Source of the DNA: Alphaproteobacteria bacterium PA4
GTDB taxonomy: Bacteria; Pseudomonadota; Alphaproteobacteria; Sphingomonadales; Sphingomonadaceae
DNA: 32,521 bases
Direction of reading: 5' to 3'
Assembly: GCA_002256005.1 (NCBI GenBank)
Contig: NKIQ01000031.1
Coordinates: 1 to 32,521, forward strand
Below, in pieces: positions 1 to 32,521 of this stretch. The first letter of the stretch is position 1; the number at the start of each line of letters is the position of its first letter. Below the pieces are notes generated by a model. That model searched no databases. It was not told the origin of the DNA and saw nothing but the letters and a program-made list of their open reading frames with translations. Both the position numbers and the translations under genes were made by a program.

Positions 1-105
1 CTGTCGGTCGACACGGTGCGCGCGCGCGCCAGCGACGCGACGCGCAAGGCCCGCAACGCCGCGCGTTCCGTCGTCGATGCCGCCCGGGACGAGCTGAAGG
101 GCTGA
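1..105 (+). CDS. C-terminal end of an unidentified protein
   Basis: The window opens inside an open frame that ends at TGA 103-105 and gives 34 residues. They are rich in Ala, Arg, Ser and Asp with a charged, helix-like pattern and end in DELKG. There is no motif to identify the family. It lies 58 bases upstream of an mlaC-like gene on the same strand, and mlaC is often preceded by other lipid-transport genes, but the visible tail neither supports nor excludes that. The short spacer carries a direct repeat of TTTTTCTCCC (about 119-139). Confidence 0.6.
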   Translation: MSVDTVRARASDATRKARNAARSVVDAARDELKG

Positions 106-163
106 CCGCCCTTTCCCCTTTTTCTCCCTTTTTCTCCCTGACCCTGCCGAAAGCCTGCCCCAG

Positions 164-820
164 ATGCGCGTTTCGAAATTCGCTACGGCCTTGTTTGTCT
201 TCGCTTATTCCGGCCTTGCCCCGACGGCCGGCGCCCATGCCCAGGTCGCCGCGGCCAGCGCCGCCGATGCCGGTGACCCGGCGGCGCGCAGCTTTGTCGA
301 AAAGCTGGCCAATGATGCCTTTGCCGTGCTGCGCGACAAGAGCCTGTCGAAGGCCGCCAGCCGCAACACCTTCCGCACCATGCTCCAGCAGAATGTCGCA
401 CTGGAAGACATCGGCAACCGGCTGATCCGCCGCCACCGCGCCACCATCACCCCGGCGCAGTACAGCGCCTATCAGGCGGCGCTGCCGGAATTCGTGCTGA
501 ACGCCTATAGCGACCGGCTGTATGACTATTCCGATGCCGCGCTGAAGACGACGCGCACCATCGGCCGCGGCGCGGTGCTGACCGATGTCTTCACCCGCGT
601 CACCCGCCCCGGCGCCCAGCCGATCGACGCCATCTGGCAGGTGAAGAAGACGCCGGCGAACAAATATGTCGTCAACAACCTGACCGTCGCCGGCATCAAC
701 CTCAGCCTGACGCAGGAGGCGGATTTCAACGCCTATATCCAGAAGAATGGTTTCGACGCACTGGTGACCTTCCTCAAGACGGCGAACGGCAAATCGGCCG
801 CGGCGCGCACCGCCAAATGA
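164..820 (+). CDS. mlaC: MlaC/Ttg2D-type phospholipid-binding periplasmic protein
   Basis: 218 residues, the usual size of MlaC. The family carries phospholipids across the periplasm between outer and inner membrane complexes of the Mla (Ttg2) system. Residues 1-26 form a signal peptide (a short basic start, a hydrophobic stretch and an AHA-type cleavage site). The mature part shows the family pattern: a helical N-terminal half with R-x-x-F-R and IGNRLI-like segments, then a beta-rich half with IDAIWQVKK and VVNNLTVAGINLSLTQ near residues 155-185. That last segment matches the conserved V-x-D-V-x-x-x-G-x-S-L region of the family. The ATG at 164 has only a weak upstream GAAAG. The stop overlaps the next start by four bases (ATGA), so the two genes are probably translationally coupled. 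HpnM-type hopanoid proteins share this fold and are the main alternative. Confidence 0.82.
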   Translation: MRVSKFATALFVFAYSGLAPTAGAHAQVAAASAADAGDPAARSFVEKLANDAFAVLRDKSLSKAASRNTFRTMLQQNVALEDIGNRLIRRHRATITPAQYSAYQAALPEFVLNAYSDRLYDYSDAALKTTRTIGRGAVLTDVFTRVTRPGAQPIDAIWQVKKTPANKYVVNNLTVAGINLSLTQEADFNAYIQKNGFDALVTFLKTANGKSAAARTAK

Positions 821-1380
821 CCAGCCGCCTCGCCATCGCCGACAGCGCCTTTGTCCACCCCAGCGCCCAGCTCTATGGGCATGTCAGCGTTGGCGCGCAT
901 GCGTCGGTGTGGTGCAACGCCGTGGTGCGCTCCGAAACCGCGCATGTCGCCATCGGCGATTACAGCAATGTCCAGGATTTCGTGATGATCCACACCGATC
1001 CGGGCAAGCCGGTGACGCTGGGCAAATATTGTTCGATCACCCATCACGCGACGCTGCACGGCTGCACGATCGAGGATCATGTGCTGATCGGCATCAACGC
1101 CACCATCTACAATGGCGCGGTCATCGGCGCCGGCTCCATCGTCGGCCAGCACGCCTATGTGAAGGATGGCACGGTGGTGCCGCCCAATTCCATCGTGGTC
1201 GGCTCGCCGGCCAAGGTCATCGCCACCCGCGACAACCGCCTCGCCAACCGCATCAACGCCGAATTCTATGCGCTGAACGGCGCCGCCTACAAGGCCGGCA
1301 ACCACCGCGCCTGGGACGGGCCGGAATTCGAAACCTGGTTCGGCGACATGATGAAACGGCTGGCCGCGCACTATAGCTGA
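817..1380 (+). CDS. Gamma-carbonic-anhydrase-like hexapeptide-repeat protein (copy 1)
   Basis: 187 residues of left-handed beta-helix type, with repeated hexapeptides such as VSVGAH, VAIGDY, VTLGKY and VLIGIN. The gamma-carbonic anhydrase metal ligands appear to be present: His59 (in MIHT), His76 (in ITHH) and His81 (in LHGC). Gln53-Asp54 and Arg38 are also in place. The usual Arg-Gly-Asp motif next to the ligands reads Arg-Ser-Glu (38-40), so the acidic residue is shifted to Glu40. Family members (PaaY/YrdA/CaiE group) bind zinc or iron, but many have no demonstrated hydratase activity. The gene overlaps mlaC by ATGA. A more canonical relative lies at 30369-30944. Identification as this fold is firm; the reaction is not. 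Confidence 0.8.
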   Translation: MTSRLAIADSAFVHPSAQLYGHVSVGAHASVWCNAVVRSETAHVAIGDYSNVQDFVMIHTDPGKPVTLGKYCSITHHATLHGCTIEDHVLIGINATIYNGAVIGAGSIVGQHAYVKDGTVVPPNSIVVGSPAKVIATRDNRLANRINAEFYALNGAAYKAGNHRAWDGPEFETWFGDMMKRLAAHYS

Positions 1381-1423
1381 CGGTCGAGCAGCGGCAGTGC
1401 TGGCAATCCGGCGTCCCCTTCGC

Positions 1424-1429
1424 TAAACG
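1424..1429 (+). promoter_or_regulatory. Candidate -10 box of a leaderless promoter
   Basis: TAAACG ends seven bases before the ATG of the DUF4170 gene, and there is no Shine-Dalgarno in between. The same layout recurs before six other genes in this window. The -35 position (about 1401-1406, TGGCAA) is poor, so this is the weakest member of the set. Confidence 0.35.
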
Positions 1430-1436
1430 CCCGCCC

Positions 1437-1655
1437 ATGAGCAAATTGCATCTCGTCTTCGGCGGTCGCGTCAGCGACCCGGAAACCCTCGATTTCATCG
1501 AACCCGACAAGCTCGACCTGGTCGGCATCTACCCCGACTATGCCGCTGCGGAGGCGGCGTGGCGGTCGAGCGCACAGCGCACCGTCGATGACGCGACGAT
1601 GAAATATGTCGTCGTCCATCTGCATCGCCTGTTGCAGCCGGGAAAAGCCGACTAG
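1437..1655 (+). CDS. DUF4170 domain protein
   Basis: 72 residues covering the whole family. The protein begins KLHLVFGGRVSDP, continues LDLVGIYPDY and AAEAAWRSSAQRTVDDATMKY, and ends VVHLHRLL. This matches the small DUF4170 family of alphaproteobacteria as I remember it. The function is unknown and there is no membrane segment or catalytic motif. The ATG at 1437 is the only good start and has no Shine-Dalgarno, but a TAAACG box lies seven bases upstream. The gene stands alone between the gamma-carbonic-anhydrase-like gene and the acyl-CoA synthetase gene. Confidence 0.82.
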   Translation: MSKLHLVFGGRVSDPETLDFIEPDKLDLVGIYPDYAAAEAAWRSSAQRTVDDATMKYVVVHLHRLLQPGKAD

Positions 1656-1718
1656 TCATTTGTCGGGCTGTCATGGCCGCACGTCCCCGCCTAGGTTGTA
1701 CCGGGGAGACACGCTGAC

Positions 1719-3284
1719 ATGACCATGGGCCTGAGTTTCGGCACGATCTTTGCGAACCTGGCGCAAGCCGTCGATCCGGCGCAGCCGGCGACGATCCACG
1801 GCGACACGGTGACGACTTGGGCGGATTTCGACGCCCGCACCGATGCCATCGCCGCCGCCACCCATGCCGCCGGTGCCGTGCCGGGTGACCGCATCGCGCA
1901 TCTGATGCGCAACAGCCCGGCCTATGCCGAAACCACCATCGCCGGCTTCAAGGCGCGGCTGGTGCATGTGAATGTCAATTACCGCTACACCGGCGAGGAG
2001 CTGTTCTACATCCTCGACAACAGCGACGCCGCGGTGCTGGTCTATGATGCCGAATTCGCAACCCTGGTGGCGAGCGTCCGCGACCGGCTGAATGTGAAGC
2101 TCTATCTGCAGGTTGGCGGCGAAACCGCGGATTTCGCGCAGGATTTCGACACGGTGGCCGGCAGCGGCGCCCGCATCGCCCCGCAGGACCATCAGCCTGA
2201 CGACATGCTGTTCATCTACACCGGCGGCACCACCGGCATGCCCAAGGGCGTGATGTGGGACCAGGGCGCGCTGTCGGCGATGCTGACCGCGGGCGTCGGC
2301 CTCGCCCCCGACATTGCCCTGCCGGACTTCCTCGACGCGGTGCGCGCCAATGTCGGCAAGTATCGCACGCTGGTGCTGCCGCCGCTGATGCACGGCACCG
2401 GCCTCATCATCGCGCTGAGCACGCTGTCGCGCGGCGGCACCATCGTCACCTTGCCCGGTGACGGCTTTGACGCGCAGCTCGCCGTCGAAACCTGCGCCGC
2501 GCGCGCCTGTGATTATGCCGTGATCGTCGGCGACGCCTTTGCCCGGCCGCTGCTCAAGGCGCTGGATGCCGGCCAGGGCAGCATCGCCTCGGTTGCCGTG
2601 ATGATCTCCAGCGGCACCATGTGGTCGGCCGAGGTCAAGGCCGGGCTGCTGCGCCACGCGCCCAACATGATGATCGTCGATTCGCTGGGCTCGTCGGAGG
2701 GGCTCGGCCTCGGTTCGTCGGTGCAGACCAGCGCCAATGCCGGCGCCGCCACCAAGTTCAGCGCCGATGGCCAGACTTTGGTGGTCGGCGAGGATCTGCG
2801 CCCGGTCGGCCCCGGCGAGCGCGGCCGCATCGCCCGCGGCGGCCTGATCCCGCGCGGTTACTGGCGCGACGAGGTCAAGACCGCCGCCACCTTCGTCACC
2901 GTCGATGGCGTGCGCTATTCGATGCCCGGCGACTGGGCGATCGTCGAGGCCGATGGCAGCTTCACCCTGCTCGGCCGCGGCAGCCAGTGCATCAACACCG
3001 CCGGCGAAAAAGTGTTTCCGGAAGAGGTGGAGGAAGCGCTGAAGACCCATCCGGCCATCGACGATGCGCTGGTGTTCGGCGTCGCCGACGAGAAATGGGG
3101 CCAGGCAGTGACAGCGGTGGTCGAGGCGCATGCGGCCGTCGATATCGAGGCGCTGCGGGCCCATGTCCGCACCACGCTCGCCGGCTACAAGACGCCGAAG
3201 CGCATCCTGGTGGTGACCAAAGTGCCGCGCGCCCCGAACGGCAAGGCCGATTATGCCGCCGCCAAGGCAATGGCCGAGGCATAG
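1719..3284 (+). CDS. AMP-forming acyl-CoA synthetase (FadD-like)
   Basis: 521 residues of the ANL adenylating superfamily. Such enzymes activate a carboxylic acid with ATP to an acyl-adenylate and then transfer it to CoA. The ATP-binding signature TGGTTGMPKG is at residues 168-177. The aromatic/Gly-Glu motif is represented by SLGSSEGLG. The hinge and core motifs include GDWAIVEADG and LLGRGSQCINTAGEKVFPEE. The catalytic lysine is expected at Lys509 in PNGKADY. The length is typical of medium/long-chain or aromatic acyl-CoA ligases, but the substrate cannot be read from sequence. The start at 1719 is preceded by GGGGAG at good spacing. The gene is monocistronic, with two strong hairpins downstream. 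Confidence 0.87.
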   Translation: MTMGLSFGTIFANLAQAVDPAQPATIHGDTVTTWADFDARTDAIAAATHAAGAVPGDRIAHLMRNSPAYAETTIAGFKARLVHVNVNYRYTGEELFYILDNSDAAVLVYDAEFATLVASVRDRLNVKLYLQVGGETADFAQDFDTVAGSGARIAPQDHQPDDMLFIYTGGTTGMPKGVMWDQGALSAMLTAGVGLAPDIALPDFLDAVRANVGKYRTLVLPPLMHGTGLIIALSTLSRGGTIVTLPGDGFDAQLAVETCAARACDYAVIVGDAFARPLLKALDAGQGSIASVAVMISSGTMWSAEVKAGLLRHAPNMMIVDSLGSSEGLGLGSSVQTSANAGAATKFSADGQTLVVGEDLRPVGPGERGRIARGGLIPRGYWRDEVKTAATFVTVDGVRYSMPGDWAIVEADGSFTLLGRGSQCINTAGEKVFPEEVEEALKTHPAIDDALVFGVADEKWGQAVTAVVEAHAAVDIEALRAHVRTTLAGYKTPKRILVVTKVPRAPNGKADYAAAKAMAEA

Positions 3285-3331
3285 CGGCGCCCACGCCGGC
3301 TGTGGCGACCCGCGAATCCTCCGGGGAAAAT

Positions 3332-3373
3332 CCGGCGGAAAGCCATGCGGGGACATGCGCGGCTTTCCGCCGG
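3332..3373. other. Strong inverted repeat after the acyl-CoA synthetase gene
   Basis: CGGCGGAAAGCC (3333-3344) is the exact complement of GGCTTTCCGCCG (3361-3372), and C3332/G3373 extend it, giving a 13-bp stem with a 16-base loop. There is no T tract after it on either strand, so it is not a standard terminator. It could protect the mRNA 3' end or be a dispersed palindrome. Confidence 0.6.
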
Positions 3374-3453
3374 GTGAGTGACAGCGCCTGTCGGGAGACC
3401 CGGTGACGGAGACGGGGCTGACATCGCCGGCCGGGCTGAGCGACCAGCGACAT

Positions 3454-3496
3454 CCGCCTTATACCCCATCGCACTGCTGGGGTATGGCGGCTTTTG
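3454..3496 (+). terminator. Rho-independent terminator between the acyl-CoA synthetase gene and rplY
   Basis: CCGCC-TT-ATACCCCA (3454-3468) pairs with TGGGGTATGGCGG (3478-3490) with a two-base bulge, and is followed by CTTTTG. It lies upstream of the rplY promoter candidate, so it would separate the two transcription units. Confidence 0.6.
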
Positions 3497-3518
3497 CTTG
3501 CACATGCCCAAGCCAAAC

Positions 3519-3547
3519 TTGCTTTTGCCGGGCATCTCCCCTATGCG
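3519..3547 (+). promoter_or_regulatory. Candidate promoter of rplY-pth-ychF
   Basis: TTGCTT (3519-3524) and TATGCG (3542-3547) are separated by 17 bases. Transcription would begin near 3554 and give a leader of about 70 bases before the rplY ATG. The rpmE promoter candidate has the same TATGCG box at the same spacing, fitting a shared ribosomal-protein promoter type. Confidence 0.45.
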
Positions 3548-3625
3548 CCCCCCTTCGCGTCATCCCTATCTGCATCCCTGGAGGCCGGGGCGGCGCGAAC
3601 AATGCTATTTTTGGAGAAGCGAGCA

Positions 3626-4234
3626 ATGAGCGAAACGTTGAAGCTCGCGGCCGAAGCGCGCGACCGGGCAGGCAAGGGAGCCTCTCGTGCCGTCCGCCGT
3701 ACGGGCCGCGTACCGGCTGTGATCTATGGGGCCGGCCAGCCTGCCACCCCCATCCATGTCGAGGAAAAGCTGCTGGTCAAGCAGCTGTCCACCGGCCATT
3801 TCATGAACTCGGTTGTCGAGATCGAAATCGCCGGCGGCGCGGCCATCCGCACCCTGCCGCGCGACGTGCAGTTCCACCCGGTCACCGACCGTCCGATCCA
3901 TGTCGATTTCTTCCGCCTGGCCGGCGATGCCGTCATCACCGTCGCCGTGCCGGTGCACTTCGTCGATGAAGACAAGTCGCCGGGCATGAAGCGCGGCGCG
4001 GTGCTCAACATCGTCCGCCACGAACTGCAGCTGGATTGCGCGTCGAACGCCATTCCGGACCAGATCAACGTCAGCCTCGCCGGGCGTGACGTGGGCGATT
4101 CGATCCACATCAGCGCCGTCGTGCTGCCGGCTGGCGTCACCAGCCACATCACCGATCGCGACTTCACCATCGCCACAATGGTCGCGCCCTCGGCGCTGAA
4201 GAGCGAAACCGCCGAAGCCGCACCCGCGGCCTGA
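3626..4234 (+). CDS. rplY: 50S ribosomal protein L25, long (CTC/TL5) form
   Basis: 202 residues from ATG 3626. L25 binds 5S rRNA in the large ribosomal subunit. The long form has an N-terminal L25 barrel (about 1-95; [19 protein letters not shown], then [10 protein letters not shown]) and a C-terminal CTC/TL5 beta domain with [21 protein letters not shown] and an Ala/Glu-rich tail. The open frame extends further upstream, but 3626 is the correct start: GGAG lies at 3613-3616 and the family begins at this point. pth and ychF follow closely on the same strand, the common alphaproteobacterial order. Confidence 0.93.
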
Positions 4235-4258
4235 GCCTGATCTGCCGGGGCCGGGGAA

Positions 4259-4837
4259 GTGCAACTCTTCGTCGGCCTCGGCAATCCGGGCGCATCTTAC
4301 GCGCTCCACCGCCACAATATCGGCTTCATGGCGGTCGACGCCATTGCCGAGACCCATGATTTCGGGCCGTGGAAGACAAGATTTCAGGGGCTGGCCAGCG
4401 AAGGCCGCATCGGCGCCCATCGCCTGACCCTGTTGAAGCCCGCCACCTTCATGAATGACAGCGGGCGCTCCGTCGGCGAGGCCCTGCGCTTCTTCAAGCT
4501 CGAGCCCGCCACGGCCTTGACCGTGCTCTATGACGAGCTCGACCTCGATCCCTTTCGCGTCCGTGTGAAGCATGGCGGTGGCGCTGCCGGCCATAACGGC
4601 ATCCGCTCCATCGACGCCCATGTCGGCAACGCCTATCGCCGCGTCCGCCTCGGCATCGGCCACCCCGGCCACAAGGACCGCGTCACCGGCCATGTCCTCG
4701 GCAATTTCGCCAAGGCGGAGATGGAGCCGCTGGCCGATCTGCTCGGCGCGGTGGTGGCGGACCTGCCCTGGCTGCTGGCGGGGGATGAAGCCCGGTTCCT
4801 GAGCGAGATCGCGCGAAGGACGCTGCCGCAGCGGTAG
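4259..4837 (+). CDS. pth: Peptidyl-tRNA hydrolase
   Basis: 192 residues. The enzyme releases peptides from peptidyl-tRNAs that drop off the ribosome. The start codon is GTG at 4259, directly after GGGGAA. The N-terminus VGLGNPG holds Asn9, and the catalytic histidine is His19 in HRHNIGF. The FMN segment (PATFMNDSG) and YDELDLD, which holds the catalytic aspartate, are intact, as are the [12 protein letters not shown] and [10 protein letters not shown] motifs. Full length for the family. It lies 24 bases after rplY and is probably co-transcribed with it. Confidence 0.95.
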
Positions 4838-4840
4838 CGC

Positions 4841-4869
4841 CTTACCTCGCCCCGCCGGGGAGAGGTAAG
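4841..4869. repeat. Short palindromic repeat (CTTACCTC...GAGGTAAG)
   Basis: CTTACCTC and CCCC (4841-4853) face GGGG and GAGGTAAG (4857-4869) with one internal mismatch and a GCC loop. It belongs to the same CTCCCC/GGGGAG-type family seen at 6064, 9410, 9510, 10682, 11476 and 18357. It lies immediately after pth and could also act as an mRNA end structure. Confidence 0.65.
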
Positions 4870-4961
4870 CGGGCTTGCCGATTGCGCCGTCGCTGGTTAC
4901 TTCGCGCCACGCGGCGACGGCCAACCCTGCGCCAGTTTACAGACCATCAGAAAGTCCAGCC

Positions 4962-6062
4962 ATGCCCATCCGCTGCGGAATCGTCGGCCTGCCCAATGTC
5001 GGCAAATCGACACTGTTCAACGCCCTCACCCAGACCGCCGCCGCCCAGGCCGCCAATTATCCGTTCTGCACGATCGAGCCGAACGTCGGCAATGTCGCGG
5101 TGCCGGATCCGCGGCTGACGGCGCTGGCCGGCATCGCGCACAGCCAGAAGATCATCGAGACGCAATTGGGCTTTACCGATATCGCCGGGCTGGTGAAGGG
5201 CGCGTCGAAGGGGGAAGGTCTGGGCAACCAGTTCCTCGCCAATATCCGCGAAACCGATGCCATCGTGCATGTGCTGCGCTGTTTCATCGATGATGATGTG
5301 ACGCATGTCGATGGCCGCATCGATCCGGTCGCCGATGCCGAGACGGTGGAAACCGAGCTGATGCTGTCCGACCTCGAGAGCCTCGAAAAGCGCGTGCCGG
5401 CGCTGGCCAAAAAGGCGCAGCAGGGCGACAAGGAGGCCAAGGTGCAGGCCAGCGTGCTCGGCGCGGCGCTGGAGCTGCTGCGCCAGGGCAAGCCGGCGCG
5501 GCTGACCGAGCCCAAGGACGACGAGGAAGCCCGGGCGCTCCGCCAGGCGCAACTGCTGACCACCAAGCCCGTCCTCTATGTCTGCAATGTCGAGGAGGCC
5601 AGCGCCGCCACCGGCAACGCTTTGTCCGAAGCCGTCGCCGCAATGGCCAGGGGGGTCGGCGCCGGCGCGGTCGTCGTGTCGGCGGCCATCGAGGCGGAGA
5701 TTTCGACGATGGAGCCGGCTGACCGGCAGGAATATCTGGAATCGCTCGGGCTCCACGAAACCGGCCTCGCCCGTGTTGTGCGCGCGGCCTATGATCTGCT
5801 CGGCCTGCTCACCTTTTTCACCGTCGGCCCCAAGGAAGCCCGCGCCTGGACGGTGAAGCGCGGCGCCCGCGCCCCCCAGGCCGCCGGCGAAATCCATGGC
5901 GATTTCGAAAAGAAGTTCATCCGCGCCGAAACCATCGCGTTCGACGATTATATCCGCCTGAACGGGGAATCGGGCGCGCGCGACGCCGGCCGGCTGCGGT
6001 CGGAAGGCAAGGATTATGTCGTCGCCGATGGCGATGTGATGCACATCTTGCACGGGGCGTGA
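4962..6062 (+). CDS. ychF: Redox-regulated ATPase YchF (Obg-like)
   Basis: 366 residues, the normal YchF length, from ATG 4962. An open frame reaches further upstream, but family members begin MPIRCGIVGLPNVGKST, as here. The P-loop GLPNVGKS is near residues 8-15. The G2/G3 region has DIAGLVKGASKGEGLGNQFL, and the TGS domain at the C-terminus is recognisable by TFFTVGPKEARAWTVKRGARAPQAAGEIHGDFEKKFIRAE. YchF is an OLA1-type P-loop NTPase that prefers ATP, associates with ribosomes and is linked to stress responses. It follows pth after a palindromic repeat. Confidence 0.94.
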   Translation: MPIRCGIVGLPNVGKSTLFNALTQTAAAQAANYPFCTIEPNVGNVAVPDPRLTALAGIAHSQKIIETQLGFTDIAGLVKGASKGEGLGNQFLANIRETDAIVHVLRCFIDDDVTHVDGRIDPVADAETVETELMLSDLESLEKRVPALAKKAQQGDKEAKVQASVLGAALELLRQGKPARLTEPKDDEEARALRQAQLLTTKPVLYVCNVEEASAATGNALSEAVAAMARGVGAGAVVVSAAIEAEISTMEPADRQEYLESLGLHETGLARVVRAAYDLLGLLTFFTVGPKEARAWTVKRGARAPQAAGEIHGDFEKKFIRAETIAFDDYIRLNGESGARDAGRLRSEGKDYVVADGDVMHILHGA

Positions 6063-6063
6063 C

Positions 6064-6090
6064 CCACCTCTCCCTCAAGGGGAGAGGTGG
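6064..6090. repeat. Short palindromic repeat after ychF
   Basis: CCACCTCTCC (6064-6073) pairs exactly with GGAGAGGTGG (6081-6090), with further pairing inward to a tiny loop. Same family as the copy at 11476-11500. It begins two bases after the ychF stop. Confidence 0.7.
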
Positions 6091-6102
6091 CGTTGGTGGG
6101 CA

Positions 6103-6130
6103 TTGCAGCGCGCGCGCCACCCGCTAAACC
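6103..6130 (+). promoter_or_regulatory. Candidate leaderless promoter
   Basis: A TTGCAG box (6103-6108) and TAAACC (6125-6130) are spaced by 16 bases. TAAACC ends six bases before the ATG at 6137, and there is no Shine-Dalgarno, so transcription would start at or next to the start codon. Confidence 0.42.
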
Positions 6131-6136
6131 AGCAGC

Positions 6137-6892
6137 ATGACCGCTCGACCCGCCACCCGATCGCGCTTCTTCGCCACCAGCGCGCTTCTCATGCTGGTGA
6201 TGGTGCTCAGCGCCTTTCCCTTCACCTATTTCGGCCCGGTGCTGGCGCGGCCGCCGGCCTTCTCCATCGTTCATCACATCCATGGCCTGTTGTTCTTTGC
6301 CTGGATCGGGCTCTACGCTTGGCAGACGCGGCTGATCGCCGGCGGGCGCACGGCGCGGCATCGGGAACTGGGGCTGGCCGGCATCGCCATATCGGCGATG
6401 ATGCTGCCGCTGGGCATCGCCCTGGCGATCAAGGCCATCGAGCGGCGCATTGCCGCCGGCGATGGCCACCCGTTCGATTTCACGCTCTACAATATCGTCG
6501 ACATCACGACCTTCAGCCTGTTGATGATCGCCAGCATCGCCAGCGTCACCCGCCATGTCGAATGGCACCGCCGCTTCACCTTTGGCGCGGCGCTGTGCCT
6601 CGTCGGCCCGGCGATTTCGCGCTGGTTCCTGCCGAACTGGTTCATCGCCATCCCCGAGCGGCCGCCGCTGACCGACATGGCGCCCAATCTTATCGCCGAT
6701 CTGTTCCTGATCGCGCTGGTCGTCCATGATCGCCGCAGCCGCGGCCGCGTCCACCCGGCGACGCTGGCGGTGATCCTGCTGCTGGTGCCGATCCATGTCG
6801 CGACGCCGTTGCTGAGCGTCTCGGCAGGGTGGCGCGGGCTGGCGCCGATCCTGCTGCAACTGGGGACCGCCCCTGTCACCGCAACCCCGTGA
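6137..6892 (+). CDS. Unknown multi-pass membrane protein
   Basis: 251 residues with about six to seven predicted membrane spans (roughly 12-34, 45-66, 78-100, 120-140, 150-170, 190-208, 216-238). Between them are notable His residues: HHIHG at the start of span 2 and RHVEWHRRF after span 4, an arrangement that could bind metal or haem. I do not recognise the family. The gene lies just before a sulfite-oxidase-like pair on the same strand, but each gene has its own promoter-like box. A membrane anchor or electron-transfer partner is possible, though this rests on position only. Confidence 0.72.
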   Translation: MTARPATRSRFFATSALLMLVMVLSAFPFTYFGPVLARPPAFSIVHHIHGLLFFAWIGLYAWQTRLIAGGRTARHRELGLAGIAISAMMLPLGIALAIKAIERRIAAGDGHPFDFTLYNIVDITTFSLLMIASIASVTRHVEWHRRFTFGAALCLVGPAISRWFLPNWFIAIPERPPLTDMAPNLIADLFLIALVVHDRRSRGRVHPATLAVILLLVPIHVATPLLSVSAGWRGLAPILLQLGTAPVTATP

Positions 6893-6920
6893 TGACAGGG
6901 CGGGTGCACCCCGCTACACC
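6892..6920 (+). promoter_or_regulatory. Candidate leaderless promoter of the sorA-like gene
   Basis: ATGACA (6892-6897) and TACACC (6915-6920) are 17 bases apart. The -10 box ends six bases before the ATG at 6927, and no Shine-Dalgarno is present. Confidence 0.45.
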
Positions 6921-6926
6921 GGCGTC

Positions 6927-8114
6927 ATGACCGATCGCCGCCAGTTCCTCGCGCTCACCGCTGCCGGCCTGGCGGCGCCGGCGCTGGCCGCCAGCACGGA
7001 TCTGCGCCTGCCCGGCGGGCCGTCGCGGCGGCCGCTGACCGAGGCGTTTCCCGGCAAGCGCGGCATGATCCTGCAACGCACGGCGCCGCCGCTGCTGGAA
7101 ACACCCTTGAGCGTCTTCAACGCCGGCGTGTTCACCCCCAACGATCGCTTCTATGTGCGCTGGCACTGGCCGTTTCCGACCGAGATCGACGCCGGCGCCT
7201 TCCGCCTGACCGTCGATGGCCATGTCGAGCGGCCGCTGGCGCTATCGCTGGCCGATCTGGCCAGGCTGCCGCAGGTGGAGATCGCCGCGGTCAACCAATG
7301 TTCCGGCAATTCGCGCGGGCTGTTCGAACCGCGCGTGGCCGGCGCGCAATGGGCGCATGGCGCGATGGGCAATGCGCTGTGGCGCGGCGTGCGGCTGAAG
7401 GATGTGCTCGATCGCGCCGGGGTGCGCGCCGGGGCGGTGGCGGTGCGGGCGTCCGGGCTGGATGCGCCGCCGGTGGACGAAGCGCCCGACTTTGCCAAGT
7501 CGCTGGCGCTCGACCATGCCCGGGATGGTGAGGTGATGCTGGCGACGCACATGAACGGGGCGCCGCTGCCGCTGCTCAACGGCTTCCCGCTGCGGCTGGT
7601 CGTGCCGGGCTGGTTTTCGACCTATTGGGTGAAGATGCTCGACCGGCTGGAGGTGCTCGACAAGCCGGATGATAACTACTGGATGGCCAAGGCCTATCTG
7701 GTGCCCGACACGGCGGATGGCGGCATCGCGCCGGGCACGGCGAGCTTCCCGCGCCGCCCGATCAGCCGCATGGGGCCGCGCAGCTTCATCACCAGCGTCG
7801 CCGCCGGGGCGCGGGTGCCGCTGCGGCCGGATTATGCGCTGGGCGGTATCGCCATGGGCGGCGATGCCGGCGTGGCGCGGGTGGAGGTTTCGGGCGATGG
7901 CGGGGCGAACTGGGTGGATGCGCGGCTGGGGCTGGACATGGGCCGATACAGCTTCCGCCGTTTCGATGCCGTGCTGCAACCGGCACGCGGTGCCGCCGTG
8001 CTGATGGCGCGCTGCACCAGCACGGCCGGCGTCACCCAGCCGCTGACCGGCCTGTGGAACCCCGGCGGCTATATGCGGGTGCAGGTCGAGCCGCTGCCGG
8101 TGGATTTCGTCTGA
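6927..8114 (+). CDS. Periplasmic molybdopterin sulfite-dehydrogenase-like protein (SorA-like)
   Basis: 395 residues. The N-terminus has a twin-arginine signal (DRRQFLALTAAGLAAPALAA), as expected for a folded molybdenum enzyme exported to the periplasm. The oxidoreductase molybdopterin domain has the cofactor cysteine at Cys125 in NQCSGNSRG, plus NGFPLRLVVPGWFSTYWVKML, typical of sulfite oxidases. The C-terminal Mo-co dimerisation domain is present (VEVSGDGGANWVDARL and a WNPGGYM-type ending). Such enzymes oxidise sulfite to sulfate, passing electrons to cytochrome c. A small mono-haem cytochrome gene follows with a TGATG overlap, the SorA-SorB arrangement. Related proteins use other substrates, so sulfite is likely but unproven. 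Confidence 0.83.
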   Translation: MTDRRQFLALTAAGLAAPALAASTDLRLPGGPSRRPLTEAFPGKRGMILQRTAPPLLETPLSVFNAGVFTPNDRFYVRWHWPFPTEIDAGAFRLTVDGHVERPLALSLADLARLPQVEIAAVNQCSGNSRGLFEPRVAGAQWAHGAMGNALWRGVRLKDVLDRAGVRAGAVAVRASGLDAPPVDEAPDFAKSLALDHARDGEVMLATHMNGAPLPLLNGFPLRLVVPGWFSTYWVKMLDRLEVLDKPDDNYWMAKAYLVPDTADGGIAPGTASFPRRPISRMGPRSFITSVAAGARVPLRPDYALGGIAMGGDAGVARVEVSGDGGANWVDARLGLDMGRYSFRRFDAVLQPARGAAVLMARCTSTAGVTQPLTGLWNPGGYMRVQVEPLPVDFV

Positions 8115-8467
8115 TGCGGGGGGTGCTCATTGTCGCCGGGCTGCTGCTCGTCGCCGCAGCGCCGCCGCGGATCGTGGCCATCAGCCTGCCCGCTGCCACC
8201 GCGATGTTTGCCGAACTCGGCCCCGGCCAGCCATCCGCCGATGCCATCAACAACAATTGCCTCGCCTGCCATTCCACCGAAATGGTGCTGAATCAGCCGC
8301 ACCTGACCCCGGCGGAATGGGCCGGCGAAGTGACGAAGATGCGGCAGGTCTACAAGGCGCCGGTCAGCGATGCGGATGCGGCGGCGATCACCGCCTGGCT
8401 GGTGGCGCATGATGCCCGGCGGCGCCCCGAAACGCCCCCGAAATCGCCCGCCAAATCCCCCGGTTGA
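8114..8467 (+). CDS. Small c-type cytochrome, probable SorB-like electron acceptor
   Basis: 117 residues from ATG 8114, whose A is also the last base of the sorA-like stop. Residues 1-16 form a signal peptide. One haem attachment motif, CLACH, follows NNN, with a likely distal Met in KMRQVY. The tail is low-complexity (Pro, Lys, Ser). Size, single haem and overlap with the molybdenum subunit match SorB, the cytochrome subunit of sulfite:cytochrome c oxidoreductase. It would accept electrons from the molybdenum subunit in the periplasm. Confidence 0.82.
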   Translation: MRGVLIVAGLLLVAAAPPRIVAISLPAATAMFAELGPGQPSADAINNNCLACHSTEMVLNQPHLTPAEWAGEVTKMRQVYKAPVSDADAAAITAWLVAHDARRRPETPPKSPAKSPG

Positions 8468-8493
8468 CCCCCCGGCATCCCGCCCGCTACACG
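8464..8493 (+). promoter_or_regulatory. Candidate promoter of glyQ
   Basis: TTGACC (8464-8469), overlapping the stop of the cytochrome gene, and TACACG (8488-8493) are spaced by 18 bases. Transcription would begin near 8500. An ATG at 8496 is out of frame with glyQ and closes after 25 codons. Confidence 0.45.
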
Positions 8494-8527
8494 CCATGCC
8501 ATTGTTGCACCTGCGAAAGAGCCTGTC

Positions 8528-9394
8528 CTGTCTGCCCCGCCGACCTCCCTGTCCTTTCAGGACATCATCCTGACGCTCCAGCGCTATTGGGGCGCGCAGG
8601 GCTGCGCGCTGTTGCAACCCTATGATGTGGAAATGGGCGCCGGCACCTTCCACCCGGCGACGACGCTGCGCGCGCTGGGGCCGGAGCGCTGGAACGCTGC
8701 CTTCGTGCAGCCGAGCCGGCGGCCGTCGGACGGGCGCTATGGCAACAATCCCAATCGCTTGCAGCACTATTATCAGTTCCAGGTGATCCTCAAGCCCTCG
8801 CCCGACGATCTCATCGATCTCTATCTCGGCTCCCTCGACGCCATCGGCATCGATCGCCATGTCCATGACATCCGCTTTGTCGAGGATGATTGGGAATCCC
8901 CGACCCTGGGCGCCTGGGGGCTGGGCTGGGAAGTCTGGTGCGACGGCATGGAGGTGACGCAATTCACCTATTTTCAACAGGTTGGCGGCCATGATTGCGC
9001 GCCTGTGGCCGGCGAGCTGACCTATGGTCTGGAGCGCCTCGCCATGTATGTGCAGGGAGTCGAGAATGTCTACGACCTGCGCTACAACGATGCCGGCGTC
9101 TCCTATGGCGATGTCTTCCTGAAGAACGAGCAGCAGTTCAGCGCCTATAACTTCGAACATGCCAATACCGAGCGTTTGTTCCAGCATTTCAAGGATGTGT
9201 CGGAAGAATGCCGGGCGCTGGTCGCGGCCAATCTGCCGCTGCCGGCCTATGACCAGGCCATCAAGGCCAGCCATATCTTCAACCTGCTCAACGCCCGCGG
9301 CGTCATTTCGGTGGCGGAGCGCCAGGCCTATATCGGCCGGGTGCGCGACCTGGTGAAGGGCGTCGCCGATATCTGGGTGGAGCAGGCGGCATGA
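8528..9394 (+). CDS. glyQ: Glycyl-tRNA synthetase alpha subunit
   Basis: About 288 residues. It is the catalytic subunit that adenylates glycine and charges tRNA-Gly, working as an alpha2-beta2 complex with GlyS. The conserved body is clear: [81 protein letters not shown] and [12 protein letters not shown]. The start is the problem. The frame is open from the TGA at 8465-8467, but before the conserved [18 protein letters not shown] segment it has no ATG, GTG or TTG. The first TTG, at 8612, would delete that segment. CTG at 8528 follows AAAGAG by six bases and gives the family N-terminus, so I chose it. CTG 8549 or ATT 8501 are alternatives. Confidence 0.88.
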
Positions 9395-9409
9395 GCACCA
9401 GTTTCACTT

Positions 9410-9448
9410 CCCTCCCCCTTGCGGGGAGGGCGACTCTGCGCCAGCAGA
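9410..9448. repeat. Palindromic repeat, double hairpin, between glyQ and glyS
   Basis: CCCTCCCC (9410-9417) pairs with GGGGAGGG (9423-9430). A second hairpin, CTCTGC with GCAGAG, follows at about 9434-9448, then a GGGGTGGGGG tail. The stem followed by a GGGGTGGGG-like tail is shared with the copy inside glyS. Confidence 0.65.
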
Positions 9449-9509
9449 GCGGGGTGGGGGTTGCCGCCTTCGCCGTGATGTGTGCTGCCGGGGAAAACCC
9501 TCCCCCCAA

Positions 9510-9532
9510 CCCCCTCCCTGAGAGGGAGGGGG
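9510..9532. repeat. Palindromic repeat carrying the glyS ribosome binding site
   Basis: CCCCCTCCCT (9510-9519) pairs with AGGGAGGGGG (9523-9532), a 10-bp stem with a three-base loop. The purine-rich right arm runs directly into AG-CC-GTG and is the only Shine-Dalgarno available to glyS. Confidence 0.7.
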
Positions 9533-9536
9533 AGCC

Positions 9537-11474
9537 GTGAGCGATTTTCTGCTTGAACTCGCCAGCGAGGAAATCCCGGCGCGGATGCAGGCGGCGGCCG
9601 CCGAGCAGCTGCGCACGCGCTTCGTCGAGAGCTGCAAGGCCGCGGGCCTCGCTCATGGCGAGGTCATTGCCGATGCGACACCGCGCCGGCTGTGGCTGAT
9701 CGCCCGCACCGTCGCCGCCGCCAGCGCCGCGACGCGCGAGGAGCGCAAGGGCCCGGCCGCGACCGCGCCCGACGCCGCCATCGCCGGATTCCTGCGCTCC
9801 ACCGGCCTCAGCCGCGAGCAGCTGGAAGAGCGGCAGACACCGAAGGGCGTGGTGCTGTTCGCCCATATCGACACGCCGGGCCGCAGCGCCGAAGCGATCC
9901 TCGCCGAACTGGTGCCGACCATCGTCCGCGATTTCCAATGGCCGAAATCGATGCGCTGGGGTGCCGCTTCGGCCAGCGCCGGCGCCCCGCGCTGGGTGCG
10001 GCCGCTGACCGGCATCATCGCGCTGCTTGGCGACGCTGTGGTGCCGTGTGAAGCGCTGGGTATCACGGCGGGCCGCGAGACGCGCGGCCATCGCATCCAC
10101 GCACCGCAGCCGCTGCGCATCGACAGCGCCAGCAGCTACGCGGCGCAACTGCGGGCGGCGCATGTCATCGTGGCCTCGGCGGACCGGCGCGCGGCGATTG
10201 CCGATGGCGCCGCGGCCGTGGCGGCGGCGGCCGGCCTGTCGGTTATTCCCGATATGGGCCTGGTGGCGGAAAATGCCGGGCTGACCGAATGGCCGGTGCC
10301 GATGCTCGGCCGCTTCGATCCGGCGTTTCTCGCCGTGCCGCGCGAGGTCATCCAGCTGACCATGCGCACCAACCAGAAATATTTCGCCTGTGCGGACGCT
10401 GGCGGCGCGCTCGCCCCGGCCTTCATCTGCGTCGCCAATCTGGTGGCCAGCGACGGCGGCACGGCGATCGTCGCCGGCAATGAACGCGTGCTCAGCGCGC
10501 GGCTGTCGGACGCGAAATTCTTCTGGGATCAGGATCTGGCGACGGTCGCCGCCGGCGGGCTGGAGGCGTTCCTGCCCAAGCTCGACGCCATCGTGTTTCA
10601 CGAGAAGCTCGGCACGGTCGCCGACAAGGTGGAGCGCGTGGCAAAGCTGGCGCGCTGGCTGGTGGAATCGGGCGCCATTCTCCCCTCCCCTTCAGGGGAG
10701 GGGTCGGGGGTGGGGCCGCTGTCTCAGGACGGCGTAGTGGCACTGGCGGATAAGTTGGATACGCTTTTCAGCTTTTTCGTCGAAGGCATGTTGCCTACTG
10801 GATCGCGCGACCCATTCGCGCTTCGGCGCGCAGCTCTCGGCATTCTTGCTTTGTTGGTAGATGGCGGCCATCGCGTTGATATCGAGGCACTCTATAGAAA
10901 CTGGGTCGCAATCGCTGGGCGTGATTGGCAGGCATCTTCAAGCGCTCTGGAACTTGTTCGCGACTTCTTCGCCGACCGCCTCAAAGTCCAGCAACGCGAA
11001 GCCGGCGTTCGCCACGACCTCATCGACGCCGTGTTCGCGCTCGGTGGTGAGGATGATCTCGTCCGCCTGCTCGCCCGCGTTCGCGCGTTGCAGGCGGTGC
11101 TGGCCACCGAGGATGGCACCAATTTGCTCGCCGGGGTGAAGCGCGCCGCCAATATCCTGCGCATCGAGGAGGCCAAGGACGGCGTCGTGTTCGACGGCGC
11201 CACCGATCCGGCGCTGTTCAGCGAAGCCGCCGAAACCGCGCTCGGCCAGGCGCTCGATGCCGCCGTGCCGGCGATTGCGACGGCGGTGGCGGCCGAGGAT
11301 TTCACCGCGGCGATGGCGGCGCTGGCCGGGTTGCGGCCGGCGGTCGACGCGTTCTTCGATGGCGTGATCGTCAATGCGGCCGACCCCGCAGTGCGGACAA
11401 ACCGGCTGGGGTTGTTGGCGCGGTTGCGCGGCGCGGCGAATAGCGTGGCGGATTTTTCGAAGGTCGAGGGATGA
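9537..11474 (+). CDS. glyS: Glycyl-tRNA synthetase beta subunit, with an apparent internal replacement
   Basis: 645 residues from GTG 9537; the family is usually close to 690-700. GlyS binds tRNA and supports GlyQ. The N-terminal part (FLLELASEEIPARM, IPDMGLVAENAGLTEWP, LTMRTNQKYFA, GNERVLSARLSDAKFFWDQD) and the C-terminal part (TGSRDPFALRRAALGIL and the tail ending at residue 645) are normal. Between ARWLVE (about 372-377) and VALADKLDTL (about 401-410) are only some 23 residues, partly read from a palindromic repeat (GAILPSPSGEGSGVGPLSQDG). Relatives have about 75-80 residues there, including a conserved KADLVT-MV-EFPELQG block that is absent here. The next 82 codons (10725-10970) have unusually A/T-rich third positions. 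The frame is intact, so it may be an active but altered protein, or it may be impaired. Confidence 0.9.
   Translation: MSDFLLELASEEIPARMQAAAAEQLRTRFVESCKAAGLAHGEVIADATPRRLWLIARTVAAASAATREERKGPAATAPDAAIAGFLRSTGLSREQLEERQTPKGVVLFAHIDTPGRSAEAILAELVPTIVRDFQWPKSMRWGAASASAGAPRWVRPLTGIIALLGDAVVPCEALGITAGRETRGHRIHAPQPLRIDSASSYAAQLRAAHVIVASADRRAAIADGAAAVAAAAGLSVIPDMGLVAENAGLTEWPVPMLGRFDPAFLAVPREVIQLTMRTNQKYFACADAGGALAPAFICVANLVASDGGTAIVAGNERVLSARLSDAKFFWDQDLATVAAGGLEAFLPKLDAIVFHEKLGTVADKVERVAKLARWLVESGAILPSPSGEGSGVGPLSQDGVVALADKLDTLFSFFVEGMLPTGSRDPFALRRAALGILALLVDGGHRVDIEALYRNWVAIAGRDWQASSSALELVRDFFADRLKVQQREAGVRHDLIDAVFALGGEDDLVRLLARVRALQAVLATEDGTNLLAGVKRAANILRIEEAKDGVVFDGATDPALFSEAAETALGQALDAAVPAIATAVAAEDFTAAMAALAGLRPAVDAFFDGVIVNAADPAVRTNRLGLLARLRGAANSVADFSKVEG
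10682..10715. repeat. Palindromic repeat inside the glyS coding sequence
   Basis: CCCCTCCCCT (10682-10691) pairs exactly with AGGGGAGGGG (10694-10703) around a two-base loop, followed by TCGGGGGTGGGG. This is the same stem-plus-tail pattern as the intergenic copies. It is translated in frame as part of glyS. Confidence 0.8.
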
Positions 11475-11475
11475 A

Positions 11476-11500
11476 CACCTCTCCCCTTGGGGGAGAGGTG
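11476..11500. repeat. Palindromic repeat between glyS and ppdK
   Basis: CACCTCTCCCC (11476-11486) pairs exactly with GGGGAGAGGTG (11490-11500), an 11-bp stem with a three-base loop. It lies two bases after the glyS stop and is nearly identical to the copy at 6064. Confidence 0.75.
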
Positions 11501-11516
11501 GTTTTGGGAGCATAGA

Positions 11517-14183
<2,667 letters not shown>

Positions 14184-14234
14184 GGGGCTCCGGGCTGGCG
14201 GCGAAATGGCAGCATGAAAAGTAGCAATAGTTCT

Positions 14235-14339
14235 GTCATCCCGGGCTTGCCCCGGGACCCGGCTTCTTTCCTGCGCGAACAGCGGTAGCAAAAATCAACG
14301 CCAGAGAAAAACGGGGTCCCGGGTCAAGCGCGGGATGAC
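14235..14339. repeat. Long inverted repeat of the alphaproteobacterial GTCATCCCGGG type
   Basis: A 26-base left arm (14235-14260, beginning GTCATCCCGGGCTTG) faces a right arm (14314-14339, ending GCGGGATGAC) matching at 24 of 26 positions, with a 53-base spacer. Such sequences are frequent intergenic repeats in alphaproteobacteria. It lies between convergent ppdK and rpmE and may end transcription from either side. Confidence 0.75.
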
Positions 14340-14399
14340 CGGGAAACTTTGCTCTGATCGTAAAGACGGTTGCGAATGCGCCGCTTCAATCGGCGGCTA

Positions 14400-14594
14400 C
14401 TGCTTCCACATCCATCACCCCGTCGCCAGCTCGACCCCGAACCCCGCCGGCATCCACGTCCATATCTCGCCGGGCCCCAGATCATCGCGGCAGCCATTCC
14501 GCGTCGACAGTGCCCGGCTGGCGACGCACCGCGGCGATGATGCCGGCGCGGGTGACGGTGATGGCAGTGGCTGGCAGATGAACGCTGCGCAGAC
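14400..14594 (-). pseudogene. Possible 3' remnant of a frameshifted gene
   Basis: On the minus strand one frame gives SVHLPATAITVTRAGII followed by AAVRRQPGTVDAEWLPR and stops near 14482. The frame one base over continues at the same point with RDDLGPGEIWTWMPAGFG and ends VELATG at 14415. Joined by a single-base change they read as one plausible protein end with coding-like G/C third positions. I do not recognise the family and no start is visible, because the rpmE terminator lies just upstream. It could be chance. Confidence 0.3.
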
Positions 14595-14627
14595 AAAAGG
14601 GCGACGCGGCCCGCGCCGCATCGCCCT
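14595..14627 (-). terminator. Rho-independent terminator of rpmE
   Basis: Read on the minus strand, AGGGCGA-T-GCGGC pairs with GCCGC-G-TCGCCCT around a GCGG loop and is followed directly by TTTTG. It begins about 39 bases after the rpmE stop. Confidence 0.8.
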
Positions 14628-14665
14628 TCGTATCGAAACAACCGCGCCGAACCGGCGCGATCGCC

Positions 14666-14896
14666 TTACTTCTTGTTGAGGCCAAAGCCCGAGAAGCGCT
14701 TGTTGAAGCGCGCCACCTGGCCACCGGCGTCGAGCATCTTGCCGGCGCCACCGACCCAGGCCGGGTGCGAGGTCGGATCGATATCCAGCGCCAGCGTGTC
14801 GCCTTCCTTCCCATAGGTGGAACGCGTCTGATATTCGGTGCCATCGGTCATCTTGACGGTGATGGTGTGATAATCGGGGTGGATGCCGGACTTCAT
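14666..14896 (-). CDS. rpmE: 50S ribosomal protein L31
   Basis: 76 residues starting at the ATG at 14896-14894: [19 protein letters not shown], then [22 protein letters not shown] and [13 protein letters not shown]31 sits at the interface of the two ribosomal subunits. There is no cysteine, so this is the zinc-free (C-minus) version of the ordinary rpmE type. The frame is open much further upstream, but L31 begins here and AGAAAG lies upstream. The gene has its own promoter candidate, a leader hairpin and a clear terminator. Confidence 0.95.
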
Positions 14897-14916
14897 GACT
14901 TTGGGCTTTCTGCTGG

Positions 14917-14936
14917 GGGCTGGTACCGACCAGCCC
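14917..14936 (-). promoter_or_regulatory. Hairpin in the rpmE leader
   Basis: GGGCTGGT and ACCAGCCC form a perfect 8-bp stem with a four-base loop, about 20 bases upstream of the rpmE start codon and inside the predicted leader. Ribosomal-protein leaders often carry such structures for feedback control. No L31-specific consensus can be checked here. Confidence 0.45.
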
Positions 14937-14950
14937 GGAAAGAGCCGCCG

Positions 14951-14979
14951 CGCATAGCCGAGGTGGCGGCGCGACGCAA
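14951..14979 (-). promoter_or_regulatory. Candidate rpmE promoter
   Basis: On the minus strand TTGCGT (14979-14974) and TATGCG (14956-14951) are 17 bases apart. The leader would be roughly 48 bases. Confidence 0.5.
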
Positions 14980-15136
14980 GCGGCAGGGGCGGAACCCTGC
15001 GCGCGCAATGCCTTGTTAAATTTATGTTTACCAAATGCGCGAATTTTTTGTGCATCTGCGCGCAATTGTCGCCCGTATGTCTTGTCACTGCAACAATTGG
15101 TGGGCATGTTGCAGCGCAGCAGAAAGGGAGGCAGTG

Positions 15137-15346
15137 TTGCGAACGTCGATAAATAACATTGCCTTGATGGTCGTTGTTACCATGGCCATTCTGCTGTTCC
15201 TGACCGGCACGGACGTGCTGGTGCTGCCGCATCTGCCGGCCGGCATCGTCGAAAACGGCCCCTGGCTGCTGCTGGTGCTCGGCGTGGTGCTCTATGCCTT
15301 GCGCGACCGCCGCCGCCGCTCCGCCTTCCCCGAATCCTCCTCCTGA
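15137..15346 (+). CDS. Small two-span membrane protein, unknown
   Basis: 69 residues from TTG 15137, which follows GGGAGG by five bases; GTG 15134 is in frame but too close to it. Two hydrophobic segments are visible (about 8-26, [15 protein letters not shown]; and about 40-58, [13 protein letters not shown]), with a basic, Arg-rich stretch and a short polar tail at the C-terminus. No family recognised. The upstream stretch (about 15010-15110) is much more A/T-rich than its surroundings and could hold its promoter. It ends about 45 bases before the riboswitch. Confidence 0.5.
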
Positions 15347-15358
15347 TCCCTGCCCGGC

Positions 15359-15385
15359 TTGCCAGCCGCCAGGCTTCCCGATAAT
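15359..15385 (+). promoter_or_regulatory. Candidate promoter of the B12-uptake operon
   Basis: TTGCCA (15359-15364) and GATAAT (15380-15385) are 15 bases apart, slightly short. A start near 15392 would place the first transcribed base at the beginning of the riboswitch. Confidence 0.4.
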
Positions 15386-15389
15386 CCTG

Positions 15390-15556
15390 ACGACGGACGG
15401 TGCCGCGTGAAGACGCGGTGAAAAGGGAAGCCGGTGCAAATCCGGCGCTGTGCCCGCAACTGTAAGCGGCGAGTTCCGGCTCCACAGGCCACTGGGTTTC
15501 GACCCGGGAAGGCGGAGCAGGAACGTTCGAGCCGTGAGCCAGGAGACCTGCCGTCC
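15390..15556 (+). ncRNA. Cobalamin riboswitch (aptamer)
   Basis: The conserved parts appear in order: GGACGGTGCCGCG at the 5' side, GGGAAGCCGGTGCAAATCCGG, CGCTGTGCCCGCAACTGTAAG, and the B12-box-like GAGCCAGGAGACCTGCCG that closes the aptamer. It sits about 130 bases upstream of btuB, head of a B12-uptake operon. Adenosylcobalamin-type ligands would lower expression when B12 is plentiful. Confidence 0.95.
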
Positions 15557-15603
15557 CCGGTCGTCCCATGCCCTGCCGGGTCCAGCAGCGCGTGAAACGC
15601 AAA

Positions 15604-15678
15604 GGCGCAATCCTGCGCCCTTCGTTTGCGGCGGCTTTTCGCTGTCGCACCGCCTGTTCCGCAGGCGGCAACGAAGGG
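15604..15678 (+). promoter_or_regulatory. Likely expression platform of the cobalamin riboswitch
   Basis: Two structures share bases. A small hairpin GGCGCA-ATCC-TGCGCC covers 15604-15619. A longer stem pairs CCCTTCGTT (15618-15626) with AACGAAGGG (15670-15678), enclosing a further hairpin CCGCCTG/CAGGCGG (about 15650-15668). The right arm holds the btuB Shine-Dalgarno (AAGGGA), so the long stem would hide it. There is no T-rich terminator, so control is probably translational. Confidence 0.6.
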
Positions 15679-15685
15679 ACGTACC

Positions 15686-17566
15686 ATGTTGATTGCACTG
15701 TTGCTGGCCGGCGCCGCCACCCCATCCGATGATATCGTCATCGCCGATCTGCGCATCGAACCCGTCACCATCACCGCCTCGCGCGAGCCGGTGCCTGTCG
15801 CCCTGTCCGGCACCGCCCTCACCGTCATCGGGCCGGACAACATTCGCGCCCTGTCACTGCCGCTGGTGAAGGATTATCTGACGCTGGTCCCATCCGTCAG
15901 CGTCAGCCAGACCGGGCCGCTGGGCGCCCAGACCCAAATTCGCATCCGCGGCGCCGAGGCCAATCATTCGCTGACCTTCATCGACGGCATCGACGTCACC
16001 GATCCGGCGTCATCCGGCGAGTTCCGCTACGAAACCCTGCTCGCTGCCGGGGTCGAGCGCATCGAGGTGCTGCGCGGGCCGCAATCGGCGCTATGGGGTT
16101 CGCAGGCCATCGGCGGCGTCATCAACATCGCCACGCGCAACGACCCTGGCCTTTATGGCGAGGCCGAGGCCGGGTCGCTGGGCACCGTCCGCGTTGGCGC
16201 CGGCGGCGGCACCGCGCTTGGCAGCACGAAGCTCAGCGGCCAGGCCAGCTATTTGCGTTCCACCGGCTATGACATTGCCGGCGGCAAGGGCGACAAGGAC
16301 GGCTATGAAAACCTGACCCTGCACGCCAAGCTGGACAGCCGGCCGACGACGAACAGCAATGTCGCGCTGGTCGCGCGCTACACGACGTCGAACAGCGAAT
16401 TCGACAGTTTCGATTACACCAGGGGAGTGCCGCTCGATGCGCCGCTGGCGACGCGCAGCCGGCAATTGGCGCTGAAGGCCAGTGCCGGGCTGTCGCTGCT
16501 CGACGATGCCTGGACGCAGCAGGCGAGCGTGCTGTTCTCCGATACCGCCAACATCAACCGCACCGCCGGGCGCTTCGAAAATCAATCGGACGGCGGCCGG
16601 CTGACGCTGCGTTACCAGACCAGCGCCAGCACCGAGACCGGCGCCGCCCGCCACCGCGTCACCCTGGCGCTGGAGCATGACCGCGAACGCTTCACCAGCA
16701 TCGACGCCGATCCGACCGCCCTGTCGAACCAGCGCCGCAGCCGCTTGCAGACCAGCTTGGTCGGCGAATATCGCCTCGATGTCGCCGACTGGCTGGGCGG
16801 CGGCGTGGCACTGCGCCGCGACTGGAACAACCGCTTCGCCGACGCGACGACCGTGCGCGCGACCGCGGCGGTGAAGCCCGGCGGCGGCGTCACCGTGCAC
16901 GGCAGCTATGGCACCGGCATCACCGACCCGACCTTTTTCGAACTCTACGGCTTCTTCCCCGGCTTCTTTGTCGGCAACCCGAATGTCCGGCCGGAACGCA
17001 GCCGCAGCTGGGACCTGGGCGCCGGCTGGAGCAATGGCGCCTATGGCCTGGACGTGACCTGGTATGACGCAACGCTCGACAATGAAATCATCGCGACGTT
17101 CGACAACACCACCTTCCTGTCCGGCGTCGCCAACGCCAGCGGTCGCAGCAAGCGGCGCGGCCTGGAAGTCAGCGCCAATGCCAGGCCGCTGGCCGGCCTG
17201 ACGCTCAACGCCACCTATGCCTGGCTCGACGCCGATGAGCAGCGCGTCGCCGCCGGCCTGACCAGCCGCGAGGTGCGCCGCCCCCGCCATTCCGGCAGCG
17301 TCACCGCCAGCTACGCGTCACAGGCCTTCGACATCGCCGCCAGCGCCGCCATCACCGGCGCCCGCGACGATACCGATTTCGCCCGCTTCGTGCGCGTGCG
17401 GCTGGCGCCCTATACGCTGGTGACGCTGAGCGGCGCCGTGCATCTGACGCCGCAGATCGACCTGACCGGGCGTATCGAGAACGCCCTTGATGCCGAGCAA
17501 GTCGATGTCTTCGCCTATCGCGGCCCGGGGCTGACCGCCCATGCCGGGGTGCGCGTGCGGCTGTGA
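15686..17566 (+). CDS. btuB: TonB-dependent outer-membrane vitamin B12 receptor
   Basis: 626 residues from ATG 15686, eight bases after the AAGGGA of the riboswitch platform. A short signal peptide ([12 protein letters not shown]) is followed by a TonB-box-like EPVTITASR. The plug domain has [40 protein letters not shown] and [26 protein letters not shown]. The beta barrel contains [16 protein letters not shown] and [18 protein letters not shown], and ends [10 protein letters not shown] then HAGVRVRL. The receptor binds cobalamin outside the cell and moves it to the periplasm using TonB energy. The final residue is Leu rather than the usual aromatic, a minor oddity. The riboswitch upstream and btuFCD downstream support B12 as substrate. 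Confidence 0.93.
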
Positions 17567-18342
17567 CGCGGCTGGCGGCTCTGCTGCTGCTGCTGGCGAC
17601 GCCCGCCGTCGCCGCGCCGCTGCGCGTCGCCAGCCTCAATTTGTGCAGCGACGATTATGCGCTGCTGCTCGCCGCCCCCGGCCAGCTGGTCTCTGTCAGC
17701 CGGCTGGGGGCGGATGCGCAGGAATCGGCACTCGCCGCTCGCGCCGCCGGGCTGCACCGCAACCGCGGCCGCGTCACCGATGTCGTGGCGCTGGCGCCGG
17801 ACCTGGTGCTGACCAGCGGCGGCGACCCCAATGCCGCCGCCAGCGCGCGGCGGCTGGGCATCAGGGTGGTCGAGCTGCCGCAGCCGCAGACGCTCGCCGC
17901 TGTGCGCGCCAATATCCGCCGCGCCGGGGCAGCACTGGGCCGCGAGGCCGCAGCAGAGGCAGCGGTGGCGGCGTTCGATGCAGCGCTGGGGCCAGCGCCG
18001 GCGGGCCCCGTGTCGGCGCTGCTCGTCAGTGGTGGCGGGCTGACGATCGCGCCCGATGGCCTGGCGGCGCGCTATCTGCGCCACGCCGGGCTGGTGCAAC
18101 AGGCTGTGCCGCGCGGCAGTGTGAGCCTCGAACGCCTGCTCGCCGATCCGCCGATGGTGCTGGTGACAGGCGATTACCACCCCGGCCAGATGTCGCTGAA
18201 CCAGAGCTGGCTGGCGCATCCGGCGCTGGCGGCGCTGCCGGCGCGGGTGCGGCGGCTGCATACCGATGGCCGGGTTTGGACGTGTCTCGGGCCGAGTCTG
18301 GCGCCGGAAATTGCGCGGCTGCGCCAGGAGGTGGCGCGGTGA
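17563..18342 (+). CDS. btuF: Periplasmic B12-binding protein of the ABC transporter
   Basis: 259 residues from a GTG that overlaps the btuB stop (GTGA). A signal peptide ([17 protein letters not shown]) precedes the BtuF-type start RVASLNLCSDDYALLL. The two-lobed helical-backbone metal-receptor fold is indicated by VVALAPDLVLTSGGDP in lobe 1 and VSALLVSGGGLTIAPDG, LLADPPMVLVTGDY and WTCLGPSLAPEI in lobe 2. The protein would hand periplasmic B12 to BtuCD. The fold is shared with siderophore-binding proteins; the riboswitch and btuB decide for B12. Confidence 0.88.
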   Translation: MTRLAALLLLLATPAVAAPLRVASLNLCSDDYALLLAAPGQLVSVSRLGADAQESALAARAAGLHRNRGRVTDVVALAPDLVLTSGGDPNAAASARRLGIRVVELPQPQTLAAVRANIRRAGAALGREAAAEAAVAAFDAALGPAPAGPVSALLVSGGGLTIAPDGLAARYLRHAGLVQQAVPRGSVSLERLLADPPMVLVTGDYHPGQMSLNQSWLAHPALAALPARVRRLHTDGRVWTCLGPSLAPEIARLRQEVAR

Positions 18343-18356
18343 CGGGCGTACACCCC

Positions 18357-18378
18357 CCTCTCCCGCAAGCGGGAGAGG
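18357..18378. repeat. Palindromic repeat between btuF and btuC
   Basis: CCTCTCCCGC (18357-18366) pairs exactly with GCGGGAGAGG (18369-18378) around AA. The right arm continues GGAGAGGAGGAG and supplies the Shine-Dalgarno for btuC at 18390. Confidence 0.75.
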
Positions 18379-18389
18379 AGGAGTTGGCC

Positions 18390-19334
18390 ATGCGCCTGAA
18401 TCTCGCCCTCGCCCTGCTCCTTGTCCCCCTCGCGGCGCTCTCGCTGTTCTGGGACCCCGAAACGCTGCGCGCCGTCGCCGCCCGCGATCCGGCACTGGCG
18501 CAGACGCTGCTGCTCGAACTGCGCCTGCCGCGCACCGGGCTTGCCCTTGTCATCGGCGCCAGCCTCGGGCTGGGCGGCGCCGCCATGCAGGGGCTGTTGC
18601 GCAATGCGCTCGCCTCTCCCGATGTGCTGGGGCCGTCCACCGGCGCGTCGCTGGGTGCCGTTATCGCCGGCTATTTCCTCGGTGGCGGCGTGCTGGCGGT
18701 GGCGGCCGGCGGCATGGCGGGGGCGCTGCTGGCGCTGGGGCTGCTGCTGGCGCTGGCCGGGCCGGCGGCGCGCACGGCGACGCTGGTGCTGGCAGGGGTG
18801 GCGATTTCGGCGTTGGGCGGCGCGCTGGTCAATCTCGGCCTCAGCCTCGCGCCCTCGCCCTATGCGCTCTACGATGTGATGTTCTGGCTGCTGGGCTCGC
18901 TCGCCGATCGCAGCCTCGGGCAGCTGGCGCTGGCGGCGCCGATCATCGCCATCGCCGGCGGCGTGCTGCTGGCGCAGGCGGCCGCGCTCGACAGCCTGGC
19001 CCTGGGCGAGGATGTCGCCGAAACGCTGGGCGTCTCGGTGGCGCGGCTGCGCTGGACGATCGTGGTGGCGACCGGCGTGATGACCGGCGCCGGGGTGGCG
19101 GTCGCCGGCAGCATCGGGTTCATCGGGCTCGTCGTGCCGCATCTGGTGCGGCCGCTGGTCGGCAACCGGCCGGGCGCCGCGCTCTGGCCCTCGGCGCTGG
19201 CCGGGGCAGCGCTGCTCACCGCCGCCGATATCGCCGTGCGCCTGCCAGTCAACGGCCAGGAACTGAAGCTGGGCGTGCTCACCGCGCTGATCGGCGCGCC
19301 CTTCTTCCTGTGGCTGGTGGTGAGGGCGCGATGA
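18390..19334 (+). CDS. btuC: B12 ABC transporter permease
   Basis: 314 residues of the FecCD/BtuC family with about ten membrane spans. Typical motifs: LRLPRTGLALVIGASLGLGGAAMQGLLRNALASPDVLG near residues 45-80, and GSIGFIGLVVPHLVRPLVG near 235-255. The L-loop and EAA-like coupling region are in the expected place. ATG 18390 follows GAGGAG from the palindromic repeat; the frame is open further upstream, but this start gives the family N-terminus. Its stop overlaps btuD by ATGA. Two copies would form the channel with BtuD. Confidence 0.92.
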   Translation: MRLNLALALLLVPLAALSLFWDPETLRAVAARDPALAQTLLLELRLPRTGLALVIGASLGLGGAAMQGLLRNALASPDVLGPSTGASLGAVIAGYFLGGGVLAVAAGGMAGALLALGLLLALAGPAARTATLVLAGVAISALGGALVNLGLSLAPSPYALYDVMFWLLGSLADRSLGQLALAAPIIAIAGGVLLAQAAALDSLALGEDVAETLGVSVARLRWTIVVATGVMTGAGVAVAGSIGFIGLVVPHLVRPLVGNRPGAALWPSALAGAALLTAADIAVRLPVNGQELKLGVLTALIGAPFFLWLVVRAR

Positions 19335-20023
19335 CGCTGACCGCCACCGCCCTCGCTCGCCCGCCGATGCTGGCGCCGCTGTCGCTGACGCTGGCGCCGG
19401 GGCAGGTCACCGGGCTGATCGGCCCGAACGGCGCCGGCAAGACGACGCTGCTGCGCGCGCTGGCAGGGCTGGGCACCGGGCCGGGCAGCATCACCCTCGA
19501 CGGTGCGCCGCTGCGCCAGAGCGCCCGCAGCCTCGCCTGGTTGCCGGCCGATCGCGACATCGCCTGGCCGATGCGCGCCGATGCGCTGGTGCAACTGGGC
19601 CTCGGCCCCGGCGCGGCGGCGGACCCGGCAGCGGTGGCGGCGGCACTGGCGGCGGCGGATGCGCAGGACTTCGCCGCCCGCCGCGTCGACACGCTGTCCA
19701 CGGGCGAACGCGCCCGCGTGCTGCTGGCGCGGGCGCTGGTGGCGCGGCCGGCCTGGCTGCTGCTCGATGAACCCGTCGCCAATCTCGATCCCTGGCACCG
19801 GCTGCACATCATGGCGCTGCTGCGCGCCGAGGCGGCGCGCGGCGCCGGCGTGGTGGTGGCACTCCACGATCTCGATCTGGCGCGCGCGTCGTGCGACCGG
19901 CTGCTGCTGCTGCACCAGGGCCGGCTGGTCGCCGATGGCGCGCCCGATGCGGTGCTGACGCCGGACAATCTCGCCGCCGTGTTCCGCATCCGCGCCGGGC
20001 CGGCGGGCTGGGCGCCGGCCTGA
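19331..20023 (+). CDS. btuD: B12 ABC transporter ATP-binding protein
   Basis: 230 residues. Walker A is GPNGAGKTT (about 30-38), the signature is LSTGERAR rather than LSGGQ, Walker B is WLLLDEP, and the switch histidine is in VVVALHDLDLA. It powers import through BtuC. It is the last gene of the riboswitch-controlled operon, followed by a long inverted repeat. The protein is somewhat shorter than siderophore-type ATPases of the same group. Confidence 0.92.
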   Translation: MTLTATALARPPMLAPLSLTLAPGQVTGLIGPNGAGKTTLLRALAGLGTGPGSITLDGAPLRQSARSLAWLPADRDIAWPMRADALVQLGLGPGAAADPAAVAAALAAADAQDFAARRVDTLSTGERARVLLARALVARPAWLLLDEPVANLDPWHRLHIMALLRAEAARGAGVVVALHDLDLARASCDRLLLLHQGRLVADGAPDAVLTPDNLAAVFRIRAGPAGWAPA

Positions 20024-20057
20024 TCTCAAAGTCCTTGGACAAGATCTTTTTGGGAAG

Positions 20058-20183
20058 AGCCTCCGGCGGCTGGGGCCGACGGCCCCAGACCCCATCTGTT
20101 GGCGCGGCCCAGGGGCAACTCCAAATCTTGTTGTGGTAAAATCGATTGGGGTCTGGGGCCGTCGGCCCCAGCCGCCGGAGGCT
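20058..20183. repeat. Long inverted repeat, element A copy 1
   Basis: Two perfect 37-base arms (20058-20094 and 20147-20183) in inverted orientation are separated by 52 bases. The arms begin AGCCTCCGGCGGCTGGGG, and each contains its own small palindrome, GGGGCC-GAC-GGCCCC. A second copy lies at 25809-25924. The element follows btuD and precedes the mccB promoter; it could terminate transcription but has no T tract. No open frame is carried. Confidence 0.85.
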
Positions 20184-20241
20184 TTGTTGCCTATCCGCGA
20201 ATCATCGTCATCGGGATCTGGTATGACTTGAGCCCGCTCAC

Positions 20242-20271
20242 TTGAGCGCTGTGCGACAAAGCGCCTATAGC
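20242..20271 (+). promoter_or_regulatory. Candidate leaderless promoter of mccB
   Basis: TTGAGC (20242-20247) and TATAGC (20266-20271) are 18 bases apart. The -10 box ends seven bases before the ATG at 20279, so the transcript would start at the start codon. ACTTGAGC occurs twice just here (about 20226 and 20240), a possible regulator site. Confidence 0.5.
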
Positions 20272-20278
20272 CCTGTCC

Positions 20279-21859
20279 ATGCCCATCATCGGTTCTCCCC
20301 TGCCCCCCGGCCCCGATTCCCGCGCCAATGCGGCGGCCATGGCCGCGCTGGTCGCAGATCTGCGCGCCAAGATCGCCAAGATTGCCCTTGGCGGCCCCGA
20401 ATCCTCCCGCGAACGCCATGTCGCCCGCGGCAAGCTGCTGCCGCGCGAGCGGGTCGAGGCGCTGCTCGATCCCGGCACCGCCTTCCTCGAAATCGGGCAG
20501 CTGGCGGCGCATGATGTCTATGGCGAGGAGGTGCCGGCGGCCGGCATGATCGCCGGGGTCGGCCAGGTCTGCGGCCGACTGTGTGTCATCGTCGCCAATG
20601 ACGCGACGGTAAAGGGCGGCAGCTATTACCCGCTGACGGTGAAGAAGCATCTGCGCGCTCAGGAAATCGCCATCCAGAACGCCTTGCCCTGCCTCTATCT
20701 CGTCGATTCGGGCGGCGCCAACCTGCCACGGCAGGACGAGGTCTTTCCCGATCGTGACCATTTCGGGCGGATTTTCTTCAACCAGGCCAATATGTCCGCC
20801 GCCGGCATCGCCCAGATCGCCGTGGTGATGGGCAGCTGCACCGCCGGCGGCGCCTATGTGCCCGCCATGGCCGATGAATCGATCATCGTCCGCGACCAGG
20901 GCACCATCTTCCTGGGCGGGCCGCCCTTGGTGAAGGCGGCGACCGGCGAGGAGGTGACGGCGGAGGAACTGGGTGGCGGCGATGTCCACACCCGCCTGTC
21001 CGGCGTCGCCGACCATCTCGCCGAGGATGATAGCGATGCGCTCGCCATCGCCCGGCGCATCGTCGCGACGCTGCCGCCGCGCGATGCCATGGTGCCCGCC
21101 GCCCCGCGCGCGCCGCTCTATCCGGCCAGCGACCTGCACGCGCTGGCGCCGCTCGACACCCGCCATCCGGTCGATGTGCATGAGGTGATCGCCCGCATCG
21201 TCGACGGCTCGGAACTGCAGGCGTTCAAGCCGCGCTTCGGCGAAACGCTGGTCTCCGGCTTTGCCCATGTCGAGGGCTATCCGGTCGCCATCCTCGCCAA
21301 CAACGGCATATTGTTTTCCGAATCCGCGCAAAAGGGCGCGCATTTCATCGAGCTTGCCTGTCAGCGCCGCATCCCCTTGCTGTTCCTCCAGAACATCTCC
21401 GGCTTCATGGTCGGCAAGCGTTTCGAGAATGAAGGCATCGCCAAGCATGGCGCCAAGCTGGTGACGGCGGTGGCCTGCGCCGCAGTGCCCAAGATCACCG
21501 TCGTCACCGGCGGCAGCTTCGGCGCCGGCAATTACGGCATGTGCGGCCGCGCCTATTCGCCCCGCTTCCTGTGGATGTGGCCCAATGCCCGCATCTCGGT
21601 GATGGGCGGCGAACAGGCGGCGAGCGTGCTGGCGACGGTCAAGACCGGCGGCTTCAAATCGGCCAAGGAGGAAGAAGCCTTCAAGGCGCCGATCCGCGCC
21701 CAGTACGAGCGCGAAGGCCACCCTTATCACGCCAGCGCCCGGCTGTGGGACGATGGCATCATCGATCCCGCCGACACCCGCGCCGTCGTGGCCCTGTCGC
21801 TCGCCGCCAGCCTGCAACAGCCGGTGCCGGAAACGCGCTTCGGCACGTTCAGGATGTAA
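20279..21859 (+). CDS. mccB: Methylcrotonyl-CoA carboxylase, carboxyltransferase (beta) subunit
   Basis: 526 residues, normal for the family. It transfers CO2 from carboxybiotin on the alpha subunit to 3-methylcrotonyl-CoA, a step of leucine breakdown. Motifs: [73 protein letters not shown], and [21 protein letters not shown] followed by [13 protein letters not shown]. These fit methylcrotonyl-CoA rather than propionyl-CoA carboxylase. Geranyl-CoA carboxylase is the main alternative and cannot be fully excluded, but liuC and mccA nearby favour leucine/isovalerate degradation (liu). The cluster seen here lacks liuA, liuE and a LiuR regulator. Confidence 0.9.
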
Positions 21860-21865
21860 CAGTCG

Positions 21866-22264
21866 CTATTCCGACATGGCGTCGCGCAGCCCGAGATGGG
21901 CAACAAAAGGCGCAAAATCCTTGTCACGGAACAGCAGCGCATGGCCATCGACGATGCAGCGTGTCGCGATCAACGTATCGACCGTGCCGCGAGCCGTGAT
22001 TCCGAGCGACCGCAGCCGACGAAAGTTGTGCGCCGCTGCGACGCAGACATTGTCATCGCAAATGCGGAGCTGCGGCAGCAGGGCCAGAATCCGCCGGATA
22101 TCGTCGAACTGTCGATCACTGCGGATGCCCTGCAGGATCTCGGTCAAGACCAGATCGCCGACCAGCACCATGTTGCGGCGCAGACCGGTGCCGAGCAACA
22201 GCGACTGCGGTGTGTCGAGATTGTTGAGATAATCGATCCAGACACTGGTATCGACGAGGATCAT
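21866..22264 (-). CDS. vapC: VapC-type PIN-domain ribonuclease toxin
   Basis: 132 residues with the acidic PIN active site: Asp5 (ILVDTSVWIDYL), Glu42 (LVLTEILQG), Asp96 (GTVDTLIATRC), and Asp114 and Asp116 (FRDKDF). VapC toxins cut specific RNAs, often initiator tRNA or 23S rRNA, when freed from VapB. Its start codon overlaps the antitoxin stop (ATGA), the usual arrangement. It ends seven bases from the mccB stop and faces it convergently. All active-site residues are present, so it is probably functional. Confidence 0.9.
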   Translation of the reverse strand: MILVDTSVWIDYLNNLDTPQSLLLGTGLRRNMVLVGDLVLTEILQGIRSDRQFDDIRRILALLPQLRICDDNVCVAAAHNFRRLRSLGITARGTVDTLIATRCIVDGHALLFRDKDFAPFVAHLGLRDAMSE

Positions 22265-22461
22265 CGCGCCGGGTCGGCCCGCAGTTCATCCAGGTCGCCA
22301 TCCCAGGCAATCTTGCCGCGCAGCTGACGCAACTCTTCCACGGCTGCCAGCCGGATCAATGTCTTGAGCCCGCTCTCGACCACTTCACGCTTGGTCTTGG
22401 CGCCCGTTGCCGCCAGCGCGTCACGCATCAGATCATCGTCGATGACCACATTCGTTCGCAT
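22261..22461 (-). CDS. vapB: VapB-type antitoxin
   Basis: 66 residues: MRTNVVIDDDLMRDALAATG, then TKREVVESGLKTLIRL and a C-terminal ELRGKIAWDGDLDELR-like toxin-binding tail. The N-terminal part is a ribbon-helix-helix DNA-binding domain of the type that represses its own operon; the tail would occupy the VapC groove. A strong AAGGAG precedes the start. An inverted repeat at 22463-22492 overlaps the Shine-Dalgarno and is the likely operator. Confidence 0.88.
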   Translation of the reverse strand: MRTNVVIDDDLMRDALAATGAKTKREVVESGLKTLIRLAAVEELRQLRGKIAWDGDLDELRADPAR

Positions 22462-22462
22462 G

Positions 22463-22492
22463 ATGTGTACTCCTTCTTCATATCATACACAT
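22463..22492. promoter_or_regulatory. Candidate VapBC operator
   Basis: ATGTGTA (22463-22469) and TACACAT (22486-22492) form a 7-bp inverted repeat with a 16-base spacer. It lies just upstream of vapB, overlaps its ribosome binding site and touches the -35 region of the divergent liuC promoter candidate. Confidence 0.5.
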
Positions 22493-22519
22493 TGCGATTT
22501 GCCGGGCAAGGCGTATGGA
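22492..22519 (+). promoter_or_regulatory. Candidate leaderless promoter of liuC
   Basis: TTGCGA (22492-22497) and TATGGA (22514-22519) are 16 bases apart, and the -10 box ends six bases before the ATG at 22526. There is no Shine-Dalgarno. The ATG inside the -10 box (22515) is out of frame. Confidence 0.48.
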
Positions 22520-22525
22520 ACCCGC

Positions 22526-23311
22526 ATGTCCTCCCTCGACATCCAGATCGATGACCGCGGCATCGCCCGGCTCACCCTCAACCGGCCGGAACGGCACAAT
22601 GCCTTTGACGAAGGGCTGATCGCGGCGCTGGCGGAGGCCTTCACCACGCTCGGCACCGATGCCGCCGTGCGCGCCATCATCCTCGCCGGCGCGGGCAAGA
22701 GCTTTTGCGCCGGGGCGGATTTGGGCTGGATGCAGCGGGCATCCGGCTGGAGCGAGGCGGAGAATCGCGCCGATGCCCTGCGGCTGAGCGACATGCTCTA
22801 CGCCATCGACACTTGCCCCAAGCCAGTGATCGCCCGTGTCCATGGCGCTGTCGCCGGCGGTGGCGTCGGGCTGGTCGCCTGCGCCGACATGGCGGTGGCG
22901 ATCGACGGCGCGCAGTTCCGCCTGTCAGAGGTGCGGCTGGGGCTGACGCCGGCCACCATCTCGCCGTTCGTCGTGGCGAAGATCGGCGCCGGCCAGGCGC
23001 GGCGCTGGTTCCTGACCGCGGAAGGTTTCGGCGCTGCCGAGGCCGCTGCCATGGGTCTGATCCATGAAACCGCCATCGATGCCAGCGCCGCCGATGCGGT
23101 GATCGCCGACTGGCTGGTGCATCTGCTCGCCGCCGCGCCCGGCGCCGTCGCCGATGCCAAGCAGCTGGTGCGCGATGTCGCCGGCAGAACCATCGATGAT
23201 GGCTTGCGCGCGCAGACGGCGGCGGCCATAGCGTATCGGCGCGCCACCACCGAGGGACAGGAGGGGCTGGCTGCGTTTTTCGACAAACGCAAACCAGGAT
23301 GGTCCCGATGA
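22526..23311 (+). CDS. liuC: Enoyl-CoA hydratase family, probable methylglutaconyl-CoA hydratase
   Basis: 261 residues of the crotonase fold. It would hydrate 3-methylglutaconyl-CoA, the product of methylcrotonyl-CoA carboxylase, to HMG-CoA. Oxyanion-hole motifs are GAGKSFCAGADLGWM (about 53-67) and HGAVAGGGVGLVACADMAVA (about 109-128). The catalytic Glu is in LSEVRLGLTPA. The second Glu used by classical enoyl-CoA hydratases is absent (GGGVGLV), which as I recall is usual for this subgroup. It lies between mccB and mccA. General enoyl-CoA hydratase is the alternative. The next gene overlaps its stop by ATGA. Confidence 0.83.
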   Translation: MSSLDIQIDDRGIARLTLNRPERHNAFDEGLIAALAEAFTTLGTDAAVRAIILAGAGKSFCAGADLGWMQRASGWSEAENRADALRLSDMLYAIDTCPKPVIARVHGAVAGGGVGLVACADMAVAIDGAQFRLSEVRLGLTPATISPFVVAKIGAGQARRWFLTAEGFGAAEAAAMGLIHETAIDASAADAVIADWLVHLLAAAPGAVADAKQLVRDVAGRTIDDGLRAQTAAAIAYRRATTEGQEGLAAFFDKRKPGWSR

Positions 23312-23760
23312 TTCGCAATCTGCTGGCAGCCACGCTGCTGATGGTCAGCCTCACAGCTGCCGCCCCCGATCCGCGCACCGAAGTGCTCGCCACGGTCGAT
23401 GATGCCCTGCGCGCCATCAACACCCAGGACGACACGCTGTTTCGCAGCGTGATGCTGCCCGCCGCCGTCATCACCGCGCAAAGCTATGACGCCAGCGGCA
23501 CGCTGCGCACCGCCGTCTACAGCGTCGAGGACATGGCCAAAAGGCTGAAGCGGCCCGGCCACAAGGTCGAGGAAAGCATTCACGAGCCGACCGTGCTCAT
23601 CCAGCGCGACCTCGCCCATGTCTGGGCGCCCTATGCGCTCGATTATGATGGCAAGCGCCTGCATTGCGGTGTCGATTCGTTCGGCCTCGCCCGTGTCGAC
23701 GGCAAATGGCGGATCACCAGCCTGACCTGGACGGCTGAGCCCAAGGGCTGCCCCGGCTGA
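23308..23760 (+). CDS. Secreted NTF2-like protein, unknown
   Basis: 150 residues from ATG 23308, which overlaps the liuC stop; ATG 23299 would add three residues. A signal peptide (MIRNLLAATLLMVSLTAAA) is followed by a domain of the NTF2/SnoaL type: an N-terminal helix with ATVDDALRAINTQDDTLF, then strands ending in LAHVWAPYALDYDGK, CGVDSFGLARVDGKWRITSLTWT. This resembles small periplasmic nuclear-transport-factor-2-fold proteins found near catabolic genes. No catalytic residue can be assigned. Translational coupling to liuC is suggestive but does not reveal its job. Confidence 0.72.
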   Translation: MIRNLLAATLLMVSLTAAAPDPRTEVLATVDDALRAINTQDDTLFRSVMLPAAVITAQSYDASGTLRTAVYSVEDMAKRLKRPGHKVEESIHEPTVLIQRDLAHVWAPYALDYDGKRLHCGVDSFGLARVDGKWRITSLTWTAEPKGCPG

Positions 23761-23782
23761 TCGCCCGGCCGGAACAGCGGCG

Positions 23783-23811
23783 TTCACCCCGGCCCCTGAA
23801 GCGTGTAAGGC
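23783..23811 (+). promoter_or_regulatory. Candidate leaderless promoter of mccA
   Basis: TTCACC (23783-23788) and TAAGGC (23806-23811) are 17 bases apart, with seven bases to the ATG at 23819. Both boxes are weak; mccA may instead be read from the upstream liuC transcript. Confidence 0.35.
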
Positions 23812-23818
23812 GGGCGCC

Positions 23819-25783
23819 ATGAAGAAACTGCTCATCGCCAATCGCGGCGAAATCGCCCGGCGGGTCATCCGCACTGCCCATGCCATGGGCATCGCCACCG
23901 TCGCCGTCTATTCGGATGCTGACGCCGACAGCCCCTATGTGCGCGAGGCCGGCCAGGCCATCGCCATCGGTGCGGCGGCGGCGCGGCCCTATCTGGACGG
24001 CGACGCCATCATCGCGGCAGCGCGGCGGACGGGCGCCGATGCCATCCATCCGGGCTATGGTTTCCTGTCCGAAAATGCCGATTTCGCCAAGGCGGTCAGG
24101 AAGGCCGGGCTGATCTTCGTCGGTCCGCCGGAGGCCGCCATGCGCGTCATGGCGCTGAAGGACAGCGCCAAGGCGGCGATGAAAAAGGCCGGCGTGCCGA
24201 TCACGCCGGGCTATCAGGGCAGCGACCAGTCGCTGGTCCGGCTGCAACGCGCGGCCGAGGGCGTCGGTTTTCCGCTGCTGATCAAGGCGGTCGCCGGCGG
24301 CGGCGGCAAGGGCATGCGCAGCGTTACCGACCCCGCCGAGTTCCAGGACGCGCTGATGGCGGCGCAGCGCGAAGGCGAGGCGAGCTTCGGCAATGCCGCG
24401 GTGCTGCTCGAAAAGCTGATCACCCGCCCTCGCCATGTCGAGGTGCAGGTGTTCGGCGATTCGCACGGCAATGTCGTGCATCTGTTCGAGCGTGATTGCT
24501 CGCTGCAACGCCGCCACCAGAAGGTCATCGAGGAAGCGCCCGCCCCCGGCCTGTCGGACCGGCTGCGCCATACGCTGGGCGTCGCCGCCGCAACCGCTGC
24601 CCATGCCATCGGCTATCAGGGCGCCGGCACCGTCGAGTTCATCCTCGATCTCGACACGCTCGACGATCATGGCGACCCGGCCTTCTACTTCATGGAAATG
24701 AACACGCGGCTGCAGGTCGAGCATCCGGTGACCGAGGCCATCACCGGCCAGGACCTCGTCGAATGGCAGCTGCGCGTCGCCCGCGGCGAGATGCTGCCGC
24801 TGGCACAGGAGGCGCTGGGCGTCACCGGCCATGCGCTGGAGGCGCGGCTCTATGCCGAAGATGCCGAAGGCGGCTTCCTGCCCTCTACCGGCACGCTGAC
24901 ACGGCTGGAATTCGGGACAAGTGAAGGAATCCGCATCGACACCGGCGTCGAAACCGGCAGCGTCATCGGCCTCGATTACGATCCGATGATCGCCAAGGTC
25001 ATCGCCTGGGGGCCGACGCGGGCTGCGGCCATCGACCGGCTGGTGTCGGCGCTCGACGGCACTGTCGTCGAAGGGCTGAAGTCGAACCGGGCCTTCCTGG
25101 CCCGGCTTGCCGACCATGCCGCCTTCCGCGCCGGCGCGGTCGACACCGGCTTCATCGCCCGCCATGCCGACACGCTGGCGCCGGCCACGGACGTGCCGGC
25201 GGCGGCGCTGCTGCTCGCCGCCATGGCCGTGGTGCTCGACGATGCGCCTGCCGCCGATGCCGGTGTCTTCGGGCGCAGCGCCTTCCGGCTCAACCTGCCG
25301 TCCGAACGCAGCGTCCGGCTCTGGGCGGGCGCAACGCGGCACAGCCTGGCGCTGCGCCGCGCCGGGGCGCGCTGGCGCGTCGCGGGACTCGACGGCTTTG
25401 CCGAATTCGGCGCACGGCGCGACGGGCTGGCCATCGTCATCGACGCCGGCGGCACCCTGGTCAGCGGCGCTGTAGTGGCCGGCAGCGACACCATCGAAGT
25501 GCGCATGGCCGGTCAGACCTGGCGGCTCGCCACGCGCGCGCCGCTGAAGGCCGCCCAGGCCGGGCCGAGCGATGGCCGCATCATCGCACCGATGCCGGGC
25601 CGGGTGCTCGCCGTCGATGTTGCCGCCGGGGCCAGCGTCAGTGCCGGCGACCGCCTGCTGGTGCTGGAAGCCATGAAGATGGAACACCGCATCACCGCCC
25701 GCGCCGCCGGCACCGTCACCGCCGTGCATGTCGCGACCGGCGACCAGATCGCCGATGGCATGCTGCTGGTGGAAATCGGCTGA
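23819..25783 (+). CDS. mccA: Methylcrotonyl-CoA carboxylase, biotin-containing (alpha) subunit
   Basis: 654 residues with both expected parts. The biotin carboxylase half begins MKKLLIANRGEIARRVIRTA, has HPGYGFLSENADFA, the ATP-grasp loop AVAGGGGKGM, and EMNTRLQVEHPVTE. A middle BT-type linker domain follows (about 450-570). The C-terminal biotinyl domain carries the biotin lysine, Lys620, in LEAMKMEH. The protein carboxylates its own biotin with ATP and bicarbonate and passes the carboxyl group to MccB. Its length is that of a methylcrotonyl- or propionyl-type alpha subunit rather than AccC; the neighbours favour methylcrotonyl. It is separated from mccB by the VapBC pair and two genes. Confidence 0.9.
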   Translation: MKKLLIANRGEIARRVIRTAHAMGIATVAVYSDADADSPYVREAGQAIAIGAAAARPYLDGDAIIAAARRTGADAIHPGYGFLSENADFAKAVRKAGLIFVGPPEAAMRVMALKDSAKAAMKKAGVPITPGYQGSDQSLVRLQRAAEGVGFPLLIKAVAGGGGKGMRSVTDPAEFQDALMAAQREGEASFGNAAVLLEKLITRPRHVEVQVFGDSHGNVVHLFERDCSLQRRHQKVIEEAPAPGLSDRLRHTLGVAAATAAHAIGYQGAGTVEFILDLDTLDDHGDPAFYFMEMNTRLQVEHPVTEAITGQDLVEWQLRVARGEMLPLAQEALGVTGHALEARLYAEDAEGGFLPSTGTLTRLEFGTSEGIRIDTGVETGSVIGLDYDPMIAKVIAWGPTRAAAIDRLVSALDGTVVEGLKSNRAFLARLADHAAFRAGAVDTGFIARHADTLAPATDVPAAALLLAAMAVVLDDAPAADAGVFGRSAFRLNLPSERSVRLWAGATRHSLALRRAGARWRVAGLDGFAEFGARRDGLAIVIDAGGTLVSGAVVAGSDTIEVRMAGQTWRLATRAPLKAAQAGPSDGRIIAPMPGRVLAVDVAAGASVSAGDRLLVLEAMKMEHRITARAAGTVTAVHVATGDQIADGMLLVEIG

Positions 25784-25808
25784 GGTCATGCGTCGGGTGG
25801 CATTCGAT

Positions 25809-25924
25809 GCCTCCGGCGGCTGGGGCCTTGGTCCCCAGACCCCATTCGATTGGTGCGCGTGTGGCCACGCGAGGACCGAACCAACAATCGGGGTCTGGGG
25901 CCCAAGGCCCCAGCCGCCGGAGGC
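25809..25924. repeat. Long inverted repeat, element A copy 2
   Basis: 35-base arms (25809-25843 and 25890-25924) match in inverted orientation at 34 of 35 positions. They share the CCTCCGGCGGCTGGGG outer part and the CCCAGACCCC inner part with the copy at 20058-20183. The 46-base loop can fold further (TTGGT/ACCAA and CGCGTG/CACGCG). The right arm ends GGAGGC and supplies a Shine-Dalgarno for the next gene. Confidence 0.85.
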
Positions 25925-25928
25925 TGAC

Positions 25929-26330
25929 CTGCATCGCCGCACGCTGCTCGCCGCCAGCCTGGCGGCGCTGCTGCCAATCCCGGCCGTCGCGGCAACAACG
26001 CAGGTCGAGGAATGGACCTTCCTGCGCTCGCTCGATCCCGATCCGGCCGATCTGATTGCGTTCATTCGGGCCAATTGGTTCGCCATGGATCGCGTCGCGG
26101 TCGCGCAAGGGCTGTTCACCCATTATGCGCTGTATCGCAGCGATGATGGCGGGGACTGGAACGTAGCGGTCGTCGTCGGCTATCCGCAGGCGCAGGGCTA
26201 TGCCGGTGTGCGCGCGGCGTTCGAGGCGATCCGCGCCGCGCACGTGCCGGTGCTGGTCAAGGGCAAGGATTTGAAGGCGCTGGGCCGCATCATCGGCACG
26301 CGCAGCGTCACCCCGCTGGCGCCGCGTTGA
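25929..26330 (+). CDS. Small secreted protein, unknown
   Basis: 133 residues if translation begins at CTG 25929, five bases after the GGAGG at the end of the inverted repeat. That start gives a clean signal peptide: (M)HRRTLLAASLAALLPIPAVAA. An in-frame ATG at 25788 would add 47 residues read from the repeat, which would spoil the signal. The mature part has FIRANWFAMDRVAVAQGLFTHYALY, WNVAVVVGYPQAQGY and FEAIRAAHVPVLVKGKDLKALGRI; I do not recognise the family. The strong sequence character suggests a real gene whose original start was probably altered when the repeat arrived. Its 3' end overlaps the convergent fusion gene by 23 bases. Confidence 0.65.
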   Translation: MHRRTLLAASLAALLPIPAVAATTQVEEWTFLRSLDPDPADLIAFIRANWFAMDRVAVAQGLFTHYALYRSDDGGDWNVAVVVGYPQAQGYAGVRAAFEAIRAAHVPVLVKGKDLKALGRIIGTRSVTPLAPR

Positions 26331-27936
26331 CGTAATCCCAGACCCGCGAGATGACCACCGAGCCTTCGCCCACCGCCGAGGCGACGCGCTTGACCGATCC
26401 GGCCCGGACATCGCCGACGGCGAAGATGCCGGGATGCGAGGTGGCGTAGGGCGAATCGGCGCCGGCGGCGGCCCCGGTGACGACAAAGCCCTTGCCATCG
26501 AGCCTGACCATGTCGGCCAGCCAGTCGGTGTTGGGCGCAGCGCCGACCATGATGAACAGCGCGCGCGACCTGATCTCGCGGGTGGCGCCGGTGGCGGCGG
26601 TGCGGATGGTCACCGCCTCGAGATGGTCGCCGCCGGCGAGCGCGCTCACCTCGGCGCCATATTCGATGGTGATGGCGGGGTCGGCCTCCAGCCGGCTCGA
26701 CAGATAGCTCGACATCGATTCGGCCAGCGACGACCCGCGCACCAGCAGGCGCACGCATTTTGCCGAGCGGCTGAGGTACATGGCCGCCTGTCCGGCGGAA
26801 TTGCCGCCGCCGATGATGATCGCCTCGGTGCCGCGGCAATAGCGGGCCTCGACCTCGGTCGCCGCATAATAGACGCCGGCGCCTTCGAACTGGCCAAGGC
26901 CGGGGATCGGCAGGCGGCGGTATTGCACGCCGGTCGCCACCACCACCGCCCGGGCCTGCACCCGCTGGCCGGTGTCGAAGGTCGCGCAGAAGCGCCTGTC
27001 CTCGAGCCGTTCCAGCCGCGTCACCCGGCGCGGCAGCGCAAAGCGGGTGCCGAACTTCATCGCCTGCACTTCGCCGCGCCAGACCAGATCGGCGCCGGAA
27101 ATGCCGGTGGGGAAGCCCATGTAATTCTCGATGCGGCTGGAGGTGCCGGCCTGGCCGCCGACCGCACTGTCCTCGATGACCAGCGCTGACAGGCCCTCGG
27201 CACCGGCATAGACTCCGGCCGCGACGCCGGCGGGGCCGCCACCGACGATCAGCACATCGAATTCCTCATTGTTGAGGAGGTCGCGATTGATGCCGAGCAG
27301 CCGCGCCACCTTGTCCGGTGTCGGATCGGTGACGACGGTATCGCGGCCGAAGATGACCACGGGCTCCGACGCGGTGATCGCACAGCTGTCGGCGACCGCC
27401 AGCGCCTCCGGGCTGTTCAGCTTCAGCGACTGGAACGGGATGCGGTTGCGGCTGACGAAGGCGGCGATCTGGCGGATGTTGCGATCCTCCTCCTCCCCGA
27501 TCAGCACCAGGATGCTGTCACGATCGTCGAGCTGGCGGCGGCGGCGGGCCGAAAACACCGTGATGATGATGTCCGACATTTCGGGGATCTGCGACATCAG
27601 CGCGAGCATCGCCTCACGCGGCACTTCGATGACCCGGGTATCGACGGCCGCGCGCATGGCCAGCGTGGTGTTGCCGCCGTTCAGAAAGCCGATTTCGCCC
27701 ATGAACTGGTTCGGCCCCAGCGTCGACGGCAGATGCCGTTCATCGGTGAAGGAATTGACCACCTCGATCTCGCCGGCTTCGACATAGGTGAAACGGTCGG
27801 CCGGGTCGCCGGGCCGGGTGAGGAAGGCGCCGGCGGGATAGGACACCGGCGTGCCCGCGGCGCGAATGGCCGCGACATGCGCCGGCGCCAGGGGCGTGCG
27901 CTGCATTTGCCGAAGGTCGGCGCCGATGGTTTCCAT
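26308..27936 (-). CDS. Cyclic-nucleotide-domain / thioredoxin-reductase-like flavoprotein fusion
   Basis: 542 residues in three parts. Residues about 11-125 form a cNMP-binding-like domain (PAGAFLTRPGDPADRFTYVE, FMGEIGFLNGGN), but the phosphate-binding Arg of true cAMP sensors is replaced (Thr in NTTLAMRA). About 138-215 is a thioredoxin/glutaredoxin-like segment without a CxxC. About 226-540 is thioredoxin-reductase-like, with FAD motif VGGGPAG (231-237), NAD(P)H motif GGGNSAG (376-382) and the C-terminal GIFAVGDVRAGSVKRVASAVGEG. The redox cysteine pair of thioredoxin reductase is missing (YYAATEVEA there), so it cannot work as a classical reductase. Proteins of this layout occur in many bacteria; the partner is unknown. 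Confidence 0.88.
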   Translation of the reverse strand: METIGADLRQMQRTPLAPAHVAAIRAAGTPVSYPAGAFLTRPGDPADRFTYVEAGEIEVVNSFTDERHLPSTLGPNQFMGEIGFLNGGNTTLAMRAAVDTRVIEVPREAMLALMSQIPEMSDIIITVFSARRRRQLDDRDSILVLIGEEEDRNIRQIAAFVSRNRIPFQSLKLNSPEALAVADSCAITASEPVVIFGRDTVVTDPTPDKVARLLGINRDLLNNEEFDVLIVGGGPAGVAAGVYAGAEGLSALVIEDSAVGGQAGTSSRIENYMGFPTGISGADLVWRGEVQAMKFGTRFALPRRVTRLERLEDRRFCATFDTGQRVQARAVVVATGVQYRRLPIPGLGQFEGAGVYYAATEVEARYCRGTEAIIIGGGNSAGQAAMYLSRSAKCVRLLVRGSSLAESMSSYLSSRLEADPAITIEYGAEVSALAGGDHLEAVTIRTAATGATREIRSRALFIMVGAAPNTDWLADMVRLDGKGFVVTGAAAGADSPYATSHPGIFAVGDVRAGSVKRVASAVGEGSVVISRVWDYVNAAPAG

Positions 27937-28033
27937 AGCGTGTCACATCCCGTGGAGCAGCCGGGACAGCAATCCCGACGGCCCCATATTGCGGGACTTC
28001 ATAACGGTCTGGCAATCGTCAGCCCGCGGCCGG

Positions 28034-28675
28034 TCAGCCAAAGGCCAGCACGATATCGAACATGTAATGGGTGCTGCCGGCCAGCTTGTGCTCCTGGCCG
28101 AAGATCTGCTTCGGCCAGGGCGGTCCCTTGCTGTCGAGGTCGTAGAGCAGGGTCCGGTCCTGGCTCAGCCATGGGTCGTCGGCAAAATACATCTGCGTGA
28201 TCAGCCGGTCATTCTGGCCATCGACGCTGAAATGGATATGCGCGGCGCGCTTGTAATTGCCGGCGGGATAGATGCCGGGGCGCACCGTGCGGACGCGATA
28301 GCGGCCTTCGGCATCGGTTTTCAGCACGGCAAAGCCCTGAAAGCCCGGGTCGAGCGGCGCCGCATTGTCGTCGCCCTTGTGCGCATAGCGCCCGGCGGCG
28401 TTGGCCTGCCAGATATCGAGCCGGGCGCCCGCCACCGGTCGACCATCCGGTCCCAGCACCCGGCCCATCACTTCGATGATGTCACCCTTTGCCGGCTGCG
28501 CTTGCCCCGCCAGCTGCGCCATGTCGCTGTCGATCTCGCCCTTGTGGGCAACGGGGTAAAAGGGTCCCAATTGCATCGGGATGGTCGGTTCCACGCCAGC
28601 CAGGGCCGGCGCGGCCAGCCCGGCGGCGCCCAGCAAGGATGTTCCGACCAATTGCCGGCGTGTCAGCAGCATCAT
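28034..28675 (-). CDS. Tat-exported intradiol ring-cleavage dioxygenase
   Basis: 213 residues from the ATG at 28675, four bases after GGGGGGA; 28672 is the next ATG. The N-terminus has a twin-arginine-like signal (TRRQLVGTSLLGAAGLAAPALA). The core resembles protocatechuate 3,4-dioxygenase beta: GPFYPVAHKGEIDSDM, GRPVAGARLDIWQANAAGRYAH, and the iron ligand region VRPGIYPAGNYKRAAHIHFSV with the expected Tyr and two His, plus the earlier Tyr in GRYAH. Such enzymes open catechol rings with O2 and Fe(III). Export is unusual among classical members, but secreted relatives without a known substrate exist. No alpha subunit or aromatic pathway gene is nearby, so the substrate is unknown. Confidence 0.82.
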   Translation of the reverse strand: MMLLTRRQLVGTSLLGAAGLAAPALAGVEPTIPMQLGPFYPVAHKGEIDSDMAQLAGQAQPAKGDIIEVMGRVLGPDGRPVAGARLDIWQANAAGRYAHKGDDNAAPLDPGFQGFAVLKTDAEGRYRVRTVRPGIYPAGNYKRAAHIHFSVDGQNDRLITQMYFADDPWLSQDRTLLYDLDSKGPPWPKQIFGQEHKLAGSTHYMFDIVLAFG

Positions 28676-28738
28676 GTCGTCCCCCCGCAAACCCATGACA
28701 GGCTAGCAGACCGACTCCGCCGGTCAACCGGGGCTTGC

Positions 28739-28767
28739 TTGAACCGCCCTGCCCCTTGGCCTATGGC
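28739..28767 (+). promoter_or_regulatory. Candidate leaderless promoter of argC
   Basis: TTGAAC (28739-28744) and TATGGC (28762-28767) are 17 bases apart, and the -10 box ends eight bases before the ATG at 28776. No Shine-Dalgarno is present. Confidence 0.48.
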
Positions 28768-28775
28768 CGCTGATC

Positions 28776-29813
28776 ATGACCACGCCCATCCGCATCGCTG
28801 TCCTTGGCGCCTCCGGCTATACCGGGGCCGATCTGGTGCGCCTGGCGCTGACGCATCCGCGCATCGAGATCGCCGCGCTATCGGCCAATTCCAAGGCCGG
28901 GCAGACGATGGCGGAGATCTGGCCGCATTTCGCCCCCTACCCCGCACTGCCGCGGCTGGTGACCAGCGAGAGCATCGATTACGCGCGTATCGATGCCGTC
29001 TTCGGCTGCCTGCCGCATGCCGCCTCGGCGAGTCTGCTCGGCACGCTCAAGGACATGAAGATCATCGACCTGTCGGCGGATTTCCGGCTGAAGGACGCGG
29101 CGACCTATGCCGATTGGTATGGCGGCGCGCATCCGGCACCGGCGCTGCTGCCGGCCGCGGTCTATGGCCTGACCGAATTTGCCCGCGCTGCGTTGCCGGC
29201 GGCGACGCTGACCGCCTGCCCCGGCTGCTACCCGACCGCCGTGCTGCTGGCACTGCTGCCGCTGGTCGGCGCCGGCGCCATCAGCCCCGATCGCATCACC
29301 GTCAACGCGCTGTCGGGTGTCTCCGGCGCCGGGCGCAGCCTGAAGGAAGCCAATCTGTTTCCGGAAGTGGCCGAGGCCGTGCACCCCTATGGCATCGGCC
29401 GTCACCGCCACATGCCGGAAATGGAGCAAGAACTCGCCCGCGCCGCCGGCCGGCCGGTGACGATCAGCTTTACCCCGCATCTGGTGCCGATGAACCGCGG
29501 CGAGCTGGTCACCTGCATCGTCGAGACCGACCGCCACGTCAATGATCTGCGCGCCATCCTCGCCGCGCGCTATGCCGATGAAGCCTTCGTCCACCTGCTG
29601 CCGCCCGGCGTTGCCCCGGCGACACGGATGGTGCGCGGCTCCAACCATGCCGTCATCAACGTCTTTGCCGATCGCGTGCCCGGCCGCGCCATCGTCATCG
29701 CCGCCATCGACAATCTGGTGAAGGGCAGCAGCGGCCAGGCCATCCAGAATTTCAACCTGATGTTCGGCCTGCCCGAAACCATGGGGCTGGAGCAGGCGCC
29801 GCTGTTCCCGTGA
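28776..29813 (+). CDS. argC: N-acetyl-gamma-glutamyl-phosphate reductase
   Basis: 345 residues. The enzyme reduces N-acetylglutamyl phosphate to the semialdehyde with NADPH, the third step of arginine synthesis. The NADP-binding start is IAVLGASGYTGADLVRLALTHP. The active-site cysteine is Cys151 in ACPGCYPTAVLL. Further motifs are IDLSADFRLKD, YGLTE, VSGAGRSLKE and FTPHLVPMNRGEL. Length and motifs fit the long (type 1) ArgC. No other arg genes are adjacent. It may be read with the two following genes. Confidence 0.94.
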   Translation: MTTPIRIAVLGASGYTGADLVRLALTHPRIEIAALSANSKAGQTMAEIWPHFAPYPALPRLVTSESIDYARIDAVFGCLPHAASASLLGTLKDMKIIDLSADFRLKDAATYADWYGGAHPAPALLPAAVYGLTEFARAALPAATLTACPGCYPTAVLLALLPLVGAGAISPDRITVNALSGVSGAGRSLKEANLFPEVAEAVHPYGIGRHRHMPEMEQELARAAGRPVTISFTPHLVPMNRGELVTCIVETDRHVNDLRAILAARYADEAFVHLLPPGVAPATRMVRGSNHAVINVFADRVPGRAIVIAAIDNLVKGSSGQAIQNFNLMFGLPETMGLEQAPLFP

Positions 29814-29832
29814 GCGGAGCGATCAACCAAAA

Positions 29833-30372
29833 ATGATTGAAACGCCCCGCCTGACCCTGCGCAACTGGCGCGACCGCGATGTCATCCCGTTCAACGCCAT
29901 GTGCCGCGATCCGGAGGTGATGCGTTATCTGGGGTCGCTGCAGAGCCGGCCGGAAACCAGAGCGGCTGTAACGCGGCTGCGCGCCCAGCAGGATGCCACC
30001 GGCTATACCTTCTGGGCCGTCGAGCGCCGCGAGGATAGGCGCTTTCTGGGCTTTTGCGGGCTGAAGACACCGCCGCCGGGCATTCCGGTGCTCGATGGCC
30101 TGATCGAGATCGGCTGGCGGCTGGCGCGTGATGCCTGGGGCGCCGGCTATGCCCGCGAGGCGGCCGAAGCCAGCCTGGCCTGGGGCTGGGCCAATCTGGC
30201 GAACGACCGCATCATCGCCATGACCGTGCTCGGCAACACGCGCAGCTGGGGCCTGATGGAACGGCTCGGCATGGTGCGCCAGCCCGCCATGGACTTCGAC
30301 CATCCGGCACTGGCCGATGGTGATCCGCTGAAACCGCACATCGTCTATGCCATCGACAGGCCGCCGGCATGA
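29833..30372 (+). CDS. GNAT-family N-acetyltransferase (RimJ/RimL type)
   Basis: 179 residues: IETPRLTLRNWRDRDVIPFNAM at the start, FLGFCGLKTP in the core, and the acetyl-CoA-binding region WGAGYAREAAEASLAWGW, then NTRSWGLMERLGM. The family transfers acetyl groups to protein N-termini, antibiotics or small amines; the substrate here is unknown. It starts 19 bases after argC and overlaps the next gene by ATGA, so it likely sits in a three-gene unit. Confidence 0.87.
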   Translation: MIETPRLTLRNWRDRDVIPFNAMCRDPEVMRYLGSLQSRPETRAAVTRLRAQQDATGYTFWAVERREDRRFLGFCGLKTPPPGIPVLDGLIEIGWRLARDAWGAGYAREAAEASLAWGWANLANDRIIAMTVLGNTRSWGLMERLGMVRQPAMDFDHPALADGDPLKPHIVYAIDRPPA

Positions 30373-30944
30373 GCCTCTACCGCTTCGGCGACGCCTTTCC
30401 CGCTGTTGCCGAAAGCGCCTTCATCGCGCCGGGCGCCCGCCTGATCGGCGATGTCAGCGTCGGCGAACACAGCTCGATCTGGTACAATTGCGTGGCGCGC
30501 GGCGACGTCCAGTCGATCCGTATCGGTGCGCGCAGCAACATCCAGGATGGCAGCGTCATCCATGTCACCACCCGCATCCATGCCACCAGCATCGGCGATG
30601 ACGTGCTGATCGGCCATATGGCGATGATCCATGGCTGCACGATCGAAAGCCATGGCTTCGTCGGGCTGGGCGCCATCGTCATGGACGGCTGCGTGATCGA
30701 AGGCGATGGCATGCTCGCCGCCGGCGCGCTGCTGACGCCGGGCAAGCGCATCGGCCGCGGTGAGCTCTGGACCGGCCGGCCGGCGAAGCTGTTGCGGATG
30801 CTGAGCGCCGAGGAGATCGCGCGGAACCAGGCGGGGGCGGCTGGCTATGTCACGCTGGCAGCGGCGCACAAGGCGGCGTTGCAGGTGCCACTGGCGGCGT
30901 CGACCGCGTCGGCGGCGGCCGGGACCCCGGCTTCGGGCCGGTAA
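30369..30944 (+). CDS. Gamma-carbonic-anhydrase-like hexapeptide-repeat protein (copy 2)
   Basis: 191 residues of left-handed beta-helix type. All typical positions are present: Arg44 and Asp46 (VARGD), Gln59-Asp60 (NIQD), and metal ligands His65 (VIHV), His83 (IGHM) and His88 (IHGC). It is closer to the canonical YrdA/PaaY pattern than the copy at 817-1380, which has Arg-Ser-Glu in place of Arg-Gly-Asp. The C-terminal 25 residues are an Ala/Ser-rich tail. A zinc- or iron-binding trimer is expected; real carbonic anhydrase activity is uncertain. Confidence 0.87.
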   Translation: MSLYRFGDAFPAVAESAFIAPGARLIGDVSVGEHSSIWYNCVARGDVQSIRIGARSNIQDGSVIHVTTRIHATSIGDDVLIGHMAMIHGCTIESHGFVGLGAIVMDGCVIEGDGMLAAGALLTPGKRIGRGELWTGRPAKLLRMLSAEEIARNQAGAAGYVTLAAAHKAALQVPLAASTASAAAGTPASGR

Positions 30945-30967
30945 CTCCGGCGACGCGGCCGCCCGTA

Positions 30968-31465
30968 TCAGCGCGGCAGCGTCTTCAGCGTGCGCCACAG
31001 GCCGATGACGGCCAGCGCCAGCGTCAGATGCACGGCGAGCAGCGGCGGCCAGCCGAACAGGAAGATGATGTCATTGGCCAGCCCCCCCTTGAACGGGCCG
31101 CCGCCCATCGCCAGCCCGCGGGTGCCGAACAGCGCGTTGAACCAGGGCGGCACGGCAAACAGCCAGGCCGTAGTCAGCGCGCTCCAGAAAAACACGCGAT
31201 GCCAGCGCGGCGACAGGCGGATAAAGCCGCCGCCCAGTCCCCAGGCCATCAGCAGCAGGCCATGGGTGATCGCCTCCATATGCACCATGCGCCAGGCGCG
31301 GGCATCGCCGGGAATGTGCAATTCCACCGGCGGCAGGATCGGCCAGACCACCAATTGCCCGAGCAGGGCGATGAACCATTGCCAGCCGACGAACAGTGAA
31401 AAGACGAACAGGCCGACGCCGTTGAGAAACAGCAGCACCCGCGCCCGTTCCGGCATCGCGATCAC
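30968..31465 (-). CDS. Small polytopic membrane protein, unknown
   Basis: 165 residues from a GTG (31465) that overlaps the stop of the upstream gene by four bases and follows GGGGG by seven; ATG 31456 is also possible. About four membrane spans: VLLFLNGVGLFVFSLFVGW, ITHGLLLMAWGLGGGFI, VFFWSALTTAWLFAVPP and IIFLFGWPPLLAVHLTLALAVI. The spacing His62-M-E-A-I-T-His68-G, the LSPR segment and the Trp/Asn pattern (PPWFNALFG) loosely resemble the small membrane isomerases HabB and StyC, in which His and Asn occupy these two positions. That comparison is from memory and weak. Translational coupling to the metal-dependent hydrolase suggests they work together. Confidence 0.7.
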   Translation of the reverse strand: MIAMPERARVLLFLNGVGLFVFSLFVGWQWFIALLGQLVVWPILPPVELHIPGDARAWRMVHMEAITHGLLLMAWGLGGGFIRLSPRWHRVFFWSALTTAWLFAVPPWFNALFGTRGLAMGGGPFKGGLANDIIFLFGWPPLLAVHLTLALAVIGLWRTLKTLPR

Positions 31466-32346
31466 CGCGCTGCCCCCATCGCCATCGGCACCGGCGCCGC
31501 CAGCCGGGCCGTGTCGAGCGCCCCCAGGTCGCCGGCGCCGGCGGCATGCTGCGCCCACCAGGCCTGCGCCCAGACGGGGTCCGGGACATCGCGGGGATTG
31601 TAACCCGGTTTCAGCACATGCAGCAGCCGCGGCAGCAACCCGCCGAAGATGCGCAGCAGCAGCCGGTACCGCCGCAGCCGCGCCCGCCAGCCGGACCAGA
31701 GCCCATCCTCGCACAGCAACAGACGATAGCCCTGCCGGGCCCGCCCCATGATGTGGAACAGCGCGTAGAACAGGCCATAGAGGCGCCAGCGATAGCGCCC
31801 GTCCAGCGCCATGAACACGTCATAGGTGGCGGACTTGTGCTCGATCTCCTCGACGAAGTGCCAGAGGATCAGCGATGCCACCGCCGGGTCGCCATCGCCG
31901 AACAGATGGTCACGATCCGCGATCAGCATATGGCCGATGGTCAGCGCCATCGCCTCGAAACCTTCGGCATAGGCAAGGTTGAAGGTAAAGCTGCGGTTGC
32001 GGGCAAAGCCCTGGTAATCCGCCTTCAGCACCGCCTCCATCTGCGGCACGGCGGCATAGCCGCGATCGGCCAGCTGGCGGTTGAACTGCTGGTGCTGGCG
32101 ATAGTGCGTCGCCTCCTGCCCGATGTAGCAGTCGATATCGGCGATCAGCGCCGGATCGTCGAGCTTCGCGCGGGCCTGGCGCATCGTGTCGATCAGATAG
32201 GGTTCGAGATAGGGCATCGCCAGCGAGCCGGCGTTGACGATATGGCTGAACGCCGGTTGCGCCGGATTCCAGACGCCGCCCAGCCCTTCCGGATAGGCAA
32301 AGCGCAACCGCCGCACGGTCATCCGTGGTGCCTTGCCGCTCGCCAT
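31462..32346 (-). CDS. Metal-dependent hydrolase of ferritin-like fold (PF10118 type)
   Basis: 294 residues from the ATG at 32346, six bases after GGAGG; an in-frame GTG at 32352 is too close to it. The four-helix diiron-like pattern is clear: Glu48 (LEPYLI), Glu78 and His81 (GQEATHYRQH), Glu128 (AYAEGFEA), Glu167 and His170 (HFVEEIEHKSATYDVF). This matches the family annotated as predicted metal-dependent hydrolases (PF10118), common in sphingomonads and mycobacteria and often near TetR regulators and lipid or steroid genes. Enzymatic activity is not well established. It heads a two-gene unit with the small membrane protein. Confidence 0.82.
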   Translation of the reverse strand: MASGKAPRMTVRRLRFAYPEGLGGVWNPAQPAFSHIVNAGSLAMPYLEPYLIDTMRQARAKLDDPALIADIDCYIGQEATHYRQHQQFNRQLADRGYAAVPQMEAVLKADYQGFARNRSFTFNLAYAEGFEAMALTIGHMLIADRDHLFGDGDPAVASLILWHFVEEIEHKSATYDVFMALDGRYRWRLYGLFYALFHIMGRARQGYRLLLCEDGLWSGWRARLRRYRLLLRIFGGLLPRLLHVLKPGYNPRDVPDPVWAQAWWAQHAAGAGDLGALDTARLAAPVPMAMGAAR

Positions 32347-32361
32347 CGCCACCCTCCAGCG

Positions 32362-32407
32362 CTATTGATAGAATACACATCAACACTATTGTGGCTTTTG
32401 TCAATAG
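32362..32407. promoter_or_regulatory. Candidate operator upstream of the metal-dependent hydrolase gene
   Basis: The A/T-rich stretch holds TTGAT-N9-ATCAA (about 32364-32382) and three CTATTG-type half-sites: two direct (32362-32367 and about 32386-32391) and one inverted CAATAG (32402-32407). On the minus strand a perfect TTGACA is present, though with no good -10 at 17 bases. This looks like a TetR-type operator around a repressible promoter; the regulator would lie beyond the window. Confidence 0.4.
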
Positions 32408-32458
32408 GATGTTCTAGAGCCGACTGCGTCGGGGCGGCACCGGCCCGCTCCCCCGCCC

Positions 32459-32492
32459 GGCCACCCATCGGGATTATCCTTGGTGGGTGGCC
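32459..32492. other. Inverted repeat near the window end
   Basis: GGCCACCCA (32459-32467) pairs exactly with TGGGTGGCC (32484-32492) around a 16-base loop. No T tract follows on either strand within the window. No gene is seen between 32408 and 32521. Confidence 0.45.
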
Positions 32493-32521
32493 CGGAGCGG
32501 ATGCGACCTCTATCGCGGGCG

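Follow-up and report, generated by a model that had tools for sequence, protein, structure and literature searches.

The glyS gene of Alphaproteobacteria bacterium PA4, which encodes the beta subunit of glycyl-tRNA synthetase (GlyRS), probably combines three separate features in its HD domain: a palindrome in a loop, an exchanged cassette, and an in-frame deletion that is not a settled trait. The three are kept apart because, among relatives, low GC3 occurs without the repeat and repeats occur together with the block that is missing here. Judging from the comparisons below, the repeat and the cassette are common in the order Sphingomonadales, but the deletion is not. The DNA analyzed (the window, 32,521 nucleotides) is one whole contig, C3, of a draft genome (G000) that comprises 53 contigs and 2,997,121 bases and is 96.41% complete.

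How could the three features have come together? In the reading that we favor, three things are to be distinguished. First, comparison shows that a permissive loop after LVESGA has received a REP/BIME-like palindromic element in frame; a loop that tolerates inserts would explain why the reading frame runs through palindromes there, much as it runs through the RPE inserts of Rickettsia proteins. Second, comparison shows that the stretch from VALADK to FFADRLKV is exchanged as one unit, and this replacement would account for the foreign-looking codons; the simplest route would be homologous recombination between its conserved edges and incoming DNA. Third, in this assembly alone, the DNA lying between the midpoint of the palindromic element and the cassette's left edge is missing in frame.

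Table 1. Features discussed in the text, with their positions in the window.
Feature	Positions	Strand	Basis or remark
glyQ, GlyRS alpha subunit	8528..9394	+	NF006827, 493.9 bits (cut-off 369); TIGR00388, 463.5 bits (cut-off 361.45)
Two-armed palindromic element (REP/BIME-like), glyQ-glyS intergenic, both arms	9410..9536		arms at 9411 and 9513
glyS, GlyRS beta subunit, 645 aa, GTG start	9537..11474	+	TIGR00211, 611.4 bits (cut-off 300); PF02092
In-frame palindrome with 10-bp arms, HD-domain loop after LVESGA	10682..10703		interpreted as the left half of an element with two arms
Left-arm tail (GGGGGTGGGG, 10706-10715) plus 18 unassigned bases (10716-10733), no right arm after	10704..10733	+	comparison with L051 and two-armed elements elsewhere in this genome
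Deletion junction, ~53 residues net gone (block CKADLV..EFPEVQG..DHYKPVG..VSVA and the preceding stretch)	10716..10737	+	comparison with congeners that lack a loop insert
VALADK, conserved left edge of the cassette	10737..10754	+	codon identity drops just past the motif in seven close pairs
Exchangeable low-GC3 HD-domain cassette, hypervariable core after DPFALRRAALG	10755..10964	+	sequence comparison
DALR anticodon-binding region of glyS	11133..11423	+	PF05746, residues 533-629, 25.1 bits (cut-off 22.3)
ppdK, pyruvate phosphate dikinase, neighbor	11517..14183	+	TIGR01828, 1352 bits (cut-off 843.45)

The glyS locus and the genomes compared

The gene belongs with the beta subunits of bacterial GlyRS of the (alpha-beta)2 type (PF02092, TIGR00211; 7eiv, 7yse, 7lu4), with which it shares the N-terminal domains, the start of the HD domain, the DALR region, and the adjoining glyQ. 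It passes the cut-offs of both families (480.5 bits against 29.2 for PF02092), and its best structure matches include the GlyRS chains 7yse_C, 7lu4_B, and 7eiv_D. On the other hand, its HD domain is not complete: the part with the CCA-contacting block is absent, and the ~53 residues lacking include those that would match Lys394, Gln409, and Tyr434 of E. coli. In the adjoining glyQ, no in-frame ATG, GTG, or TTG lies ahead of the conserved N-terminus (LSFQDIIL...) in 8468-8612; the first is a TTG at 8612, within the conserved N-terminus, and the start codon may be the CTG at 8528 or another unusual codon. The order glyQ-glyS-ppdK is common to the window and a Sphingomonas record. That record, the Sphingomonas parapaucimobilis "plasmid" NZ_CP155756.1 (L200), also carries dnaK, purB, and the gene for ribosomal protein L25; despite its plasmid label, it may represent part of a chromosome or a secondary chromosome.

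Genomes were sampled at one per species. The family survey matched the HD region in 195 of 199 genomes (G000 included); in three of the other four (G052, G058, and G132) glyS is cut at contig ends, and in G129 none was found. G033, G064, G075, G125, G130, G181, and G185 (E-values of 1e-43 to 1e-47) were left out of the family counts; survey figures hold among the matches listed. Within the genus, glyS was matched in 23 of 24 genomes, G000 included and G023 being the one without a match, and G016, whose glyS is split over contigs, was left out of the genus reading. Sixty GlyS stretches were fetched, one of which (L183) had no readable frame. Our main comparison covered 156 GlyS proteins, namely the window, 123 Sphingomonadales, and 32 other alphaproteobacteria, after the removal of L033 and L034 (copies of G010 and G008) and of L014, L019, L088, and L092 (cut at contig ends); L045 and L048, titled "Proteobacteria bacterium", were placed in the Sphingomonadales by resemblance. 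The 123 Sphingomonadales include G214 and exclude the window in the GC3, loop, and block counts, and include the window and exclude G214 in the core-similarity and tree counts. The tree is a FastTree of one protein, GlyS outside the tested segment.

A palindromic element in the HD-domain loop

A preliminary description of this DNA had noted a palindrome in frame within glyS, and we found it there as CCCCTCCCCT-TC-AGGGGAGGGG, followed by GGGGGTGGGG. This is its only exact copy within the window. The same genome, however, holds a whole family: the draft contains 113 places with the core CTCCCCN5GGGGAG, compared with 1 for the reversed control. Among the 50 core places listed of the 113, there were 15 pairs ~100 bases apart, four of which were inspected; two-armed elements lie at L125, L133, L135, and L137. 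The related intergenic element just ahead of glyS has both arms (predicted fold of 9400-9545, -78.7 kcal/mol), and the L051 loop has an element of the window's kind in which two arms are present. By comparison with these, we read the glyS palindrome as the left half of a two-armed element. In a search for other in-gene palindromes beside missing blocks, the six open reading frames scanned that overlap other copies of the palindrome gave no Pfam match, a result limited to these six.

The family resembles REP/BIME elements in its palindromes of opposite orientation ~100 bases apart. It differs in that the window copy is placed inside a tRNA synthetase gene. A second likeness is to the palindromic elements of Rickettsia (RPE), hairpin-forming repeats which, according to PMC2229807, occur in frame within protein genes and also between genes. 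The window element, likewise, is found in a conserved enzyme and between genes, and the glyS loop element stands in frame within a conserved protein with empty sites in relatives. Unlike the RPE case, several unrelated repeat families (by eye, in the inserts of 28 relatives) land in one loop of one gene, and the window keeps only half an element, beside a deletion.

Loop inserts are widespread in the order. The loop is longer than 45 residues in 51 of the 123 Sphingomonadales, compared with none of the 32 other alphaproteobacteria. Perfect inverted repeats of 10 bp or longer were present in 34 of these 51 inserts, compared with 2 of 51 shuffled ones, and six of the inserts had no inverted repeat of 6 bp or more. 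The presence or absence of an insert changed 34 times on the tree (mean of 60 shuffles 39.2, least 30), which indicates that the insert comes and goes often. Relatives with a repeat in the loop keep the block that the window lacks. Elsewhere in the window, a different repeat is found at both 20059-20198 and 25809-25940; it contains the inverted-repeat parts GGGGCC..GGCCCC and GCCTCCGGCGGCTGGGG and corresponds to direct-repeat families D3 and D6.

A low-GC3 cassette replaced between conserved edges

The earlier count of codons ending in A or T in 10725-10970 (36 of 82, with one AGA) is exact, against 83 of 563 in the rest of glyS (Fisher p = 7e-9); in any 82-codon run clear of this stretch, the maximum was 15. 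This drop in GC3 extends well beyond the window. Among the 123 Sphingomonadales, its mean was 0.164, with values above 0.1 in 78 and zero or negative in 16; the window's own drop, 0.365, was equalled or exceeded in 12 of the 123. The drop was 0.256 in sequences with a core of at least 80 residues (n = 55), compared with 0.089 in those with a shorter core (n = 68). GC3 falls at the same site in congeners that have the intact block and lack the palindrome; in others, such as G009, G019, G021, and G014, it is ~0.8 there, with no drop. The low-GC3 run is thus ruled out as a signature of the deletion, since relatives with an intact block have it.

The cassette starts just past VALADK, holds the PTGSRDPFALRR motif, which by mapping would contain stem-contacting residues, and ends before FFADRLKV. 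We compared codons in seven close pairs (flank identity 0.91-0.97), chosen because their cores differ. Codon identity falls just past VALADK, runs at 0.24-0.83 until FFADRLKV with its minimum in the core, and is again 0.78-0.94 at FFADRLKV. The edges are blurred in two pairs: in L015/L021, identity is already 0.69 just ahead of VALADK, and in L165/L166, there is a second dip to 0.62-0.72 some 12-28 residues past FFADRLKV. Similarly, codon identity between the window and G013 is ~0.8 before the segment and 0.23-0.78 inside it, with recovery only ~12 residues past the start of FFADRLKV. Because nucleotides are replaced inside conserved motifs as well, whole-stretch exchange fits better than local insertion alone. 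These codon comparisons show the segment behaving as a unit of replacement, and homologous recombination through the edges would be the likely route. The suggestion of a segment of different origin therefore stands insofar as the segment behaves as exchanged DNA; it is not, however, peculiar to this gene.

Does the core follow kinship? Cores were similar above the 99% null in 9 of 27 pairs at flank identities of at least 0.90, in 15 of 57 at 0.85-0.90, in 36 of 182 at 0.80-0.85, and in 238 of 714 at 0.75-0.80, in a test that is cruder for short cores. Core similarity thus shows no rise with kinship from a flank identity of 0.75 upward and is lower (0.09-0.15) below 0.65. In the window's genus, similar cores were found in 24 of 190 pairs. 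Long and short cores alternate on the tree as in shuffles (40 changes, against a mean of 40.5 and a least of 33 in 60 shuffles). A five-way typing gave 28 changes against the shuffles' 35.1 (least 32), which indicates that cores keep some kinship signal and that types cluster somewhat; the types S40, HAW54, VSE54, and DAGRD55 are regular expressions of our own, and 86 of the 123 sequences fall into "other". The window core is closest to that of Sphingomonas psychrolutea L047 (18 of 44 identical, score 69; next best 36), whereas against the nearest congener, G013, it scores 23, below the 99% null of 33, though the flanks are 85% identical. A few short core types recur across genera (L143, L150, L190, and L198; L057, L063, L067, L075, L153, L161, L191, and L193), and in some of these genera, other sampled members carry different types.

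In the AlphaFold prediction for L034, an intact congener, the core has pLDDT mostly below 50 at 529-562, which fits a floppy surface extension. The cassette recalls those of pilins and surface antigens, which are hypervariable, recombining gene segments: it, too, has conserved edges, an interior replaced as a unit, and low GC. It differs in lying in a cytoplasmic translation enzyme and in that silent copies were not found in the draft genome, where searches with PF02092 and a congener's GlyS (E up to 10) matched only the glyS locus. Phage, plasmid, and viral sources of the cassette were considered and rejected. Fifteen phage and 36 plasmid records match GlyS, with identities below 60% among the matches listed (10 of each); the best plasmid match is a glyQ-glyS-ppdK locus among housekeeping genes, and viral contigs gave 11 pattern-matching stretches, none of which encodes a relative. 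Among the open-licence papers that we searched, none seemed, from its title and abstract opening, to deal with a hypervariable GlyS or with in-gene palindromic repeats in this order.

Aminoacyl-tRNA synthetases are normally treated as slowly evolving. Here, a segment of ~50 to 150 residues lies beside the part that binds the acceptor stem, and its core often has no detectable similarity between species 90-97% identical elsewhere in GlyS; such a hypervariable segment would signal an unseen force on translation. What could keep so many versions? Our guess is selection exerted through a GlyRS-directed inhibitor or a partner; more simply, a floppy surface segment may turn over neutrally. A broader proposal, which we offer only tentatively, is that the HD segment of Sphingomonadales GlyS is a trans-species polymorphic module whose non-homologous, low-GC versions are swapped via conserved edges and are probably kept diverse by a factor acting against particular versions (a phage or competitor GlyRS inhibitor, or a partner protein). 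The window would then represent an exchange with a faulty left end at the palindrome, which left a GlyRS without its CCA-contact block.

The missing block

The absence of a conserved block, reported in the preliminary description, is borne out by the profiles and by the alignment to relatives. PF02092 covers the window GlyS at profile positions 1-370 and 439-535, with a hole at 371-438, and TIGR00211 likewise matches in two stretches, the better of which ends at profile position 373. The block is present in all 21 aligned congeners, and among the 156 GlyS proteins, the window is the only one without it. In 151 of the 156, CKADLV to VALADK spans 59 residues; the exceptions are the window (17), L071 (52), L079 (53), G214 (62), and L102 (63). 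From HEKLG to DPFA, the window has 70 residues, compared with 123 in most congeners whose loop has no insert (G011 has 125), in agreement with the earlier estimate of 50-55 residues lost at the repeat with the frame intact. The short protein noted before is also real as assembled, congeners having 680-826 residues (counted from the match start, with 19 of 21 readable to a stop). The gap opens within the half palindromic element and closes where the cassette begins on its left side.

Numbered as in L009, the protein has lost the near-invariant positions within 391-436, and 443 and 446 are changed; among 154 relatives, K396 and Q411 are kept in all and Y436 in 152. Two studies of E. coli GlyRS describe Thr406 and Gln409 as contacting C74 of tRNA-Gly (PMC9908026) and Lys394 and Tyr434 as lining a conserved HD cavity, in which mutating some residues altered charging and not glycine activation (PMC8464048); both propose the cavity as an antibiotic target. 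With a constant offset of 2, we infer that Lys394, Gln409, and Tyr434 correspond to K396, Q411, and Y436 of L009, and Asp456, Lys457, and Asp459 would by the same offset correspond to D458, K459, and D461. Loss of the block would then remove positions matching tRNA-touching residues. AlphaFold predicts five helices at the block site in L034 (382 to 431). Its model of the window protein has none there: a helix ending at 378 is followed directly by one that starts at 397. The window and L034 models have a mean pLDDT of 91.9 and 90.0 and a pTM of 0.66 and 0.81, respectively. If the block loss is real, it asks how much of the HD domain a GlyRS needs.

Is the deletion a settled trait? Outside the block, all 158 near-invariant positions are unchanged in the window GlyS, including the remaining HD-cavity residues (positions 367, 458, 459, and 461 of L009, and also K364). 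The dN/dS against G013 is 0.148 and 0.144 on the two sides, and this normal-looking purifying selection, together with the 158 conserved positions, rules out decay of the gene. The suggested search for a backup enzyme turned up no second glyS in the draft genome (with PF02092 and the GlyS of an intact congener), and for single-chain GlyRS (TIGR00389), it gave one match, on contig C47, with 19.7 bits against a cut-off of 243.3. The kept positions, the normal selection, the backup not found, and the block present in all relatives read argue against a long-standing deletion, and we infer that it is not a settled trait of the lineage.

We see two main explanations: a defect of the assembly or consensus at the hairpin, to which we give roughly an even chance, and a very recent real deletion after a hairpin-provoked break, perhaps during cassette exchange, whose chances we put a little short of even. 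That a hairpin of this sort can interrupt an assembly is suggested by contig C83 of G081 (L121), which stops within the palindromic element of the glyS loop. Several points favor a real deletion: the frame is preserved, as would happen in an artefact ~1 time in 3; glyS lies on both sides of the junction in the right order; the assembly passes other hairpins of the family, one of them 1.2 kb upstream of the junction; no specific assembly mechanism that skips unique sequence could be named; and the mean pLDDT of the shortened protein is high, although its pTM is lower than that of the intact congener. Palindromes are described as break points in bacteria (PMC3315005, PMC4245961).

One alternative, overlapping with the real deletion, is a working GlyRS without the CCA-end-contacting part of its HD domain; the block would have gone at the repeat, and what is left of the beta subunit would serve the lineage for charging tRNA-Gly. 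The open frame, the undecayed remainder under purifying selection on both sides, the sole glyS in the draft with no single-chain enzyme over the cut-off, and the confident structure prediction are all consistent with it. We nevertheless consider it unlikely: every other GlyS of the 156 has the block, the residues that would match those contacting C74 or lining the cavity are kept almost without exception, and a long life without the block should have let the remaining cavity residues drift, which none did.

Less likely still is the single event originally proposed, in which recombination at the repeat would have taken out the block and introduced the foreign segment in one step. The deletion does end at, or a few codons from, VALADK, the left edge of the cassette, and the window core resembles that of L047 and not that of G013. 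The part of the proposal in which the repeat brought the segment in is not supported, however, since relatives with the block, some of them without any repeat, show replacement between the same edges, and repeat-bearing relatives keep the block. A single event is not needed, and the coincidence of the edges is its only link. A second, full GlyRS absent from the assembly, with this glyS a dispensable or decaying copy, is very improbable: the draft state of the genome leaves room for it, but neither another glyS, nor the block, nor a dimeric GlyRS above the cut-off turned up in the searches of the draft, and the gene is otherwise conserved and lies between glyQ and ppdK in an order that a Sphingomonas record shares.

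One further glyS deserves mention. In G214 (L120), a single-contig genome of the same family, the whole GlyS HD domain (YFEGLGTYQEKQERI... to ...LLIDRLKV) looks foreign by eye, as though derived from a distant lineage, and gave a weak match in the HD-region survey (E = 3.1e-25); it sits between N- and C-terminal GlyS parts that are typical of sphingomonads.
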